NCBI GenBank assembly: GCA_020161245.1
Contig: JAIUOK010000001.1
Location: 1 to 64,000, forward strand
From: Actinomycetota bacterium
Lineage (GTDB): Bacteria > Actinomycetota > Actinomycetes > S36-B12 > CAIYMF01
Length of the DNA: 64,000 nt
Reading direction: 5' to 3'
Shown: positions 1 to 64,000 of the stretch, piece after piece
How positions within the stretch are numbered: position 1 is the stretch's first letter
How the letters are laid out: each line of letters starts with the position of its first letter
Translations under genes and position numbers: made by a program
Notes under the pieces: model-generated
Told to the model about the DNA's origin: nothing
Databases searched by the model: none
What the model saw: the letters and a program-made list of their open reading frames with translations, nothing else

Positions 1-193
1 CCCCGAACGGCGACCACGGGAAGAACGCGACGCCCTTCTCGAGGCACCACGCGAACAGGTCGGAGTCGCCGCGGAAGCGCGGGCTGCGCTCGTTCTCGAC
101 GCCGGCGAGCTGCCCCTCGGCGATCTCCCAGGCGAGCTCGGCCTCGGCGAGGTCGACGACCTCGCGCGCATCGGCGACGGCGGTGGGGTTCAT
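1..193 (-). pseudogene. Aldo/keto reductase C-terminal half, 5' truncated (partial)
   Basis: Reading left from the ATG at 193, the frame gives an aldo/keto-reductase-like stretch with VENERSP and GVAFFPWSPFG, which match the second half of that TIM-barrel family. The frame runs off the left edge of the window. The catalytic Asp/Tyr/Lys/His region of the first half is absent upstream. In its place sits the ribosome-binding leader shared with the HNH gene at 49819-51438. I infer that insertion or recombination removed the 5' half, leaving a remnant or a chimeric gene. A genuine short gene using this leader is possible. The family call rests on about 64 residues. Confidence 0.45.
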
Positions 194-203
194 GCAGCCG
201 ACA

Positions 204-270
204 CTACGACCCACCTCCGACAGTTGCTGATCCTCCGAAACCGTTGGGCTGCAACGGATCCGCCATCCAC
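204..270 (-). repeat. Leader copy shared with the DUF222/HNH gene
   Basis: Positions 204-223 are identical (20 of 20) to 51448-51467, just upstream of the HNH endonuclease start. A second identical block, AACCGTTG, follows at the same offset of 35 bases (239-246 and 51483-51490). Weaker similarity continues to an ATCCAC/TATCCAC block. On the minus strand the shared block includes a GGAGG ribosome-binding site. This looks like the conserved 5' end of a REP13E12-type element whose coding part has been lost here. Confidence 0.55.
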
Positions 271-383
271 GGGACGCTGGTGACACAGCGTCGCAGCGGC
301 TGCGGTGAGGGGTAGATCTGTACGGCTCTATTGGTCATGGGGACCCTTCACCACGAACCGACGACCACGGAGAGTGCCGGGGT

Positions 384-638
384 GTGGGGGTGCCCCGCGT
401 GGGTGAGGATGGGCGGGTGCGGGAGGACGGGCTGCGGGTGCCGCTGGAGTCGCGGCTGGCGCCGTCGCATCCCCGCTACGCCGAGATCATCGCCGCGCAC
501 GACGCCGCGCTCGAGCACGGCGAGGACGGTTACATCGATCCCGTGAGCGGTTGGTGGGTGTTCTCGGCCGCGCACCTGCTCGACCGCGGCGACTGCTGCT
601 CCAACGGCTGCCGGCACTGCCCCTACGCCGAGGCCTGA
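384..638 (+). CDS. DUF5522 family small cysteine-rich protein
   Basis: This 84-residue protein ends in a CCSNGCRHCPY motif preceded by GYIDPVSGWWVFSAAHLLDRG, the hallmark of the DUF5522 family. The clustered cysteines suggest a metal or iron-sulfur site, but no function is established. The GTG at 384 is the longest start. The conserved part begins near residue 24, so a later GTG could be the true start. It is monocistronic and convergent with the ferredoxin gene at 689. The family assignment is firm and the start uncertain. Confidence 0.75.
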   Translation: MGVPRVGEDGRVREDGLRVPLESRLAPSHPRYAEIIAAHDAALEHGEDGYIDPVSGWWVFSAAHLLDRGDCCSNGCRHCPYAEA

Positions 639-688
639 ACCTGACCGCACCGCGAGGTCGCCCCGACTACCCGCCGGGTACGCCGGGG

Positions 689-937
689 CTAGAGGAGGTG
701 GAGGGCCTTCCGGGGGCAGGCCTTCACGGCGGCCTCGGCCTGGCGCACGTCGCGCTTGTCGGTGAGCGGCTCGGCATGGACGATCGGGTAGCCCCACGAG
801 TCGACGCCGATGACGTCGGGCGCGAGGTGCGAGCAGATGCCGACGCCGTCGCACACCGACGGGTCGAGTCGCAGCCGCGGGCCGGCGGCCGGGCCGGCCT
901 GGGGGCGGGCCTCGCGCAGGGGGACGACGCGCGGCAT
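689..937 (-). CDS. Ferredoxin, 3Fe-4S type
   Basis: This 82-residue ferredoxin has CDGVGIC (C29 and C35) and a distant KACP (C74), the three-cysteine pattern of actinobacterial 3Fe-4S ferredoxins. It is the last gene of the operon running left from 4968. Its ATG shares one base with the stop of the NuoF-like gene (TGATG), so translation is probably coupled. An arginine- and proline-rich N-terminal extension of about 20 residues precedes the domain. The likely role is single-electron transfer to or from the NuoF-like flavoprotein upstream. The partner is inferred from position only. Confidence 0.85.
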   Translation of the reverse strand: MPRVVPLREARPQAGPAAGPRLRLDPSVCDGVGICSHLAPDVIGVDSWGYPIVHAEPLTDKRDVRQAEAAVKACPRKALHLL

Positions 938-2271
938 CACGCCTCCTCGGGGTCGGCCGGGATCGGCAGGACGCTGTGGAGCGGGGCGTCGCAGCTGCGG
1001 CCGTGCTTGTGGCGCGCGACGTCGTCGGCGAACACGGTCAGCGCGGTGGAGAGCATGCGCAGCGCGCCGTCGGGGTGGCGGCACGCGCCGCGGCCGGAGA
1101 TCTCGCGCACGTAGGTGTCGAGGGTGTGCTTGTCGCGGCGGCCGAGACGGCCCTCGACGAGTCGGTCGACGAGGTCGGCGACGGCCGGCAGCCCGAACAC
1201 GCAGGGCCCGCACTGCTTGGCCGACTGGCCCGCCAGGTAGCGCAGGATGCGGCCGGACTCCTCGAGGCCGCACACCCGCTGCGGCAGCGGGCCGAGCAGG
1301 CCGGCGCCTACGGAGAGGCCGAAGGGCTTGAGCGCGGGGTTGGAGACAGGGAGCGGGGCCAGGTGCTCCCAGCGCACCCACGAGCCGCCGTACCCGCCGA
1401 GCAGCGCGGCCACCGGGGCCTGGCCGTCGGGCGAGCGCCAGCTGCGGGCGAGCACCTGGCCGAACGTCTCGTCGGGGCCGGCCTCGACGACGACGCGGTA
1501 GGTGTCGCTGACGACGGTGAGCAGCGAGGTCGGCGCGTACGCGGCCGCGCCGACGTGCCCGAGCAGGGCCGCGCGGGCGAGGGTCTCGGCGTTGTTGACC
1601 AGCACCGGGCGCTCGCCGGCCGACCACGGGCGAGCCGGGTCGGCGACCCAGCGCGGCAGGGTGGGGCCGCCCTCGAGCGTGCGGATGATGCCGGTGGCCT
1701 CACCCGACAGGTAGCGCGCGGGCGCGAGCATGATGCGGATGGGCGGGTCGAGCTCGCCGGCATGGCGGCGCTCCTCGAGCGCGCGCGTGACCGAGCGGGC
1801 CGAGGCCCAGGCCCCGTCGTGCAGCCAGACGACGCCCTCGCGCGCTCCGAGCACCTCCACCGCGGCGGCGAGCCCGTCGAGCACGAGGTGCGGTCGGGTG
1901 AGCAGCAGCACGGCGTCCTTGGCGATGGCGGGCTCGCCCTCGGCCGCGTTGGCCACGACGGTGCCCCCCGCGCCGGCGCGGGCGACCGAGCGCCACTTCG
2001 CCGCGGTGGGGAAGTGGCCGCCCCCGCGTCCGGACAGCTCGACAGCGTCCATGTCGGCCAGCAGCGTGTCCGCGGCGTGGCCGAGGTAGGACCGGCGCGG
2101 CCCGAACAGCGCACGGTGGGCGGCGAGGTCGTGGACGGTGACGCCGGTGAGCTGCTCGGCGTCGTGGAGCGGCAGGACCGCCGAGCCGTCGAGCATCCGC
2201 ACGGCACCCGCCGCCAGGGGCGTCGTGGCCGGCACGTCGGCGTGCGGGTGGGCGAGGTGGAGGTGATTCAC
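937..2271 (-). CDS. NuoF-like NADH:acceptor flavoprotein
   Basis: This 444-residue protein resembles the 51-kDa NADH-binding subunit of complex I. The FMN/NADH loop is GRGGGHFPTAAKW (81-93), followed by ANAAEGEPAIAKD (107-119), YLSGEATGI (187-195) and VNNAETLA (225-232). An SLBB-like region follows. In the iron-sulfur domain the expected SCGxCxxC reads SAKQCGPC (350-357), so the first cysteine is alanine; C354, C357 and a distant C397 remain. The GTG start overlaps the upstream stop (GTGA). No other complex I subunit is present, so a dedicated NAD(P)H-to-ferredoxin or membrane electron-transfer role is inferred. The altered cluster site makes the nature of the cluster uncertain. Confidence 0.8.
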   Translation of the reverse strand: MNHLHLAHPHADVPATTPLAAGAVRMLDGSAVLPLHDAEQLTGVTVHDLAAHRALFGPRRSYLGHAADTLLADMDAVELSGRGGGHFPTAAKWRSVARAGAGGTVVANAAEGEPAIAKDAVLLLTRPHLVLDGLAAAVEVLGAREGVVWLHDGAWASARSVTRALEERRHAGELDPPIRIMLAPARYLSGEATGIIRTLEGGPTLPRWVADPARPWSAGERPVLVNNAETLARAALLGHVGAAAYAPTSLLTVVSDTYRVVVEAGPDETFGQVLARSWRSPDGQAPVAALLGGYGGSWVRWEHLAPLPVSNPALKPFGLSVGAGLLGPLPQRVCGLEESGRILRYLAGQSAKQCGPCVFGLPAVADLVDRLVEGRLGRRDKHTLDTYVREISGRGACRHPDGALRMLSTALTVFADDVARHKHGRSCDAPLHSVLPIPADPEEA

Positions 2272-3041
2272 GACGACCGCCTCGAATCGGAGCCGAGGAT
2301 GTCGTCGCTGTAGACCACGGCGCGCGGCGCGGTGTCGGCGCGCCGGCCGGAGAGCTCGGTGGCGCGGACGTCGGCGAGGTCCTCGGCCTGGTCGCGGTGG
2401 CTCACGGCCGTGTAGCGGCTGAAGGCCACGCCCACCACCAGCGCACCGGTTCCCACGTACATGGCGAGCAGCGCCGGGGTGTCGATGCCCGCGAGCACGC
2501 CGTGCAGCCAGACCAGGATGAGCGACACGATCGCGACCTTGTGGACCGGCCACCAGACACGGCGGGCGATGCGGCCGGCGAGGGCGGCGGTGAGGCCGGC
2601 GGCCATGCCGGCGTAGAAGCCGATGACGCCGAGGGTGACCGGAAGCGGGCGGTACTGCGACCCCATGGGCAGGAACGCGCCCCACCAGCCGACGTTGGCG
2701 TACTTGTCCGTCGCCAGCACCACGATGTGCAGCACGGTGAACACGAGCACGAACACCGACAGGCTGATGTGGGCCCGGATGCGCGTTGCCGAGCTGGGCC
2801 AGGCGATCCTGGCGCGGGCCGGGTGCGAGAGCACCAGGCCCAGCAGCACCAGGGCCACGAGCAGCAGGTACGAGGTGACGCCGGCCGACCGGCCGAGGAT
2901 CCACGGGGCCATCTTGTCGCCGGCCACGCGCTGCACGCCGAGCCCGATCAGCCAGCTGGTGACGAACGCGCTCGCCGTGACGAGCAGGACGAGGCCCGTC
3001 GCCATCGTGACCGAGCGGGCGTCGATCGCCTTCTGGTCCAT
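2268..3041 (-). CDS. Ferric reductase-like transmembrane protein
   Basis: This 257-residue integral membrane protein has about six to seven hydrophobic segments and histidines inside or next to them (IRAHISLS, VLHIVVL, WPVHKVAI, WLHGVLAG). That pattern fits a bis-heme ferric-reductase-like (FRD) domain. There is no fused FAD/NAD domain, so electrons would come from a separate protein, plausibly the NuoF-like product encoded next. The ATG at 3041 lies 4 bases after the apbE stop. The role is probably transmembrane electron transfer toward an extracytoplasmic acceptor. The haem ligands are inferred, not proven. Confidence 0.75.
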   Translation of the reverse strand: MDQKAIDARSVTMATGLVLLVTASAFVTSWLIGLGVQRVAGDKMAPWILGRSAGVTSYLLLVALVLLGLVLSHPARARIAWPSSATRIRAHISLSVFVLVFTVLHIVVLATDKYANVGWWGAFLPMGSQYRPLPVTLGVIGFYAGMAAGLTAALAGRIARRVWWPVHKVAIVSLILVWLHGVLAGIDTPALLAMYVGTGALVVGVAFSRYTAVSHRDQAEDLADVRATELSGRRADTAPRAVVYSDDILGSDSRRSS

Positions 3042-3045
3042 GCGC

Positions 3046-4020
3046 TCACGAGACACGGGGTACCTGCCACTCCACGAAGGGGCGCATCTCGCGGCTGACG
3101 CCGACGTGGCCGAGGGTGTCGACCCACAGCGCCGCCAGGCCGCGACGATCCGCCTCGGCGCGGATCGCTCCGCGCCCCAGCACGAACAACGACTTGCTCC
3201 ACACCTCGGCGATCGCGCTGTCGGCGCCCACCACCGTGACCGACGCGAGGTCGGACTCGGCCGGCAGACCGGTGCGCGGATCGATGAGGTGGTGCACCTG
3301 ACGCTCGCCGAGCTTCCACGAGCGGATGCGGGTGGACGACGTCGCGACGCCGACATCGAGGACGCGCAGCACCGCCGCGGGATCGCCGCCGAAGGGGTTC
3401 TCGACGTCGACCAGCCAGCCCTCGCCCTCGGGCCCGTCGCCCAGGCACATGATGTCGCCGCCGGCCTCGACGAGCACCGACTCGCCCGACCCGGCGAGCA
3501 GCTCCGCCGCCCAGTGGACGGCGAGGCCCTTGCCGATGCCGCCGAGGTCGACCGGCTCGCGGCCGATGCGCACGGCCGAGCGGACGTCGTCGAAGTCCGG
3601 CCGCCACGGCTTGCGCCGCCACGGGCGCCGGCGGGACGGGCCGGCCTCGTCGGACAGCGCCAGCCGCCGGCTCTCGAAGGGCAGCGACCGGTCGTAGCCG
3701 ATCGCGGTGAGGGCCATGAGCACGCGGGGGTCGAACAGCCCGTCCGTCGCGCGGTGCGCCTCGGCCGCGGCCCGCAGCGCCTCGAAGCACTCGGGCGCCA
3801 CCTCGTGCCACCTGCGGCCCGCGGCGTTCGCGCGCATGAGATCGCTCGAGGGGTCGAAGCGCGTGCACGTGGCCGCCACCCGCTCGACGAGGGCCTGGGC
3901 CTCGGCGACGTCCTCGCCGGCAGCCGCCGTGGGACGCACGACCCACACCCGCCACTGCGACGCCATCGAGCGGAAGGCGTGCCGCAGGTCGGTGGGCGCG
4001 GGCCGCACGTCCTGGCTCAT
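3046..4020 (-). CDS. apbE: FAD:protein FMN transferase (ApbE family)
   Basis: This 324-residue ApbE-family protein shows the family blocks DLGGIGKGLAV, VLVEAGGDIMCLG and HHLIDPRTGLPA. ApbE attaches FMN covalently to a Thr/Ser of an FMN-binding partner, normally exported. No recognisable N-terminal signal is present, and an Arg/Pro-rich insert follows LALSDEAG. The start ATG overlaps the stop of the preceding gene (ATGA). No protein with the usual FMN-acceptor motif was found in this operon or elsewhere in the window, so the substrate is unknown. An insoluble or distant partner, or a degenerate acceptor, cannot be excluded. Confidence 0.85.
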   Translation of the reverse strand: MSQDVRPAPTDLRHAFRSMASQWRVWVVRPTAAAGEDVAEAQALVERVAATCTRFDPSSDLMRANAAGRRWHEVAPECFEALRAAAEAHRATDGLFDPRVLMALTAIGYDRSLPFESRRLALSDEAGPSRRRPWRRKPWRPDFDDVRSAVRIGREPVDLGGIGKGLAVHWAAELLAGSGESVLVEAGGDIMCLGDGPEGEGWLVDVENPFGGDPAAVLRVLDVGVATSSTRIRSWKLGERQVHHLIDPRTGLPAESDLASVTVVGADSAIAEVWSKSLFVLGRGAIRAEADRRGLAALWVDTLGHVGVSREMRPFVEWQVPRVS

Positions 4021-4499
4021 GCGCCCGAGGCGCCCGTGGTCGTGTGGCTCGTGGTCGAGCTCGAGGACGAGCCGGACGAGGAGCCGGACGACGACGAGCC
4101 GGACGTGGAGCCCGACGACTTCTTCGTCGTGCTGGCGGTCGACTTCGAGCTCGACGACGAGCGGGTCGAGGACGACGACGACCGGGAGCCCGACGAGCTG
4201 CTCGACGCGTGCGAGGAGCCGGACGAGCCGGAGCCCTTGCTGATCTGCGCCGCCTGCTTCTTGAGCTTGGCCACCTGCTTCTTCAGCGAGGCCACGGTCT
4301 TCTTGGCCTGGGCGACGTCCTTCTTCAGCACGACCACGGCAGGGTCGACCGCCGGCGCCGCAGCCGCCGGGGCGGCCTTCGGCGCGGTGGCGGGCTGGTG
4401 CTCGGCCGCCCAGACGGTGGTGCCGGTGAAGACGGCCGCAGTGGCCGGGGCCACGAGGGCCGCGGCAGTCCAGCGCGCCCGGGATCCGCGCTCAGTCAT
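4017..4499 (-). CDS. Exported coiled-coil protein with serine-rich tail
   Basis: This 160-residue protein has a short basic start (MTERGSRARW) and one hydrophobic segment, probably a signal or anchor. An Ala/Pro linker and a Lys/Val coiled coil (VVVLKKDVAQAKKTVASLKK and following) come next. The last 70 residues are almost all Ser, Gly, Thr and Lys. No domain is recognised. It overlaps the upstream gene by 8 bases and apbE by 4, so it belongs to the electron-transfer operon. A surface-exposed structural or metal-handling role would be a guess. Serine tails of this kind vary in length between strains. Confidence 0.65.
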   Translation of the reverse strand: MTERGSRARWTAAALVAPATAAVFTGTTVWAAEHQPATAPKAAPAAAAPAVDPAVVVLKKDVAQAKKTVASLKKQVAKLKKQAAQISKGSGSSGSSHASSSSSGSRSSSSSTRSSSSSKSTASTTKKSSGSTSGSSSSGSSSGSSSSSTTSHTTTGASGA

Positions 4500-4968
4500 C
4501 GTCGCCCTCCTCGTGCTCCTCGTGCTCGTCCTCGTCGTCATCGTCATCGTCGTCGCCGGAGCCGGAGGCGCCGGTGGTGCTGTGCGACTCGGTCGGGCGC
4601 GGGGCCGGCTTGCTCGCGTGCGAGGTGCCGGACTTCTCGTGGTGCTCCACCGCCTGCTGGGCGCGTGCGGCCTTCTCGGCCGCGACGCGGGCGGCAGCGG
4701 CGCGGGCGGCAGCGGCACGCTGCGCGTCCTTGAGCGCCTTCGACGCGTCGCGGAGCTGGCCCTGGAGGTCCTCGCTCTGCGCCTGGAGGACGGCGAGCTC
4801 GGCCTCGAGCTCGGCGGCCGAGGTGTCGGCGACGGCCGTGGAGCCTGCTGCCACCGCCGTCGGCTGGTAGGCCGAGCTGAGGCCCGCGGCGACCGCGACC
4901 CCGCCCGTGGCCAGCACGCCGCACGTGGCGAGCGCCGTCCCGATGATCCTGCCTGTGGTCGACCGCAT
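4492..4968 (-). CDS. Exported coiled-coil protein with acidic tail
   Basis: First gene of the operon: 158 residues with a signal-like N-terminus (TGRIIGTALATCGVLATGGV), then an Ala/Glu/Gln coiled coil from about residue 50 to 110. The C-terminus is a run of Asp and Glu with some His. A strong Shine-Dalgarno (GGAGGG) stands 5 bases before the ATG. The acidic tail could bind cations, which would suit a redox operon, but this is inference. It resembles the acidic exported protein at 6599-7183 in composition and shares its promoter motif. No named family was recognised. Confidence 0.7.
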   Translation of the reverse strand: MRSTTGRIIGTALATCGVLATGGVAVAAGLSSAYQPTAVAAGSTAVADTSAAELEAELAVLQAQSEDLQGQLRDASKALKDAQRAAAARAAAARVAAEKAARAQQAVEHHEKSGTSHASKPAPRPTESHSTTGASGSGDDDDDDDEDEHEEHEEGDDD

Positions 4969-5075
4969 GGTGTCCCTCCGCGCGTTTCGTCGATCTCGTC
5001 CGGGCCCCGACCCGGTCCCGGGTTGACCCGGTGGCTCGATCATCGGGAACCGCCGCACCGGGATCTCCCCCGTGC

Positions 5076-5115
5076 CGTCCAAGATCGGGTGGGGTTCGTC
5101 CAAGAAACGTCCAAG
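5076..5115 (-). promoter_or_regulatory. Phased direct repeats upstream of the redox operon
   Basis: Three copies of CTTGGACG (minus strand) lie at 5076-5083, 5097-5104 and 5108-5115, spaced 21 and 11 bases, so on one helix face. Two to three such repeats at 11-base spacing are typical of OmpR/PhoB-type response regulator sites. The nearest copy is 108 bases before the ATG at 4968. The same arrangement recurs at 7247-7287. The rest of the 4969-5367 gap has no supported gene. Confidence 0.5.
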
Positions 5116-5283
5116 ATCACGGGGAGTGACTGCCGCGAGGTCGGCTCGCTCCGCCGGACGGCGTACGACCATCGACGCAGAGCGCCCCCGACCGAGGTCG
5201 AGCCTCAGGGCGCTCACCTGCGACGACGCCGCAGCGTGCCGGACGCGCCGCCGGTCACCCGCCCGGGGTCAGGGGACAGCCTC

Positions 5284-5350
5284 GGCCTGACCTGATCAGG
5301 CCCGCGACGGTGCGTAAGCAGGGCGGATCGGGCCCGTTCAGGGCCCGCCG
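5284..5350 (-). terminator. Hairpins downstream of the metallopeptidase gene
   Basis: Two small dyads lie just past the stop at 5368. One is GGCCTGA/TCAGGCC with a 5-base loop (5284-5302). The other is GGGCCC-N5-GGGCCC near 5332-5350. Neither has a U-run. They are plausible factor-independent terminators of the high-GC type, or processing structures. Confidence 0.3.
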
Positions 5351-5367
5351 CCGGACAGGTTGTCGAC

Positions 5368-6309
5368 CTAGAGCGACGAGGCCTTGAACGTGTTGCAGCG
5401 GTTTGGGTCGCCGGTGGTGTAGCCGGTCTCGAGCCAGCGCTGCCGCTGCGCGGACGTGCCGTGGGTGAAGGCCTCGGGGATGACCCGCCCCTGGGTGCGC
5501 TGCTGGATCCGGTCGTCGCCGATCACGCTGGCCGCGTCGAGACCGTCCTCGATGTCGGCGCGGGTGATCGACTCGACGAAGCCGGTGCGCACGGCGTTGC
5601 GCGCCCAGACCCCGGCGAAGCAGTCGGCCTGCAGCTCGAGGCGCACGGCGCCGCTCTCCGGGCCCTGGCGGTCCTTGCCGACGAGGGTGTCGTAACCGGT
5701 GATGTGCTGGACGTGGTGGCCGTACTCGTGGGCGATCACGTAGGTCTCGGCGAACGCGCCGCCCTGCGCGCCGAACTGCGAGCGCAGCTCGTCGAAGAAG
5801 CCGAGGTCGAGGTACACCGTCTCGTCGGCGGGGCAGTAGAACGGCCCGACCGCCGACGTCGCCGCGCCGCACGCCGTGCTGACGCGGTCGCTGAAGAAGA
5901 CGGTGTCGGCCTTGCGGTACGGCGTCTGCCCGCCGTCGAGCGCGCCGGCCCAGTAGGCCTGCACGCTGTTCACCGCGGCGACGATGCGGCACTCCGACGA
6001 CTGGTCGGCGTCGGCACCGGTCTGGCAGCGCGACGCGAGGTCGCCGCTCTGGCTGGTGCCGGTGCCCTGCCCGGTGTCGACCGCCGTCTGCCCCGAGCCG
6101 CCCCCGCCGAGCACGCCGCTCATCAGCAGGACGACGACGCCCATGACGACCAGGCCGGTGATGCCGCCGCCGGCCAGCTTGTAGGCCATGCCGCCCGCCG
6201 CCACGGCCCCCGGGTTGATGCCGCCACCGCCGCCACCGCCGCCGGACGACTGGCCGCGGCGGTCCTGGATCTGACCGGTGTCGAGCTTGGCGTCGTCGTC
6301 GAAGTCCAC
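5368..6309 (-). CDS. YpfJ-type neutral zinc metallopeptidase
   Basis: This 313-residue membrane-anchored peptidase belongs to the YpfJ (neutral zinc metallopeptidase) family. A cytosolic N-terminus with a run of eight glycines precedes a single membrane segment at about residues 48-66. The catalytic HEYGH motif lies at 194-198 (H194, E195, H198), and a downstream LQADCFAGVWA supplies the third-ligand region. The family is widespread in bacteria and its substrates are unknown. It is monocistronic, separated from the acidic-protein gene by a long inverted repeat and from the redox operon by a 399-base gap. Confidence 0.88.
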   Translation of the reverse strand: MDFDDDAKLDTGQIQDRRGQSSGGGGGGGGINPGAVAAGGMAYKLAGGGITGLVVMGVVVLLMSGVLGGGGSGQTAVDTGQGTGTSQSGDLASRCQTGADADQSSECRIVAAVNSVQAYWAGALDGGQTPYRKADTVFFSDRVSTACGAATSAVGPFYCPADETVYLDLGFFDELRSQFGAQGGAFAETYVIAHEYGHHVQHITGYDTLVGKDRQGPESGAVRLELQADCFAGVWARNAVRTGFVESITRADIEDGLDAASVIGDDRIQQRTQGRVIPEAFTHGTSAQRQRWLETGYTTGDPNRCNTFKASSL

Positions 6310-6379
6310 TGCTGCCCCCTTGCCCTCGCGCCCGGGCCGGCTCGCCCTGGGGTCAACCTAGGGGCGCATGCACGGTCGC

Positions 6380-6443
6380 GCGAGTAACTGGCGTTGTCAT
6401 CGGTTCGGGGGCCTCGAGACCGATGACAACGCCAGTTACTCGC
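6380..6443. repeat. Perfect 25-bp inverted repeat with 14-base loop
   Basis: The arms at 6380-6404 and 6419-6443 are exact reverse complements, starting GCGAGTAACTGGCG. The loop is GC-rich. The arms are clearly less GC-rich than the surroundings. The element lies between the 3' end of the acidic-protein gene (6599) and the start of the metallopeptidase gene (6309). It could act as a strong terminator or be a palindromic mobile remnant. No poly-U follows. Confidence 0.7.
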
Positions 6444-6598
6444 AGCAGCAGCCGGACAGGGGTCGACCCCGAGGCCCGGTCGGGGGTGACGGGCCTCGGG
6501 GTCGAGGTGCGGGCGGGCCGAGGGGGCTCGGCCCGCCCAGCCGGCAGTGGCGGGGGCACCAGCGCCGGCAGGATCAGGTGCTGCGTCGACTGCGTCCC

Positions 6599-7183
6599 TC
6601 AGCGGTCGCCGCGGCCCTGGTCGGCAGTGCCGTCGTCGTCGCCCGGCGTGCTGCTCGAGGCGCTGGGCGTCGGCGAGGCAGAGCGGTCGTCGTCGTGCGA
6701 GTCGTCGCCGCCGCGGCCGCGACCCGAGTGGTCGTCGTCGCCGTCGTCGTCGGAGCCGTGGCCGCTGTTGGCCGAGCCGCGGCCGGAGTTGTCGTCATCG
6801 TCGTCGTCGGAGTCGTGGCTGCGGCTGGCCGACGGCGAGGCGGACGAGTCGTCGTCGCTGTCGTCGTCGCCCCGCAGGCCGCCCTTGTCGTCGCCCGCGT
6901 CGTGGCTGGGGCCGTCGTCGCTCACACCGTCGGGGCGCTCGCCGCCCTTGTCGTCGCCGGCGTCGTGCGTGGGGCCGTCGCTCGAGGGCGAGCTGCTGGG
7001 GGTGGCGGAGTCGTCGGACGCCGACGGGCTGGCCGAGTCGTCGGAGGGGGAGGCCGACGGGCTGTTCTCAAGGACGATGTCGTCCGAGCCGGCCTTGGTC
7101 GGCACGGTGGCGGCGACGGCGGCGGTGCCGCCGAGGAGCACGACGCCGGTGGCCAGCACTGCGGCGATCTTCAGGTTCTTCAT
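6599..7183 (-). CDS. Exported acidic Asp/Ser-rich protein
   Basis: This 194-residue protein has a clear signal peptide (MKNLKIAAVLATGVVLLGG, cleavage probably after VAA near residue 25). The rest is low complexity: Asp, Ser, Gly, Pro and His with a near-exact internal repeat (DGPTHDAGDDKGG and DGPSHDAGDDKGG). No enzymatic domain is visible. Such chains are expected to be disordered and to bind divalent cations. Transcribed alone, it has a strong GGAGGG site before the ATG and promoter repeats shared with the redox operon. The export call is firm and the function unknown. Confidence 0.7.
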   Translation of the reverse strand: MKNLKIAAVLATGVVLLGGTAAVAATVPTKAGSDDIVLENSPSASPSDDSASPSASDDSATPSSSPSSDGPTHDAGDDKGGERPDGVSDDGPSHDAGDDKGGLRGDDDSDDDSSASPSASRSHDSDDDDDDNSGRGSANSGHGSDDDGDDDHSGRGRGGDDSHDDDRSASPTPSASSSTPGDDDGTADQGRGDR

Positions 7184-7246
7184 GGGGTGTCCCTCCCTCG
7201 GTGCCGGGGGCTGTCCGCGGCGTCAGGAAGGACGCTAGGGAGGGGT

Positions 7247-7287
7247 CGTCGAAGAGGTCACCGACGATCGTCCAAGATTCATCTAAG
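7247..7287 (-). promoter_or_regulatory. Phased direct repeats upstream of the acidic-protein gene
   Basis: On the minus strand CTTCGACG (7247-7254), CTTGGACG (7269-7276) and CTTAGATG (7280-7287) are spaced 22 and 11 bases. This mirrors the 21 and 11 spacing at 5076-5115. The middle copy is identical to that motif and the others match at 7 and 6 of 8 bases. The nearest copy is 64 bases before the ATG. Probable shared regulator site. Confidence 0.5.
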
Positions 7288-7324
7288 GCTCGGCTCACCT
7301 TCGTCGCGGGCGTCGTCCGGGCGG

Positions 7325-8563
7325 TCAGCCGAGGGCGATCCGCACCGGCCCCGCGTCGGCCCGCACGCCGCTGACCAGCGACGACGGCACCCGCAGCACC
7401 CGTCCCGGCACCGCCGGCCACGGCAGGCGCACCCGGCCGACCTGCCGCCCGCCCTGCACCGCGACGAGCACGGGCGCGAGCACGCGCTCCTCGGGCCACA
7501 GCAGCAGGCGGCCTCGCGCCGGCCCGGGCTCCCCCGGCCGCCACACCGAGGGCGCCACCCAGCGCAGCGGCGGCTCGGCGGCCAGCTCGACGCCGGCGCC
7601 GGGCTGCCGCGGCGCCTCCAGCCAGCGCCGCACGGCCGCCGCGACGTGGCGGCCGTCGAGCGCGCACACGTCCGCGGTGTCGACCGGGTGCACCAGGTTG
7701 CCGGCAGCGAACACGCCGTCCGACGACGTCCGCAGGGCCGGGTCGACGCGCGGCCCGAGGGTGGCGGGGTCGAGGTCGAGGCCGCCGAGGCGCACGAGCT
7801 CGTGATCGGGGATCCAGCCGCCGGTGAACACGACGACGTCGCACTCGACCGTGCGGCGCCGCCCCGTGCCCACCTCCTCGAGCTCGACCGCCTCCACCTG
7901 CTCGCGGCCCACGACGCGCGCGACCCGGGCCCTGGTCAGCAGCGGCACGCGCAGCCCCGCCGACGCCGGCATCCGCAGACCGGCGTAGGCCTCGCCGTAG
8001 GGGCGGTCGGTGGTCATGAGGACCGTCCGGCAGCCCGCCTCGCGCAGCGTCAGCACCGCCGACCAGCTCACGAGCTCGGAGCCGACGACGACGGCGCGCG
8101 TCCCGGGCGACCGGTGCTGCAGGTGGACGAGCTGCTGCAGCTGCCCGGTCGTGAGCACCCCGGCCGGCCGGTCGCCGGCGACGAGCCGCGCGGGCCGGGC
8201 GCGCTCGCGGGCGCCGGTGGCGAGCACCACCGCGCCGCCGGTCGCCGTGAGGCGACCCGCGGGCGACGTGACCTCGAGCGTGCGCTCCCCGGCCCAGCCG
8301 GTGACGGTCCAGCCGGTGCGCACGTCGGCCCCGGCGTCCTGCGCCGCGGCCACGAGCCGCCGGGCGTACTCCGGGCCGGACAGCACGCGCCGCAGGTCGC
8401 GCAGGCCGTAGCCGGGATGGTCGCTGTGGCGCGGGATGCCGCCGGCCTGCTGCTCGCGGTCGAGCACGACCACCCTGCAGGTGCGCGCGAGGTCGGCGGC
8501 CGCGGTCAGCCCGGCGGGGCCGCCGCCCACGACGACGACGTCGGCGCGCACGTCGGCCGTCAT
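7325..8563 (-). CDS. FAD-dependent pyridine nucleotide-type oxidoreductase
   Basis: This 412-residue flavoprotein has an N-terminal dinucleotide fold (VVVGGGPAGLTAA, about 9-21), a second NAD-type fold in the middle and the ATGAR motif of this family. Related proteins sit beside glycerol-3-phosphate oxidases in bacteria such as Thermotoga, where they reoxidise the complex. The last 70 residues (after ELAAEPPLRWV) form an extra basic/Trp-rich segment, where other operons encode a separate DUF1667 protein; equivalence is speculation. The ATG overlaps the upstream stop (ATGA). It probably takes electrons from the upstream dehydrogenase. Confidence 0.8.
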   Translation of the reverse strand: MTADVRADVVVVGGGPAGLTAAADLARTCRVVVLDREQQAGGIPRHSDHPGYGLRDLRRVLSGPEYARRLVAAAQDAGADVRTGWTVTGWAGERTLEVTSPAGRLTATGGAVVLATGARERARPARLVAGDRPAGVLTTGQLQQLVHLQHRSPGTRAVVVGSELVSWSAVLTLREAGCRTVLMTTDRPYGEAYAGLRMPASAGLRVPLLTRARVARVVGREQVEAVELEEVGTGRRRTVECDVVVFTGGWIPDHELVRLGGLDLDPATLGPRVDPALRTSSDGVFAAGNLVHPVDTADVCALDGRHVAAAVRRWLEAPRQPGAGVELAAEPPLRWVAPSVWRPGEPGPARGRLLLWPEERVLAPVLVAVQGGRQVGRVRLPWPAVPGRVLRVPSSLVSGVRADAGPVRIALG

Positions 8564-9942
8564 CGGCCGCCGTCCTCGAGCAGGCGGGCCACCTCGGCGC
8601 CGCAGAAGAACCCCTGGCACCGGCCCATGAGCGCGCGGGTGCGCCGGCGCAGGCCGTCGAGGTCGGTCGGCGGGATCGTGGAGTAGAGCGCATCGCGGAT
8701 CTCGCCCGCGGTCGCGCGTTCGCAGAAGCACACGACGCGGCCGTACTCGGGGTCGGCCGCGATGCGGGCCGCGTCGGCGTAGGGGCGGGGGAACGCCTCG
8801 CCGATCATCGGCATCCGCGGCACCGGCGGCAGGCCGGGCCGCTCGGCGAGCGGCTCCCCCGCGCTCTCCATCAGCCCGACGACGTGCTCGGCAAGCGCCA
8901 TCGACGCCGTGAGGCCGGTCGACCGGATCCCGCCGAGCAGGACGTAGCGCATGCCTGCGTCGACGTCGACGACGTAGTCGCTGTGCTCGGTCGACGCGCG
9001 AAGCCCGGCGTACGTGGTCGTGACCTCCTCGTCGAGCAGCGACGGCATGATGCGCCGCCCCTTCTCCAGCAGCGACGAGAGGCCCTGCTCGGACGTCGAC
9101 GTGTCGGACCGGTCGTCGAGGTCCTCGGCCGTCGGCCCCAGCATCACGTTGCCGTACACCGTGGGGCTGACCAGCACACCCTTGCCGAGCGAGCTCGGCA
9201 CCGGCAGCACGATCGTGGGCGCGAGCGGCCGCGCGAGCTTGTCGAAGACGATGAGCTCGCCGCGCCGCGGGACGACGGTGAAGCGGTCGAAGCCGAGCAT
9301 CCGGTCGAGGACGTCGGCTCCCATACCGGCGGCGTTGACCACCCAGCGCGCGGACACGGCACCGCGATCGGTCGTGAGCAGGGTGCGCGCGGGCCCGACC
9401 TCGATCGCCGAGACCCGATGGCGCAGAAGCAGATGCGCGCCGCGGTGCACGGCCTCGGTGGCGTACGCCAGCGCCGCCGTCCACGAGCAGACGATCGACT
9501 CGTCCGGCACCTCGAGGCCGCCGAGCGCACCGGGCCCGAGCGCAGGGACGCGCGCGTAGACCTCGTCGGCGCCGACGAGCCGGGTCCGGGTGTAGCCGTT
9601 CTTCTCCGCCTTGGCACGCAGCCCAGGCAGGGCATCGAGCTGCTCGTCGTCCCACGCCACGAGGAGCGCGCCGGTGCGCTCCACGGGGATGCCGGCCTGC
9701 TCGGCGTACGCCGACAGCAGCGCGTACCCGCGCGCGACGAGCCGGCTCTCCAGCGATCCGGGCACGGCGTCGAAGCCGGTGTGCAGGATCGCGGTGTTGG
9801 CCTTGCTCGTCGCGTCGCCGACGTCGCCGCGCGCCTCGACCAGGGCGACCGACACGTCGCGCCCCGCCAGCTCGCGCGCCACGGCGCAGCCCACGATGCC
9901 GCCGCCGACGACGGCGACGTCGACCTCGAGCACGTCGCTCAC
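8560..9942 (-). CDS. GlpA-like FAD dehydrogenase with BFD-type iron-sulfur domain
   Basis: This 460-residue protein has an N-terminal DAO-type FAD fold (VVGGGIVGCAVARELAG, from about residue 11). Its C-terminal bacterioferritin-associated-ferredoxin-like domain carries C405, C407, C442 and C447 (CFC and CQGFFC). This architecture is that of anaerobic-type glycerol-3-phosphate dehydrogenase and related 2-hydroxyacid oxidases. The GTG start overlaps the kinase stop (GTGA). With the kinase upstream, the simplest reading is phosphorylation of glycerol followed by oxidation to dihydroxyacetone phosphate. The substrate is inferred from context. Confidence 0.82.
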   Translation of the reverse strand: MSDVLEVDVAVVGGGIVGCAVARELAGRDVSVALVEARGDVGDATSKANTAILHTGFDAVPGSLESRLVARGYALLSAYAEQAGIPVERTGALLVAWDDEQLDALPGLRAKAEKNGYTRTRLVGADEVYARVPALGPGALGGLEVPDESIVCSWTAALAYATEAVHRGAHLLLRHRVSAIEVGPARTLLTTDRGAVSARWVVNAAGMGADVLDRMLGFDRFTVVPRRGELIVFDKLARPLAPTIVLPVPSSLGKGVLVSPTVYGNVMLGPTAEDLDDRSDTSTSEQGLSSLLEKGRRIMPSLLDEEVTTTYAGLRASTEHSDYVVDVDAGMRYVLLGGIRSTGLTASMALAEHVVGLMESAGEPLAERPGLPPVPRMPMIGEAFPRPYADAARIAADPEYGRVVCFCERATAGEIRDALYSTIPPTDLDGLRRRTRALMGRCQGFFCGAEVARLLEDGGR

Positions 9943-11363
9943 GCGCGCGGCTCCGGCAGGCCGAGGCGCACGGCGTCGCGCCAGCGCTCGAGGTGCTCGG
10001 CGGCGCGGTCGGCCGGCCACTGCGGCTCGAACGTGGCCGACGGGCTCCAGCCGCCCACGACCTCGCCCACCGACGCCGAGGCGTCGAGCCCGATGCGCGC
10101 CGCCGCCGCGACGCCGAGGGCCGTGGCGTCGGGCGACGGGTACACGTCGACGGGCACCTGCGCGAGGTCGGCCTGCGCCTGCATGAGCGCCCGCGAGCGC
10201 GTGAGCCCGCCGTCGACGCGCAGCCGCGACACGGGCTTGCCGACGTCGCCCTCCACCACGCCGAGCAGGTCGACCACCTGGGCCGCGACCCCGCGCAGCA
10301 CCGAGCCCACCAGATCGGCTCGGCTCGTCGAGAGCGTGACGCCGGAGAACGAGGCGGTCGCGTCCGAGCGCCACCAGGGGGCGGCGAGCCCGGCCAGCGC
10401 CGGCACGAACAGCACGTCGTCGCTGCTGCCGATAGTGGCCGCGTCGACCGCCTCGTGCTTCTCGAGCAGCCCGACGTCCACCAGCCACCGCACCGCCGAC
10501 GCCGCGGTGTACACCTGCCCGTCGAGGCAGTACGTCGTCTGGTCACGCAGTCGCGCCGCCACCGACGTCGTGAGCCCGGCGCCCGAGCGGGGGGCGCTCG
10601 AGCCGGTGGAGGTGAGCAGGAAGGCGCCCGTGCCGTAGGTGCACTTGGTCTCGCCGATGTCGCGGCAGTCCTGGGCGAGGAGCGCCGCCTGCTGGTCGAC
10701 CATGAGCCCCACCACCGGGACCTCGGGGCCGAACGCGGCGGTCGTGCCCACGACCTCGTCGCAGGCGACGATCCGCGGCATCGTCTCGTCGTCCAGCCCG
10801 AACAGCTCGAGCAGGCGCGGCGACCAGCGCACCGCGTCGAGGTCGAGCAGCAGGCTCCGGCTCGCCGTCGTGACGTCGGTGACGAGCTCGCCCGTGATCG
10901 CGTTGACGATCCAGGTGTCGGTGGTGGTCACGACACCGTTGCCGGTCATGTTGCGGCGGATCCAGGCCATCTTCGGCGCGGAGAAGTACGGGTCGAGCAC
11001 GAGCCCGGTGAGCGACCCGATCTCGTCGGCGCTGTCGCGGAGGCCGTCGCAGACGTCCTGCGCGCGGCCGTCCTGCCAGACGAGCGCGACCCCGTGCGGC
11101 GCTCCCGTGGCGGGGTCCCAGGCCAGCACGGTCTCGCCCTGGTTGGCCAGCGCCACGGCGTCGATGCTGCCGCCGGCCCGTGCGACCGCGCGGCGTCCGG
11201 CGTCGAGGACGGAGGCCAGCAGCTCGTCGGGATCCTGCTCGACACGGCCGTCGGCAAGGTAGTGGGGGCGGACCGGCGACTCGGCCGCCGCGACCACGGC
11301 GCCGTCGTCGACGACGAGCGCCTTGGTGCCCGACGTGCCCTGGTCGATCGCGAGGACGCGCAC
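9939..11363 (-). CDS. FGGY-family kinase, glycerol kinase-like
   Basis: This 474-residue FGGY kinase begins VRVLAIDQGTSGTKALV. The GTG at 11363 is preferred because a GGGAGGG site lies just upstream. Glycerol kinase blocks are kept: VWQDGRA (Trp contact), DPYFSAPK (Tyr contact) and VDQQAALLAQ with YGTGAF. The Arg-Glu pair that binds glycerol in E. coli GlpK (QRET) reads QGET here, losing the arginine. The enzyme may still use glycerol or may prefer a related polyol. It leads an operon with a GlpA-like dehydrogenase and an FAD oxidoreductase, which supports glycerol or polyol catabolism. Confidence 0.8.
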   Translation of the reverse strand: MRVLAIDQGTSGTKALVVDDGAVVAAAESPVRPHYLADGRVEQDPDELLASVLDAGRRAVARAGGSIDAVALANQGETVLAWDPATGAPHGVALVWQDGRAQDVCDGLRDSADEIGSLTGLVLDPYFSAPKMAWIRRNMTGNGVVTTTDTWIVNAITGELVTDVTTASRSLLLDLDAVRWSPRLLELFGLDDETMPRIVACDEVVGTTAAFGPEVPVVGLMVDQQAALLAQDCRDIGETKCTYGTGAFLLTSTGSSAPRSGAGLTTSVAARLRDQTTYCLDGQVYTAASAVRWLVDVGLLEKHEAVDAATIGSSDDVLFVPALAGLAAPWWRSDATASFSGVTLSTSRADLVGSVLRGVAAQVVDLLGVVEGDVGKPVSRLRVDGGLTRSRALMQAQADLAQVPVDVYPSPDATALGVAAAARIGLDASASVGEVVGGWSPSATFEPQWPADRAAEHLERWRDAVRLGLPEPRA

Positions 11364-11457
11364 CGCCGGCTCCCTCCCTGCTCGGTCCGCAGTGTTCCAC
11401 AGCACGACGGGCCGGGCAGGGGCGTCGGCAGAGGCCGGCAGGTGTCGCGTCGGCGCC

Positions 11458-11886
11458 TCAGCGGCGGCGCTCGAGCAGGAAGTCGTCGGGGCCGGGCCCG
11501 TACTGGTTGCGCAGCCGCTGCGAGGGCTGCACCAGCAGGATCAGCAGCCAGGCCCAGCCGATGAAGGGCAGGAACTGCACGAAGAACCAGGCGCCCGAGT
11601 AGCCGGCGTCGTGCAGTCTTCGCACACACAGCGAGATGCTCGGGATGAGCAGCACCAGCACGACGAGCAGGGTGATCCAGCCCGATCCGCCGCGGCCCGA
11701 CTCCCACCAGACCGTGGCGAGGACCAGCACGTTGAACAGCAGCGCGAACCACCAGTACTCGCTGCGGCTCGACCGTCCGCTGGTGGCGAAGAACCCGCGG
11801 AAGGCCCGCGCCACCGACTGCCACGGGTTCGCCGCGACCGGGACGCCGATCGGCGCCGTCCGTGCATTCGGCGCCTCGATCGCCAT
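11458..11886 (-). CDS. DUF805 membrane protein
   Basis: This 142-residue protein has the DUF805 signature: FFATSGRSSRSEYWWFALLF, three further hydrophobic segments and SLCVRRLHDAGYSGAW, ending in a soluble tail (NQYGPGPDDF). The function of the family is unknown. An AGGGGG site precedes the ATG at 11886. It lies 94 bases upstream of the kinase gene on the same strand, so read-through is possible but not required. Confidence 0.85.
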   Translation of the reverse strand: MAIEAPNARTAPIGVPVAANPWQSVARAFRGFFATSGRSSRSEYWWFALLFNVLVLATVWWESGRGGSGWITLLVVLVLLIPSISLCVRRLHDAGYSGAWFFVQFLPFIGWAWLLILLVQPSQRLRNQYGPGPDDFLLERRR

Positions 11887-11918
11887 CCGGTCCCCCTCGT
11901 CGGTCGTGTGGCTCGACG

Positions 11919-12551
11919 CTAGCCGAGGTCGTCGACGTCGACCACGACATCGAGGCCGAGCGACGTCGCGACCGCGACCGCCTGCGCGACGTCGATGCGT
12001 GTGCCGCGCAGCCTCGGCTGGGAGACGTCGAAGGCACCGAGCTCGGAGCCCACGAGGTCGGCGCGGGTGAGGTCGGTGCCGTGCAGCCACGCCCCGGACA
12101 GGTCGCAGCCGCGGAGGACCGCGCCGACCGCCTTGGCCTGCGCGAGGTCGGCCTCGCGAAGCCGGACCCCGGTGAACGACGTGCGCCCGAGGTCCTGCCC
12201 GGCCAGCCCGACGAGGCTCCAGTCGCCGCCGTCGACGACGACGCCGTCGAGCGCGCAGGCCTCGAACCACGACCCGGTGAGCTTGCAGCCGACGAACCGT
12301 GCGCCCACGAGCCGCGTCCGCACGAAGGCGCAGCCGAGGAACGCCGACGACGTGTGCGCCGACGCGCTCAGCGTCACGTCGCGGAAGACGCACCCGGTGA
12401 ACGTCGTCCCGGTCGACGTCAGCGACGTCATGTCGACCTCGCGGAAGAGCACGCCGTCGAAGGACTCCCTGTCGAGCGCGCGGCCGTCCCAGTCCTCGCC
12501 GTCGACCTCCTCGACGGTCGGCGGCAGCGGTCGCGAGGGTCGGGTCGCCAT
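11919..12551 (-). CDS. Pentapeptide-repeat protein
   Basis: This 210-residue protein is built of A(D/N)LxX-type pentapeptides (FTGCVFRDVTL, FLGCAFVRTRL, LRGCDLSGAWLHGTDLTRADL), which form a right-handed quadrilateral beta helix. Some relatives (Qnr, MfpA) mimic DNA and protect gyrase, but most have no known role and nothing here points to gyrase. It is transcribed divergently from the HemK-like gene, with a long dyad between them. Confidence 0.85.
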   Translation of the reverse strand: MATRPSRPLPPTVEEVDGEDWDGRALDRESFDGVLFREVDMTSLTSTGTTFTGCVFRDVTLSASAHTSSAFLGCAFVRTRLVGARFVGCKLTGSWFEACALDGVVVDGGDWSLVGLAGQDLGRTSFTGVRLREADLAQAKAVGAVLRGCDLSGAWLHGTDLTRADLVGSELGAFDVSQPRLRGTRIDVAQAVAVATSLGLDVVVDVDDLG

Positions 12552-12573
12552 GCGGCCACCGTAGCCGCGATCC

Positions 12574-12613
12574 GGTAGTCGGATCGCGCGCTCTGCCGCG
12601 CGGTCCGACTACC
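12574..12613. promoter_or_regulatory. 17-bp inverted repeat between divergent genes
   Basis: The arms at 12574-12590 and 12597-12613 (starting GGTAGTCGGA) match at 16 of 17 positions, with a 6-base loop. The dyad sits 23 bases upstream of the pentapeptide-repeat start (12551) and 22 bases upstream of the methyltransferase start (12636). It therefore overlaps both promoters or leaders. It could be an operator for both genes or an RNA hairpin. Confidence 0.5.
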
Positions 12614-12635
12614 AGATCGGGCTAGCGTCGGGGCT

Positions 12636-13433
12636 GTGGAGTATGGGCCCGGGATGCTCGACGACGTGGTCGCGCGGCTGCGCGCCGCGGGCTGCGTCTG
12701 GGCCGACGACGAGGCCGCGCTGCTGGTCGCGCAGGCACCGGACCCGCATGCCCTCGACTCCCTGGTCGCCCGCAGATGCGGGGGCGAGCCGCTCGAGCGG
12801 GTGCTCGGCTGGGCCGAGCTGCTCGGCGTGCGGGTGCCTGTCTCGCCGGCGTCCTTCGTCCCCCGGCGGCGCAGCGAGCCGCTGCTGCGCGCAGCGCTGG
12901 CGCTCATCCCGTCCGGCGCCCGCCGAACCGTCGTCGACGTCGGCTGCGGGTCGGGGGCGCTGGGTCTCGTGGTGCACACGCTGCGGCCCGACGTCGTCCT
13001 GCACGGCACCGAGGTCGACACCGCGGCGGCCGCGGCCGCGAGTCAGCTGCTCGGCACCGGGATCGTCCACGTCGGCGACCTGCTCGACCCGCTGCCCGCG
13101 TCGTTGCTCGGACAGATCGACGTCGTGCTCGCCAACCTGCCCTACGTACCGACGGCGCGGATCGCGACGCTGCCCCGGGAGGCCCGCGACCACGACCCCC
13201 GCATCTCGCTCGACGGCGGCGACGACGGTCTGCGGCTGCACCGCCGTCTCGCGGCACGCGTCTCCCCCTGGCTGGCCCACGGCGGCACCGTGCTCGCCGA
13301 GGTCTCCCCCGGCCAGGCCCCCGCGTGCGCGGCGGCGTATGCGGCCCAGGGCCTGCGTGCCACGGCCCATACCGACGACGACCACGATGTCGCCGTGGTC
13401 ACGGCTCGCGGCCCCGCCCGCGTGGCCCGATAA
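12636..13433 (+). CDS. HemK/PrmC-like N5-glutamine methyltransferase family protein
   Basis: This 265-residue class I methyltransferase has the SAM loop DVGCGSGALG (101-110), the NLPYVP (167-172) version of the NPPY motif and SFVPRRRSEPLL (73-84), equivalent to the FxPRxETE helix of PrmC. It is not obviously the housekeeping PrmC, which normally sits beside prfA. A release-factor, ribosomal-protein or small-molecule target is possible. The GTG at 12636 is the longest start; ATG at 12654 is an alternative, and neither has a strong ribosome-binding site. Confidence 0.78.
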   Translation: MEYGPGMLDDVVARLRAAGCVWADDEAALLVAQAPDPHALDSLVARRCGGEPLERVLGWAELLGVRVPVSPASFVPRRRSEPLLRAALALIPSGARRTVVDVGCGSGALGLVVHTLRPDVVLHGTEVDTAAAAAASQLLGTGIVHVGDLLDPLPASLLGQIDVVLANLPYVPTARIATLPREARDHDPRISLDGGDDGLRLHRRLAARVSPWLAHGGTVLAEVSPGQAPACAAAYAAQGLRATAHTDDDHDVAVVTARGPARVAR

Positions 13434-13575
13434 CGCTTCGCTGATCCGACCCCCGACGTCCTCCTAGGTAGCGAGGACGCCGATCTGAGTAGGCGCTGCT
13501 CAGGTGCGCGGAGGCCGCGGCCAGCAGTCTCTCCGTCGACGGGACACCCGGTCCCACCTTCGAGGAGAGATAGCC

Positions 13576-15540
13576 ATGCACCGCACCCTGCGACGAGCCG
13601 CCGCTGCGGGTGTCTCGATCACCGCGCTGCTCGGGGCCGCCGTCGCGGCCGCACCGGCCGCGTCCGCCGCCACGCCCTGCCAGTCCGACTGCATCAGCGG
13701 GCTGACAGCCACCCCCTACCCGGACGGCCTGCGCCTCGCCGTGAGCACGTCGGCCCCCACGCTGGTGAGCGCCGAGATCTGGTTCGGCCAGACCAAGGTG
13801 AAGTCCTTTGCCCCGGCCGCGGGCGCGGCGCTCTCGACGTCGCAGGCGTACGAGCTGAAGTCGGGCCTGTCGCAGGGCGTCTGGTACCGCTACGTGGTCA
13901 AGGCCGCCGACTCCTACGGGAACGTGCGCACCGAGGAGGGCACGCTGCGGACGAGCAAGCGCGACCTCAACGTGTTCTTCGACAAGATCAAGCTCACCAA
14001 CGACTCTGACACCTGGAGCGCCGGCGACATCTACGAGCTCGGCTCCAAGGCCGGCTCGAGCGCGACCGGCTTCCGGCAGAACCCCGACACGCACCAGTGG
14101 ACCGACGGCGGCACCTACGGCGTCCCCTCCGACATCCGGGTGCAGAAGGTGCCCGGCGCCAAGCAGGGCACCGCAATCGCGTTCTCGGTCGCCGACGACG
14201 ACGCCGAGCTCTTCGACAGCGTGGGCATCTGCGTCGTCGGGCACCCCTGCCTGCCGTCGTTCACGACGGGGACCACCGACAGCGAGGACTGGGCCACCGC
14301 GTCGGGCAGCCTGGCGCTGCCGACGGCGAGCGGGTCGGCGTCCGGCACCTTCTCGATCAGCTCGCCCGGCGGCGCGCGCCTGATCCACACCGTCACCGGC
14401 ACCTGGGTGCAGCACATCCGCAACGTCACCTCGCCGGTCCGCAGCCTCGTCGCGACGCCGTACAACACCTCGGTCCGCCTCACGTGGTCGGCGCCCGCCG
14501 ACCTCGGCGGCCTCAGCGTCACCGGCTTCCGGGTCCTCTCGGGCCAGAGCGTCGTGGCGACGCTGCCGCCGTCGGCGCGCCAGTACGACGCCACCGGCCT
14601 GGCCAACGGCGTCAGCGCGGCCTTCTCGGTCGTCGCTGTGAACGCCGAGGGCGACTCGGCCCCGGCGTCCGCCTCGGCGACGCCGAAGGCCGTCCCGGGC
14701 GCGGTCGCCTTCGTGAGCGCGACGCCGGGCGACGCGGTGGTCAAGGCCTCCTGGACGCCGTCCGCCCTGCCCAGCGACGGCACGACGCAGTACCGCGTCT
14801 ACGTCAACGACGTCCTCAAGACCACCGTCGCGACCCCCTCGGCGACCGTCCCCGCCGTCAACGGCACCCCCGCCGTGGTCAAGGTCGTCGCGTTCAACGC
14901 CCTCGGCGAGGGACAGCCCGCCCTCTCCGCATCCGTCACGCCGTACAAGGCGTCGACCATCGGTGGCTGGAGCACCGTGCAGGTCACTGCCGCGAGCGGC
15001 ACGACCTTCAGCCCGACGCTGTCGGTCAGCTGCGGCACCTCGGCGGGCCGCCCTCTGTACCTGCAGCGCCGGCTCCAGGGCGGCACCGCCTGGGCCAACT
15101 ACGGCACGGTCAAGACCAACATCGGCTGCAGCGCGGTCGCGACGATCCCGGTCTCGATCGGCATCTGGGAGTGGCGTGCGTACGCCCCCGCCTGGGGCGC
15201 CTGGGGCCCGGCCGTGACGCCTGTCCGCACGGTGGCCGCGAAGACGACCATCTCCGGCTGGGACACCGCGGCGAAGACGGTGGCGACCGGATGGGTCACG
15301 CTGGACGACATCTCGATCACCCCGGGGAACCAGCGCTCGGTGTGGGTGATCGGCCGGCCCGTGGGCGCGCCGAGCGGCTCCATCGTGAAGCTCTGGAGCG
15401 GGTACGCCTCGAGCACCGGCCAGGTCTTCGCCAAGATCGTCGCCCAGAAGGGCGCCTGGGAGTACTGCGTGCTGGTGCCGCCGAGCTACGCGCACGGCGA
15501 GCAGGCCTACACCGCCTACCGCCGGATCACCGGTACCTGA
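13576..15540 (+). CDS. Exported protein with fibronectin type III-like repeats
   Basis: This 654-residue protein has a signal peptide (RRAAAAGVSITALLGAAVAA, cleavage near ASA at 33). An N-terminal beta domain is followed by at least two fibronectin-III-like modules (VTSPVRSLVATPYNTSVRLT and PGAVAFVSATPGDAVVKASW) and a C-terminal beta domain with regular Trp and Cys. No catalytic motif was recognised. FN3 modules commonly act as spacers in exported polysaccharide-binding proteins. The ATG at 13576 follows GAGGAGAG. The gene is monocistronic and its product is probably secreted. Confidence 0.75.
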   Translation: MHRTLRRAAAAGVSITALLGAAVAAAPAASAATPCQSDCISGLTATPYPDGLRLAVSTSAPTLVSAEIWFGQTKVKSFAPAAGAALSTSQAYELKSGLSQGVWYRYVVKAADSYGNVRTEEGTLRTSKRDLNVFFDKIKLTNDSDTWSAGDIYELGSKAGSSATGFRQNPDTHQWTDGGTYGVPSDIRVQKVPGAKQGTAIAFSVADDDAELFDSVGICVVGHPCLPSFTTGTTDSEDWATASGSLALPTASGSASGTFSISSPGGARLIHTVTGTWVQHIRNVTSPVRSLVATPYNTSVRLTWSAPADLGGLSVTGFRVLSGQSVVATLPPSARQYDATGLANGVSAAFSVVAVNAEGDSAPASASATPKAVPGAVAFVSATPGDAVVKASWTPSALPSDGTTQYRVYVNDVLKTTVATPSATVPAVNGTPAVVKVVAFNALGEGQPALSASVTPYKASTIGGWSTVQVTAASGTTFSPTLSVSCGTSAGRPLYLQRRLQGGTAWANYGTVKTNIGCSAVATIPVSIGIWEWRAYAPAWGAWGPAVTPVRTVAAKTTISGWDTAAKTVATGWVTLDDISITPGNQRSVWVIGRPVGAPSGSIVKLWSGYASSTGQVFAKIVAQKGAWEYCVLVPPSYAHGEQAYTAYRRITGT

Positions 15541-15594
15541 CGGACCCGGGGGTCGGATCGCGTCCTCGACGACGCGGTCCGGCCCCCGTCGGCG

Positions 15595-16251
15595 TCAGGC
15601 GGGGGCGAGGGCCGCGCCGTCGGGGCCCGGGACGAGTCGCAGCACGCGGTCGCCGACCGCCTGCGCCTCGTCCTCGTCGTGCGTCACGTGCAGAGCGGGC
15701 GTGTCCGACGAGCGCAGCACGTCGCGGACGTCGGCGGCGAGGCGCTCGCGCAGCTCGCGGTCGAGCGCACCGAACGGCTCGTCGAGCAGGAGCAGCCGCG
15801 GGCGCGGGGCCAGGGCACGGGCGAGCGCCACACGCTGGGCCTGGCCGCCGGACAGCGTGTCGACCGGCCGGCCGCCCAGGCCCTCGAGGTCCACCAGCGC
15901 GAGCAGCTCCTCGACGCGTGCGGTGCGCTCGACCTCGGGCAGCGCGTGGACGCCGTAGCCGATGTTGGCGGCGACGTCGAGGTGGGGGAACAGGACGGCG
16001 TCCTGGAAGACCAGCCCGATGCGGCGCAGGTGCGGCGCCACGGACGTGATGTCGTCGCCGTCCCACGACACCGTGCCTGACGCCGGCACGACCAGGCCCG
16101 CGATCGCGCGCAGCAGCGTGGACTTGCCCGCGCCGCTCGGGCCGAGCAGGGCCACCACCTCGTGGGGCGCGACGTCGAGGTCGGCGCCGCCGAGGATCTG
16201 CGCTCCTCCGAGCGAGACCCGCAGGCCGCGGACCTCCAGCCCGGCGCTCAC
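15595..16251 (-). CDS. thiQ: Thiamine-type ABC transporter, ATP-binding subunit
   Basis: This 218-residue ATPase has Walker A GPSGAGKST, the signature LSGGQAQRVALARAL and Walker B LLLLDEPFGALD, followed by the H-loop VTHDEDEA. It would energise import through the two-domain permease encoded upstream; the GTG start overlaps that gene's stop (GTGA). Operon order binding protein-permease-ATPase behind a TPP riboswitch matches thiBPQ. The exact ligand (thiamine, TPP or a pyrimidine precursor) cannot be told from sequence. Confidence 0.88.
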   Translation of the reverse strand: MSAGLEVRGLRVSLGGAQILGGADLDVAPHEVVALLGPSGAGKSTLLRAIAGLVVPASGTVSWDGDDITSVAPHLRRIGLVFQDAVLFPHLDVAANIGYGVHALPEVERTARVEELLALVDLEGLGGRPVDTLSGGQAQRVALARALAPRPRLLLLDEPFGALDRELRERLAADVRDVLRSSDTPALHVTHDEDEAQAVGDRVLRLVPGPDGAALAPA

Positions 16252-17927
16252 AGCTCGGCCTGACCCGGCCGGCGCAGCCGCTCGGCCAGGAGCACCACGA
16301 GAGCCGTCACCCCGACCAGCACGACCGACAGGGCAGCAGCCATGCCGACCCCCGCCTCGCCCGGACGCGAGAGCAGCCGGCCGATCTGGATCGGCAGCGT
16401 GGGCGCGTCGCTGCGCGCGAGGAACGACGTCGCACCGAACTCCCCCAGCGACACCGCAGCGGCCAGGCCGGCGCTGACGCCGAGCGCGCGACCGAGCACC
16501 GGCAGGTCGACCGTGCGCCACGCCCGCGACGGCGACGAGCCCAGCGTCGCGGCGACCTCCCGCAGCCGCGGGTCGATGGCCCGCAGCACCGGCAGCACGG
16601 TCCGCACCACGAGCGGCACGGCGACCAGCGCCTGCCCAATCGGCACGATGATCCAGCTGCCGCGCAGGTCGACCGGCCGCACGGCGAAGGTGACGAGCAG
16701 GCCGAAGCCCAGCGTCACCGCGCTGGTGCCGAGCGGCAGCATCGACGCCGCGTCGAGCACCGGCCCGCCGCGACGCGCGTACGCGATCGCGCAGGCCGCG
16801 AGGCCGCCGACCACCACCGCGATGAGCGTGGCCACGACGGCGTACGACAGCGAGGTGCGCAGCGGCTCCCACAGCGGCACGTCGCGGGTGCTCGGGCCGT
16901 CCTGAAGCAGCGCCGACCACCAGTCCAGCCCCCACCGCTCGCCGACGCGGAGCGAGTCGTGCAGCAGCGCGAGCATCGGCAGGGCGACGAGCACCGAGAG
17001 GACGACGGTCCACGCGGCGGCCGCACGGTCGACCGCCGACCTCGGCGGCGCCGGCGCGACGTCGGCGCGCGCGAGGCGCTGCCGCACCGCCAGCCGGCGC
17101 TGCAGCCGACCAGCGACGACGAGCACGAGCAGCACGCTCACCAGCTGCAGCACCGCGAGCGTCGCCGCGCCGGGCAGGTCGAACAGCTGCACGGTGCGCC
17201 GGTAGATCTCCACCTCGATCGTGGTCGTAGTCGGCCCGCCGAGGACCAGCACGACGCCGAACGAGGTGAACGTGAACAGGAACACCAGCGCGGCCGACGC
17301 CAGCACCGCGGGCCGCAGCAGCGGCCACGTGACCGTGCGCAGCACCCGCCACGGCCGAGAGCCGAGCGTGGACGCCGCAGCCTCGTAGCGGCGGTCGAGG
17401 TGGGCCCACAGGCCGCCGACCACGCGCACGACGACCGCGATGTTGAAGAACACGTGGGCGAGCACGATCGCGCCGAGCGTGCCGGTCCAGCCCTCGGGCA
17501 GCAGTGCGCGGAAGGCGGTGCCCACCACGACGGTGGGCAGGACGAACGGCACCGTCAGCAGCGCGAGCAGCAGCCGCCGGCCGGGCACCGCGAGCCGGTG
17601 CAGCGCGTACGCCGCAGGCAGTGCGACGACCAGCGTCGCGACGGTCGAGAGCACGGCCTGCAGCAGCGTGAACCACACGACCCGCCACGTCGGCGCCGAG
17701 CCCAGCACGTCGAGGCCTGCCGACGACAGCCCGCGCGCCAGCACCGTCACCAGCGGCCACGCGAAGAAGAAGCCGAGGAACACCGCGGGGACGACGGCGA
17801 ACCACCACGCGGGCGGCGGCTGCACGCGCGCCTGCCCCGCCGGCGCCGCCCCGGGGGCGGGCGCCGACGGGCGCGCGGGCAGCAGCGTGGTCAGCGCAAC
17901 GTCACCTGGTCCCAGGCGTCGACCCAC
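16248..17927 (-). CDS. thiP: Thiamine-type ABC transporter, fused permease
   Basis: This permease of about 559 residues carries two copies of the binding-protein-dependent permease domain, with about twelve membrane segments. EAA-loop-like stretches read ALLPEGWTGTLGAI..AAASTLGSRPWRVLRTVTW and LREVAATLGSSPSRAWRTVDLP. ThiP and iron-type permeases share this duplication. The start is uncertain: GTG at 17927 overlaps the binding-protein gene by 37 bases, and GTG at 17825 would give 525 residues. The coding region of the membrane domains is secure. Confidence 0.85.
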   Translation of the reverse strand: MGRRLGPGDVALTTLLPARPSAPAPGAAPAGQARVQPPPAWWFAVVPAVFLGFFFAWPLVTVLARGLSSAGLDVLGSAPTWRVVWFTLLQAVLSTVATLVVALPAAYALHRLAVPGRRLLLALLTVPFVLPTVVVGTAFRALLPEGWTGTLGAIVLAHVFFNIAVVVRVVGGLWAHLDRRYEAAASTLGSRPWRVLRTVTWPLLRPAVLASAALVFLFTFTSFGVVLVLGGPTTTTIEVEIYRRTVQLFDLPGAATLAVLQLVSVLLVLVVAGRLQRRLAVRQRLARADVAPAPPRSAVDRAAAAWTVVLSVLVALPMLALLHDSLRVGERWGLDWWSALLQDGPSTRDVPLWEPLRTSLSYAVVATLIAVVVGGLAACAIAYARRGGPVLDAASMLPLGTSAVTLGFGLLVTFAVRPVDLRGSWIIVPIGQALVAVPLVVRTVLPVLRAIDPRLREVAATLGSSPSRAWRTVDLPVLGRALGVSAGLAAAVSLGEFGATSFLARSDAPTLPIQIGRLLSRPGEAGVGMAAALSVVLVGVTALVVLLAERLRRPGQAEL

Positions 17928-19003
17928 TGCGAGCGCTTCGCGTCGATCTCGGCGGGGTCGAGCACGAGCGGGCTCGCCGGGGTCGCGGCCCACGTCGCGA
18001 AGACGTCGGGCAGCGGCGTCCCCTTCACGGCCGGGAAGACGAACATCGACAGCGGCACGTCGGCCTGCACCGCAGGCGAGAGCAGCCAGTCGACGACGGC
18101 GCGCGCGGCCTCAGGCTGCTCGGTGCCGGCGAGCACACCCGCGTACTCCACCTGGCGGTAGCAGCTCGACTCCATCACCGACGAGTACGGCTTGGCCGGC
18201 TTGGGGTCCGAGGCGTAGACGATCTCGGCGGGCGGGCTCGAGGCGTAGGAGACGACGAGGGGCCGCGAGCCCTTGCCGCCGACGGTGTACTCGCCCTCGT
18301 AGGCCTCGGTCCAGCCGTTCACGACCTTCACGCCGTTGGCCCGCAGCTTCGACCAGTAGTCCTGGTAGCCGTCCTCGCCGTAGGTCGCGACGGTGGCGAG
18401 CAGGAAGGCCAGCCCGGGCGACGAGGTCGCGGCGTTCTCGACGACGAGCAGGTCCCGGTACTCGGGCTTCACGAGGTCGTCGAGGGTCGCGGGCTTCGCG
18501 ATGCCCTTCTCCGCGAACCACGCGTCGTCGACGTTGATGCAGACGTCGCCGTAGTCGACCGGGGTGACCGCTTCCTGCGTGGCGGTCTTGAGCTCGGAGG
18601 GCACACCGGACGCGGCGGGCGACTCGTACGGGTCGAACACGCCGGACTGCAGCGCACGCGAGAGCAGCGTGGAGTCGACGCCGAACAGCACGTCGCCCTC
18701 CGGGTTGCCCGCGGTCAGGGCGGCCTTGTTGACCAGCTCGCCGGCGTCGCCGCCGGTGACCACCTCGACGGTGATGCCCGTCCGCGCCTCGAAGTCGTCG
18801 AGCAGCGACTCGGTGAGCGCGAACGAGTCGTGCGTGAGCAGCCGCACGGTCGTGGGCGCGAAGGTCGACGGGACGGCCGAGGGGGTCGAGGACGCCGAGG
18901 TGCTCGACGGCGACGTGCCCGCGCCCGAGCCGCAGGCGGCGAGGACGAGCGCGGATGCGGCAGCAGCCGCGGCCATGACGAGCCTGGTGGTGGACGTACG
19001 CAA
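17891..19003 (-). CDS. thiB: Thiamine-type ABC transporter, binding lipoprotein
   Basis: This 370-residue lipoprotein begins LRTSTTRLVMAAAAAASALV with lipobox LAAC (lipidated C24). A TTG at 19003 is chosen because it gives a proper basic N-region and lies 10 bases after the riboswitch-borne GGAGGG. The next ATG (18976) would remove the positive charges. The mature part matches ThiB/TbpA family proteins (TVRLLTHDSFALTESLLDDF; DVLFGVDSTLLSRAL). It would capture the ligand outside the membrane for the permease and ATPase encoded downstream. Confidence 0.88.
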   Translation of the reverse strand: MRTSTTRLVMAAAAAASALVLAACGSGAGTSPSSTSASSTPSAVPSTFAPTTVRLLTHDSFALTESLLDDFEARTGITVEVVTGGDAGELVNKAALTAGNPEGDVLFGVDSTLLSRALQSGVFDPYESPAASGVPSELKTATQEAVTPVDYGDVCINVDDAWFAEKGIAKPATLDDLVKPEYRDLLVVENAATSSPGLAFLLATVATYGEDGYQDYWSKLRANGVKVVNGWTEAYEGEYTVGGKGSRPLVVSYASSPPAEIVYASDPKPAKPYSSVMESSCYRQVEYAGVLAGTEQPEAARAVVDWLLSPAVQADVPLSMFVFPAVKGTPLPDVFATWAATPASPLVLDPAEIDAKRSQWVDAWDQVTLR

Positions 19004-19012
19004 GGAAGACCA

Positions 19013-19098
19013 TCCCTCCGCCGGCATTACCCGGATCAGGTTCCAGGGTCGGCGGCGGTCGGCCACCCTCTCAGCCCGGCGTTCCTCCGAGCTCCCCT
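19013..19098 (-). ncRNA. TPP riboswitch (THI element)
   Basis: Read on the minus strand this leader contains the THI-box blocks GGGGAGC, GGGCTGAGAGGGTGG, GAACCTGATCCGGGTAATGC and CGGCGGAGGGA in the right order and spacing. The terminal GGAGGGA also serves as the ribosome-binding site of the binding-protein gene. Ligand binding would therefore be expected to block translation. This fixes the transporter's physiological link to thiamine. Confidence 0.93.
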
Positions 19099-19121
19099 TG
19101 CTCTGCTGTTGTGCGGCCAGT

Positions 19122-19883
19122 CTACGACGCGGCGCCGTCGCCGCGAGCCTGGCGCTGGGCGCGGGCCTTGGCCACGAACGCCGGCACGTCGACGTACTCC
19201 AGCCCGCCGAGCTCCAGGATGGCGTCGCGGACGATCGCGGTGATCTCGTCGGCGCTCATCGTGCGGGCGTCGATGGGCAGCGGCTCCGAGTACCGGACCC
19301 GTGCGCGCTTGCGCAGCCGTCCGCCCGGCGGGTACGTGACGGCGGAGGCGTGCACCGGGACGTCGGGGTTGGCCTGGATCACCGGCACGAGCACGCGCTG
19401 GTGCAGCTTGTAGAGCTTCGTGGGATCGGGCCCGCGCGTCGCCTCCGGGTACAGGCCCATCATGTCGCCCGAGGCCAGCGCGAAGCTGGCCATCTCGAGC
19501 GCCCACTCGGTGGAGGCGTTGTCGCCGCGGCGCAGCGGCACCTGGCCCCACCAGCGGAAGATCAGCGCTGCCTTGCCCTCGTACCACTCGGCCTTGGTGA
19601 AGGCGAAGACGCGCCACCCGACCTTGCAGGTCTGCACGATGGGGTCGAGGGCGCCCTGGTGGTTCGAGGCGAAGATCGCCGCGCCGGGCTTGATGTGCTC
19701 GTGGCCCTGCAGATCGATCGCGACCCGCAGGCGCACCAGCCGGAAGAGCACCTGGATCGGCTTCCAGCCCTTCGACCGGACGGGACGGCCGATGTCGAGG
19801 CCGGGATGAACCGCGCGGCCGCGCTCGAGCAGGTCGGCGTACCAGGCGTCGAGGTCGTCGCGCCGGACGTGCGGCCCGCTCAC
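19122..19883 (-). CDS. 1-acylglycerol-3-phosphate acyltransferase family (PlsC-like)
   Basis: This 253-residue protein has the catalytic NHQGALD block (HX4D motif), FRWWGQVPLRRGD and YPEATRG (a variant of the PEGTR acceptor motif). These identify the PlsC/LPLAT superfamily, which acylates lysophosphatidate or related lipids at the membrane. The GTG at 19883 is the start. The gene is upstream of nothing on its strand except the thiamine transporter, and the riboswitch begins 24 bases past its stop, so the two are probably separate units. Confidence 0.85.
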   Translation of the reverse strand: MSGPHVRRDDLDAWYADLLERGRAVHPGLDIGRPVRSKGWKPIQVLFRLVRLRVAIDLQGHEHIKPGAAIFASNHQGALDPIVQTCKVGWRVFAFTKAEWYEGKAALIFRWWGQVPLRRGDNASTEWALEMASFALASGDMMGLYPEATRGPDPTKLYKLHQRVLVPVIQANPDVPVHASAVTYPPGGRLRKRARVRYSEPLPIDARTMSADEITAIVRDAILELGGLEYVDVPAFVAKARAQRQARGDGAAS

Positions 19884-19988
19884 GGCGCTGTCCTCGTCAT
19901 GGGGCCATCCAACAGTCCGGGCCGGGGCCGAGTCGACCGGGGTTGACGTCTCGGACCCGGCCCGGAGGGGCGCGCTGAGGAGAGCGCG

Positions 19989-20384
19989 CTACCGCTCCTC
20001 GTCGACGATGCGGCGGACGACGAGGATCGGCAGCAGGAACGCCGCGATCGCGCCGAAGAGCCACACGATGAGCGACGCGAGGATCCACGTCACGACTCCG
20101 TCGAGCTTGAAGTCCTTCGACACCGCCGCGGTGAGACCGAGCGCGATGAGAGTGCTGATGATGCCGACGCCGCCGCTGAACGCCCGTGCGTGGCGACGGG
20201 TCAGGCCCTCGGTGAGCGGGGCGAGGATCGACTGCACGATGGCGAAGATCAGCGCGACCAGCAGGTAGCCCGCCCAGAGGAAGCCGCCGTCGATCTCGAA
20301 ACCGGGCAGCAGGATGTCGGCCACGACGATGCCGATGAGCGCCGAGACGAACCAGACCATGAGCCGGAGCAGGAATCTCACCAC
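19989..20384 (-). CDS. Phage holin family 4-like small membrane protein
   Basis: This 131-residue protein has four hydrophobic segments (MVWFVSALIGIVVADILLPG; YLLVALIFAIVQSIL; FSGGVGIISTLIALGLTAAV; WILASLIVWLFGAIAAFLLP), typical of the mycobacterial/YvlD 'phage holin family' of conserved membrane proteins. Despite the name these are chromosomal proteins of unknown role. A GTG at 20384 is the start. A small dyad GCGCGCT-N6-AGCGCGC (19970-19989) overlaps the stop and may terminate transcription. Confidence 0.8.
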   Translation of the reverse strand: MVRFLLRLMVWFVSALIGIVVADILLPGFEIDGGFLWAGYLLVALIFAIVQSILAPLTEGLTRRHARAFSGGVGIISTLIALGLTAAVSKDFKLDGVVTWILASLIVWLFGAIAAFLLPILVVRRIVDEER

Positions 20385-20554
20385 GGTGCGGAACCTAGCG
20401 GTGACCGACCGCCGCGGTCAGCAGCCCGCACGGATCCGCGTTGAGCGGGCGTCCCCGGAACCGGTGTGACGGGTGTGCCGCAGCGGGCTGCTGCGGCTGA
20501 CGGGGTTGGTCGACGCCGGGACTGCGTCGTCGGCTCGCCCTAGGCTCCCCCGTC

Positions 20555-21088
20555 GTGACCACCCGGTGCGCCGTCCTCCTGCGCGGAGTCAACGTGGGCA
20601 AGGGCAACCGGATCGCGATGAGCGACTTCACCGCGGTGCTCGCCACCACCGGCGCCACCGACGTCCGCACGCTGCTCAACTCCGGCAACGCGGTCTGCAC
20701 CAGCAGACGCAGCGCGGCGTCGCTGGAGTCGGCGGTGGCCAAGGCGCTGGTGAAGGAGCTCGGCCTCGACGTCCCCGTCGTCACGCGGACGTCCGAGGAG
20801 ATCGACGCCGTCATCGCGCTCAACCCGTTGGCCGAGGTGGCGGACGAGCCGTCGCGCTACCTCGTGGTGTTCCTCGACCGCGCGCCCGACGCCGAGGCGA
20901 TCGAGTCGCTGCTCGCCGTGGACGCGGGCGACGAGGTCTGGCAGGTCCACGGCCGCGAGCTCTACCTGTGGCTGCCGGCGGGGATCGCGGAGAGCGCGGT
21001 CAACAAGCAGCTCATGCGCGGTGTGCTCGGGGTGACGTGGACGGCCCGCAACTGGTCGACGGTGCTCAAGCTGCAGGCGGCGCTCTAG
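20555..21088 (+). CDS. DUF1697 family protein
   Basis: This 177-residue protein has the DUF1697 opening LLRGVNVGKGNRIAMSDF and LLNSGNAVCTS, then AVNKQLMRGVLGVTWTARNWSTVLKL near the end. The family is widespread in soil bacteria and has no established function. The GTG at 20555 is the start. Its last four bases overlap the end of the small convergent gene at 21085-21249. Confidence 0.85.
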   Translation: MTTRCAVLLRGVNVGKGNRIAMSDFTAVLATTGATDVRTLLNSGNAVCTSRRSAASLESAVAKALVKELGLDVPVVTRTSEEIDAVIALNPLAEVADEPSRYLVVFLDRAPDAEAIESLLAVDAGDEVWQVHGRELYLWLPAGIAESAVNKQLMRGVLGVTWTARNWSTVLKLQAAL

Positions 21089-21249
21089 CCCTGGGTGCGG
21101 GCGGCGTCCTCGCGCAGGGCTGCGGCGATGCGACCGTCCTGCTCGGCCGGCAGCGAGCAGCAGGACCTGGCCTGGATGCGCCCGCGCACCGCGCCCACGG
21201 CGAACCACACCACGAAGGCGATCACCGGCAGGGCGAGGACGTAGCGCAC
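21085..21249 (-). CDS. Small single-pass membrane protein
   Basis: This 54-residue protein starts at GTG 21249 and begins RYVLALPVIAFVVWFAVGAV, one membrane segment. A basic stretch and a soluble tail CCSLPAEQDGRIAAALREDA follow. The frame extends to 21291, but the upstream part lacks the look of a protein. It ends four bases inside the convergent DUF1697 gene. The hydrophobic profile and Cys-Cys tail support a real gene, but no family is recognised and no clear ribosome-binding site is seen. Confidence 0.5.
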   Translation of the reverse strand: MRYVLALPVIAFVVWFAVGAVRGRIQARSCCSLPAEQDGRIAAALREDAARTQG

Positions 21250-21350
21250 CCGCTCAGGGTAGGGGTCGGGATCCGCAGACACGACCTGCACCGCAGCGCC
21301 TGGGCTGAAACGACGTCGCCGCCACGGGGCCGGGCGGGCAGGCTGCCGCC

Positions 21351-22091
21351 ATGGTGAGCAGCGACCTGTGGGACGAGAGCGACGCCGCGGTCTACGACGA
21401 GGAGGCGGCGGACATGTTCGCGCCGGAGGTGCTCGGGCCGGCCGTCGACCGGCTCGTCGGCCTCGCGGGCGGCGGGCCCGTCCTCGAGCTCGCCGTCGGC
21501 ACCGGCAGGGTCGCGATCCCGCTCATGCGGCGCGGGCTCGAGGTGCACGGGATCGAGCTCTCCGCGCCGATGGCGGCCCGGCTGCAGGCCAAGCTGGAGG
21601 CCGACGAGTCGCTGCCCGTGGCCGTCGGCGACATGACCGAGACCCGGGTGCCCGGCAGGTTCGCCCTCGTGCTCGTCGTCTGGAACAGCATCGGCAACCT
21701 CCGGACGCAGGCCGAGCAGGTCGCCTGCTTCCGCAACGCCGCGGAGCACCTGGCACCGGGCGGCCGGTTCGTCGTCGAGCTGCTGGTGCCGCCCCTGCGC
21801 CGCCTGCCTCCCGGCCAGACGGCCGTGCCCTTCGACGTCTCCGCGGAGCACACCGGCTTCGACACCGTCGACGTCGTGACGCAGCAGCTGACGTCCCACC
21901 ACTACACGCGGCTGCGAGACGGCTCGGTCCGCTACGGGGCCGGGCACTTCCGGTACGCGTGGCCTGCGGAGCTCGACCTCATGGCGCAGCTGGCGGGGCT
22001 CGAGCTCGAGGCACGCCTCGGCGACTGGGACGGCGAGCCGTTCACCGCCGACAGCGACAAGCACGTCTCGGTCTGGCGCAAGCCCGCCTAA
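21351..22091 (+). CDS. Class I SAM-dependent methyltransferase
   Basis: This 246-residue protein has the SAM-binding loop PVLELAVGTGRVAIPL (about 44-59), the acidic HGIELSAPM strand end and VVGDM-type positions typical of class I small-molecule methyltransferases. The C-terminal part (RYGAGHFRYAWPAELDLMAQLAGL) matches the ubiE-like/YpA family that modifies small metabolites. The substrate is unknown. The ATG at 21351 is the start; its 3' end overlaps the META-domain gene tail by four bases. Confidence 0.82.
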   Translation: MVSSDLWDESDAAVYDEEAADMFAPEVLGPAVDRLVGLAGGGPVLELAVGTGRVAIPLMRRGLEVHGIELSAPMAARLQAKLEADESLPVAVGDMTETRVPGRFALVLVVWNSIGNLRTQAEQVACFRNAAEHLAPGGRFVVELLVPPLRRLPPGQTAVPFDVSAEHTGFDTVDVVTQQLTSHHYTRLRDGSVRYGAGHFRYAWPAELDLMAQLAGLELEARLGDWDGEPFTADSDKHVSVWRKPA

Positions 22092-22504
22092 GGCTCGGTG
22101 CCGTCAGCAGCGTCAGCGTCGGAGCCGTCGGTGTCGGTGCCGCCGGTGTCGGCAGCGAGGCGCAGCCGCGTGGTGCCCGCCTCCGACACCAGCAGGAGCT
22201 CGTCGTCGGTGTCGCCGGGCGCGACGCGCAGCTCGCGCTGCAGCGCCGTGAGCACCCGCTGCTCCTGCTGCATGTGGTCCTCGGGGCCCATCATCATCGT
22301 GGTCGCGAGCGGTCCGAGCACGAGAACATCGCCGGTCAGCGTGTAGCTGCCCATGAGCCGGTTGACCGTGGCCCGCCCGGCCACCCGGCCCTCGGCGTCG
22401 AGCTGCAGCTGGGGCGAGGTGCCCGCCAGTACCGGCGCGCCCTCGACCTCGACGACGTCCCAGAGGCTGCCGACGACGAGGTCGGCGGTGCTGTCGCTGC
22501 TCAT
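22088..22504 (-). CDS. META domain-containing protein
   Basis: This 138-residue protein has one META-like domain (VGSLWDVVEVEG.. LDAEGRVAGRATVNRLMGSY.. LGPLATTMMMGPEDHMQQEQRVLTALQ), as in HslJ and related proteins, and an Asp/Thr-rich tail. Unlike most META proteins it has no signal peptide, so it may be cytosolic, unless the start lies upstream. The ATG at 22504 is chosen; an in-frame ATG four codons earlier is an alternative. The function of the family is not established. Confidence 0.78.
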   Translation of the reverse strand: MSSDSTADLVVGSLWDVVEVEGAPVLAGTSPQLQLDAEGRVAGRATVNRLMGSYTLTGDVLVLGPLATTMMMGPEDHMQQEQRVLTALQRELRVAPGDTDDELLLVSEAGTTRLRLAADTGGTDTDGSDADAADGTEP

Positions 22505-22553
22505 GCCCGCGAGCATGCCAATCCGGGCACGGATCCGCAGCCGGTCGCCCGGG

Positions 22554-23348
22554 TCAGCGTGCGGTGAAGCGCGCGATGGCGGCCTGCGCGTCCTCGGTGA
22601 GCAGGGCGCGCGAGATCGTCGCCGCCTCGTCGGCGGCGTTGTCCGCACGGCTGGCCGACGCCGCCGACCGCACGAGCCGCTTCGCCTCGGCGAGGGCGTT
22701 CGGAGGCATCGTGGCCAGCTTCGCCGCGATCTCGTCGGTGCGCGCGACCACGGCGTCGTCGTCGACCACCTCGGCCACCAGGCCCCACTCGCGGGCCTGC
22801 TCCGCGCTGAGCGGCTCGTTGAGCAGCAGGTGCTTGAGCGCGCGCTGCGTGCCGACGGCGCGCGGCAGCAGCCACGACGTGCCGGCGTCCGGCGTCAGCC
22901 CCACGCCCGGGTAGGCCGCCACGATCCTGGTCGACCGGGCCGCCACCACGAGGTCGGCGTTGAGCACGAACGACAGCCCGGCCCCGGCGACGGCGCCGTG
23001 GATGCCGACAACGACCGGCTTGGGCAGGTCGCCGAGACGCCTCAGGCCCGACTCGGCGAGCACCGCCAGCTCGTGCAGCCTCGCAGCCGGGTCGTCGGAC
23101 CCCAGGAACGACGTCACATCGCCGCCCGCGCAGAACCGCGCCCCGGCGCCGCGCACGACCACGACGCGGACGTCGTCATGCGCGAGGCGGCTCAGGGCGT
23201 CCTCGACGGCCCGCATCATGTCCAGCCCGAACGCGTTGGAGGCATGCGGCCGGTTGAGGGTCAGCACGGCGACGCCGTCGGCGACGTCGAGCAGGATCGG
23301 CGGCTGGTCGGCGGCGGGATCGGGATCGGTCACGGGCCCAGGATGCAC
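22554..23348 (-). CDS. Enoyl-CoA hydratase/isomerase family protein
   Basis: This 264-residue crotonase-fold protein shows GARFCAGGDVTSFLG (oxyanion loop), IHGAVAGAGLSFVLNADLVV (second oxyanion Gly) and PDAGTSWLLPRAVG, where hydratases often carry a catalytic glutamate. The Asp at that position fits isomerase- or PaaG-like members. It starts at GTG 23348, or at GTG 23333 as a shorter alternative. It is 15 bases downstream of the LCIB-like gene on the same strand, so the two may be co-transcribed. No full beta-oxidation set is nearby. Confidence 0.85.
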   Translation of the reverse strand: MHPGPVTDPDPAADQPPILLDVADGVAVLTLNRPHASNAFGLDMMRAVEDALSRLAHDDVRVVVVRGAGARFCAGGDVTSFLGSDDPAARLHELAVLAESGLRRLGDLPKPVVVGIHGAVAGAGLSFVLNADLVVAARSTRIVAAYPGVGLTPDAGTSWLLPRAVGTQRALKHLLLNEPLSAEQAREWGLVAEVVDDDAVVARTDEIAAKLATMPPNALAEAKRLVRSAASASRADNAADEAATISRALLTEDAQAAIARFTAR

Positions 23349-23363
23349 GCCGAGGGTCCCCGG

Positions 23364-24050
23364 TCAGGCGTCGGGCTCGAGCAGCTCGAAGCCGATGTCG
23401 GCGACGAGGTCGGCACCGGTGGCGTGGACGACGACGCCGGACACCAGCGCGACGTCGACCGGCGCCTCGGGCGAGGACAGGCCGCGCACCAGCAGGCGCA
23501 GCTCGTCGACGGCGATCCGCCGCACGATCTCGGTGACCTCGACCAGCCCGGGGACGGTGCCTGTCCCCACGACGTCGTGCAGCCGGTTGACGAGCATCGA
23601 CTCCTCGACGTCGTGGCGGTCGACGACGACGCCGGACACCCCGGCCTCGAGCGCGCGCCGGGCCTCGACGAGCGCGCCGCAGGCCGAGGTGGTGCCCGGG
23701 ACCCCGGGCCGGCTGACCGAGCCGACGACGCCGCCCTCGAGCCCGACGTGCGGCAGCGCCAGCACGACGAGCCGGTGCCGGACGCCGTCGAGCGGCGCGT
23801 GGCCGAGAGCGGCGCGGATGCCGGTGCGGCCGAGCAGCGGCAGGCCGCCGAGCGACGCGACGTCGAAGAAGTGGCCCCATCGGCGCCGGACGTCGCGGCG
23901 GAGGTCGGCCATGAGCTCGTCGCGGCACACCGACAGCAGCGGAAGCGCGGTGGAGGGTGTGAAGCCGTGCGGGCCGAGCTCGGACTCGAGCAGGTCGAGG
24001 AACTCCTCGGAGGTGACGGCCCCGGCGTAGGGGGCCGGGTCTGCGCTCAC
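23364..24050 (-). CDS. LCIB-like (limiting-CO2-inducible B family) protein
   Basis: This 228-residue protein resembles the LCIB family of beta-type carbonic anhydrases known from algae and some bacteria. Supporting blocks are VCRDELMADL (C42, D44), FFDVASLGGLPLLGRTG (61-77), GHAP (H84), ALPHVGLEGGVVG (H101) and TSACGAL (C124). In characterised members, zinc is held by two Cys and one His, with an Asp next to the first Cys; C42, C124 and one of the histidines are candidates. Start is GTG 24050. I recall this pattern from the family but could not align it, so carbonic anhydrase activity is a hypothesis. Confidence 0.55.
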   Translation of the reverse strand: MSADPAPYAGAVTSEEFLDLLESELGPHGFTPSTALPLLSVCRDELMADLRRDVRRRWGHFFDVASLGGLPLLGRTGIRAALGHAPLDGVRHRLVVLALPHVGLEGGVVGSVSRPGVPGTTSACGALVEARRALEAGVSGVVVDRHDVEESMLVNRLHDVVGTGTVPGLVEVTEIVRRIAVDELRLLVRGLSSPEAPVDVALVSGVVVHATGADLVADIGFELLEPDA

Positions 24051-24151
24051 CGGACCATCGTCGCGAACGGACGGCCACGCGCGCAGGCGTTGGCTGCTCG
24101 ACGACCGGTGTCGTCCATCACGGGCGCCGGGAACGTCCCCGAGCGCCTGCG

Positions 24152-25033
24152 TCAGGAGGCGAGGCCCACCCAGGACGAGCGGGTGGTCGCCGTCTCCGCC
24201 ACGGTCGAGCTCAGCCGCGCGCCGGCGTAGCGCACCTGCCAGCTGCCGCTCGTCCGCTGCGTCACCGTCGTGGAGCCGCGGTAGACCGAGCGCTTCGTGG
24301 AGGCTCGGAGCGTGAGCTTCTTGTAGAGCTTGGCGACCCCGGTGCTCGACGGGACGAACCACACCGACACCGTGCGCGCGGTCGTTCCCTTGGGCGAGGC
24401 CACGAGCGCGATGCGCAGCGTGTTGGAGGCACCCGCCGGCACCGGCGTGCGCGACGGCGTCAGGGTCAGCGTCGACGGCGTCGCGGTGGTGATGAGCGAG
24501 GCCTTCGGGCAGGTGCCGCCGACGAAGCGCATGGTGTTCCAGTAGATGCGCTGGCCGGGGTGCCCCGCCCACGGCGCCGACACCGTGGAGACGCCGAGGA
24601 ACTGCGAGTCCTTCGACAGGATCGCGGCCCGGTGCCCGGGCGAGTTCATGTACATGCGGAACATCGAGTCCGCGGAGCCCGTGGTGTACGCGATGTTCTC
24701 GCGGGCGCTGCTCCAGGTGCAGACCGACGACGCCTTGGTGGCGAAGGAGGAGTCGTGCTCGAAGCCGGAGAAGCCCTTCGACGCCATCGTCAGCGACCAG
24801 CTGCGCGACTGCGAGGCCAGCGGGCCGAACTGCGCCAGCGGCGGCAGCCCGCGCGCGATGCGCGCCTGGTTGACCAGCACCGCGAGGCGCGAGTCGTACG
24901 ACGGCGCGTCGGTCGCTGCCTGGGCGGGCCCAGCGGGCAGCACGACGAGCGCGCAGAGCAGGCCCGCGAGCGCGGCCAGCAGTCCGGCGCGTCCGACGGG
25001 CGAGCGCGACGCCTTCGCAGCGAGCACCAGCAC
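24152..25033 (-). CDS. Exported CAP-domain (SCP/PR-1) protein
   Basis: This 293-residue protein has a signal peptide ending AGPAQAA near residue 40. A CAP domain (about 46-170) contains VLVNQARIARGLPPL, H93, ENIAY (E112) and NSPGHRAAIL (H134). A C-terminal immunoglobulin-like domain (about 195-293) is rich in Thr and Ser. Bacterial CAP proteins are common exported proteins of mostly unknown function. GTG 25033 is preferred for its GGAAGGGG site. It is divergent from the peptidase gene at 25294. Confidence 0.85.
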   Translation of the reverse strand: MLVLAAKASRSPVGRAGLLAALAGLLCALVVLPAGPAQAATDAPSYDSRLAVLVNQARIARGLPPLAQFGPLASQSRSWSLTMASKGFSGFEHDSSFATKASSVCTWSSARENIAYTTGSADSMFRMYMNSPGHRAAILSKDSQFLGVSTVSAPWAGHPGQRIYWNTMRFVGGTCPKASLITTATPSTLTLTPSRTPVPAGASNTLRIALVASPKGTTARTVSVWFVPSSTGVAKLYKKLTLRASTKRSVYRGSTTVTQRTSGSWQVRYAGARLSSTVAETATTRSSWVGLAS

Positions 25034-25293
25034 GACCCCTTCCCCACGGCCCTCGGGCCGTCCTGCGCCAGCCCCCACGACTGACGACGCCCCCTCGCGG
25101 GGGCGCCCGCCGACGCTACGAAGCAGCCGAGCGGGGGTGTCAAGGCACCGGACGGGTCATCGGACGGTCAAGGGACGCTCACGATGGGCCATCCGTGCGT
25201 GGCACGCCGTCGGGAGGGTGAGAAGGCTCACGTCGCGCTCAGCGTCGGCGCCCTCGCCTTCAAGGTCCGTCCGGGTGAGCCGAGAACCAGAGG

Positions 25294-27141
25294 GTGAGGT
25301 CCTCCGCAGCCCGCAGCAGCATGCCCGCGCGCGCCGCCGTCGTTGCGGCCGCCGTCGTGGCGCTGCTGGCCACCTGGCTGCCCGCGACCGCCTCTCCCGC
25401 CCACTCGGCCAACCCGCCGGTCGAGCCGGTGACGCCCGTCTTCACCGGCGTGGTCGACGTCAAGCCCGAGTACCAGGGCCAGGTGCTCTGCGACCCGGCG
25501 CCCAAGCCCGGCACCGTGCGCCTCGGCGACATCATCAAGGCGACGTACCCGGCCTATCCGACGATCGGCTACGAGCGCGACTGCGCGGCGGGCGGCCAGA
25601 GCGAGCACAAGGACGGCCGCGCCCTCGACTGGATGGTGAGCGTGCGCGACGCCGGGCAGAAGGCCGCGGCGGAGGCCTTCCTCGCCTGGCTGCTCGAGCC
25701 GGACGCCGACGGCGTGCCGGCGGCCATGGCCCGCCGCCTCGGCGTCATGTACATCGGCTGGGACGACCGCATCTGGCGCGGCTACGGCACGACCGGCTGG
25801 GACGAGCTCTTCGACTGCCAGACCAACGCCGCGAAGGCCGCGCCCGCCTACGACACGACCTGCCACCGCAACCACATCCACATCTCGCTGACATGGGACG
25901 GCGCGGCCGCGATCACCTCGTTCTACGACGGCACGTCCGTGACCGCGGGCGCCTGCCCGGCGCCCACGACGACGCCGACCGCACCCGCCGCGATGGCCTA
26001 CCAGCTCGTCCCCGTCCCTGCAGTGCGCGTGCTCGACACCGCCGCCCGCATCGGCGTCGCCGCACCCTGCCGGGCGTACGGCCCGGGCTGGAGCGGCCAG
26101 CGCCGCGCCGTGTCGGTGAGGGTGACCGGCCAGGGCGGCGTACCCGCCACCGGAGTGGGCGCGGTGCTGCTGCGCGTGTACCCGGTCGGCACCAACACCA
26201 CGACGAGCCTGCAGGTGTGGACCACCGGCGCGTCGTCGCCGACGGGCAACCCGGCCGCCAGCGGCTACCGGGGCAAGGGCGTCACCTCGACCTACGTCGT
26301 GCCCGTGGCATCCGACGGCACCGTGCGGTTCGCCACGACGTACGGCGCCACGGACCTCGCGGCCGACGTGCTCGCGTGGGCGCCCACTGCCAACCAGGTC
26401 GGCATCGCGTCGACCACGCGGGGCAACGTCCACATTCAGGCGCCGTCCACCGCGGCCACGCTCACGGTGGCCGCCGGCGAGACCGCCGTCGTGCCCCTCG
26501 GCGGCACGGCCGGGGTGCCCGCCTCGGGGCTCACGGGGGTGCAGCTGCGCGTGTCGGCCGCGGCGGCGTCGGGGATCTCCGGCAGCGTCCGCGTGGGCTC
26601 CGTGACGGCCGACGGCCCGCAGCTGCCCGCCCGGTTCACGGTGCCGGTCGCAGGCACCTCGGTGCGCAGCGCCTCGGCGACGGTGGCCACCGACGACGGC
26701 CGCATCGCGATCCGCAACTACAGCGCGGCGCCCGTGACGATCACCCTCGACGTACTGGGGTGGTACGGCACGGTGAAGGACACCCAGGGTCTTCGCTTCG
26801 TGCCTCGTGCGCCGGTGAAGCTCGTCGACGCCGGCGCGGTGCTCGGCATCGCCGGGCCGCTCGTCGCCGGCACGCCGGCCGCAGTCGCCGTCCCGGTCAC
26901 CGCCGTCCCGACGACCGCCCGCGGGCTGGTGCTCGCCGTGCAGACCCGCGGCCGGGCGGCCACCGGCGCCCTCGTGCTGGAGCGCCCCGGTGCCGCATCG
27001 ACCGGCCGCAGCGCCGACGTCGTGTCGGGCACCTGGACGACGGACCTGGTGCTGGTGCCGCTCGGCGTCGACCGCTCGCTCGTGCTGCGCTCCACCGCGG
27101 CCGCCGACGTGCGCATGCACATCGTCGGCTACCTGCGCTGA
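25294..27141 (+). CDS. Exported peptidase-like protein with LAS/VanY-type fold domain
   Basis: This 615-residue protein has a signal peptide (VVAAAVVALLATWLPATA, cleavage near residue 38). Domain one (about 45-215) has SEHKDGRALDW (H105, D112) and NHIHIS (H194, H196), the zinc-site spacing of VanY/D-Ala-D-Ala carboxypeptidase-like (LAS) enzymes; cell-wall peptide cleavage is likely. The remaining 400 residues form repeated beta modules with VRVLDTAARIG and VKLVDAGAVLG motifs, seen in many actinobacterial surface proteins. Start GTG 25294 is used; ATG 25321 is possible. Confidence 0.82.
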   Translation: MRSSAARSSMPARAAVVAAAVVALLATWLPATASPAHSANPPVEPVTPVFTGVVDVKPEYQGQVLCDPAPKPGTVRLGDIIKATYPAYPTIGYERDCAAGGQSEHKDGRALDWMVSVRDAGQKAAAEAFLAWLLEPDADGVPAAMARRLGVMYIGWDDRIWRGYGTTGWDELFDCQTNAAKAAPAYDTTCHRNHIHISLTWDGAAAITSFYDGTSVTAGACPAPTTTPTAPAAMAYQLVPVPAVRVLDTAARIGVAAPCRAYGPGWSGQRRAVSVRVTGQGGVPATGVGAVLLRVYPVGTNTTTSLQVWTTGASSPTGNPAASGYRGKGVTSTYVVPVASDGTVRFATTYGATDLAADVLAWAPTANQVGIASTTRGNVHIQAPSTAATLTVAAGETAVVPLGGTAGVPASGLTGVQLRVSAAAASGISGSVRVGSVTADGPQLPARFTVPVAGTSVRSASATVATDDGRIAIRNYSAAPVTITLDVLGWYGTVKDTQGLRFVPRAPVKLVDAGAVLGIAGPLVAGTPAAVAVPVTAVPTTARGLVLAVQTRGRAATGALVLERPGAASTGRSADVVSGTWTTDLVLVPLGVDRSLVLRSTAAADVRMHIVGYLR

Positions 27142-27146
27142 GCTCC

Positions 27147-27207
27147 GGGCCTAGCGGCCGAGCCTGCTGGGCCTAGCGGCCGAGCCTGCTGGGCCTAGCG
27201 GCCGAAC
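27147..27207. repeat. Tandem 22-base repeat covering a stop codon
   Basis: Two exact 22-base copies (27147-27168, 27169-27190) beginning GGGCCTAGCGGCCGAGCCTG are followed by a partial third (27191-27207), which contains the stop codon of the minus-strand microprotein gene. It looks like slippage or duplication of the gene's 3' end. Two extra in-frame-like stop copies therefore trail the gene. Confidence 0.7.
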
Positions 27208-27353
27208 AGCTTGCCGAACAGGCCGGTCTTCTGCTCCGGTGGGCACGCGCAGCGCTGCGACTTCGGCACGCCGCGCATCACCTGGTCGACGTGCTGGCCG
27301 CAGCCGGCCCACGTCGCCTTGCCGCACCGCTTGCAGGTCACCTGTCGGCACAT
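27195..27353 (-). CDS. Cysteine-rich microprotein A
   Basis: This 52-residue protein reads MCRQVTCKRCGKATWAGCG, continues HVDQVMRGVPKSQRCAC and ends with a basic hydrophobic KTGLFGKLFGR. C2, C7, C10 and C18 with a CACP near 35-38 could form a zinc-ribbon-like or copper/thiol site. GAAGGAG precedes the ATG. It is paralogous to the divergent protein at 27455-27571, sharing a core of MC-TC-RCGK-TW-GCG-HVD-V-VP-QRC-C. Similar short proteins occur in many actinobacteria without assigned function. The palindrome between the two genes suggests common control. Confidence 0.75.
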   Translation of the reverse strand: MCRQVTCKRCGKATWAGCGQHVDQVMRGVPKSQRCACPPEQKTGLFGKLFGR

Positions 27354-27381
27354 GTCGAGCTGCTCCTTCTCGGGGGATCGT

Positions 27382-27419
27382 GGTCAGAGCATATACCCCC
27401 GGGGGTATATGCTCTGACC
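27382..27419. promoter_or_regulatory. 38-bp perfect palindrome with CsoR/CstR-like core
   Basis: The halves 27382-27400 and 27401-27419 are exact reverse complements. The core ATACCCCCGGGGGTAT resembles operators of the CsoR/CstR/FrmR regulator family, which have G/C tracts flanked by AT. It lies 28 bases from one microprotein start and 35 from the other, so it should overlap both promoters or leaders. No CsoR-type gene is in the window. Confidence 0.65.
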
Positions 27420-27454
27420 CGCACCCCCACCCGAGAGACTCCGAGGAGAACCCC

Positions 27455-27571
27455 ATGTGCAGCCCCGCCACCTGCAGCCGCTGCGGCAAGATCACCTGGT
27501 CCGGCTGCGGCATGCACGTCGACATGGTGCTGGCCCGCGTGCCCGAGCAGCAGCGCTGCACCTGCCGCTGA
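27455..27571 (+). CDS. Cysteine-rich microprotein B
   Basis: This 38-residue protein reads MCSPATCSRCGKITWSGCG and ends HVDMVLARVPEQQRCTCR. Cysteines lie at 2, 7, 10, 18, 35 and 37. A GAGGAG site stands upstream of the ATG. It shares about two thirds of its residues with microprotein A but lacks the C-terminal KTGLFGKLFGR tail. Conservation of a short core in two divergent copies argues for selection at the protein level. Metal or persulfide binding is a hypothesis drawn from the cysteines and the nearby operator-like palindrome. Confidence 0.75.
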   Translation: MCSPATCSRCGKITWSGCGMHVDMVLARVPEQQRCTCR

Positions 27572-27647
27572 CACCGGCTCTCGGCACCTGGGTCGGCCGG
27601 CCGTCCGGCGGCCTCGCCACCAAACAGGCAGCAGGCCCGGTACCTCG

Positions 27648-27725
27648 CGTCCAGCGCTCCCCCGTGCTGCGCTGGACGCCGGTCTCCGGGCCTGCCGGGC
27701 TCAGCCTGCTGCATCCGGAGACCGG
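27648..27725. terminator. Two adjacent hairpins in the 27572-27813 gap
   Basis: A 9-base stem (CGTCCAGCG, 27648-27656 with 27670-27678) is followed at once by an 11-base stem (CCGGTCTCCGG, 27679-27689 with 27715-27725). The gap lies between convergent genes and holds no supported gene, so these may be bidirectional terminators. Confidence 0.4.
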
Positions 27726-27813
27726 TGAGTCTGTATTCGGGATTGCCCGAATCGTGGCCGTGACCTGCGGTGATGGAACCGGTTCCGCCGGCTGACACGC
27801 CAGCCCCCGGACG

Positions 27814-28809
27814 TCAGCCCAGTCGGGCTGGGTTGGCCTCGAGGAGCTGCCAGCCCAGCCGCGTCGGCCGGTACAGCACCTCCCGGCCGTGGCGCTCCGA
27901 GCTCACGAGCCCGGCCTGGCGCAGCACGCCGAGATGCTCGCTGACCGTCCCCATCGACATCGACGCGGCGCGCGAGATCTCCGAGGTCGTGCGCGGCGAC
28001 GTCGTCCAGCGCAGCACTGCGGCGCGCGTACGCCCGAGCAGGGCGGCGAGGCCGTCGTCGCCGGGGTCGAGCCCCTGGTCGAAGACCAGCCCCGCCGAGC
28101 GGGTGGAGAAGACCAGCCAGGTGTGGTGGGGGTCGTACGCGGCGAGGCCCGCGTAGGGCGCGTTGAACACCGTCGGCACGAGCAGCAGCCCGCTGCCGGT
28201 GCGGTCGTAGCGCTGCGGCGTGCGGGTGGGCGACACCACCAGGTCCGCGCCGTCCCAGGTCACCCGCGAGTGCAGGCGCGCGAGCATCGCGCCCATGCCC
28301 GCCTCGCCCGCGACCGTCGTCCACCACGCGATGTCGGCCTCGAGGAAGCGCAGCATCGTCGGCCACCACGGCGCGACGAGCACGTCCCATGCCAGCTGCA
28401 GGGCCTCGCCGAGCAGCTCGCCCGGGCGGGACGACTCGAGCAGCGGGCGCATCGCCTCCGGCGGATGCGGGAGGCGCTGCGCCATCCACTGCTCGACGTC
28501 GTCGGTCCCGATGCCGCGCAGGTGCTCGACGATGACGGCCACCTCGCCGAAGGAGGTGCCGTCCGGCCGCTCCACCCCGGGCAGGGGGAACCACGGCGGC
28601 ACGAAGCCGTCGAGCGGGATGAGGCCGACGAGCATGCGCAGGAGCGGATCGGACATGCGCGGCGCGACGCCGCGCGCCCAGTCGTCGTAGGGCGACGGCG
28701 AGGCGCGCTGGAAGGTGCGCAGGGCGTGGACGGTCTCGGTGACCTGGGACGTGGCGAACCGCGTCGCGAGGATGTCCTCCCCCGACAGCGTGATGCGGTG
28801 CTCCGCCAC
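27814..28809 (-). CDS. ArsR-type regulator with DUF5937 N-terminal domain
   Basis: This 331-residue protein has an N-terminal DUF5937-like domain (RITLSGEDILATRFATSQV onward) and a C-terminal winged helix (TTSEISRAASMSMGTVSEHL and GLVSSERHGREVLYRPT) of the ArsR family. No metal-binding ELCVC motif is present, so it is probably not a metal sensor. Targets are unknown. GTG 28809 is chosen because GGAAGGGGGC lies upstream. It is divergent from the PhyH-family gene, which is a candidate target. Confidence 0.82.
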   Translation of the reverse strand: MAEHRITLSGEDILATRFATSQVTETVHALRTFQRASPSPYDDWARGVAPRMSDPLLRMLVGLIPLDGFVPPWFPLPGVERPDGTSFGEVAVIVEHLRGIGTDDVEQWMAQRLPHPPEAMRPLLESSRPGELLGEALQLAWDVLVAPWWPTMLRFLEADIAWWTTVAGEAGMGAMLARLHSRVTWDGADLVVSPTRTPQRYDRTGSGLLLVPTVFNAPYAGLAAYDPHHTWLVFSTRSAGLVFDQGLDPGDDGLAALLGRTRAAVLRWTTSPRTTSEISRAASMSMGTVSEHLGVLRQAGLVSSERHGREVLYRPTRLGWQLLEANPARLG

Positions 28810-28950
28810 GCCGTGCCCCCTTCCTGACCTCTCCGGCACCGTAGCGGGCGCATCGGGCGGCCCGCCCGTCGAGCGCCGTCACGGGCCGGGGCTCCCCTAC
28901 GCTCAGGCGGACGCCGGCACCGGGCCGACCGACCCCTCAGGAGGACGCCG

Positions 28951-29778
28951 ATGACCAGGCCCGTCGACACCGGCGTCGTCGATGCTGCCGACGTCGAGGC
29001 GTTCGCGCGCGACGGCGCGGTGGTGCTGCGCGGCCTGTTCACCCCCGACGAGGTGGCGACGGTCGAGCGGGGCATCGAGCGCAACCTCGCCGACCCGTCT
29101 CCGCTGTTCCTCGTCGCGAGCCGTGGCGACGACCCCGGACGCTTCGTCGAGGACTTCTGCAACTGGCAGCGGATCGACGAGTTCCGCGACATCGCGTTCG
29201 AGTCGCGCGCCGCCGATGCCGCGGGCGCCCTCATGCGCAGCAGCACGGTGCGGCTCTTCCACGACCACGTCCTGGTGAAGGAGCCCGGCACGCAGCAGGA
29301 GACGCCCTGGCACCAGGACCAGCCCTACTACAACGTCGACGGGCTGCAGAACGTGTCGATGTGGATGCCCGTCGACCCGGTCGCGGCGGAGTCGACGCTG
29401 GAGTTCCTCGCCGGGTCGCACGAGCAGGGCTGGCTGCTTCCGAGGTCGTTCATGGACTCGCAGGCGAAGTGGTTCCCGGAGGGCTCGCTGTCCGAGCTGC
29501 CCGACATCGAGTCCGACCGCTCGGCCCACCCCATCCTCGGGTGGGCGCTCGAGCCGGGCGACGTCGTCATGTTCCACATGCTGGCCGTGCACCACTCCTA
29601 CGGCGTGCCCGGCGCGTCCCGCCGACGCGCGTTCTCGCTGCGCTTCCTCGGCGACGACATGACCCATGCGCCGCGGCACTGGCGCACGTCGCCGCCGTTC
29701 CCCGGGCTCGAGGACGAGCTGCCGGCCGGCGCGCCGATGGACCACCCGCTGTTCCCGCTGCTGCGTTCGCCGTCCTGA
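28951..29778 (+). CDS. Phytanoyl-CoA dioxygenase family (PhyH) oxygenase
   Basis: This 275-residue Fe(II)/2-oxoglutarate oxygenase-like protein has WHQDQPYYNVDG (H121, D123), a distal HHSYG (H214 or H215) and RRRAFSLRFLGDD with R226 for 2-oxoglutarate. This is the complete PhyH facial triad, so it is likely active. PhyH-family bacterial members hydroxylate diverse substrates and the substrate here is unknown. A GGAGGA site precedes the ATG at 28951. The ArsR-type gene diverges from it. Confidence 0.85.
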   Translation: MTRPVDTGVVDAADVEAFARDGAVVLRGLFTPDEVATVERGIERNLADPSPLFLVASRGDDPGRFVEDFCNWQRIDEFRDIAFESRAADAAGALMRSSTVRLFHDHVLVKEPGTQQETPWHQDQPYYNVDGLQNVSMWMPVDPVAAESTLEFLAGSHEQGWLLPRSFMDSQAKWFPEGSLSELPDIESDRSAHPILGWALEPGDVVMFHMLAVHHSYGVPGASRRRAFSLRFLGDDMTHAPRHWRTSPPFPGLEDELPAGAPMDHPLFPLLRSPS

Positions 29779-29873
29779 CCCGGGCGGCGCCCGTCCGGAA
29801 TACCGTCGCCCCGTCGGGCGGTTGCCTGCAGACCAGCGCGAGGGGCGCTGCTCGAGGGGCGCGAGGGGGCACG

Positions 29874-31763
29874 GTGAGCGAGTCGCAGCGCACGGCGGCG
29901 GAGGAGTCGTCGCTGTGGACGCACGGCCGCACCTTCGCCGAGCGGCTCAAGGCCGAGAACGGCAGCTCCCTGGTCCTGCTCGCCGCCGCGGTGCTCGGGC
30001 TGCTCTGGGCCAACGTCTCGGCGGCGTCGTACGAGTCGTTCTGGACCACCGAGCTCTACATCGGCTTCGACTCCCACGAGCTCGCGCTGACGCTGCGGGA
30101 GTGGGTCAACAGCGGCCTCATGGCCTTCTTCTTCTTCGTGGTCGGTCTCGAGGCCCGCCGCGAGCTCGACCTCGGCGAGTTCCGCACCCGCCGCAACCTG
30201 CTGCTGCCGGTGGCCGCCGGTGTCGCCGGCATGGCGGCGGCCGGCGTGCTGTACCTGCTCGTCACCTGGGGCACGCCCGAGGCCGCGGGCTGGGGCGTGC
30301 CGCTGTCGACCGACACCGCCTTCGCCCTCGGCGTGCTCGCCGTCGTCGGCCGCGGCAACCGGCGCCGGCTGCGTGCCTTCCTGCTCAGCGTCGTCATCAC
30401 CGACGACATCGTGATCCTGCTGGTCATCGCGTTCGCGTTCACCGAGTCGGTGCAGCTCGGCGCGCTGGCGGTCGCTGCGGCTGCCGTCGGCGCGATCGTC
30501 GCGCTGGCGATGCGGCACATCCGCGGCGGCGCCCCCTACCTGCTGCTCGGCGCCGTCGGCTGGGTCGCCCTGCACGAGTCGGGGATCGACCCCGTGATCA
30601 TCGGCCTCGTCGTGGGCCTGCTCGCCTTCGCCCGGCGCCCCGACCGCGAGACCCTCGCCGACGCCACGACGCTGTTCGTCGGCTTCCGCGAGCAGCCGAC
30701 CGCCGCGGCCGCGCGCGACGTGCAGACCGGGCTGCGCTCGGCCGTCTCGCCCAACGAGCGGATGCTCCATCTCTGGGAGCCATGGAGCGCCTACGTCGTC
30801 GTGCCGGTCTTCGCGCTCGCCAACACCGGCTTCGTCATCCCCTGGTCGACCCTCGGCGAATCGCTCACCGCACCCGTGACGGTGGCCGTCGTGCTCGGTC
30901 TCGTGCTGGGCAAGCCCCTCGGCGTCGCCCTCACGACGTGGCTCGGCGTGCGCCTGTCGCGCGGCCGCTTGCGTACGCCCGTCGGCTGGGCCGGCGTCCT
31001 CGGCACTGCCACGGTGTCCGGCGTCGGCTTCACCCTCAGCCTGCTCATCGCCACGCTCGCGTTCGAGGGCGAGGCCCTCGACGACGCCAAGCTCGGCGTC
31101 GTCGTCGCGGCACTGGTCTCGACCGCGCTGACCTGGCTGGTGTTCCAGGTCGTGCGGATGCTGCCCGACGGCCGGCGCGAGACCGCCCTGTTCGGCTCGT
31201 CGGCCCTGCCGTCCGACCTCGCCGACGACGTCGACCCCGACCGCGACCACGTGCGCGGCGACCTCGACGGCGAGGTGACGCTCGTGGAGTACGCCGACTT
31301 CGAGTGCCCCTACTGCGGTCTCGCGGAGCCGATCGTCGAGTCGCTGCTCGAGGGCGACGCCGGCCTGCGCTACGTGTGGCGCCACCTGCCGCTGCGCGAG
31401 GTCCACCCGCATGCGCAGCTCGCGGCCGAGGCCGCGGAGGCGGCCGGCAGCCAAGGCCGGTTCTGGGAGATGCACGACGTCCTGCTCGACCACCAGGGCA
31501 GGCTCACGGTGGCCGACCTCATGGGCTACGCCTCCGACATCGGGCTCGACGTCGACCGGTTCACCGCCGAGCTCAAGTCGCGCAAGCACGCCGGACACGT
31601 CGACGCCGACGTCGAGACCGCCGATGCCAGCCAGGTGACCGCGACGCCGACCTTCTTCATCAACGGCCAGCGCTACACCGGGCCGGTGGAGACGGAGGCG
31701 CTGCGCGAGGCGGTCGCCCTGGCACGGCAGAACAGCCGGGCGGCCGCAGCGCTCGACGCCTGA
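29874..31763 (+). CDS. nhaA: NhaA Na+/H+ antiporter fused to DsbA-like thioredoxin domain
   Basis: This 629-residue fusion has NhaA over about residues 1-430 (STDTAFALGVLAVVG, VVITDDIVILLV) with some eleven membrane segments. A DsbA-like domain occupies about 455-629, with active site ECPYCG (C478, C481) and cis-Pro loop TPTFFING. NhaA exports sodium in exchange for protons. The thioredoxin-like domain should be a thiol oxidoreductase, but which side of the membrane it faces is not clear. Such fusions occur in other actinobacteria. GTG 29874 is the start. Confidence 0.9.
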   Translation: MSESQRTAAEESSLWTHGRTFAERLKAENGSSLVLLAAAVLGLLWANVSAASYESFWTTELYIGFDSHELALTLREWVNSGLMAFFFFVVGLEARRELDLGEFRTRRNLLLPVAAGVAGMAAAGVLYLLVTWGTPEAAGWGVPLSTDTAFALGVLAVVGRGNRRRLRAFLLSVVITDDIVILLVIAFAFTESVQLGALAVAAAAVGAIVALAMRHIRGGAPYLLLGAVGWVALHESGIDPVIIGLVVGLLAFARRPDRETLADATTLFVGFREQPTAAAARDVQTGLRSAVSPNERMLHLWEPWSAYVVVPVFALANTGFVIPWSTLGESLTAPVTVAVVLGLVLGKPLGVALTTWLGVRLSRGRLRTPVGWAGVLGTATVSGVGFTLSLLIATLAFEGEALDDAKLGVVVAALVSTALTWLVFQVVRMLPDGRRETALFGSSALPSDLADDVDPDRDHVRGDLDGEVTLVEYADFECPYCGLAEPIVESLLEGDAGLRYVWRHLPLREVHPHAQLAAEAAEAAGSQGRFWEMHDVLLDHQGRLTVADLMGYASDIGLDVDRFTAELKSRKHAGHVDADVETADASQVTATPTFFINGQRYTGPVETEALREAVALARQNSRAAAALDA

Positions 31764-31844
31764 CCCCCGGACCGGGGGGCAGCGGTCCCGGGACCGGCCG
31801 GACGCTCGCAGGCGGGAACCCCCGGCAGGCCCTAGCCTGCAGCA

Positions 31845-33503
31845 GTGGGGCGGCTGTGGTGGGAGCGCGCGACGGGCATGGACCCGATCGGGCTGGAGGC
31901 GCGCGCGGTCGACTGGGAGTCATCGTGGGGCCCCCGCACCGCGTGGCCGGCTCAGCTGCGCGCGGCCATCGAGACCTGCTTCAGCACCAGGTTCCCCGTG
32001 CTCGTGACCTGGGGGCCGGGCCTCGAGATGCTCTACAACGAGGGCTACCGCGAGTTCATGGACGACGCGAAGGGCGCCGACGCCCTCGGCCGGCCCGTCC
32101 TCGACGTCTGGGCCGAGATCCGCAGCGACATCGAGCCTCTGTTCCGCAGCGTCCTCGAGACCGGTCAGCCGGTGTTCATCGAGGACAGCCCGCTCGACAT
32201 CGCCCGCGAGGGGCAGACGGTCGAGGCGTTCTTCACGTGGTGCTACTCGCCGCTGCGCGACGACCAGGGCCGCATCGCCGGCGTGCTGGACATCGCGATG
32301 GAGACCACCGAGCACATCGTGCGCCGCCGGCAGCTGTCGCTGCTGCGCGCGGTGTCCGACCAGCTGCAGGCCGCGCCTGACGACCTCGGCGGCATCGGGA
32401 TGTCCGTCGTCGACGCGCTGCGCCGCTACGACCGCGACGTCCTCGGCGCCGAGGTGCACGTCGTCGACGAGGGCACGCTGTCGCTGCTGGCCCGCACCGA
32501 CCCGCGCCGGCCGGCAGCCGTCGGCACGGAGGATCTCGCTGCCGCACTGTCCGCGCGCGACGGCGTGCGGATCGGCAGGCACTGGGTCGCGCCCCTGCGC
32601 TCGTCCGGCGACACCGACGCGGTCGGCGTCGTCGTCCTCGAGCTCGACCCTCGGCGGGTCCTCGACGAGGCCTACCGGGACTTCCTCGACGTCCTCGTCT
32701 CGACCGTGTCGGCCGCCATGAGCGCCGCAGTACGGCGCACCCGCGCGTTCGGCGAGCTGCGCACCGTCAGCGAGACGCTGCAGCTCTCGATGGTGCCCGG
32801 TCTGTCCGTGCCCGGCGGCACCGTGGGCCGCTACGTGCCTGCGGTCGGCAGCCTCGCAGTCGGCGGCGACTGGTACGACGCGGTGCCGCTGACGGGCGGC
32901 CGCACCGCCCTGCTCGTCGGCGACTCCGTGGGCCACGGCCTGCCGGCGGCCGCCGTCATGGGCCAGCTGCGCAGCGCCTCGCGGGCGCTGCTGCTCGACG
33001 ACCGCGCACCGAGCCAGGCGCTGGTCTCCCTCGACCGGTTCGCCTCCACCGTCGACGGCGCCATCTGCACGACCGTCGTCTGCCTCATCGTGGATCCCGG
33101 CGCCGGCAGCGCCACGTGGTCGAGCGCCGGGCACATGCCCGTGCTCGTGCTGGGGTCCGACGGCACCACCCGCTGGCTCGACGGCGGCCGCGACGTGCCG
33201 CTCGCGGTGGTCCCCGATGCCGAGCGCACCGAGCACACCGTGGACCTGCGCGCCGACGACATCGTCCTCGTGTTCTCCGACGGCCTCGTCGAGCGCACCG
33301 ACGAGGTGATCGACGTCGGGCTCGAACGCCTCGCCGACACAGCCCGCTCGCTGCTCGGCGACATCCGCACCGCCACCGCCCTCGTCGGGATCGAGAAGGC
33401 GCTCGAGACGGCGGCCGATGCGATCCTCGACCGCATGCTGCCCGACGGCGGCCGCGACGACGTCGCGCTCGTGCTGCACGCCGTCGGCGCCCCTGCGCCG
33501 TGA
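31845..33503 (+). CDS. PAS-containing PP2C (SpoIIE/RsbU-type) phosphatase
   Basis: This 552-residue protein has an N-terminal PAS-like sensor (WGPGLEMLYNEGYREFM; CYSPLRDDQGRIAGVLDIAME) up to about residue 155, then a GAF-like region. The C-terminal phosphatase has GGDWYD (about 340), GDSVGHGLPAAAVM (about 358), FSDGLVERTDEV and GGRDDVALVL. Relatives control anti-anti-sigma factors in stress or spore signalling. No anti-sigma gene is adjacent, so the target is unknown. The GTG at 31845 is the start, and the stop overlaps the S4 gene start (GTGA). Confidence 0.85.
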   Translation: MGRLWWERATGMDPIGLEARAVDWESSWGPRTAWPAQLRAAIETCFSTRFPVLVTWGPGLEMLYNEGYREFMDDAKGADALGRPVLDVWAEIRSDIEPLFRSVLETGQPVFIEDSPLDIAREGQTVEAFFTWCYSPLRDDQGRIAGVLDIAMETTEHIVRRRQLSLLRAVSDQLQAAPDDLGGIGMSVVDALRRYDRDVLGAEVHVVDEGTLSLLARTDPRRPAAVGTEDLAAALSARDGVRIGRHWVAPLRSSGDTDAVGVVVLELDPRRVLDEAYRDFLDVLVSTVSAAMSAAVRRTRAFGELRTVSETLQLSMVPGLSVPGGTVGRYVPAVGSLAVGGDWYDAVPLTGGRTALLVGDSVGHGLPAAAVMGQLRSASRALLLDDRAPSQALVSLDRFASTVDGAICTTVVCLIVDPGAGSATWSSAGHMPVLVLGSDGTTRWLDGGRDVPLAVVPDAERTEHTVDLRADDIVLVFSDGLVERTDEVIDVGLERLADTARSLLGDIRTATALVGIEKALETAADAILDRMLPDGGRDDVALVLHAVGAPAP

Positions 33504-33883
33504 GCCCGCCCCCGACGCCGCCGGGCCCGGTGCGCATCGATCAGTGGGTGTGGGCGATCCGGCTGTACCCCACGAGGTCCGCAGCCGCCGAGGCGTGCCG
33601 GGCCGGCCACGTGAAGGTCAACGGCGCCAGCGCAAAGCCGGCGCAGCACGTCAAGGTGGGCGACCAGGTGCGGGCGCTCACGAAAGGGGGCGAGCGGATC
33701 GTGGTGGTCGCCGGGCTGATCGCCAAGCGCACGAGCGCGACCGTGGCCGCCCAGCACTACGAGGACCTCACACCCCCGCCGCCGCCGCGGGAGGAGCGCG
33801 CCGCGCCGGTGCTGCGCGAGCGCGGCAGCGGCCGCCCGACCAAGCGCGACCGCCGCCTCACCGAGCGCCTCAGGGGCCGCTGA
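33500..33883 (+). CDS. S4-domain RNA-binding protein, Hsp15-like
   Basis: This 127-residue protein has an S4 domain: RIDQWVWAIRLYPTRSAAAEACRAGHVKVNG, then VKVGDQVRA and a basic tail. It resembles Hsp15/HslR, which binds free 50S subunits carrying peptidyl-tRNA. The GTG start overlaps the phosphatase stop (GTGA). Its 3' end overlaps the convergent dehalogenase-like gene by 14 bases. The RNA-binding fold is clear; the specific ribosomal role is inherited from the family. Confidence 0.85.
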   Translation: MSPPPTPPGPVRIDQWVWAIRLYPTRSAAAEACRAGHVKVNGASAKPAQHVKVGDQVRALTKGGERIVVVAGLIAKRTSATVAAQHYEDLTPPPPPREERAAPVLRERGSGRPTKRDRRLTERLRGR

Positions 33884-34745
33884 CCCGGAGGATCTCCGAG
33901 GCGAGCTCGGCCGGACGTTCCTCCGCCACGAAGTGGCCGCAGCCCTCGAGCCGGGTCGCCTCGGCCTCGGGGAACAGCTCCTGCCACCGACGGAGCTCCT
34001 TGTCGCGGAACGCCAGGTCCTTCATCCCCCACACCAGGGCGGCGCGCTTGTCCTGCAGGGCGGCTCGGCGGTCCCACAGCGACGCGAGCCAGTCCGACGA
34101 GCCGATGATCTCGCGCGGGAACACCGCGCTCCCCATCCGCTCGTCCGGAGTTCCCAGTGGCTGGAGGTAGTGCCGATGGATCGCGGGCGTCAGCGCCGAG
34201 CGGTCGCCGTAGACCCGCTTGAGGAAGTCGCCCGCGAAGAAGTTGCGGCGCAGGATGAGCCGGCGCCCCACCGGCCCGCCCATGAACCGCGAGAACCCCT
34301 GGTAGTACCAGTCGTCGGACACCGACCACATCCAGGTGTTGGTGATGACCAGCGCGGCGACCCGGTCCGGGTTGTCGAGGGCCCAGGACAGGCCCAGCGG
34401 GCCGCCCCAGTCGCCCACCACGAGCGTGGCGCCCCGCAGGTCGAGCGAGTCGAGGAATCCGGCCAGCACCGCCGCCTGATCTGCAGGGCGGTAGGAGTAG
34501 CCCACGGGCTTCTCGGACAGCCCGAACCCCAGGTGATCCGGCGCGATGGCACGGCGGCCCTCCAGCAACGGGATCACCTGACGGAACTGGAACGACCAGG
34601 TGGGATTGCCGTGCACCAGGACGACAGGCGGGCCCGAGCCCTCGTCCACGTAGTGCATGCGGCCGTGCGGGGTGCTGTGCCAGCGCGGTTCGAACGGGTA
34701 GAGCCCGCGGTCCAGCCAGGACGGGACACCAGCGGCCGACGACAT
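33870..34745 (-). CDS. Haloalkane dehalogenase-like alpha/beta hydrolase
   Basis: This 291-residue alpha/beta hydrolase has the haloalkane dehalogenase pattern: HGNPTWSFQFR (N47) and the nucleophile motif VVGDWGGPLGLSWA (D112 followed by W113, which would bind the halide). A downstream acid candidate is in MKDLAFRDKE, and the catalytic His lies in GCGHFVAEERP (about 271). Asp in place of Ser and the adjacent Trp and Asn support dehalogenase or epoxide-hydrolase-like chemistry over esterase. The real substrate is unknown. The 3' end overlaps the S4 gene. Confidence 0.82.
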   Translation of the reverse strand: MSSAAGVPSWLDRGLYPFEPRWHSTPHGRMHYVDEGSGPPVVLVHGNPTWSFQFRQVIPLLEGRRAIAPDHLGFGLSEKPVGYSYRPADQAAVLAGFLDSLDLRGATLVVGDWGGPLGLSWALDNPDRVAALVITNTWMWSVSDDWYYQGFSRFMGGPVGRRLILRRNFFAGDFLKRVYGDRSALTPAIHRHYLQPLGTPDERMGSAVFPREIIGSSDWLASLWDRRAALQDKRAALVWGMKDLAFRDKELRRWQELFPEAEATRLEGCGHFVAEERPAELASEILRVSGP

Positions 34746-34762
34746 GCGTGCCACGGTAACCA

Positions 34763-34802
34763 CGACGGGGGGCCCGGGGCGCAATGCCCGGGCCCCCCGT
34801 CG
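34763..34802 (-). terminator. Strong hairpin after the amylase gene
   Basis: A perfect 16-bp stem (CGACGGGGGGCCCGGG with 34787-34802) surrounds an 8-base loop, starting 11 bases past the amylase stop at 34814. No U-run follows. Probable terminator of the amylase gene. Confidence 0.7.
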
Positions 34803-34813
34803 GAGGGACTCGC

Positions 34814-37800
34814 CTACGCGGGCGGCTCGGTGGTGACCGTGAGCTGCTGCGTTGCGGGGTTGTAGACGAACGTCGTCACGTCGTCGGGGTTCACGGTGAA
34901 GGTCGCCGTGGGCCCCTCGAGCGTGCCGTTGCGCGCCGCCTGCACGGTGTAGGTGCCAGCCGGGACCGTGGTGAGGCCGAGGCGGAACACCTTGTCGCCG
35001 TCCGGGTCCTGCAGCCAGGCGCGCATGCACGAGGCGTCGTCGTCGGACGGGCAGCCGAGCTCGCTCTGGAACGAGCCGGTGGCCACGACGATGTCGCTGA
35101 GCCTCGTGTTCGTGATCCAGTGCGTGCGGTGGTCGTAGTAGAACGTCACCGGCCCGCCGTCGGCGGTGTAGCCGATGTCGCCGCCGTTCTGGATTCCGCC
35201 GCTGCCGTAGTTCTCGTCCCACGACCGGTTGATCGCGGCCTTGAACGCGTAGCCGCCGGCAGCCGGGCTGACCGTGCCCTTCCAGATGCCGTCGGAGTCC
35301 TCGAGCTCGAGCTGCGCCTGCTCGCAGCCCGGGTCCCAGTCGCCGGGGTTGGTGCCGCCGTCGGTGCTGCTGTCCGGGCAGCCGATCTCCGAGCCGTGGC
35401 TGCCGGGGATCGACACCGCGTCGGGCTGCGTCACGTTGCCGACCGGCGGGATGACGACCGGGGCCTTGCCCACGATGCCCCACGTGCTGGCCACGCCGAG
35501 GTCGCCGTCGTGGTCCTTGACCACGACGCGGTACTCGACCAGCGAGCCCTTGGGCAGGCCGCTCACGTCGTGGAAGACGCGGTACGGCGCGTTGTCGTCC
35601 GTACCGAGCCGGGTCCACGTGCTCGAGCCGACGGGGCGCCACAGCACGGTGGCCTGCGCGAAGTCGTCCGACGCGAGCGAGACGCCGATGGGCGTACGGC
35701 CCTCGAGGACCGAGCCCGCCTTGCCCGACGTGATGGTCGGCTCGGGCGACACGGAGTCGGCACCCAGCTTGCGGTCGGCGCGGTAGACCAGCACCGAGCG
35801 CGCGGGCACGGTCACGGTGACCTGCTTGTCGGCGCCGCTGCGCAGCACCGCGGCGCCACGGGGGCGCTGGGTGAGCGAGTACGACGGCCAGATGCGGGTG
35901 AACGACGCCTTCGCCGCGTACGTCGGGAAGGTCGCCTGCTTGGTCACGTCGGAGCTGTTGGCCACGACGACGAACTCGCGGTTCTGGCCGGCGCTGATGC
36001 GGCTGAAGGCGTAGATGCCCGGGCCGTCGTCGGCGTAGCGGTGGATCTGCGCGCCGTCGGCGAGCGTCGGGTGCTTCGTGCGCAGCGACGACAGCGACGA
36101 GATCCACCGGTACATCGGGTGGCGCTTGTCGTAGTTCGACGTCGCCGTCGTGGCGTCCGTGCCGATCAGGTCGTCGTCGTTGTAGCTGGCGACCTTCGAC
36201 GCGAACATGTCCTGCCGCGCGTCACGGTCGCCGCCGTCGCCGGTGAAGCCCTGCTCGTCGCCGTAGTAGACGACGGGCTGGCCGCGGGTGGTGAACATGA
36301 GCGAGTGCGCGAACTGGTCGCGCTGCAGCAGCGTGCTGCCGGTCGCCCCGGTCTGCGACAGGAACAGGCCGACGCGGCCCATGTCGTGGTTGCCCAGGAA
36401 CGTCGGCAGCGAGTACGCGTTCGAGTCGCTGTCGGTGAACCAGTCGTCGGAGGCGAAGAACTGCTGCAGCTTCTTGGCCGAGGAGCCGGCCTTGCCCGTC
36501 TCGCCCTTGGCGAAGGCCGTCGCGCTGGCCTGGAAGCCGAAGTCGACCGTCGCCTGCAGCCGGCCCGTCGTCGTGTAGCGCGACATGAACGCCGGGTTGG
36601 CGTCGTAGACCTCGCCGAACATGAAGAAGTCCTTTTTGCCCAGCGATGCGGCGTAGCCCTCGAGGGCGGGCGCGAACTGCTGCCAGAACTCGATGTTGAC
36701 GTGCTTGACGGTGTCGATGCGGAAGCCGTCGACGCCGGCGTCCTTCACCCACGTCTTGTAGATGTCCTCCATGCCCTTGACCACCTCGGGACGCTCGGTC
36801 CAGAGGTCGTCGAGCGAGGAACGGTCGCCGCTCGGGAAGTCGCCGTACTCGCTGTCCTCGCCGGCGAACGTCGACGTGCCGCGGTTGTGGTACATCGTCG
36901 GGTCGTTGAGCCACGCCGGGACCTTGACGTCCTCGTCGCCCGGGTGCAGCACGGGCTTGTAGGGGAACGACGTGTCGGCGTCGATCTCCGGGAAGGGCGT
37001 GCCGCCGGACGCGTAGTCGCGGTCGTCGAAGGGGTTGCCCGCGGCGTCCTTGTACGGCTGCTGGGCCTTCGAGACGTAGGGCACCGACTCGTTGGCCGGG
37101 TCGCCGGTGTAGGCGGAGTCCTCGTAGTCGAGGACGTCGGCCGTGTGGTTGGTGATGATGTCGAAGAAGACCTTGATGCCCCGCTTGTGGGCCGCCTTGA
37201 TCAGCGCCTTGAGGTCGGCGTTGGTGCCGAGGTGCGGGTCGATCTGGGTGAAGTCGGTGATCCAGTAGCCGTGGTAGCCGGCGCTCTCCTGCCCCGCCGA
37301 TCCCTGCACGGGCTTGTTCTTGAACGACGGCGTCATCCAGATCGCGGTGGTGCCCAGGCCCTGGATGTAGTCGAGCTTGGCGAGCAGGCCCTGGAGGTCG
37401 CCGCCGTGGTAGAAGCCCTTGTCAGTCGGGTCGAAGCCGGTCTCGAGCCGCGAGCCGGTGAGCCCGCCCTGGTCGTTGGCGGTGGAGCCGTTGGCGAACC
37501 GGTCGGCCATCACGAAGTAGAAGCGCTCGCGCGTGAGGTCCTTGCGCAGGCTGGTGCCCGCGAGCGCGCGGTCGGCGGAGCCGAGCGGGTCGGGGGCGTC
37601 GGCCGGCTCGACCCAGGTGCGGTGCGTCGCGTCGTCGTACACGAACCGCAGCCGGGCCGAGTCCTGCAGCGACAGCAGCATGTTGCCGCCCTGGTCGAAC
37701 GCGCCGCCGGCGTCGCCGTAGCTGACGTCCCAGGAGCCGTTGAGCCGGACCTTCCACTGCCACGTGCCCGCGGGCACCGTGAACACGCCGGACCAGACGT

Positions 37801-38050
37801 CGCTGCCCGCCACGGGCGCGAGGTCGGTGAGGTCGCAGGCGCCGTCCCAGTCGCCCCCGCATCCGAGCTCGGACATGAGGTCGCCCATGAGCGTCACGCG
37901 GGACGGTGCCGGGTCCTCCGCGGATGCGGGGGCGGCGGTGCCGAGGGCACCGAGCGCGAGCGCGCCGGCGGCGGCCAGGGCGACGAGGGGGCGCCGCAGC
38001 CGCACAGGGCTGCGGTCGGGTGCGGGTCGTACCGGACTGCTGATGAGCAC
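34814..38050 (-). CDS. Exported alpha-amylase/pullulanase-type GH13 enzyme
   Basis: This 1078-residue secreted glycosidase has a signal peptide (LVALAAAGALALGALG, cleavage near ASA). It has an X25/SusE-like beta module at about 30-145. The GH13 barrel has nucleophile GFRIDT (about 445), acid MFGEVYD (about 480) and LGNHDMG (about 555). Two more X25-like modules follow near the C-terminus (IGCP..ENYG; SFQSELGCP). It should hydrolyse starch or related glucans outside the cell. GTG 38050 has GAGGAG upstream. Two LacI-type sites in its promoter suggest control by maltose or glucose. Confidence 0.9.
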   Translation of the reverse strand: MLISSPVRPAPDRSPVRLRRPLVALAAAGALALGALGTAAPASAEDPAPSRVTLMGDLMSELGCGGDWDGACDLTDLAPVAGSDVWSGVFTVPAGTWQWKVRLNGSWDVSYGDAGGAFDQGGNMLLSLQDSARLRFVYDDATHRTWVEPADAPDPLGSADRALAGTSLRKDLTRERFYFVMADRFANGSTANDQGGLTGSRLETGFDPTDKGFYHGGDLQGLLAKLDYIQGLGTTAIWMTPSFKNKPVQGSAGQESAGYHGYWITDFTQIDPHLGTNADLKALIKAAHKRGIKVFFDIITNHTADVLDYEDSAYTGDPANESVPYVSKAQQPYKDAAGNPFDDRDYASGGTPFPEIDADTSFPYKPVLHPGDEDVKVPAWLNDPTMYHNRGTSTFAGEDSEYGDFPSGDRSSLDDLWTERPEVVKGMEDIYKTWVKDAGVDGFRIDTVKHVNIEFWQQFAPALEGYAASLGKKDFFMFGEVYDANPAFMSRYTTTGRLQATVDFGFQASATAFAKGETGKAGSSAKKLQQFFASDDWFTDSDSNAYSLPTFLGNHDMGRVGLFLSQTGATGSTLLQRDQFAHSLMFTTRGQPVVYYGDEQGFTGDGGDRDARQDMFASKVASYNDDDLIGTDATTATSNYDKRHPMYRWISSLSSLRTKHPTLADGAQIHRYADDGPGIYAFSRISAGQNREFVVVANSSDVTKQATFPTYAAKASFTRIWPSYSLTQRPRGAAVLRSGADKQVTVTVPARSVLVYRADRKLGADSVSPEPTITSGKAGSVLEGRTPIGVSLASDDFAQATVLWRPVGSSTWTRLGTDDNAPYRVFHDVSGLPKGSLVEYRVVVKDHDGDLGVASTWGIVGKAPVVIPPVGNVTQPDAVSIPGSHGSEIGCPDSSTDGGTNPGDWDPGCEQAQLELEDSDGIWKGTVSPAAGGYAFKAAINRSWDENYGSGGIQNGGDIGYTADGGPVTFYYDHRTHWITNTRLSDIVVATGSFQSELGCPSDDDASCMRAWLQDPDGDKVFRLGLTTVPAGTYTVQAARNGTLEGPTATFTVNPDDVTTFVYNPATQQLTVTTEPPA

Positions 38051-38098
38051 GTGCAGCTCCTCGGTCGGGTCGAGTCGGACGAGCGCCACGCAGGCTAA

Positions 38099-38112
38099 TG
38101 ACACCGCTTCCA
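38099..38112. promoter_or_regulatory. LacI-family-type operator near the amylase start
   Basis: TGACACCGCTTCCA fits the TGNAANCGNTTNCA pattern of LacI/cre-type sites except for one base. It sits 49 bases upstream of the amylase start codon. Together with the second site at 38212-38225 it suggests repression by a maltose-type LacI regulator encoded elsewhere. Confidence 0.45.
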
Positions 38113-38211
38113 CTCCGTGAGGATTCGGTGAGGAATGCCGCAAAGCCGCCAAGGGCAACGGCTCTGACGACGTTGTCCGTCCGCTATCCGGCCGGCCTGC
38201 CACCCACAGGG

Positions 38212-38225
38212 TGCAATCGTTTACG
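38212..38225. promoter_or_regulatory. LacI-family-type operator, distal site
   Basis: TGCAATCGTTTACG matches TGNAANCGNTTNC with the CG centre and differs only at the last base. It lies 162 bases upstream of the amylase start, just past the end of the gamma-glutamyltransferase gene. The distance to the proximal site is 113 bases, compatible with looping. Confidence 0.4.
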
Positions 38226-38227
38226 GC

Positions 38228-39757
38228 TCAACCAGGCGGCAGGACGGCGGCCGCGCCGCCGCGGCGCGCGTCGCCCACGGCGGTGACCGACCCGTCGCGG
38301 GCGCGGCTGACGGCGTGCACACCGCCGAAGTACACGTTCGGCGTCGGCCACTGCTCGACGCCGGGCCAGCCCCGCTCGCCGGCCAGCCGGTCGAGGCCGG
38401 CGAGCGCCGCCTCGGGGAGCCCCGGCTCCACATGCACCTGGTGGTCGCTGCCGATGTGGACGCGCGGCGCGGCGACGGCGTCGGCGAGACCGGCGCCCTC
38501 GTCGACGAGCCGCAGCACGACGCCGAGCACGGCGGAGCGGATCCGCTCGCTGCCGCCGGTGCCGAGCACGGTGCGGCTGCCGTCGGAGCCCTCGAGCAGC
38601 GTCGGCGCCATCATCGAGCCCATCCGCGCACCCGGTGGGAGCGGCTCGCCCGGCTGCAGGTCCTCCTCGCCCAGCATGTTGTTGAGCGGTACGTGCCAGC
38701 GCGGCACGACCGTCCCCGAGCCCGACCCGTTCGACGTCGTCAGCGCGGCGACGCCGCCGTCGCGGTCGACCACGCTGAGGTGCGTGGTGCCCGTCGGCAC
38801 CTGGCCGCGGCCGCGGTGGGCGAGCCGGGCCTCGGCCTGCGCCGCCGCCACCTCGTGCCACCGGGGCCCGCCGCGGCCGGCGTCGTACCGGCGCAGCGCC
38901 TCGAGGACGATCGCGCCCCCGGCCGACGGCGGCGGGTTGGTGCTGATGCGCGCGTCGCCGCGCTCGAGGACGAGCGGGTCGCGCAGCACCGGCGCGTAGG
39001 CCTCGAGGTCGGCCGCGGAGAGCAGCCCGCCGTGGTCGGCGGCGCCGCGCAGCAGCTCGTCGGCGTAGGCCGGGTCCCACGCGCCCGCGACCTCGCCGCG
39101 GGCCACGGCGTCGAGCAGATCGGCGTACCCCGGGTTGCGGTAGGCGCCCGCCCGGTCGAGCCCGGCGAACAGGCGCGCCGACTCCGGGGTCAGCGCGAGC
39201 AGATCGGCCACGAGCGTGACGAACCGGCGCTGCACCGCCGAGAGCTCGACACCGTCGCGGGCAAGCCGTGCGGCGGGCGCGACGACGTCGGCCAGCGGCA
39301 GCCGGCCCCAGCGCGCATGGGCGTCGAGGTAGCCGGCGAACGCTCCGGGCACCGCCACCGTGCCCCAGCCGCCGTGGAACACCTGCCGGCTGGCACCGGC
39401 AGCAGGGCCGGCCTTGGCGAAGTCGACGACGACCTCCTGCACACCCGCCCCGGCCGATGCCTCCCCCGCCCCCTCCAGGCCGGGCCGCGCGGACCGCCCG
39501 AGGCCGGGCACTGCGACGAAGAAGTCGAGCACCTCGGCCGCGCCGCCCGCCGGCGCGTGCAGCAGGAACCCGCCGCCGCCCAGGCTGGAGAGCACCGGCT
39601 CGGTGAGCGTGGTGGCGAAGGCCGCCGCGAGCACGGCGTCGACAGCCGAGCCCCCGGACCTCAGGACGTCGATGGCGGCCGCGACAGCCTCCGCCGACCC
39701 GCCGGCGACCGCTGCCGACCCCGGCGGCCCCTGCACCACCACCGCCTGCTCGACCAC
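38228..39757 (-). CDS. Gamma-glutamyltransferase family protein
   Basis: This 509-residue protein of the gamma-glutamyltranspeptidase family is normally processed at a Thr to give two subunits. The cleavage motif is GTTHLSVVDRDG (candidate T324), followed by SNGSGSGTVV, PLNNML, GSMMAPTLL and LGTGGSERIRSAVLGV. No signal peptide is visible, so it may be cytosolic. It could act in glutathione/mycothiol-adduct or gamma-glutamyl amide turnover. The GTG at 39757 is the start. Transcription runs toward the amylase promoter region. Confidence 0.88.
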   Translation of the reverse strand: MVEQAVVVQGPPGSAAVAGGSAEAVAAAIDVLRSGGSAVDAVLAAAFATTLTEPVLSSLGGGGFLLHAPAGGAAEVLDFFVAVPGLGRSARPGLEGAGEASAGAGVQEVVVDFAKAGPAAGASRQVFHGGWGTVAVPGAFAGYLDAHARWGRLPLADVVAPAARLARDGVELSAVQRRFVTLVADLLALTPESARLFAGLDRAGAYRNPGYADLLDAVARGEVAGAWDPAYADELLRGAADHGGLLSAADLEAYAPVLRDPLVLERGDARISTNPPPSAGGAIVLEALRRYDAGRGGPRWHEVAAAQAEARLAHRGRGQVPTGTTHLSVVDRDGGVAALTTSNGSGSGTVVPRWHVPLNNMLGEEDLQPGEPLPPGARMGSMMAPTLLEGSDGSRTVLGTGGSERIRSAVLGVVLRLVDEGAGLADAVAAPRVHIGSDHQVHVEPGLPEAALAGLDRLAGERGWPGVEQWPTPNVYFGGVHAVSRARDGSVTAVGDARRGGAAAVLPPG

Positions 39758-39953
39758 ACCCGGATCGTACGGACCCCACCCCCGCCCATTCCGGGTGAAG
39801 GGCCCCCTCCTTGCGATAGAAGCAAGGAATGCGCCCCAGGCTGTCCACAGGCGGCAGCCGCGGGCGCCAGGAATGCACAGCCGCCGACGACGGTTGCCAC
39901 CAGGAGACGCACCCGCCTGCTACCGCGCCCGCACGCCCGGAGGACCCACCGAC

Positions 39954-40625
39954 ATGAGCGAGCCCCTGACCATCGACGTCTGGTCGGACATCGCCTGCCC
40001 CTGGTGCTACGTCGGCAAGCGCCGCTTCGCCGAGGGCGTCCGCCGCTACCAGCAGGCGGGCGGAGGGCTCGACGTCGAGGTGGAGTACCACTCCTTCGAG
40101 CTCGCCCCCGACACCCCCGTGGACTTCGAGGGCACCGAGGTCGACTTCCTCGTCCGCCACAAGCGCATGCCGGCGCCGCACGTCGAGCAGATGCTCGACC
40201 AGATGACGCAGCTGGCCGCCACGGAGGGCCTCGAGTACCACTTCGACACGCTGCAGCACACCAAGACGCTCAAGGCGCATGAGCTGCTGCACCTGGCCAA
40301 GGCGCACGGCAGGCAGGACGAGATGAAGGAGCGGCTGCTGCGCGCCTACTTCACCGAGAGCCGCCACGTCGGCCACGTCGACGAGCTTGCCGACCTCGCC
40401 GCCGAGGTGGGGCTCGACCGCGACGAGGTCGTGCGCGAGCTGGACGCCGGCACCTACCACGACGCCGTGCAGGCCGACATCGACCAGGCGCACGCCTACG
40501 GCATCAACGGCGTGCCGTTCTACGTGATCGACGGCCGCTACGGCGTCTCAGGTGCGCAGAGCCCGGACGTCTTCGCGCGCGCACTGGCACAGGCCGCGGC
40601 CGAGCGAGAGGCGGCGACGTCGTGA
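39954..40625 (+). CDS. FrnE/DsbA-family oxidoreductase
   Basis: This 223-residue DsbA-family protein has the active site SDIACPWCYVG (C15, C18) and GVPFYVIDGRYGVSGAQ (cis-Pro loop) near the C-terminus. It lacks a signal peptide, like FrnE-type proteins, so it is a cytosolic thiol oxidoreductase or 2-hydroxychromene-2-carboxylate isomerase relative. An AGGACC site stands before the ATG. The stop overlaps the start of a 49-residue gene (GTGA), so the two are probably co-translated. The family is clear but the substrate is not known. Confidence 0.87.
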   Translation: MSEPLTIDVWSDIACPWCYVGKRRFAEGVRRYQQAGGGLDVEVEYHSFELAPDTPVDFEGTEVDFLVRHKRMPAPHVEQMLDQMTQLAATEGLEYHFDTLQHTKTLKAHELLHLAKAHGRQDEMKERLLRAYFTESRHVGHVDELADLAAEVGLDRDEVVRELDAGTYHDAVQADIDQAHAYGINGVPFYVIDGRYGVSGAQSPDVFARALAQAAAEREAATS

Positions 40626-40771
40626 CACAGCAGCCCGCGCCGGTGCCGGCCTTCCAGCTCGTGGGCGACGCGGACGCACCCGTCTGCACCGACGGCGTCT
40701 GTGCGATCCCGGGCGTCGAGGACGCGCGCGCGGACGTGCGCACGGAGAGCCGGAACGACGTCCAGAACTAG
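40622..40771 (+). CDS. Microprotein with CTDGVC motif, coupled to FrnE-like gene
   Basis: This 49-residue protein starts at a GTG overlapping the DsbA-family stop (GTGA). It carries DADAPVCTDGVCAIPG (C22, C27) in a hydrophilic chain. Short proteins with a C-x4-C element next to this oxidoreductase could be its substrate or partner, which I infer from coupling alone. The gene ends four bases inside the convergent IclR-type gene tail. No family was recognised. Coding status rests on the overlap and the conserved-looking motif. Confidence 0.55.
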   Translation: MTQQPAPVPAFQLVGDADAPVCTDGVCAIPGVEDARADVRTESRNDVQN

Positions 40772-41556
40772 GGCTTGCGCGAGTCGTCGCGCGAGGACGC
40801 CTGCGCCATGATCTTCGACAGCCGGGCCGCGGCCGCCTGAACCAGGCGGATCTGACGGTCCTCGCGGCCCTGCAGCTCCTGCGTCGGGCCCGCCACCGAA
40901 ATCGCCGCGATCGCGTGGCCGTCCGGGGCCAGCACCGGTGCGGCCACGGAGGCGAGCCGGTGCATCAGCTCCTCGTGCGACGCGGCATAGCGCTGCTTGC
41001 GCACCTGGGCCAGCTCGGCGAGGAACTGCTTCTCGTCGCGGATGGTCTTGTCGGTGTACACCGGGAACCCGGCGGTGATCCGGGCCGACGCCGCCACCGG
41101 GTCGAACGCGCAGATCGCCTTGCCCGACGACGTCGCGTGCAGCGGCCAGCGCCGGCGGTACTCGTCGAAGGCCTGCATGCCCCGGAGGGTGGGCAGCCGC
41201 TCGAGGTAGAGGGTGTCCGGGCCCTGCGCGATCGACAGGTGGACCGTCCAGCCGGACAGCTCGCGCAGCTCCTCGAGCAGCGTGACCGACCGGCGGCGCA
41301 GCTCCGTGCGCTGCAGGGCCAGGTGGCCGAGCTCGAAGAGGTGCAGCCCGAGTCGGTACTTGCCGGTGGCGGGGTTCTGCTCCACGAGCTTGCCGGCCGA
41401 CAGCGTCGTGAGGATGCGGTGCGCGGTGCTCTTGGCGACGCCGAGACGGCGGGCCGCCTCGGAGACCCCCAGCTCCTCGTCGGTGACGAAGCAGTCGAGG
41501 AGCTCCATCGCAGACGCGAGCGACTTCAGGCCGCCCTCGATCTCGTGGTCGCTCAC
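40768..41556 (-). CDS. IclR-family transcriptional regulator
   Basis: This 262-residue protein has an N-terminal winged helix-turn-helix (SVSEAARRLGVAKSTAHRIL, about 30-50) and a C-terminal effector domain of IclR type (LHATSSGKAICAFDP and VAAPVLAPDGHAIAAISVAG). IclR regulators often control aromatic catabolism. It lies beside the extradiol dioxygenase and phenol hydroxylase genes, on the same strand as the dioxygenase. Paired dyads at 42716 and 42773 are plausible binding sites. The effector is probably phenol, catechol or a ring-cleavage product, which is inference. Confidence 0.87.
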   Translation of the reverse strand: MSDHEIEGGLKSLASAMELLDCFVTDEELGVSEAARRLGVAKSTAHRILTTLSAGKLVEQNPATGKYRLGLHLFELGHLALQRTELRRRSVTLLEELRELSGWTVHLSIAQGPDTLYLERLPTLRGMQAFDEYRRRWPLHATSSGKAICAFDPVAASARITAGFPVYTDKTIRDEKQFLAELAQVRKQRYAASHEELMHRLASVAAPVLAPDGHAIAAISVAGPTQELQGREDRQIRLVQAAAARLSKIMAQASSRDDSRKP

Positions 41557-41626
41557 GCCGCCACCGTAGCCACTCGTCCCGCCGGAAGGGCGGTGCCGGC
41601 CCGTCCCATAGGACGCCGGACATGCC

Positions 41627-41657
41627 GGAGGGCGGCGGATGCGCTCCGCCGCCCTCC
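41627..41657 (-). terminator. Hairpin after the extradiol dioxygenase gene
   Basis: A perfect 13-bp stem (GGAGGGCGGCGGA with 41645-41657) has a 5-base loop. It begins 27 bases past the dioxygenase stop at 41684 and sits upstream of the IclR gene, so it may separate the two genes. No U-run is present. Confidence 0.55.
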
Positions 41658-41683
41658 AGGACGTTTCGTGCTCGACCCGAGGA

Positions 41684-42598
41684 TCAGGTCGCGACCGTGA
41701 GGAAGCGGTCGTTGAGCTCGCGGGAGTGGTAGAAGATCGCCTTCCCGAGCTGGTCCGGCGTCCAGGTGACCGTGGGACGGTCGCGGAAGCAGCGGTAGCC
41801 GCCGGAGAACGTCTCGTTGCGGTTGCCCGACGGGTCGAAGAAGTAGATCGTCGTGCCGCGCGTGATGCCGTGGCGGGTCGGGCCGATGTCGATGGGGGTG
41901 TCGTCCATCGAGAAGATGTCGGCCGCGTGGAGGATGTCGTTCCACCCGCGCATCTCGAACGCGAAGTGGTGGATCTTGTTCTCCGGCGCCTCGAGCAGAG
42001 CGATGTCGTGGTTCGACTCGCCGATGGTCAGCCACGTCGCGATGGTGTGCGCGTCGTCCTCGAGGCTCGTGCGCACGCGCTCGGTGGCCCACATGCCGAC
42101 GCAGTCGATGAAGAACTTCTCGATGCCGGCGACGTCGTCGACCCACAGCAGCGCGTGGTCCAGGCGCGGGGCGCCGATGCCCACCATGTGGCGGGGGAAC
42201 GCGTCGGGGTTGTGCGTGCCGACCTCGAGGCCCCACGCCGTCATGTGGGAGTAGAACTCGATCTTGTGGCCGCTCGGGAGCGTCACGCGGATGCCGTCGC
42301 CGACCTCGGGGTTCTCGCCCGCGACCATGCGCTCGACCGGGTAGCCGAAGGCCACCGCCTTGGTCTCGATCTCGGCGACGTCCTCGGGCTTCTCGCACTT
42401 GAAGCCGCACTTGACGTAGCCGACGCCGCCCTCCTCGATGACGACCGAGTGGTGGTCCCACTCGTCCCAGCCCTTGTAGTAGACCTTCCCGTCCTGCTCG
42501 AGCGTCTGGTACAGGCCCACGGTGTTGCCGTAGTGCTGCTTGGCCTCGGCGAGATCCGTGACCTTGACGTGCATGTAGCCCATGCGCATGACCGCCAT
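41684..42598 (-). CDS. Catechol 2,3-dioxygenase (extradiol)
   Basis: This 304-residue two-domain vicinal-oxygen-chelate dioxygenase has iron ligands H148 (LDHALLW), H210 or H211 (IHHFAFE) and E262 (NRNE), with spacing as in XylE. It would open catechol between C2 and the adjacent carbon to give 2-hydroxymuconic semialdehyde. The next meta-pathway enzymes (hydrolase, dehydrogenase, hydratase, aldolase) are not in this window. ATG 42598 has a weak GGGATGGAG site. It is transcribed divergently from the phenol hydroxylase operon. Confidence 0.9.
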   Translation of the reverse strand: MAVMRMGYMHVKVTDLAEAKQHYGNTVGLYQTLEQDGKVYYKGWDEWDHHSVVIEEGGVGYVKCGFKCEKPEDVAEIETKAVAFGYPVERMVAGENPEVGDGIRVTLPSGHKIEFYSHMTAWGLEVGTHNPDAFPRHMVGIGAPRLDHALLWVDDVAGIEKFFIDCVGMWATERVRTSLEDDAHTIATWLTIGESNHDIALLEAPENKIHHFAFEMRGWNDILHAADIFSMDDTPIDIGPTRHGITRGTTIYFFDPSGNRNETFSGGYRCFRDRPTVTWTPDQLGKAIFYHSRELNDRFLTVAT

Positions 42599-42715
42599 GG
42601 CGCTCCATCCCTTCTGAAGTCCTGCTGGGGTTCGGGACGGGTTGACCTGGGGAGGGAACCCGACGTCCTCGGATGCGAGGAACGTAGGCCCGCCGGATGG
42701 GACGCCGAAACAGGC

Positions 42716-42732
42716 GTTCCCGAAAACGGAAC
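42716..42732. promoter_or_regulatory. IclR-type operator 1 (GTTCC-N7-GGAAC)
   Basis: A perfect 5-base dyad with 7-base spacer lies in the divergent promoter region. It is 118 bases upstream of the dioxygenase start and 151 bases upstream of the hydroxylase operon. It is one of two equal dyads whose centres are 57 bases apart. GTTCC..GGAAC dyads are typical IclR-family sites. Confidence 0.6.
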
Positions 42733-42772
42733 GGGCACAAGAGGTTTGGCAACCCTTACCTCGACAAGACGC

Positions 42773-42789
42773 GTTCCAGCATCGGGAAC
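42773..42789. promoter_or_regulatory. IclR-type operator 2 (GTTCC-N7-GGAAC)
   Basis: This second dyad has the same half-sites and spacer length as the one at 42716. A further 10-base block GGAACGTAGG occurs at 42785-42794, overlapping it, and at 42679-42688. Together these make a cluster of half-sites between the divergent catabolic genes. Confidence 0.6.
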
Positions 42790-42882
42790 GTAGGGCAGAC
42801 GCACTCCGCGTCGAGGTCGTAGACAGGCCCCGCGCCACCCCCAGCGCGACCCACCTCACACCCCAGTCCGAGGAGGCGGTCC

Positions 42883-43308
42883 ATGACCCCGTTCATGCTC
42901 CGTGTCGCCGACGTCCTCGGTGCCGAGCCGGAGGAGATCGACCTCCCCCAGCCGGCGCTGCGCCGGTCGGTGCTCCGCCCCGTAGGGAAGGGCAACGACA
43001 TCCACGTCGCGTACCGCGGCCTGACCGAGCAGCTCGTCTGCGAGGCCAACGCGATGCTCGCGCCCGAGGACGACCACATGACCCTCGTCGACGAGATCGT
43101 CGGCGACGAGATGCTCTACAGCGTCCTGTACCGCGGCCGTGCGGCCGTGGTCTCCACGACCTTCGGCGACGGCAAGGCCTACGGCCGCGTCGTCGCCGAC
43201 GGCCTCGACAACTCCGAGCCCCACGAGCTGGCCGGCCCCGAGTCCGTCGAGGACCTGCTCCTTCTCCTCCTCATGGAGTCGGACACACCGCGACACCCGT
43301 CCTACTGA
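42883..43308 (+). CDS. Unrecognised protein at the head of the phenol hydroxylase operon
   Basis: This 141-residue acidic soluble protein includes LVDEIVGDEMLYSVLYRGRAAVV and VEDLLLLLLMESDTPRHPSY. It occupies the place of the small assembly protein DmpK but is longer and not recognisably similar to it. A GAGGAGG site precedes the ATG and 44 bases separate it from dmpL. Position suggests an accessory role such as maturation or coupling of the oxygenase. This is inference. Confidence 0.7.
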   Translation: MTPFMLRVADVLGAEPEEIDLPQPALRRSVLRPVGKGNDIHVAYRGLTEQLVCEANAMLAPEDDHMTLVDEIVGDEMLYSVLYRGRAAVVSTTFGDGKAYGRVVADGLDNSEPHELAGPESVEDLLLLLLMESDTPRHPSY

Positions 43309-43352
43309 TCGAAACCCCAGCACACCACCGGATCTCCGGCCAGGAGGGAAGC

Positions 43353-44375
43353 ATGCAGTTCGAACTGCGTACGCAGGTGATCGAGCCGAAGCGCAAGACC
43401 TTCACGAACCTCGTGGAGCGCTACGGCGACCGCCCTGCCTCGCGCTACGAGGAGGGCTCGATCGATATCCAGCCCGTCGAGAACCTGCACTACCGGCCGC
43501 TCTACTCGGCCGACAAGGAGCACTACGACCCCAACTGGTCGGCGTTCAAGCTCGCCGACCCGTACTCGTTCACGGACCCGCGGCAGTACTACTACGCGCC
43601 GTACGTCCAGTCGCGCGCTGCGACGAACGAGGCGTTCGTGAAGACGATCGACTACGTCGAGTCGCGCGCGCTGTTCACCAAGATGCCCGCCGGCTGGGAC
43701 GCGCTCGTGGGCGAGGTCCTCGTCCCGCTGCGCCACTGGGAGGCCGGCACCGAGCTGGTCTTCATCGAGGGCGCCCGCTGGGCCTGGGGCACCACGATCG
43801 ACCAGTGCTGCACCTACGCGGCGTTCGACCGCATCGGCAACGCGCAGAACCTCTCCCGCATCGGCATCGTCTACGGCGACGGGCACGACCACGCGCTGGC
43901 CACCGCCAAGGACACGTGGCTGTCCGGCCCCGCCCTGCAGGGCCTGCGCCGCCTCATCGAGGAGCTGCTCGCGGGCGACGACTGGGCCAAGAAGGTCGTG
44001 GCCGTCGATCTGACCGACCGCCTGCTCTACCCGCTGATGTACGGCCACGTCGACGAGGCCGCGCTCACCGGCGGCGCCGGCGCCTACAGCCTCGTGGCGC
44101 AGCACTTCTCGTCGTGGTTCGCCGACCACCGCCGCTGGGTCGACCAGCTGATCAAGGTGTGGCTCGCCGACGAGACCTACGCCGAGAGCAACAAGGCCGC
44201 GTTCCAGGACGTCCTGGACGAGCGGTGGACGCAGATCGTCGAGGCCGTGACCGACCTGGCGGCCGCCGTCGACGCCCGCGTCCGCTGCGGCGCCGCCGAC
44301 GTCGTCGCTGCCAACGCCAAGGAGCTCGCCGCCGACCTGGCCGCTGCCGGCCTGACCGTCCCTGGAGGCAACTGA
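43353..44375 (+). CDS. dmpL: Phenol hydroxylase, beta subunit (DmpL-like)
   Basis: This 340-residue protein resembles the DmpL/TouE-type beta subunit of bacterial multicomponent monooxygenases (FTNLVERYGDRPASRYEEGS; YYYAPYVQSRAATNEAF; ADHRRWVDQLIKVWLAD). It pairs with the diiron alpha subunit at 44679 and lacks the iron ligands itself. An AGGAGGG site precedes the ATG. Its stop overlaps the dmpM start (TGATG), which suggests coupled synthesis. Length fits the family (about 330-340). Confidence 0.88.
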   Translation: MQFELRTQVIEPKRKTFTNLVERYGDRPASRYEEGSIDIQPVENLHYRPLYSADKEHYDPNWSAFKLADPYSFTDPRQYYYAPYVQSRAATNEAFVKTIDYVESRALFTKMPAGWDALVGEVLVPLRHWEAGTELVFIEGARWAWGTTIDQCCTYAAFDRIGNAQNLSRIGIVYGDGHDHALATAKDTWLSGPALQGLRRLIEELLAGDDWAKKVVAVDLTDRLLYPLMYGHVDEAALTGGAGAYSLVAQHFSSWFADHRRWVDQLIKVWLADETYAESNKAAFQDVLDERWTQIVEAVTDLAAAVDARVRCGAADVVAANAKELAADLAAAGLTVPGGN

Positions 44376-44665
44376 TGTCCGTGTCTGCTGAGCCGCGCCC
44401 CGTGGGCGTCGACCTTCAGGAGAACGAGGAGAACCGTGCCCTCGTCGAGGCCATCGAGGCCGACAACGAGGACCTGAACATCCGGCACATGCCGGGGATG
44501 ATCCGCCTGACCAAGAACGGCCGCCTGGTGATCAACCAGGCCAGCGTCGAGGCCCGCCTCGGGCGCCCGTGGGAGACCCACGAGTTCCAGCTGGCGATCA
44601 TCTCGTACTTCGGCGAGTTCGTTGAGTGGGATGACGACCAGATCGTCATCGCCTGGAACCACTGA
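44375..44665 (+). CDS. dmpM: Phenol hydroxylase coupling/effector protein (DmpM-like)
   Basis: This 96-residue protein of the MmoB/DmpM effector family contains VGVDLQENEENRALVEAIEAD and MIRLTKNGRLVINQASVEARLG. Effector proteins bind the hydroxylase and gate electron and substrate entry at the diiron site. Length matches the family (about 90). It lies between the beta and alpha subunit genes, as in dmpKLMNOP. Confidence 0.88.
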   Translation: MSVSAEPRPVGVDLQENEENRALVEAIEADNEDLNIRHMPGMIRLTKNGRLVINQASVEARLGRPWETHEFQLAIISYFGEFVEWDDDQIVIAWNH

Positions 44666-44678
44666 GGAGAGCTGCGAC

Positions 44679-46208
44679 ATGACTGTTCCCGCCCAGAAGC
44701 CCGTGCGCAAGCTCTCCATGAAGCAGCGCTACTCGGCGCTGACGCACGACCTCGACTGGACGCCCACGTACGTGACGGAGGAGCAGGTCTTCCCCCACAC
44801 GACGTTCGAGGGCATCAAGGTGCACGACTGGTCCAAGTGGGACGACCCGTTCCGCCTGACCGTCGAGGCCTACAACAAGTACCAGGCTGAGAAGGACCGC
44901 CGTCTCTACGCGGTGCTCGACGGCTTCGCGCAGAGCCAGGGCCAGCTCGGCCTCACCGACGCGCGGTACATGAACGCGATGAAGATCTTCCTGCAGGGCA
45001 TCCCGATCCACGAGTACGACGCCCACCGCAACTTCGCGTACCTCGCCCGCTACGCCAACGGCCCCGGCGCCCGCTTCGCCGCCCTGTGCCAGTCGCTGGA
45101 CGAGCTGCGCCACGCGCAGACCGAGATCCACACGCTGTCGCACTACAACAAGCACTTCGACGGCATGCACGACTGGCACAAGTGGAGCGACCGCGTCTGG
45201 TACCTCTCGGTGCCGAAGTCGTTCTTCGAGGACGCCCTCACCGCCGGCCCGTTCGAGTGGCTGATCGCCATCGGGTTCTCCTTCGAGTACCTGCTGACGA
45301 ACCTGCTCTTCGTGCCGTTCATGTCGGGTGCGGCGTTCAACGGCGACCTGCCCACCATGACCTTCGGCTTCTCGGCGCAGTCCGACGAGTCGCGCCACAT
45401 GACCCTGGGTCTCGAGGCGATCAAGTTCATGCTCGAGCAGGACGAGGACAACCTCCCGATCGTCCAGGACTGGCTCGACAAGTGGTTCTGGCGCGGGTAC
45501 CGGCTCATCTCGCTCGTCGCCGGGATGATGGACTACATGCTCCCCAAGCGGGTGATGAGCTGGAAGGAGGCCTTCGAGCTCTACTTCGAGGAGCAGATGC
45601 TCGGCGGCCTGTTCAAGGACCTCGAGTACTACGGGATCAAGCCTCCGCGCCACGTCGACTGGGCGATCGGCGAGAAGGAGATCCTGTCGCACCAGGTGTA
45701 CTGGATCCTCTACCAGTACAGCCACGCCGCGGCGTTCAGCACCACCATCCCGGACGCCGAGGACCAGGCCTGGCTCGAGCAGGCCTACCCGGAGACGTGG
45801 CCCGTCTACCGCGACACCGTGTGGAACAAGGCGCAGCGCGTCATGGACGAGGGCGGCCGGTACTTCAACCCGGGCCTCCCCCAGCTGTGCACCGTGTGCC
45901 AGATCCCCATGGGCTTCACCGAGCCCGGCGACCCGCTGACCCAGTGCCAGCGCCAGTCGGTCTACGAGGGCGAGCGGTACGACTTCTGCTCCGACGGCTG
46001 CCAGTGGATCTTCGACCGCGAGCCGGTCAAGTACCGCCAGTCGTGGCTGCCCGTGCACCAGATCTTCCAGGGCAACTGCGGCGGGCCGACGCTGCCGGAC
46101 GTGGCGGCCTGGTACGGCCTCCAGCCCGGAGACGGCGCCGAGTACCTCGGCTCCCCCGACCACCAGAACTGGCTGGCCTGGCACGGCCAGGCCCCGCAGG
46201 AGGGCTGA
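44679..46208 (+). CDS. dmpN: Phenol hydroxylase, diiron alpha subunit (DmpN-like)
   Basis: This 509-residue catalytic subunit carries the diiron ligands E112, E142, H145 (DELRHAQ), E203, E237 and H240 (SDESRH), the two E-x-x-H helices of bacterial multicomponent monooxygenases. With the beta and gamma subunits it forms the hydroxylase that inserts oxygen into phenol to give catechol. The C-terminus has CTVCQIPMGF and CSDGCQWIF, a Cys pattern common in this subunit. A GAGGAG site precedes the ATG. Overall similarity and gene order point to DmpN. Confidence 0.92.
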   Translation: MTVPAQKPVRKLSMKQRYSALTHDLDWTPTYVTEEQVFPHTTFEGIKVHDWSKWDDPFRLTVEAYNKYQAEKDRRLYAVLDGFAQSQGQLGLTDARYMNAMKIFLQGIPIHEYDAHRNFAYLARYANGPGARFAALCQSLDELRHAQTEIHTLSHYNKHFDGMHDWHKWSDRVWYLSVPKSFFEDALTAGPFEWLIAIGFSFEYLLTNLLFVPFMSGAAFNGDLPTMTFGFSAQSDESRHMTLGLEAIKFMLEQDEDNLPIVQDWLDKWFWRGYRLISLVAGMMDYMLPKRVMSWKEAFELYFEEQMLGGLFKDLEYYGIKPPRHVDWAIGEKEILSHQVYWILYQYSHAAAFSTTIPDAEDQAWLEQAYPETWPVYRDTVWNKAQRVMDEGGRYFNPGLPQLCTVCQIPMGFTEPGDPLTQCQRQSVYEGERYDFCSDGCQWIFDREPVKYRQSWLPVHQIFQGNCGGPTLPDVAAWYGLQPGDGAEYLGSPDHQNWLAWHGQAPQEG

Positions 46209-46212
46209 TCCC

Positions 46213-46536
46213 ATGGCAGTCAAGGCGATGTACGACTACGACTGGCCGTCCCGCTCGGCCGCCGAGTTCTACGGCGACGACCAGCTCGTGCACGTGTGGT
46301 TCCGCGGCAACGTCTTCTTCGTCTCGGCACAGACGTTCCGGTTCCCGAAGGCGATGCCCTTCGGCGAGCTGGTCGGTCTGTGCAAGGGCTTCTTCGCGGC
46401 CGACCCGGACTTCGTGCCGGACGCGATGGACTCCGCGAACTGGAAGGTCGACGGCCAGCCGATCACGCCGGACCTCGACCGTTCCCTGGAGGAGAACGGC
46501 GTAGGACACAAGAGCCTCGTCGAGTTCACGCTCTGA
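46213..46536 (+). CDS. dmpO: Phenol hydroxylase, gamma subunit (DmpO-like)
   Basis: This 107-residue protein (MAVKAMYDYDWPSRSAAEFY; FRGNVFFVSAQTFRFP) corresponds to the DmpO gamma subunit, found only with phenol-hydroxylase-type complexes. It is small and acidic, and its role is structural within the (alpha-beta-gamma)2 hydroxylase. It starts 4 bases after the alpha-subunit stop. Family length is about 118, so this member is slightly short. Confidence 0.85.
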   Translation: MAVKAMYDYDWPSRSAAEFYGDDQLVHVWFRGNVFFVSAQTFRFPKAMPFGELVGLCKGFFAADPDFVPDAMDSANWKVDGQPITPDLDRSLEENGVGHKSLVEFTL

Positions 46537-46555
46537 TCAGAGGCCTCTGCTGGAC

Positions 46556-46590
46556 GACGCCGCTCCCGGTCATCGGCCGGGAGCGGCGTC
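46556..46590 (+). terminator. Hairpin between dmpO-like and dmpP-like genes
   Basis: A perfect 14-bp stem (GACGCCGCTCCCGG with 46577-46590) and 7-base loop begin 20 bases past the gamma-subunit stop. Short direct repeats (AGCAATGAC) follow. This may partly terminate or process the message, giving less reductase than oxygenase. Confidence 0.55.
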
Positions 46591-46669
46591 GCTCCACCGG
46601 ACCAGCACTGCCAGCAATGACAGCAATGACAGCACGCACCCGCACGGACGAACGGACGAGGAGCACCTC

Positions 46670-47734
46670 ATGACGGCGGAGTACCAGGTCACCATCGAGC
46701 CCCTCGGGCGCGAGGTCACCTGCCGCGAGGACCAGACCATCCTCGACGCCTGCCTGCGCGCCGGCGTCTGGATCCCCCACTCCTGCACCCACGGCACGTG
46801 CGCCACGTGCAAGGCCGAGGTGCTCGAGGGCGAGGTCGACCACGGCGAGGCGTCGTCCTTCGCGCTCATGGACTTCGAGCGCGACGAGGGCAAGTTCCTC
46901 CCCTGCGTCGCCCGCCCGCGCGAGGACCTCGTCTTCGAGGCCGACGTCGACGTCGACGAGGACATCCCCGTCTACCCGGTCGAGGACTACGCCGGCACCG
47001 TCGTCGCACTCGAGGACATCGCGCTCGACACCAAGCGCGTCGTCATCGAGATCGACCGCGACCTCGCCTTCAACGCAGGCCAGTACATGGCGCTCTCGGT
47101 GCCCGGCCACGACGGCGTCACCCGCACGTACTCGATGGCCAACCCGCCCTCGGAGACCCGCCGCCTCGAGTTCCAGATCCGCCGCACCGCTGGCGGTCTG
47201 GCCACCGACGGCTGGATCTTCAAGGACCTCGCGGTCGGCGACGCCATTGCGCTCGCCGGCCCCTACGGCCGCTTCGTGCTCCGCGAGGACCGCAGCGAGC
47301 CGGCCATCATGATCGCCGGAGGCACCGGCCTCGCCCCCATCGCCGCGATGATCCGCCACGCGCTGCTCGACGACGTCGACAGCGTCGGCACGCTGCACCT
47401 CTACCAGGGCGCGCGCACCCGCGAGTGGATGTACGACGTCGACCACTTCCGCCAGCTCGAGGCGGAGTTCCCGGGCCGCTTCGTCTACCGGCCGTGCCTG
47501 TCGGAGGAGGAGGCCGAGGGCTTCGCGACCGGCATGGTCACCGACGTCCTCAACGCCGACCACGAGACCCTCAAGGGCCACGTCGGCTACGTCTGCGGGC
47601 CGCCCGCGATGGTCGAGGCCGCGCTCAAGACGCTCATGCTCAAGCGCCTGTTCCCGAGGGACATCTTCAAGGAGGAGTTCCTCGATATGAGCGCTGCCGC
47701 CACGCAGGTCCGCTCCCCGCTCATCAAGAGGTGA
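46670..47734 (+). CDS. dmpP: Phenol hydroxylase reductase (DmpP-like)
   Basis: This 354-residue reductase has an N-terminal plant-type 2Fe-2S domain (C39, C44, C47, C79), an FAD-binding domain with RTYSMANPP, and an NAD domain with GGTGLAPI. It passes electrons from NADH through FAD and the iron-sulfur cluster to the diiron hydroxylase. The ATG is separated from dmpO by 133 bases that hold the hairpin. The 2Fe-2S-FAD-NAD order is that of DmpP and MmoC. Confidence 0.9.
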   Translation: MTAEYQVTIEPLGREVTCREDQTILDACLRAGVWIPHSCTHGTCATCKAEVLEGEVDHGEASSFALMDFERDEGKFLPCVARPREDLVFEADVDVDEDIPVYPVEDYAGTVVALEDIALDTKRVVIEIDRDLAFNAGQYMALSVPGHDGVTRTYSMANPPSETRRLEFQIRRTAGGLATDGWIFKDLAVGDAIALAGPYGRFVLREDRSEPAIMIAGGTGLAPIAAMIRHALLDDVDSVGTLHLYQGARTREWMYDVDHFRQLEAEFPGRFVYRPCLSEEEAEGFATGMVTDVLNADHETLKGHVGYVCGPPAMVEAALKTLMLKRLFPRDIFKEEFLDMSAAATQVRSPLIKR

Positions 47735-47739
47735 CGACG

Positions 47740-48084
47740 ATGGCCCGCATCCACGTCCAGGGCACCGAGGTCGACATCACCTCCTACCCCGGCGAGACCG
47801 TGCTCGACGCGCTCAAGCGCACCGGCAACGCGATCCGGGTCGGCTGCCGCCGCGGCGGCTGCGCGATCTGCAAGGTCGAGGTCGTCGAGGGCACCTACGA
47901 GTACACCCGCCCCATCGCCGACAAGGTCCTCACCGACGAGGAGGTCGAGCGCGGCACGTGCCTGACCTGCCGCGCCGTGCCGACGAGCGATCTCGTCGTG
48001 TCGCTGGCCGGCCACCACGAGCGAGTCGACACCCTCATGGCCTTCTTCACCCGCAACCTCAAGGAGACCAGCACCGCGTCGTGA
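47740..48084 (+). CDS. Plant-type 2Fe-2S ferredoxin (DmpQ/XylT-like)
   Basis: This 114-residue ferredoxin has C36-x4-C41-x2-C44 and a fourth cysteine in CLTCR (C74 or C77). In meta-cleavage operons such ferredoxins (XylT, DmpQ) reactivate catechol 2,3-dioxygenase by reducing its oxidised iron. The extradiol enzyme is encoded nearby on the other strand, so that role is the likeliest. It follows dmpP by 5 bases and ends the catabolic operon. Confidence 0.85.
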   Translation: MARIHVQGTEVDITSYPGETVLDALKRTGNAIRVGCRRGGCAICKVEVVEGTYEYTRPIADKVLTDEEVERGTCLTCRAVPTSDLVVSLAGHHERVDTLMAFFTRNLKETSTAS

Positions 48085-48140
48085 CCTCGACCGCGACGCT
48101 GTGCGCCGCCGGCGGAGGCGGCAGTACCGGCATCAGCGCG

Positions 48141-48743
48141 TTACAGCGGATCGCAAGAGTCGCCAGCTTGCCCAGGGCACATCGCGATGGCGAATGCCGA
48201 CGTGGTCGTTCGTTCGTCCCCTGACGCATCTGTGTAGCGGATGAGTAACGCCTTGGTGGATGCCGGAACGGCGGGCGCTGTCACCGTAACCGCGAGTTCG
48301 ACACGCTCCGGTTGCGTTCCCTCCGGCGGAGGGCCATCCAGCCCGACATTCGCACGGGACTGCTCGTCGCAGACGTTGGTGACTGCCCTCTGGCTCTTCT
48401 CCGCCTGGGTCAGGCCCAACGTCGATAGATCACCGAGCCCGTCGCCCTGGGGCACATCTCCGAGCGGTATGTAGCGGACCGCGAAGTCGACGACTGACAG
48501 GCCGTTGCTCGGTTCGACGGCCTCGACAGACGTGATGGTGACCGACCCCGGCGCGTCGAGGCACAGAGGGATTCCGCCTTCGCTCAGAAGATCATCGGCT
48601 GCCATGCCGACCACGCCAACGCCGACCCCGCCGTAGACGGGCGAGTAGAGCTGGGCGTCCTGCTCGGCCCACGGCAACGACGAGCACCCGGCGATGCCTC
48701 CGACGAGGCACATCAGGACGACCGGCAAGACCCCCCGCTTCAT
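48141..48743 (-). CDS. Putative exported lipoprotein
   Basis: This 200-residue protein starts MKRGVLPVVLMCLVGGIAGC with a lipobox (GIAGC) at about residue 20. The mature part is a beta-rich hypothetical domain with several Cys. No named family is recognised. Base composition here is less GC-rich than the catabolic operon next to it, hinting at a different origin for the 48.1-49.7 kb patch. Confidence 0.65.
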   Translation of the reverse strand: MKRGVLPVVLMCLVGGIAGCSSLPWAEQDAQLYSPVYGGVGVGVVGMAADDLLSEGGIPLCLDAPGSVTITSVEAVEPSNGLSVVDFAVRYIPLGDVPQGDGLGDLSTLGLTQAEKSQRAVTNVCDEQSRANVGLDGPPPEGTQPERVELAVTVTAPAVPASTKALLIRYTDASGDERTTTSAFAIAMCPGQAGDSCDPL

Positions 48744-48792
48744 GCGAGTCAGAATGCCTGTTCCTCCACCCAGATGCGGTGCAGAACGGCAC

Positions 48793-48978
48793 CTATCCGA
48801 GGGTGAGGCTCACAGTGACCTCTGTCCCGAAGTCGGCCGAGGACACGTGGTGATGTCCATCGAAGTCTTGCTCCCGGAGCATCTGATCAAGGGTGTCGCG
48901 GAGTTCGGCTGCCTCTGCGGCGGTGAGCCACAGGTAGGCGGTCGTGAGCGGTTCGCCGGGTGAGCCCTCGATGCGCAT
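48793..48978 (-). CDS. Hypothetical small protein
   Basis: This 61-residue protein opens MRIEGSPGEPLTTAYLWLTA and carries AAEAAELRDTLDQMLREQDFD and HHHVSSADFGTEVTVSLTLG. It looks like a short alpha/beta chain with a His triplet. The frame continues upstream to 49191 without a convincing start, so the ATG at 48978 is chosen. No family was recognised. It sits between a lipoprotein gene and another hypothetical gene on the same strand. Confidence 0.45.
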   Translation of the reverse strand: MRIEGSPGEPLTTAYLWLTAAEAAELRDTLDQMLREQDFDGHHHVSSADFGTEVTVSLTLG

Positions 48979-49054
48979 GCGTCGATGATGCCTGACAGGT
49001 CGCCTAGGGGATGCGGGCGAGAACGGCACTTCGGCTCGGCGGCTATGCGGCTCG

Positions 49055-49648
49055 CTACCGCTCCACGCTCCTGCTGTAGTCGAGCGTGAAGGCGCGTTCG
49101 ACCCACGATGTACCACCGCGATCACCATCGGGATCGGAGACTTCACCCGCTTCGATGGCTCGCCTGCGTTCAGCAAGTTCCGCCGATACATCTCGGACTT
49201 CGGCGACGTGACCCCCGTCGACTAGCAATTCCAGGACGCGCTCGAACTTCCACGCCGGGTGAAAGCCCATGTGCACGTAGTGGGTCTGGATGAACCCGTC
49301 CCCGACAAGCAGGCCACCAGAAAGTTGCCTCGGCGCGTTGAGCCCGGAGAACAGGAAACCCGGTCCCTTCCAGGAGGTATCGCGGGTCGGACGCACACCT
49401 AGCAGTGACGTTTGTTCGTCGATCTCGACCCCACCGATCGTGGATCCGTCACCGACGAGGAGGTCTGATAGGACGAGTTGCTTGTCGACTATCGCGAACG
49501 TTGCGACGTAGCCCCGCCAACACGCTGAGCTCATGAAATGCGCGGCAAGGTCGTACTCCGCAGGATCGAACAAGGTGCCCCCCGACACCCCAACAAGCGA
49601 GTAGGTGCGACCGTCAACTACGACGTCATCTGCGATCTGCGCGGTCAT
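49055..49648 (-). CDS. Hypothetical protein in lower-GC patch
   Basis: This 197-residue protein contains GGVEIDEQTSLLGVRPTRD, FLFSGLNAPRQLSGGLLVGD and YVHMGFHPAWKFERVLELLVDGG. Codon use is visibly less GC-rich than the flanking genes. Proteins of this kind occur as isolated hypothetical genes in actinobacterial variable regions. An immunity or SMI1-like role would be a guess, so none is claimed. The start ATG at 49648 is the longest. Confidence 0.55.
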   Translation of the reverse strand: MTAQIADDVVVDGRTYSLVGVSGGTLFDPAEYDLAAHFMSSACWRGYVATFAIVDKQLVLSDLLVGDGSTIGGVEIDEQTSLLGVRPTRDTSWKGPGFLFSGLNAPRQLSGGLLVGDGFIQTHYVHMGFHPAWKFERVLELLVDGGHVAEVRDVSAELAERRRAIEAGEVSDPDGDRGGTSWVERAFTLDYSRSVER

Positions 49649-49818
49649 GCGCCCATGATCACGGACAGCGCCCGGGATTGCCGAGAGACACGGTTATACC
49701 GCCGCCTATTGCCGGTTATCGCGCGGGCCAGCGTGCTGGTTGCGCCGATGTGATGACGTGCCTGTGGCCCGAGCGCCCCTCTCGGGCGTCGGGCTCAGGC
49801 GGTGCGACGAGGTCGGGG

Positions 49819-51438
49819 TCAGGCGGCGACGGGGTCGCCGGGTGGGGGTGGTTCGGGTGGGTGGCCGCGGCGGAGGCGTTCGGCGAGCAGGGTGCCGTCG
49901 CGTCCGAGGTAGCCGGTCTCCGGCGGTCGGAACACCCAGTGGCGCGGGTCGCCGTCGGGGTGGCCGGGGTCGGCGAGGATCCGCCAGCGTCCTTCGTGGA
50001 CGAGGTGGTGGTGCCGCGAGCACAGCAGGATCAGATCGGACAGGCAGGTCGCGCCGCCGCGCTCCCACGGCAGCACGTGGTGGGCCTCGCAACGGGACGC
50101 GTCGACGCGGCAGCCGGGGAACATGCAGTGCTGCTGCCCGGCGGCCAGCGCCTTGCGCTGGGCCTTGGTCGCCGTCCTCGATTCGCGGCCCACGCAGTGC
50201 ACGGAGGCGCACCGGCCGACGAGGTCGTGGGCCTCCGACGGATCCATGAGCCCGTCGAGGTCGACCAGCCGCGGCCCGCTCCCGCCGTCGATGCCCGCGC
50301 CGTCGCCGCCCTGGCAGGTGCAGGGGGCGAGCTGGTCGGGGTGGCCGCCGGCGGCGGTGTCGCGGGCGGACCGCTGGTGCTTCACCAGCGAGGTGTGCGA
50401 GGTCGGGGCGATGCGGGTGCGGTCGGGGACGAGGCCGTTCACATGGATCTCTGTGACCTTCGCATCGCACAGGATCCGGGCGGCGGTCTCGTTCGCGACG
50501 GTGACGGGCTCCTGCCCCGGGACGAGGAGCTGCGCGGGCCCGCCGGCGGCGTGGATGTCCTCGCTCACGAGCAAGGACACGTGGGGTGCCTCGCCGTGCT
50601 TGGTGCCGACGAGCTGCTCGTCGAGCAGGCGCCGGATGAGGGCCTCGAACACCTCGGCGTACAGCCGCGGGCGGGCGAGGCGGGCGCGGCGCTCGTCCTC
50701 GGCCTCGTCCCCGGTCGGCTGCAGCTCCTCCGGAAGGGAGCCCTCGCGGAAGCGGCGGTCGACCTCGGCATCCAGGACGGTCTTGAACGCGGCGCCGGTC
50801 ACGGCGTCGAGCACCATCGTGACGCGGGACTGGGTGCCGACCTGCGCGAAGCGGACCTCGCGGCGCTCGAGTGCCTCCAGCGCGCGGCGGGCGGCGGCCT
50901 CGGGGTCGAGGTGGAAGATCAGCGACCGGCACACCTCCTCCACGTCGGCGACCGTGCCGACCTCCGCGACCGGGACCACGATCGCCTCGCCGCGGGCGCG
51001 CGCCTCGTCGCGCGCCTGTCCGCGGAGGTCCGCCACGGCGTAGTCGATCCCGCGGACCGCGACCAGGACCGCGTCGGGATGGAACCGGCCGGCCAGCACG
51101 CCGGCCTTCAGGGCCGGGTAGCGGTCCACGCCGGTCCCGAGGCGCTGCAGCTGCGACGCGCCCGCGCCGGAGATCCCGACGCCGTCGCGGAAGAACGCCT
51201 TCACGCTCATGAACCCCGACGTCCGCAGATCCCCCGAGTCCCGCGACGCCTTCCCCAGCACCGCGGCCGCCACACTCCCGAGCCCGGCAGCGGCGACCAG
51301 ATCCCCGGCCAGGCCCGCCTGCGACACCCCGTCCAGATCCCGATGATCGCCCGCAGCGAGCTGTTCCCCGATCAGCTCGGCTGTGGAAAGCAGCAGCGCG
51401 ACGTTCGCGTCGAGGGTCTGCTGCTGGGTGGTGGTCAT
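49819..51438 (-). CDS. DUF222/HNH endonuclease protein (REP13E12-type)
   Basis: This 539-residue protein has an N-terminal DUF222 helical domain and a C-terminal HNH nuclease motif, CEAHHVLPWERGG with SRHHHLVHEG (about 450-484). These repeat proteins are common in actinobacteria and occur in several copies per genome. They are probably selfish or recombination-linked, with no defined function. The leader upstream of the ATG is duplicated at 204-246. It overlaps no other gene. Confidence 0.88.
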   Translation of the reverse strand: MTTTQQQTLDANVALLLSTAELIGEQLAAGDHRDLDGVSQAGLAGDLVAAAGLGSVAAAVLGKASRDSGDLRTSGFMSVKAFFRDGVGISGAGASQLQRLGTGVDRYPALKAGVLAGRFHPDAVLVAVRGIDYAVADLRGQARDEARARGEAIVVPVAEVGTVADVEEVCRSLIFHLDPEAAARRALEALERREVRFAQVGTQSRVTMVLDAVTGAAFKTVLDAEVDRRFREGSLPEELQPTGDEAEDERRARLARPRLYAEVFEALIRRLLDEQLVGTKHGEAPHVSLLVSEDIHAAGGPAQLLVPGQEPVTVANETAARILCDAKVTEIHVNGLVPDRTRIAPTSHTSLVKHQRSARDTAAGGHPDQLAPCTCQGGDGAGIDGGSGPRLVDLDGLMDPSEAHDLVGRCASVHCVGRESRTATKAQRKALAAGQQHCMFPGCRVDASRCEAHHVLPWERGGATCLSDLILLCSRHHHLVHEGRWRILADPGHPDGDPRHWVFRPPETGYLGRDGTLLAERLRRGHPPEPPPPGDPVAA

Positions 51439-51447
51439 GTGGCAAGG

Positions 51448-51522
51448 CTACGACCCACCTCCGACAGCGCACCCCGCCCGAGAACCGTTGAGCCCCAGTC
51501 GATCCCAGCCCCCGCTATCCAC
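51448..51522 (-). repeat. Leader copy upstream of the HNH gene
   Basis: This block contains the ribosome-binding region of the HNH gene and is shared with 204-270. Twenty bases are identical, a second block matches at equal spacing, and a looser match ends near a TATCCAC. It probably marks the 5' end of the repeat element. Confidence 0.55.
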
Positions 51523-51614
51523 ATGCAGCGCGCCCCTGTGCGTCGTCCACAGAACCACCCATCGCCTTGAGCGCGCCGCAGGTGCGACGTGCTAGGCGAC
51601 CACTCAGAGGGCGC

Positions 51615-51721
51615 GTTGGGGGTCGAATCGCGTCGCAGAGAGCGCGTTTCGACCCCCAACCAGAACATGCCCCGAGCTGGGGGTCCGATCGCGTCGCAGA
51701 GAGCGCGTTTCGACCCCCAAC
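51615..51721 (-). terminator. Two tandem hairpin repeats downstream of the ABC operon
   Basis: The unit recurs with a 61-base period: the block TCGCGTCGCAGAGAGCGCGT at 51628 and again at 51689, each ending TTCGACCCCCAAC. In the first unit GTTGGGGGTCGAA (51615-51627) pairs exactly with 51648-51660, and the second has a less perfect left arm. The element starts 16 bases after the ATPase stop at 51737, so it is a likely tandem terminator. Confidence 0.55.
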
Positions 51722-51736
51722 GGAACGGAGGCGTCG

Positions 51737-52366
51737 TCAGGCGCCAGCGACGACGCGGCCGTCGGCGAGCTGGACGACCTGGTCGGCTACCTCGGTGACC
51801 CGCTCGTCGTGGGTGGCGACGACCAGGGTGGTGCCGGCGTCGCGGGCCGCGAGCAGGACGGCGAGCACGCGCGCGACGTTGTCGTCGTCCTGGTGGCTGG
51901 TGGGCTCGTCGAGCAGGGCCAGGGGCGGGTGCAGCACCAGGCCGCGCGCGATAGCGGTGCGCTGCTGCTCGCCCAGCGACGTGTCGGTGGCGGGCCGGTC
52001 GGCGATCGCGTCGAGGGCGAGCGCCTCGATGAGCCCGCCGTCGTCGTGGCCGCCGCGCAGCGCGGCGGGGAGCAGCACGTTCTCGCGCACGGTGAGCCCG
52101 CCGGAGACGGCGGAGTGCTGCGGGGTCAGCGAGACCGAGGCCCAGTCGGGCCGGCCGTCGACGGCGGCGCCGAGCCGCGTGATGCTGCCCCGCCCCGGGG
52201 CGCTCACCCCCGCGAGAAGGTGCAGCAGCGTGGTCTTGCCCGAGCCGGAACGGCCGGACAGCACCACGAGGGTGCCCGGCTCCACCGAGAACGAGACGTC
52301 GTCGAGCACCGTCGTGCCGCCGATGGCGTGCGTCAGCGAGTCGACGACGAGCACGGGCGCGCTCAT
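51737..52366 (-). CDS. ABC transporter ATP-binding protein (LolD/MacB-type)
   Basis: This 209-residue ATPase has Walker A SGRSGSGKTT, an atypical signature SLGEQQRTAIARGL in place of LSGGQ, Walker B LALLDEPTSHQDD and H-loop VATHDE. It is the second of two ATPases in the operon. It resembles LolD/MacB-class enzymes that power FtsX-type permeases. The ATG overlaps the stop of the first ATPase (ATGA). The two unlike ATPases may form a heterodimer. Confidence 0.83.
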   Translation of the reverse strand: MSAPVLVVDSLTHAIGGTTVLDDVSFSVEPGTLVVLSGRSGSGKTTLLHLLAGVSAPGRGSITRLGAAVDGRPDWASVSLTPQHSAVSGGLTVRENVLLPAALRGGHDDGGLIEALALDAIADRPATDTSLGEQQRTAIARGLVLHPPLALLDEPTSHQDDDNVARVLAVLLAARDAGTTLVVATHDERVTEVADQVVQLADGRVVAGA

Positions 52367-53196
52367 GCGTCGTCCTCCGAGGGCCGTCGCAGGACGACGT
52401 GCCCGTCCTCGAGCACGAGCTCCGCGCGGTCGTCGGGAAACAGGTCGAGCGCCTCGGGTGGCAGCTGCAGGCGTCCGGCCGAGTCGATCGGCACCAGCGA
52501 GCGTCCCGACCTGTGCTCGGCAGAGAGGACGCCGTGGCGCAGGGCGAGCACGCGGTCGGTGTGCGGCACGACGCGGTCGTCGTGCGTGGCGACGACGACG
52601 CATGCGCCGCCCTGGGCGCACGCGTGCAGCTCGCGCAGCACGAGCGCCGCGGAGTCGTCGTCGAGCTCGGCCGTCGGCTCGTCCGCGACGACGATGCGCG
52701 CGCCGGACGACGTCGCAGCCAGCACCGCGAGGCGCTGCTGCTCGCCGCCGGACAGCTCGTGCACCCACGCGTCGCGGCGATGGGCGAGCCCGAGCCGCTC
52801 GAGGGCGTCGTCGGCAGCAGGCCGCCGGCGAAGCGCAGCGACCTGCGCGAGCTGCTCGCGTACGCGCAAGGAGGGCAGCAGGGCGTCGCTCGGGCGCTGC
52901 GGCACCCACGCGACGTTGCGGCGCCGGAACCGCGCGAGCTCGTAGGTGCGCATCGTCGCGACAGATCGGCCGAGCACCTCGAGGTCGCCCGCGGTGTGGC
53001 GCTCGTTGAGCGCGAGGATCGACAGCAGGCTCGACTTGCCGCTGCCCGACGGACCCGTCACCGCGCTCATCGAGTGCGTGCGGAACACGGCCTCGACGCC
53101 GCGCAGCGCCTGGGTCTCGCCGGTCGCGGCCCAGTAGAGCTTGACCAGCCGGTCGCAGCGCACGGCCACTCCCTGGTCGATCGCCTCAGCCGTCAC
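52363..53196 (-). CDS. ABC ATP-binding protein with AbrB-like C-terminal hairpin
   Basis: This 277-residue protein has Walker A GPSGSGKSS, signature ELSGGEQQRLAVLAA, Walker B VVADEPTAELD and H-loop VATHDDRV. A C-terminal extension (about 229-277) reads LVPIDSAGRLQLPPEAL, followed by AELVLEDGHVVLRRP. This is the pattern of a SpoVT/AbrB-like swapped-hairpin domain, normally DNA-binding. Such a domain on an ABC ATPase is unusual; it might oligomerise the ATPase or regulate its own operon. It starts within the last codons of the FtsX-like gene. Confidence 0.8.
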   Translation of the reverse strand: MTAEAIDQGVAVRCDRLVKLYWAATGETQALRGVEAVFRTHSMSAVTGPSGSGKSSLLSILALNERHTAGDLEVLGRSVATMRTYELARFRRRNVAWVPQRPSDALLPSLRVREQLAQVAALRRRPAADDALERLGLAHRRDAWVHELSGGEQQRLAVLAATSSGARIVVADEPTAELDDDSAALVLRELHACAQGGACVVVATHDDRVVPHTDRVLALRHGVLSAEHRSGRSLVPIDSAGRLQLPPEALDLFPDDRAELVLEDGHVVLRRPSEDDA

Positions 53197-55996
53197 GGAG
53201 CACCACCTCCTCGGCCGTGCTGCGCCGCGAGCCGCGCTCGGCGGCCCACAGCGCGAGGACGAAGGCGACGACCGCCGTCGCCGCCGTGATGGCCAGGGAC
53301 TGCCAGGTCACCCGGAACTCGAAGGCTGGGCGGGCGGCGCGGTCGAGGTCGAACAGCGATGCCCCGAGCGGCGAGACGACGACGACCGTGATCACGGCCG
53401 CGACAAGCGCGGCGGAGACCGCCCACATGAGCTCCCAGCGGCGCGCTGCTCGCAATCCGCTGCGACCGAGCCCGACCCGCACGAGCATCGCGTCTGCAGC
53501 GCGGGCGCGGCGCGCCGAACGACGGGCCTGTTCCACGAGGACGACGACGGACGTGAGCGCCACGAACGCGGCAAGGGCTATCAGGTAGCCGGTCGACCGA
53601 TCGGCGGCGTCGAGCTCGGGGTCGACGCCGAGCACGGTCTGCGCGGTGGTCTGCAGCACCGGGACGTCCGCCTGCTGCAGGGTGCTCACGAGCCCGTCGA
53701 CCGGCTCGGCCGACCACAGCCAGGTCTCGACGTAGGCCCGCGGAATGGCGTCGTCCGGCGGGGCCAGGCGCGGGTCCTCCCGCCCGAAGTATCCGAAGAG
53801 GATGTCGGCGGTCGTCACGAGCATCGGCAGGTCGCGGAGCCCGGGGAAGGCAGTGGCCGACGAGACCACGCGCATCGGAGCCGACCAGCCCTGGCCGGAG
53901 ATGAGCCGGCTCTTGCCGGGCGTCGCGGCGCTGTCGTTGACGGCGATGACGGGCACCATGTCGGCCTGACCGGCTGCCCGCTCCTCGTCGGCCGCGGCCT
54001 CGAGCGCGTAGAGCTGCGCCCTGATGTCCTGCATCTGCTGGCCGTCGCCCCATGACGCTGCGGCCGCGAACGCCTCGGGATCCACCGCCATGACGTCGCG
54101 ATACCCGAAGTCTCCGTCCATGCTCACGAGCGTGCGGAAGACGAAGGTCGTCCCCTCGGGCGGCGGCACGATCGCCGGCTTGGGTACGCGCTTGCCCTTG
54201 GCGACCTGCGCCGCGGTAGGGGTCTTCGGCGGGTCCTCCACGAACGCCCAGGTGCCGGGGACCTCGGCCGTGGCCACGGCCCCGGTGCGCACGGCCGTGC
54301 GATCCGCGATGGCTGTGCGGGTCCCCGCGACAGCCGTGGCGGTGACCAGCACCATCCCCAGGCCGAGCGAGAGCGCGGCGACGGCGAGCACCGCGCTGGC
54401 ACCGCCGCCGGTCGTGCGCCGCCAGCCGAGCCAGCGTCCTGCCGAGCGCGACGACCGCGGCAGCGACGACGGGCGCGTCCGCCGTGCGACGGCCAGTGCG
54501 ACGGTGGCCACGACGGCTCCGAGCGCGAGGGCGACGAGGGCCGGCGTCAGCAGCGCGACAGCGCCCGGGGTCGAGGCCTTCGACGTCGCGGCTGCGAGCA
54601 GTGCCGTCGCCGCGACGGCCGCGAGCAGCCACACCCACGGCACGGACCGCTTGCGGTCGGAGGATTCAGGACGGTCGGCCACCAGCACCGCGGTCGCGGC
54701 GACGATCGCAGCGAGCACGAGCCCGATCGCACTGACCACGCTTGCCGCGCTCCACGCCGACTCCATCGCCGACGGCTGCACGATGCCGTCGGGGCCGAGC
54801 GCCGCCATGGCCGCGCGCGCCAGCAGCACCCCTCCGACGACGGCGAGCGCGGCCGGCAGGAGCGTCTCCAGGACCCATAGGCCGGCAGTGCGCAGGGGCC
54901 CGAGCCCGATGGCTGCGCCGTGCCGCAGCTCGGCGCGGCGGTCTGTCGCCAGCAGCACGAGGACGGCCATGGCCGACAGCAGCCCCGTGGCGGCCCCGGC
55001 GGCGGCGAGCAGCGCCGTCCGATCGCGGGTCGCCTCGCGCAGCGACGACGCCGTGCTCACCATGGTTTCGATGCCCGACACGACACCGGTGCGCAGCGGC
55101 CCTGCGGGCTCGTCGCTGGGTGCCTTGACCTGGTCGCGCAGGTCGGCCACCCCCGCGGCCGTCTGCTGCGCTTGATCGAGGGTGAGCCCGGGCAGCATCG
55201 CGGACTCCTGGGTCCACATCAGCTGGTCCTCGGTGGTCGCGGCCAGCGCGGTGGCCGTGGCCACGTCGCCCAGGATCAGGTAGGACGACTGCGTCGAGTA
55301 CTCGGTGTCGGTCGGGATGCCCCCGACGCGACGCGACCAGGCCGTGGTTCCCGGCGGGTCCGCAGGCCGTCGGCCGTCGGCCCCCACCTCGTACACGCCG
55401 TCGACCGCGACGGTGGCGACCGGGTCGGGCGGCGCATCCTTGGGCGCGGGGTGCAGCGCGTCGCGGGTGAGCACCACCAGCTCGACCGTGCCGCCGGGCT
55501 GCACGCCGAGCTGCTCGGCGACCGGCTGCGGAAGCCAGACGCCGTCGCCTGCGCCTTCCGACGCTGCGACGGGCACCAGCGATGCCGCCGGATCGTCGAC
55601 TGCGGCCAAGCGGGCCCGGATCTCGACGCCGTCGTGCCGCACGACCGGGCGGAGGAACGACTGCCACCGCAGTTCGGGCGCGACGGAGAACGCGATCGTC
55701 GTCGGGGAGGTCAGGCCGGGGATGCGCTTGAGGCTCTCGGACCGGAAGCGCATGAGCTCGTCGTCCGGCGCGGCGCCGGAGATGAGGCGGATCTCGTCGG
55801 AGTCGGCGGTGCGCGCGGTGTCAGGGATGCCGTCGCGCACGGTCTGCAGCGCGTCGTCGCCCGAGAGCTGCACGAACATCGACGCCGACGCGGCACTCGT
55901 GGTCGCGGCCAGCAGGGCCAGCAGGAGGAGGGCTCCGGCACCCCCGCGGCGCCAGGCGCGCGCAGGCGCACGGCGCCACACCGGCGACAGCGCCAC
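53186..55996 (-). CDS. Large FtsX/MacB-type ABC permease
   Basis: This permease of about 936 residues has one early membrane segment (GGAGALLLLALLAATTSAAS), a long extracellular region, then FtsX-type membrane blocks in the middle and at the C-terminus, with a second large extracellular part between. This is the topology of MacB/FtsX permeases that move lipids or peptides. GTG 55996 is preferred for AAGGGGGC upstream; a GTG at 56077 would add 27 residues. It is co-transcribed with the two ATPases and downstream of the MarR gene. Confidence 0.8.
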   Translation of the reverse strand: MALSPVWRRAPARAWRRGGAGALLLLALLAATTSAASASMFVQLSGDDALQTVRDGIPDTARTADSDEIRLISGAAPDDELMRFRSESLKRIPGLTSPTTIAFSVAPELRWQSFLRPVVRHDGVEIRARLAAVDDPAASLVPVAASEGAGDGVWLPQPVAEQLGVQPGGTVELVVLTRDALHPAPKDAPPDPVATVAVDGVYEVGADGRRPADPPGTTAWSRRVGGIPTDTEYSTQSSYLILGDVATATALAATTEDQLMWTQESAMLPGLTLDQAQQTAAGVADLRDQVKAPSDEPAGPLRTGVVSGIETMVSTASSLREATRDRTALLAAAGAATGLLSAMAVLVLLATDRRAELRHGAAIGLGPLRTAGLWVLETLLPAALAVVGGVLLARAAMAALGPDGIVQPSAMESAWSAASVVSAIGLVLAAIVAATAVLVADRPESSDRKRSVPWVWLLAAVAATALLAAATSKASTPGAVALLTPALVALALGAVVATVALAVARRTRPSSLPRSSRSAGRWLGWRRTTGGGASAVLAVAALSLGLGMVLVTATAVAGTRTAIADRTAVRTGAVATAEVPGTWAFVEDPPKTPTAAQVAKGKRVPKPAIVPPPEGTTFVFRTLVSMDGDFGYRDVMAVDPEAFAAAASWGDGQQMQDIRAQLYALEAAADEERAAGQADMVPVIAVNDSAATPGKSRLISGQGWSAPMRVVSSATAFPGLRDLPMLVTTADILFGYFGREDPRLAPPDDAIPRAYVETWLWSAEPVDGLVSTLQQADVPVLQTTAQTVLGVDPELDAADRSTGYLIALAAFVALTSVVVLVEQARRSARRARAADAMLVRVGLGRSGLRAARRWELMWAVSAALVAAVITVVVVSPLGASLFDLDRAARPAFEFRVTWQSLAITAATAVVAFVLALWAAERGSRRSTAEEVVLRDG

Positions 55997-56145
55997 GGGC
56001 GTCAGCCCCCTTCCGAGTCGCGCGATCCTACGTCGCCGGGCGGGCGCGATCGCCACGGTAAGGGAGCGCTCCCGCACGGACGTGGCGCGTCTGTCCCGGT
56101 CGCATCACGATCCGGTGGCGCGGAGGTGACAGCCGCTCGCTCCCG

Positions 56146-56610
56146 TCAGAGCGAGAACTCGGCCAGCACCGGGGCTGGCTGCTCTCCCGCGGCCTCGGCG
56201 AAGGCGGCCAGCGCGGCCCCTACTGCAGCTCGCTCGCGTGCCGGCAGTGCCGCCAGGATGGCGCGGATCTCCCGACGGCGTGCCTCGGTGACCTCGCGGA
56301 CCAGGTCGACGCCTGCAGCCGTGGCGGAGATGAGCGTCTCCCGCCGGCTGTCCGGATTGGGGCGCCGCTCCACCCAGCCGCCCGACACCATGCGGTCGAT
56401 CGTGCGGGTGAACGTCGTGGAGTGGACGTCGAGGGCCGCCGCGAGGTCGCCGTGGCGCACCGGCCCGTCAGCGTTGCTGAGCAGCACGAGGACGCGGAAC
56501 TGGGGGACGGTCACCTGGTCGAGGATCGGAGCCACGGACCTGGCCACCACGGCCAGCAGCGCGCGCGAGGCCGTCAGCACTGAGGCGGCTGCGTCGTCGA
56601 GGTCGCTCAT
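56146..56610 (-). CDS. MarR-family transcriptional regulator
   Basis: This 154-residue MarR-type winged-helix protein (VPQFRVLVLLSNADGPVRHGDLA; HSTTFTRTIDRMVSGGWVERRPNPDSRRET) is transcribed toward the ABC operon, 150 bases from the longest permease start. It probably controls that operon and the divergent membrane-protein gene at 56689. A candidate operator lies at 56646-56659. The ligand is unknown. The ATG at 56610 is the start. Confidence 0.87.
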   Translation of the reverse strand: MSDLDDAAASVLTASRALLAVVARSVAPILDQVTVPQFRVLVLLSNADGPVRHGDLAAALDVHSTTFTRTIDRMVSGGWVERRPNPDSRRETLISATAAGVDLVREVTEARRREIRAILAALPARERAAVGAALAAFAEAAGEQPAPVLAEFSL

Positions 56611-56645
56611 GGCACCACTGTCCCTCATCGGCGCGCCCTCTACTC

Positions 56646-56659
56646 ATGCTTTCGTGCAT
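56646..56659. promoter_or_regulatory. Candidate MarR operator (ATGC-N6-GCAT)
   Basis: A 4+4 dyad ATGC-TTTCGT-GCAT lies 36 bases from the MarR start and 30 bases from the divergent GTG at 56689. The spacing is right for autoregulation, but the dyad is short, so this is tentative. Confidence 0.4.
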
Positions 56660-56688
56660 CAGATGTAGTACAGCACTAGTCTGTCGCT

Positions 56689-57171
56689 GTGAACGCGCCC
56701 GGGACCCCTGAGCCGGCGAGGCTGCGCGATGCGTTCTGGTTCCAGACGCTGCTGCGTGTGCTCGTCATCGGCGCCGTGGTCATGCTCGTGCTGATCTTCC
56801 TGCGGCGCGACGTTGTCACCGGCTGGCGGGAGGTGGCCGTGTGCCCGGCCGTGACCGCCCCGTCGAGTACGAGCCTGTCGGCGACCCCCGACCTGTCGAT
56901 GTGCTCGGGGCCCGCCGTCGAGCTCCAGCGTTCCGAAGGCCTCCACGTCGTGCCCTTCATCCTGCCCGCGACGGCCGGAACCGACGCCTCGGTGACCCGG
57001 ATCGTGTCCGGAGGGGACGGGGGAGAGCTCGTTCTGGAGTACCGCGACGGCTCCGATCTGCAGCCCTACCCGTACGTGATCGTGTTCGTAGCGCTGCAGG
57101 ACGACGACGTGCCGACCTCGCCGTTCCGGACGGTCGCCGGTTCCGAGGCCGTGGTGGTGAGGGCGGCGTGA
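56689..57171 (+). CDS. Single-pass membrane protein of unknown function
   Basis: This 160-residue protein has one N-terminal membrane segment (FQTLLRVLVIGAVVMLVLIFL) followed by an extracytoplasmic domain of about 110 residues with two Cys (about 51 and 70). The domain could be disulfide-linked. No family was recognised. The GTG at 56689 is the start, and its stop overlaps the ClC gene (GTGA), so it belongs to the ion-transport operon. Confidence 0.65.
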   Translation: MNAPGTPEPARLRDAFWFQTLLRVLVIGAVVMLVLIFLRRDVVTGWREVAVCPAVTAPSSTSLSATPDLSMCSGPAVELQRSEGLHVVPFILPATAGTDASVTRIVSGGDGGELVLEYRDGSDLQPYPYVIVFVALQDDDVPTSPFRTVAGSEAVVVRAA

Positions 57172-58592
57172 ACCTCAGCACCGCCCGTCGGTCCTCCGCG
57201 CGGACTGCCCGCTATGGACGCGCCCTCCACCGCTACGGCGGGGGCGACACACGCCTGCTCCTGCTCTCTGCTGCAGTCGGCGCGGCGGCCGGCGGCGCAG
57301 CACTGCTGTTCCGGTGGGCCTTGGACGCGGCGACCCGGCTGCTCCTCGTGGACATCGGCGGCTACACGCCCGCCACCACGATCGGCGAGGGCGGCGGCAC
57401 TCCCGCATCGGGGTTCGAGCGGCCGTGGGCGGTGCCCCTTGTCGTCGCGCTCGGCGGGCTGATCTCCGGGCTCCTGGTCCAGCTGCTCGCGCCCGAGGCC
57501 GAGGGTCACGGCACTGACGCCGCCATCCACGCCATCCATCACGACCCCCAGGGAATCCGGCTGCGGGCCGTCGGGGTCAAGCTCGTCGCCTCCGCCGTGA
57601 CCATCGGGTCGGGCGGCTCTGGCGGGCGGGAGGGTCCGACGGCGCAGATCAGCGCCGGCACGGCCTCGGCTGTCTCGCGCGCCCTCGGCCTGTCTGCCGC
57701 GAGATCGCGCATCCTCGTCGCTGCCGGCATGGCGGCCGGGATCGCCGCGATCTTCCGCGCCCCGCTGGCCGGGGCGGTGCTCGGCGTCGAGCTGCTCTAC
57801 CGCGACGATCTGGAGTCCGACGTCCTCCTGCCCGGTCTCGTCGCCTCTGTGTCGGGCTACGTGGTCTACGGCGCGGTCGACGGGTTCGTCCCCGTGTTCG
57901 GCGATCAGGGCGCCATCGGCTTCTCAGGTCCGACGCAGTTCGTCTGGTTCGCGGTGCTGGGGCTGGCCGCTGGCGTCGTGGGACGCCTCTACGCGTCGAC
58001 CTTCTACGGAGTCGCCTCGTTCTGCCGTCGGATCCGTCTGCCCCGCTGGCTGCTGCCGGCGCTGGCGGGTGCGCTCGTCGGCTGCCTCGGGCTGGCGGTG
58101 CCCGGCGTCCTCGGCACGGGCTACGGCGTCGTCCAGCAGCTGCTCACGCCGCAGGGCGCTCTTGCGCTGCCACTCGGCATCGTGCTCGTCCTGCCCTTCG
58201 CCAAGATCCTGGCGACCTCGCTGTCCATCGGCTCCGGCGGGTCCGGCGGCATCTTCGGGCCCGGTATGGTCATCGGCGCCGGGCTCGGTGCCGCCCTCTG
58301 GAGGCTCCTCCACGACACCGCGCCGGCCCTCGGCGGCTCGGTGGGCCCGTCGCCCGCGATCTACGCGCTGGTGGGCATGGTCGCAGTGTTCGGCGCCATC
58401 TCGCACGCGCCGATCGCGATGACCCTCATGGTCGCCGAGATGACCGGCAACCTCGCAGTGCTGCCCCCCGCCATGCTGGCCCTCGCCGTTGCGGCCGTCG
58501 TGGTCGGCGAGCGCACCATCTACCGCAGCCAGCTCGCGACGCGCCAGGACGACCACGGCGCTGCGCCGAACCCGGCCGCCGCGCCACACTGA
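57168..58592 (+). CDS. ClC-family chloride channel/transporter
   Basis: This 474-residue ClC protein has the second motif GSGGSGGREGP (about 147-157, gating glutamate E155) and IGSGGSGGIFGPGMVIGAGLG near the C-terminus. The first motif reads EGHGTDAA in place of GSGIP, so anion selectivity may differ. E155 is kept. The protein lacks the CBS domains often fused to ClC; a separate CBS-pair gene follows 4 bases later. The GTG at 57168 overlaps the upstream stop (GTGA). Confidence 0.88.
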   Translation: MNLSTARRSSARTARYGRALHRYGGGDTRLLLLSAAVGAAAGGAALLFRWALDAATRLLLVDIGGYTPATTIGEGGGTPASGFERPWAVPLVVALGGLISGLLVQLLAPEAEGHGTDAAIHAIHHDPQGIRLRAVGVKLVASAVTIGSGGSGGREGPTAQISAGTASAVSRALGLSAARSRILVAAGMAAGIAAIFRAPLAGAVLGVELLYRDDLESDVLLPGLVASVSGYVVYGAVDGFVPVFGDQGAIGFSGPTQFVWFAVLGLAAGVVGRLYASTFYGVASFCRRIRLPRWLLPALAGALVGCLGLAVPGVLGTGYGVVQQLLTPQGALALPLGIVLVLPFAKILATSLSIGSGGSGGIFGPGMVIGAGLGAALWRLLHDTAPALGGSVGPSPAIYALVGMVAVFGAISHAPIAMTLMVAEMTGNLAVLPPAMLALAVAAVVVGERTIYRSQLATRQDDHGAAPNPAAAPH

Positions 58593-58596
58593 CGCC

Positions 58597-59037
58597 GTGC
58601 GAGCCCGCGACCTCATGGTGCCAGCGCCGACTGTGGCGCCGTCGACCCCCGTGCCCGAGGCGCTGCGCGCCATGATCGAGTCCCGGCTGCCCGGCGTCGT
58701 GGTGCGCGACGACCGTGCCTTCACCGTCGTGCCGGCGTCGCAGGTGCTGCGCGTCGTCCTGCCGCCCTATGTCCTCGCCGACCCGTCGCTCGGGAGGGTG
58801 TGGGACGAGTCGTCCGCCGACGAGCTCGTGGCCAGGGCACGGGGGCTCACCGTGCGGGACCTGCTCGCGGCTCTGCCCGAGGGCGGAGCCGCGGCGACCG
58901 TCGACCCGGACGCGACGGCGGTCGAGATCGCGGCAGTGCTGTCGTCGGCCCACGTCCCGCTCGTCGCGGTCATCGACAGGGACGAGCTGGTGGGCGTGGT
59001 CTCGGTGAACCGGCTCGCCGAGGCGCTGCTGGCGTGA
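58597..59037 (+). CDS. Stand-alone CBS-pair protein
   Basis: This 146-residue protein has two CBS repeats: MVPAPTVAPSTPVPEALRAMIESRLPGVVV and a second ending VIDRDELVGVVSVNRLAEALL. CBS pairs bind adenine nucleotides and gate transporters. Placed directly after a ClC gene that lacks its own CBS domain, it is likely a regulatory subunit in trans. The GTG at 58597 follows the ClC stop by 4 bases, and its stop overlaps the next gene (GTGA). Confidence 0.8.
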   Translation: MRARDLMVPAPTVAPSTPVPEALRAMIESRLPGVVVRDDRAFTVVPASQVLRVVLPPYVLADPSLGRVWDESSADELVARARGLTVRDLLAALPEGGAAATVDPDATAVEIAAVLSSAHVPLVAVIDRDELVGVVSVNRLAEALLA

Positions 59038-60323
59038 GCGGCATCGCGTGGATCGCCGTCGCACTGTTCGTCGGCGTCTACATCCTCATCGCCACCGAGC
59101 GCGTCCACCGGGCGGTCGCTGCGCTCGGCGGAGCCGCGCTGGTCCTCGGTGTGGGCATCGTGGGCTCGGACGAGGCGTTCTACTCGCGCGAGACAGGGAT
59201 CGACTGGGACGTCATCTTCCTGCTGCTCGGGATGATGCTCATCGTCGGCGTCATCCGTCGCACCGGGGTGTTCGAGTTCCTGGCGATCCGGGCCGCGAAG
59301 ACGGCTCGAGGCAGGCCGTACGGCGTCCTCGTGCTCCTGGTTGTCGTCACGGCGCTGGCGTCCGCGCTGCTCGACAACGTGACGACGGTGCTGCTCGTGG
59401 CGCCGGTGACGCTGCTGGTGTGCGACCGGCTCGGCCTGCCGCCCGTGCCGTTCCTGCTGGCCGAGGCGTTCGCGTCGAACATCGGCGGCACCGCCACGCT
59501 CGTCGGCGATCCGCCGAACATCATCATCGCCTCGCGCGCCGGCCTGACCTTCAACGATTTCCTCATCCACCTCGCACCGATCGTCGTGGTGGTGCTCGCC
59601 GCGTTCCTGCTGCTCGCGCGCCTGCTTTTCCGCGGCGCGTTGGTGCACCGGCCCGAGCGGGTCGCCGCGTTGATGGCCATCGACGAGCGCGAGGCGATCA
59701 CCGACCGCCGACTGCTGCGGCGCAGCCTCGTCGTGCTGGCCGCCGTGCTGGTGGGGTTCGTGCTCCAGCGCCAGACCGGGGTCAGCCCGGCCGTCGTGGC
59801 CCTGGTGGGGGCGGGCGTCCTCATCGTGATCTCCCCGTTGCGGCCGCAGGAGCTCGTCGCCGACGTCGAGTGGGGGACGCTGCTGTTCTTCATGGGCCTG
59901 TTCGTCCTCGTCGGCGCCCTCGTGCACGTCGGCGCTCTCGAGGCGCTCGCCTCCGGCGTCGGCTCGTTGACGGGCGGGGAGGTCGGGCCCACGCTCATGG
60001 TGATGCTCGGGGTGTCGGCCGTGGTGTCGGCCATCGTCGACAACATCCCGTACGTCGCCGCTATGTCGCCGGTGGTCGACTCGCTCGTCACGGCCCATCC
60101 GGCGCTCGGGCAGGACGGGGCGCTGTGGTGGGCACTCGCGCTCGGCGCCGACCTCGGCGGGAACGCCACGCTGGTCGGCGCCAGCGCGAACGTCGTGATC
60201 GTCGGGATCGCGGCCAAGAGCGGCCTGCACATCTCCTTCGTCTCCTGGCTGCGCTACGGCATCCCCACCGCGGTCATGTCGGTCGCGCTCTGCGCGCCCT
60301 ACCTCCTGCTGCGCTACGCCTAG
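59034..60323 (+). CDS. ArsB/NhaD-type ion transporter
   Basis: This 429-residue membrane protein has about eleven segments and the superfamily motifs DNVTTVLLVAPVTLL and ASNIGGTATLVGDPPNIII, with a second pair DNIPYVAAMSPVV and GADLGGNATLVGASAN. The two inverted halves are typical of the ion transporter (IT) superfamily, which includes NhaD, ArsB and citrate carriers. The substrate cannot be decided from sequence. The GTG at 59034 overlaps the CBS stop. Confidence 0.82.
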   Translation: MSGIAWIAVALFVGVYILIATERVHRAVAALGGAALVLGVGIVGSDEAFYSRETGIDWDVIFLLLGMMLIVGVIRRTGVFEFLAIRAAKTARGRPYGVLVLLVVVTALASALLDNVTTVLLVAPVTLLVCDRLGLPPVPFLLAEAFASNIGGTATLVGDPPNIIIASRAGLTFNDFLIHLAPIVVVVLAAFLLLARLLFRGALVHRPERVAALMAIDEREAITDRRLLRRSLVVLAAVLVGFVLQRQTGVSPAVVALVGAGVLIVISPLRPQELVADVEWGTLLFFMGLFVLVGALVHVGALEALASGVGSLTGGEVGPTLMVMLGVSAVVSAIVDNIPYVAAMSPVVDSLVTAHPALGQDGALWWALALGADLGGNATLVGASANVVIVGIAAKSGLHISFVSWLRYGIPTAVMSVALCAPYLLLRYA

Positions 60324-60329
60324 GACGGC

Positions 60330-60364
60330 GGAAGCCCCGCCTCTGCAGCAGAGGCGGGGCTTCC
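60330..60364. terminator. Bidirectional terminator between ion transporter and glnA
   Basis: The arms 60330-60346 and 60348-60364 are perfect complements; a 14-bp stem with a 7-base loop TGCAGCA is realistic. The hairpin sits between convergent genes and probably ends both transcripts. Confidence 0.8.
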
Positions 60365-60385
60365 GAGTGTCCGGGTGGGTACGGC

Positions 60386-61810
60386 TCAGATGTCGTAGTA
60401 GAGCTCGAACTCGTGCGGGTGCGGGCGCAGGCGGATGGGGTCCACCTCGTTGGCGCGCTTGAAGTCGATCCACGTCTCGATGAGGTCCGGCGTGAACACG
60501 CCGCCCTCGAGGAGGAAGTCGTGGTCGGCCTCGAGAGAGTCGAGCACCGCGGGCAGCGACGACGGGACCTGCGGGATCTCGCGCGCCTCGTCCGGCGGGA
60601 GCTCGTAGAGGTCCTTGTCGACCGGCTGCGGCGGCTCGATCTTGTTCTTGATGCCGTCGATGCCGGCCATGAGCATCGCCGAGAACGCGAGGTACGGGTT
60701 GCTCGACGGGTCGGGGCAGCGGAACTCGATGCGCTTGGCCTTCGGGTTCGAGCCGGTGATCGGGATGCGGATGCACGCCGAGCGGTTGCGCTGCGAGTAG
60801 ACCAGGTTGACCGGGGCCTCGTAGCCCGGCACCAGGCGGTGGTAGCTGTTCACCGTCGGGTTGGTGAAGGCGAGCAGCGACGGCGCGTGGCGCAGGAGGC
60901 CGCCGATGTACCAGCGGGCCATGTCGGACAGGCCGCCGTAGCCGAGCTCGTCGTAGAACAGCGGCGAGCCGTCCTTCCACAGCGACTGGTGCACGTGCAT
61001 GCCCGAGCCGTTGTCGCCGAAGAGGGGCTTGGGCATGAAGGTGACGGTCTTGCCGGCGTCCCAGGCCACGTTCTTGATGACGTACTTGAACTTCATGACG
61101 TCGTCGGCGGCCTTGAGCAGGGTGTCGAAGCGGTAGTTGATCTCCTGCTGGCCGGCGGTGCCCACCTCGTGGTGCGCGCGCTCGACCGGGAGGCCCACCT
61201 GCTCGAGGGTGAGGACCATCTGGTCGCGGAGGTCCGCGAACTGGTCGTTCGGCGGGACGGGGAAGTAGCCGCCCTTGTAGCGGGTCTTGTAGCCGCGGTT
61301 GCCGTCGGCCTCCTCGCGGCCGGTGTTCCACGCGCCCTCGACGGAGTCGATGTAGTAGAAGCCGGCGTTCTGCGAGGTCTGGAAGCGCACCGAGTCGAAG
61401 ATGTAGAACTCGGCCTCGGGGGCGAAGAACGCGGTGTCGGCGATGCCGGTCGAGGCGAGGTAGGCCTCGGCCTTCGCCGCGATCTGGCGCGGGTCGCGGC
61501 TGTAGGGCTCGTCGGTGAACGGGTCGCGGATGGAGAAGTTGACAACGAGCGTCTTCTCCTTGCGGAACGGGTCGATGTAGGCGGTCTTGACGTCCGGGAT
61601 GAGCTTCATGTCGGACTCGTGGATCGCCTGGAAGCCGCGGATCGAGGAGCCGTCGAACATCTGGCCGACCTCGAACAGGCTCTCGTCCACGGACGACGCC
61701 GGCAGGTTGAAGTGCTGCATGACACCGGGCAGGTCGCAGAAGCGAACGTCGACGAACTGCACGTTCTCGTCACGGATGAACCGGAGCACTTCCTCCGCGT
61801 TCTTGAACAT
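60386..61810 (-). CDS. glnA: Glutamine synthetase type I
   Basis: This 474-residue glutamine synthetase catalyses ATP-dependent formation of glutamine from glutamate and ammonia. Motifs include [27 protein letters not shown] and NRSACIRIP. The adenylylation tyrosine is Y402 (KDLYELPP), so GlnE-type control is expected. The neighbours downstream of the promoter (RDD, HhH, DUF4191) are the usual actinobacterial glnA context. A GlnR-type array of half-sites is located upstream at 61912-61959. Confidence 0.97.
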
Positions 61811-61911
61811 CCATCCTCCTCGCGGGAGCCCCGGCGGCGCCGTCGGACTCTGGGGGCCTGGTCGTCGTGGCGGGCTCGCCGCGACGTCTGCCGGGAACCT
61901 ACGGGGCAGCA

Positions 61912-61959
61912 GTTTCCCGTCGGTGTCCCGATTGTTTCGGGCAGGTTTCCTTGCGTGAC
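61912..61959 (-). promoter_or_regulatory. GlnR-box array upstream of glnA
   Basis: On the minus strand the half-sites GTCAC, GAAAC, GAAAC, GACAC and GAAAC follow in order. They are spaced by 5, then 6, 6 and 6 bases, an 11-base period. This fits the actinobacterial GlnR consensus (GTnAC-N6-GAAAC) and lies 102-149 bases upstream of the glnA start. The rest of the gap 61811-62183 holds no further gene. Confidence 0.75.
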
Positions 61960-62183
61960 AGGCGCAGGCGTCCGGGACATGCCTCCGCGAGGCCGTCCTC
62001 GGGACACGTCGTCGGGCCCCGGGGGACCGCCGTCAGGCCGGCCGTCCGCCCTACCGCGGCTGAGCCTGCCAGACGCCCCCGCGACCCTGTCCAGAGGGGC
62101 CGGCATCGTCCTGCGCGCGGGGGACGCCTTCGAGGCCTCGGCCCCGTGCGGCGCGGGCCCGGTGCTCCGCTTAGCCTGGCTGC

Positions 62184-62783
62184 GTGGCGTCGTCGTCGAA
62201 GAAGAAGTCCGCGCGCAAGCCCGCCGCGGGCGGTGCTCCGGCGTCGACGGGCGGCGGCAAGGCCGCGTCGTCGGCGTCCGCCCAGGCCCCGGCGCCGGGC
62301 GACGAGCGTCCCGAGCCGAGGATCACCCGCCGCGACATCGGCGCGTGGCTGTCGGGGCCGTCGTCGGTGCTGCCGCCGACCCAGGACTGGCCCGGTCAGC
62401 GGCTCGGTCTGCCCGAGGAGGGGCCCGGCTCGATCGCGCGCTGGGGGCGTCGTCTCGGTGCGCTGGTGGTCGACTGGATCGCCTGCGTGCTGCTCGTCAG
62501 GCTGCTCGTCCCCGGCGTCCCGTACGGCTCGCCGGAGTCGAGCCTGGTGACCCTCGGGTTCTTCCTCGTCGAGCTCACGCTGCTCACGTGGATGACGGGC
62601 TCGTCGTTCGGCCAGCGGATCTTCGGCATCGGCGTCCTGCGGATGGACGGCACCCCGCCCGGCTTCGTGCGCGCGTTCCTGCGCAGCCTGCAGGTCTGCC
62701 TGCTGTTCCCGCCGCTCATCTGGGACCGCGACCTGCGCGGCCTCCACGACCGCAGCCTCCAGCTGGTCCTCGTCCGCCGCTAG
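62184..62783 (+). CDS. RDD-family membrane protein
   Basis: This 199-residue protein has a basic, Ala/Ser-rich N-terminus, then an RDD domain with three membrane segments (RRLGALVVDWIACVLLVRLLV; LVTLGFFLVELTLLTWMTGS; FLRSLQVCLLFPPLIW) and the RDD motif in LRGLHDRSLQLVLV. The family is of unknown transport or sensing role. The GTG at 62184 is the start. It is convergent with the HhH gene, with a palindrome between. Confidence 0.82.
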   Translation: MASSSKKKSARKPAAGGAPASTGGGKAASSASAQAPAPGDERPEPRITRRDIGAWLSGPSSVLPPTQDWPGQRLGLPEEGPGSIARWGRRLGALVVDWIACVLLVRLLVPGVPYGSPESSLVTLGFFLVELTLLTWMTGSSFGQRIFGIGVLRMDGTPPGFVRAFLRSLQVCLLFPPLIWDRDLRGLHDRSLQLVLVRR

Positions 62784-62803
62784 CTCCGCACGTCACACCC
62801 CCC

Positions 62804-62835
62804 ACGGCACAAGAACCGGCCGGTTCTTGTGCCGT
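62804..62835. terminator. 32-bp perfect palindrome between convergent genes
   Basis: The halves 62804-62819 and 62820-62835 are perfect complements (ACGGCACAAGAACCGG). It lies between the RDD stop (62783) and the HhH stop (62860). It is probably a bidirectional terminator, although a perfect palindrome with no loop could also bind a protein. Confidence 0.65.
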
Positions 62836-62859
62836 AACGGGTGTAGCACGCGTCCCGGA

Positions 62860-63045
62860 TCAGGCGAGGGGTGCGAGGCCCGCGTCGGCCAGGGCCTCGT
62901 CGAGGAGGCGGACGGCGCGGGGGCCGAAGCCGTGCAGCGCGAGCAGCTCGGATGCCGGACGTCCGGCAACCTGCTCGAGCTCGGTGATGCCGACCGCCGC
63001 CAGCGCCCGCGTGGCGGGGGCACCGATGCGCGGCAGGGCGGTCAT
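62860..63045 (-). CDS. Small helix-hairpin-helix protein
   Basis: This 61-residue protein consists of PRIGAPATRALAAVGITELEQVAG and LHGFGPRAVRLLDEALADAGL. It is a single HhH pair like the RNA polymerase alpha C-terminal domain. Such small chromosomal proteins are common in actinobacteria; DNA or RNA binding is likely and function unknown. It is transcribed 22 bases downstream of the DUF4191 gene stop, possibly as one unit. Confidence 0.75.
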   Translation of the reverse strand: MTALPRIGAPATRALAAVGITELEQVAGRPASELLALHGFGPRAVRLLDEALADAGLAPLA

Positions 63046-63067
63046 GGGGCGGGCCTCGGGGCGGCGG

Positions 63068-63742
63068 TCAGCCGCGCGGCATCTTCATGCCCTTGGGCAG
63101 CGGGCCCTTGGGGATCGGCAGCGGCGTCGTGGTGAGGGCGTCGAGGCGCTTGCGCAGCTGCGTGACCTGGGCCGGCTTGAGGTTGCGCGGCAGGCGCATC
63201 ACCTCGCGCTGCAGCTTGCGCAGCGGGACCTGGCCCTCCTCGTTGCCGGCCTGGATCTCGAAGATCGGCGTCTCGCCGACGAACCGGGCGTGGCGGCGCT
63301 TCTCGTTGGCGAGCAGGTTCGCCGCGCGCGACGGCGGGGCCTCGGACACGAGCACGACGCCGGGCCGGCCGATGACCCGGTGGACGACGTCCTGGTTCTT
63401 CGTGACGGCCACGGCCGGGGTGACGAACCATCCGGAGCGCAGCGTGGACAGCGCGGACGCCGCGGCGCCGGCCTGGCCCTCGATCTGGTCGTAGGCGGCC
63501 TTCTCGGCGCGGCGGGCGAACAGGAACGTCGCGACCAGACCCGCGGTCGGGATGCCCAGCACGATCCAGAACCACAGCGGGCCGAGCAGGAAGCCCAGCG
63601 CGATCATCAGCGCGAGCACGATGGCGAACGACCCGAAGACCACCAGTCCGAGCTTGGGGTCGGACTTCGCCGTCATCCGGTAGGTATCGCGGATCTGCGC
63701 GATACGGCCTCCGCGGCGGGGGGCGGGCGCGTTGCTGCTCAC
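63068..63742 (-). CDS. DUF4191 membrane protein
   Basis: This 224-residue protein has two membrane segments near the N-terminus (LGLVVFGSFAIVLALMIALGF; WFWIVLGIPTAGLVATFLFA) and a basic cytoplasmic domain (RPGVVLVSEAPPSRAANLL; IPKGPLPKGMKMPRG). This is the DUF4191 family found next to lipA and glnA in actinobacteria. The function is unknown. The GTG at 63742 is chosen. Confidence 0.85.
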   Translation of the reverse strand: MSSNAPAPRRGGRIAQIRDTYRMTAKSDPKLGLVVFGSFAIVLALMIALGFLLGPLWFWIVLGIPTAGLVATFLFARRAEKAAYDQIEGQAGAAASALSTLRSGWFVTPAVAVTKNQDVVHRVIGRPGVVLVSEAPPSRAANLLANEKRRHARFVGETPIFEIQAGNEEGQVPLRKLQREVMRLPRNLKPAQVTQLRKRLDALTTTPLPIPKGPLPKGMKMPRG

Positions 63743-63917
63743 GTCGTGATGCTCCGGTCTCGTCCGGTCTGGGGGCGCCGGCACGGGCCGGCTCAGGGGT
63801 CCAGGGTAGGCCGCCCGGGCGCCCGCCGCCGAACCGCCCGGCCGGGGGTGCCGGGATAGCGTGCCCGCAACCGCAACGAGGAGGCCGCTCGTCGAGATCG
63901 TCGGGCGCTGACGCCGC

Positions 63918-64000
63918 TCAGGCGCGCGCGCCGCCGGTCACGATGGTGGCCTGGCCTCCCGAGGCACGCGCCTCGAGCGCCTGGGCGTGCAGCCGTCCGG
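63918..64000 (-). CDS. Partial gene, C-terminus only
   Basis: The minus-strand frame ending at the TGA at 63918 covers about 27 residues, ending GGQATIVTGGARA. Composition looks coding but it is too short to classify. By synteny with other actinobacterial DUF4191 loci a lipoate-related gene might be expected here, but the residues do not identify one. The gene continues beyond the right edge. Confidence 0.35.
   Translation of the reverse strand, partial: GRLHAQALEARASGGQATIVTGGARA

Follow-up and report, generated by a model that had tools for sequence, protein, structure and literature searches.

Two divergent cysteine-rich microproteins around a perfect palindrome as probable members of a persulfide-responsive regulon in Actinomycetota

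Among the CsoR-family repressors of Actinomycetota, ScCsoR of Streptomyces coelicolor senses sulfane sulfur and represses the genes for a persulfide dioxygenase, a rhodanese, and a sulfite transporter through the operator ATACCn6GGTAT, in which TAC and GTA are eight bases apart (N8) (PMC7533328), whereas the copper-responsive CsoR of S. lividans uses TACX9GTA (N9; PMC3902906). The cst operons of Staphylococcus aureus and Enterococcus faecalis (CstA/CstB/SQR/TauE; CoAPR) are under the repressor CstR (PMC5480029, PMC9405070). The known outputs of CstR persulfide sensing are ordinary enzymes and transporters. The locus described here, in a window of 64,000 nucleotides (the whole stretch of DNA analyzed) from an Actinomycetota bacterium, shares with the S. 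coelicolor circuit the phylum, the N8 operator, a sulfane-sulfur-sensing type of CsoR-family regulator, and the enzyme set, but contains in addition two microproteins; none is described in that circuit, and none was found in 19 sampled genomes of a family presumed to be Streptomyces-like. With the cst operons it has in common the repressor class and the regulated functions, namely, persulfide dioxygenase, rhodanese, CoA persulfide reductase, sulfide:quinone oxidoreductase (SQR), and TauE, and we know of no Cys-rich microprotein in the S. aureus or E. faecalis operons. MymT of Mycobacterium tuberculosis, a very small, Cys-rich, copper-responsive protein under the CsoR-family repressor RicR, is similar in size, Cys content, and repressor family; however, the operator spacing and the neighboring genes are here of the sulfur type and not those of copper-sensing RicR/CsoR control. 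Finally, zinc-ribbon and zinc-knuckle miniproteins share the CxxCG knuckle at a predicted β-hairpin turn and a second Cys/His pair toward the C-terminus, but no sequence or fold match to them was found in Pfam, NCBIfam, or the PDB.

The two divergent genes predicted by the initial annotation are present, with start codons about 100 nt apart. Microprotein A (52 residues, MCRQVTCKRCGKATWAGCGQHVDQVMRGVPKSQRCACPPEQKTGLFGKLFGR), of the long type with a C-terminal tail, is encoded on the minus strand at 27195-27353, and microprotein B (38 residues, MCSPATCSRCGKITWSGCGMHVDMVLARVPEQQRCTCR), of the short type without a tail, on the plus strand at 27455-27571, each preceded by a Shine-Dalgarno-like sequence (AAGGAG at 27363-27368 on the minus strand, 9 nt before A; GAGGAG at 27443-27448 on the plus strand, 6 nt before B). 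Their aligned sequences are 61% identical, and A scores 100.7 bits against the family profile, the top score in its genome. The KTGLFGKLFGR tail, which had been noticed in A only, is indeed confined to that copy (codons at 27198-27230, minus strand, from the open reading frame; low AF2 confidence); it is a short, conserved motif that follows a variable linker, and the division into long and short types spans the whole family. Between A and B lies a zero-loop palindrome that is perfect over all 38 bp first ascribed to it (27382-27419), with the 16-bp core ATACCCCCGGGGGTAT at 27393-27408. This core is the sole CsoR-like site in the window, and the proposed resemblance to a CsoR/CstR-type operator is borne out by its TAC-N8-GTA ends, a spacing that comparison identifies as CstR-type, and by its G/C-tract palindrome, as in the ScCsoR site. 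A candidate −10 element for B (TATGCT, 27408-27413, plus strand) overlaps the right half of the operator, and its mirror image (27388-27393, minus strand) may serve A, both being read from the sequence; a consensus scan for sigma-70 promoters and terminator scans returned nothing above chance. In the flanking DNA, a 22-bp unit (GGGCCTAGCGGCCGAGCCTGCT) is repeated head-to-tail in three copies at 27147-27212, the imperfect third copy spanning the stop and last codons of A. Beyond B, the segment 27572-27720 folds with a z of −4.3 and contains, between B and the next gene, a strong imperfect hairpin (27631-27695), which is not a classic terminator because it has no T-run. The gene adjoining the pair (27814-28839) encodes a C-terminal ArsR-type helix-turn-helix and shows no sign of belonging to the module.

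When the genome (4.29 Mb) was searched for ATACCCC-N0-6-GGGGTAT, with the same pattern read backwards as a control, exactly five 16-bp ATACCCCnnGGGGTAT sites and no backward match were found, which excludes a chance origin of the palindrome core. Besides the site between A and B, these lie upstream of a CoA-disulfide-reductase/rhodanese fusion gene followed by a CsoR-family gene and a rhodanese gene (C20:31613; loci L004/L002); upstream of a third microprotein gene (MCRPVSCDYCRKTTWAGCGQHVDMVMAHVPTEQRCTCK) followed by genes for an MBL-fold/rhodanese fusion of the persulfide-dioxygenase type, a rhodanese, and TauE (C78:27704); upstream of thioredoxin and rhodanese genes (C78:32161); and upstream of an SQR-like FAD oxidoreductase gene (C4:10084), a name that derives from a profile built from a related locus, Pfam alone giving Pyr_redox_2. 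All five sites thus adjoin sulfur genes or microproteins, and no copper gene was recognized beside any of them. A profile search found three microprotein genes and no others in the genome, each beside such a site; the pair in the window belongs to a three-member set. The regulator, as had been stated, is not in the window. The genome has two CsoR-family genes, one (L001) of the His type beside a CopZ-like gene and the other (L002, contig C20) of the CstR type, with two Cys residues, located downstream of the same type of palindrome. The His diagnostic of copper CsoR, four residues before the second Cys, is present in the former and replaced by Ala or Gly in the latter, whose best PDB match is 7mq1 (entry name csoR), which we take to be a CstR structure. 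The operator of the third microprotein and the persulfide dioxygenase is shared with a divergent TrkA_N-domain gene (L006, 1661-2998), hinting at a link between a potassium channel and sulfur stress.

The spacing of the operator was evaluated by an operator-first comparison of 29 N8 and 30 N9 loci, in which copper genes were recognized solely through P-type ATPase and HMA sequence motifs. Sulfur genes adjoin 15 of the 29 N8 sites but none of the 30 N9 sites, copper genes 1/29 versus 21/30, and the microprotein 6/29 versus 0/30; the regulator is of the His type in 0/10 cases beside N8 sites and in 7/7 beside N9 sites. A single base of spacing thus splits the two classes, TAC-N8-GTA going with sulfur genes and non-His regulators, and TAC-N9-GTA with copper genes and His-type regulators. 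Such a rule would make it possible to assign actinobacterial CsoR-family sites to their signal with no information beyond the sequence. The initial annotation had left open whether the module responds to copper or to persulfide; from the spacing, the regulator type, and the neighboring genes, the choice falls on persulfide, a branch that is strongly supported by comparative evidence, and the copper half of the proposal is not supported. In a Pfam tally, ten N8 loci with no recognized sulfur gene contained, among others, MMPL/MmpS-like, 1-Cys peroxiredoxin, ferritin, and Rv2466c-like genes and no copper ATPase; these genes are possible further members of the regulon.

The suggestion that G/C-tract palindromes should recur upstream of homologs was clearly confirmed. 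Around the best 80 of 453 relatives in bacterial genomes, 887 kb of sequence contained 110 sites, whereas shuffled sequence gave 1.3 and the backward pattern none. Of the 96 microprotein genes there, 55 are preceded by a site at a distance of no more than 300 nt, in most cases 35-45 nt and typically some 39 nt ahead of the start codon. Phylum-wide, among 396 sampled Actinomycetota genomes, the microprotein was found in 64, a number that may be too low because of the first filter used. The neighborhoods in these genomes contain 54 sites in 870 kb (none in the control), and 22 of 75 genes have one shortly upstream, a count that includes two extra loci of the present genome. The other 53 of these 75 members have no close strict site, and many of them stand in line after genes for CoA-disulfide reductase (CoADR), persulfide dioxygenase (PDO), or CstR. 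A strict site occurs in 28 of the 64 genomes with the protein versus 36 of the 332 without it (Fisher p ~4e-9, ignoring relatedness, as do all E-values and Fisher tests given here). Profile searches of the 80 loci identified as neighbors CsoR-family regulators (46), rhodanese (30), CoADR (28), PDO (23), TauE (23), and thioredoxin (22), typically in the orders site-CoADR-CstR-microprotein, site-PDO-microprotein, and site-microprotein-thioredoxin. A CsoR-family gene lies within 12 kb in 46/80 and 31/74 loci of the two samples, compared with an estimated chance of about 1% for one to a few copies per genome, and in all 45 readable CsoR-family neighbors the copper-ligand His is replaced by Ala or Gly. 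The RefSeq annotation of plasmid-borne relatives independently lists a metal-sensitive regulator, rhodanese, DsrE, TauE/SafE, thioredoxin, and MBL proteins. In Rhodococcus jostii RHA1, a 24-bp palindrome precedes the microprotein gene RHA1_RS51140, and the regulator is RHA1_RS43905. In ten of the 64 genomes that encode the microprotein, no CsoR-family gene is present, which indicates that the task of the protein is not tied to CstR in every genome and that other control exists. Carriage as a phage gene was considered and rejected, as a screen of 50,697 phage records yielded a single relative, on an unverified faecal contig, and IMG/VR one more.

Across 163 unique readable members, C2, C7, C10, G17, C18, G19, and H21 are invariant (163/163) and W15 is nearly so, while the C-terminal pair is CxC in 62, CxxH in 97, and CxxxH in 4. 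The family therefore has two conserved Cys/His ligand pairs with C/H exchange, as expected of a zinc ribbon; because metal sites typically show such an exchange at a fixed ligand position, the pattern suggests a metal, probably zinc, site rather than a redox pair. The Met before a Cys is normally removed, and C2 would be the N-terminal residue. AF2 predicts with confidence a 38-residue core (pLDDT ~91) with a hairpin (3-6/13-16) and a helix (22-25), followed by a floppy tail (pLDDT ~55). A hydrophobic and basic tail comparable to that of A, after a variable linker, is found in 108 of 138 long-type members and is absent from short ones, and paralogs with and without it coexist. The 52-residue model had no match among solved folds (Foldseek E ≤ 0.001, VIA-align Z ≥ 2), so that the putative label "zinc ribbon" is based on ligand spacing. 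Searches of the microproteins or region against Pfam, NCBIfam, Rfam, and PDB sequences returned no match, and one against PHROGs a single weak hit at chance level; the family is in neither Pfam nor NCBIfam and was previously unclassified. A literature search revealed no microprotein in sulfane-sulfur systems, no small protein with CstR, and nothing on PTHR34724, presumably the PANTHER name of plant look-alikes.

Taking these results together, it is probable that A and B are both members of the CstR-type regulon and metal-binding proteins, paralogs within a small, probably zinc-binding family. In the resting cell, judging from the operator match, the CstR-type repressor encoded on contig C20 would occupy the palindrome overlapping both divergent promoters and keep A and B silent together. 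By analogy with its regulator class (PMC7533328, PMC9405070), a rise in persulfides or polysulfides would modify the two cysteines of the regulator, which would then leave the DNA. Given the shared sites, A and B would be made along with the sulfide/persulfide oxidation set, that is, SQR, CoA-disulfide reductase, persulfide dioxygenase, rhodaneses, thioredoxin, and the TauE sulfite exporter. In each protein, C7, C10, C35, and C37 (H38 in relatives) would most likely coordinate a metal around which the chain folds, and C2, C18, and H21 would supply additional conserved thiol and imidazole groups. Our leading guess at the specific task, which we hold only tentatively, is a zinc-thiolate protein that scavenges or relays sulfane sulfur in partnership with the rhodanese and dioxygenase enzymes, in which the tail of A may be a docking or membrane-contact motif absent from B. 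The proposal may be widened to a new, actinobacteria-wide zinc-thiolate family that belongs to the core output of persulfide sensing, has been duplicated repeatedly, and supplies a sulfane-sulfur carrier or scavenger besides rhodanese, TusA, and DsrC, its tailed and tail-less forms acting at different sites, but in this full form we regard it as somewhat unlikely.

Other explanations of the same locus differ in the signal or in the task. That a copper CsoR represses a small, metallothionein-like, copper-binding pair in the manner of MymT under RicR would agree with the Cys-rich sequences of A and B, with a site that is G/C-tract palindromic as CsoR sites are, and with the presence of a His-type CsoR gene beside a CopZ-like gene; nevertheless, the window site is N8, a spacing that tracks sulfur genes and non-His regulators, the copper CsoR locus of the same genome bears N9 sites (TACCTCCTGGGGGTA/TACCCCCAGGAGGTA), and no microprotein was found at the 30 N9 sites, so that we consider this highly improbable. 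It is barely credible that the palindrome is a transcription terminator or the end of a mobile element, with A and B incidental to it: although, transcribed into RNA, a perfect 38-bp inverted repeat would form a strong fold (−46 kcal/mol), the repeat is placed between two divergent start codons and not 3′ of stops, no T-run was found at it, and its core is kept upstream of homologs from numerous genera, with outer arms that differ.

If the pair is under CstR, its task may yet be other than scavenging or relaying sulfur. CstR might induce A and B as a zinc buffer against the stripping or precipitation of zinc by sulfide and persulfide; the proteins would then store zinc or pass it on. The seven conserved Cys/His residues and the C-to-H exchange at the last ligand accord with this, as does the zinc-limitation response triggered by sulfide in S. 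aureus (PMC5480029); but the storage capacity would be small, a role beyond storage is suggested by the tail, by the nearly invariant W15, and by G17 and G19, which never vary, and zinc-uptake or efflux genes were not seen as regular neighbors in the annotated plasmid loci, and we consider a buffer unlikely. A low probability is likewise given to an adaptor or regulator, a zinc-finger microprotein that would bind a protein or nucleic acid through its core, and in A through its tail, and tune metabolism under sulfur stress; the short tail conserved behind a variable linker and the coexistence of tailed and tail-less paralogs speak for it, whereas no target is known and the fold matches no known nucleic-acid-binding finger. 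Under the preferred reading, as members of the CstR-type regulon, a conserved protein of about 38-60 residues, often directly under a persulfide operator and below the size reached by most annotation pipelines, points to an overlooked step of sulfur detoxification. As the palindrome matches a switch that many actinobacteria appear to use for reactive-sulfur sensing, the microproteins may be a widespread, overlooked part of the bacterial sulfur-stress response.

The position and length of the operator vary among relatives. Eleven loci in other classes of actinobacteria have the operator directly against the start codon (e.g., TACCCCCTAGGGTATG), an arrangement suggestive of leaderless mRNAs in which the start codon marks the position of the repressor site. 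Within the taxonomic family of the window, several operators are extended, like that at 27382-27419, to inverted repeats of 28-46 bp (L246, 1449; L247, 1451; L242, 1653; L238, 2162; L248, 1425), whose outer arms are wholly different between congeners. The divergent long/short pair around one operator is found again in two further cases, L011 and a congener (L231/L241). The proteins of the two are identical, and the congener may represent the L011 genome itself or a sister of it. The notion that the symmetry merely reflects divergent promoters is weakened by congeners carrying 34-46 bp palindromes with no divergent gene (L246/L247); the extended repeats possibly arise by palindrome perfection through template switching or by selection for symmetry. 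A further perfect zero-loop palindrome, of 32 bp (ACGGCACAAGAACCGGCCGGTTCTTGTGCCGT), is located at 62804-62835 of the window.
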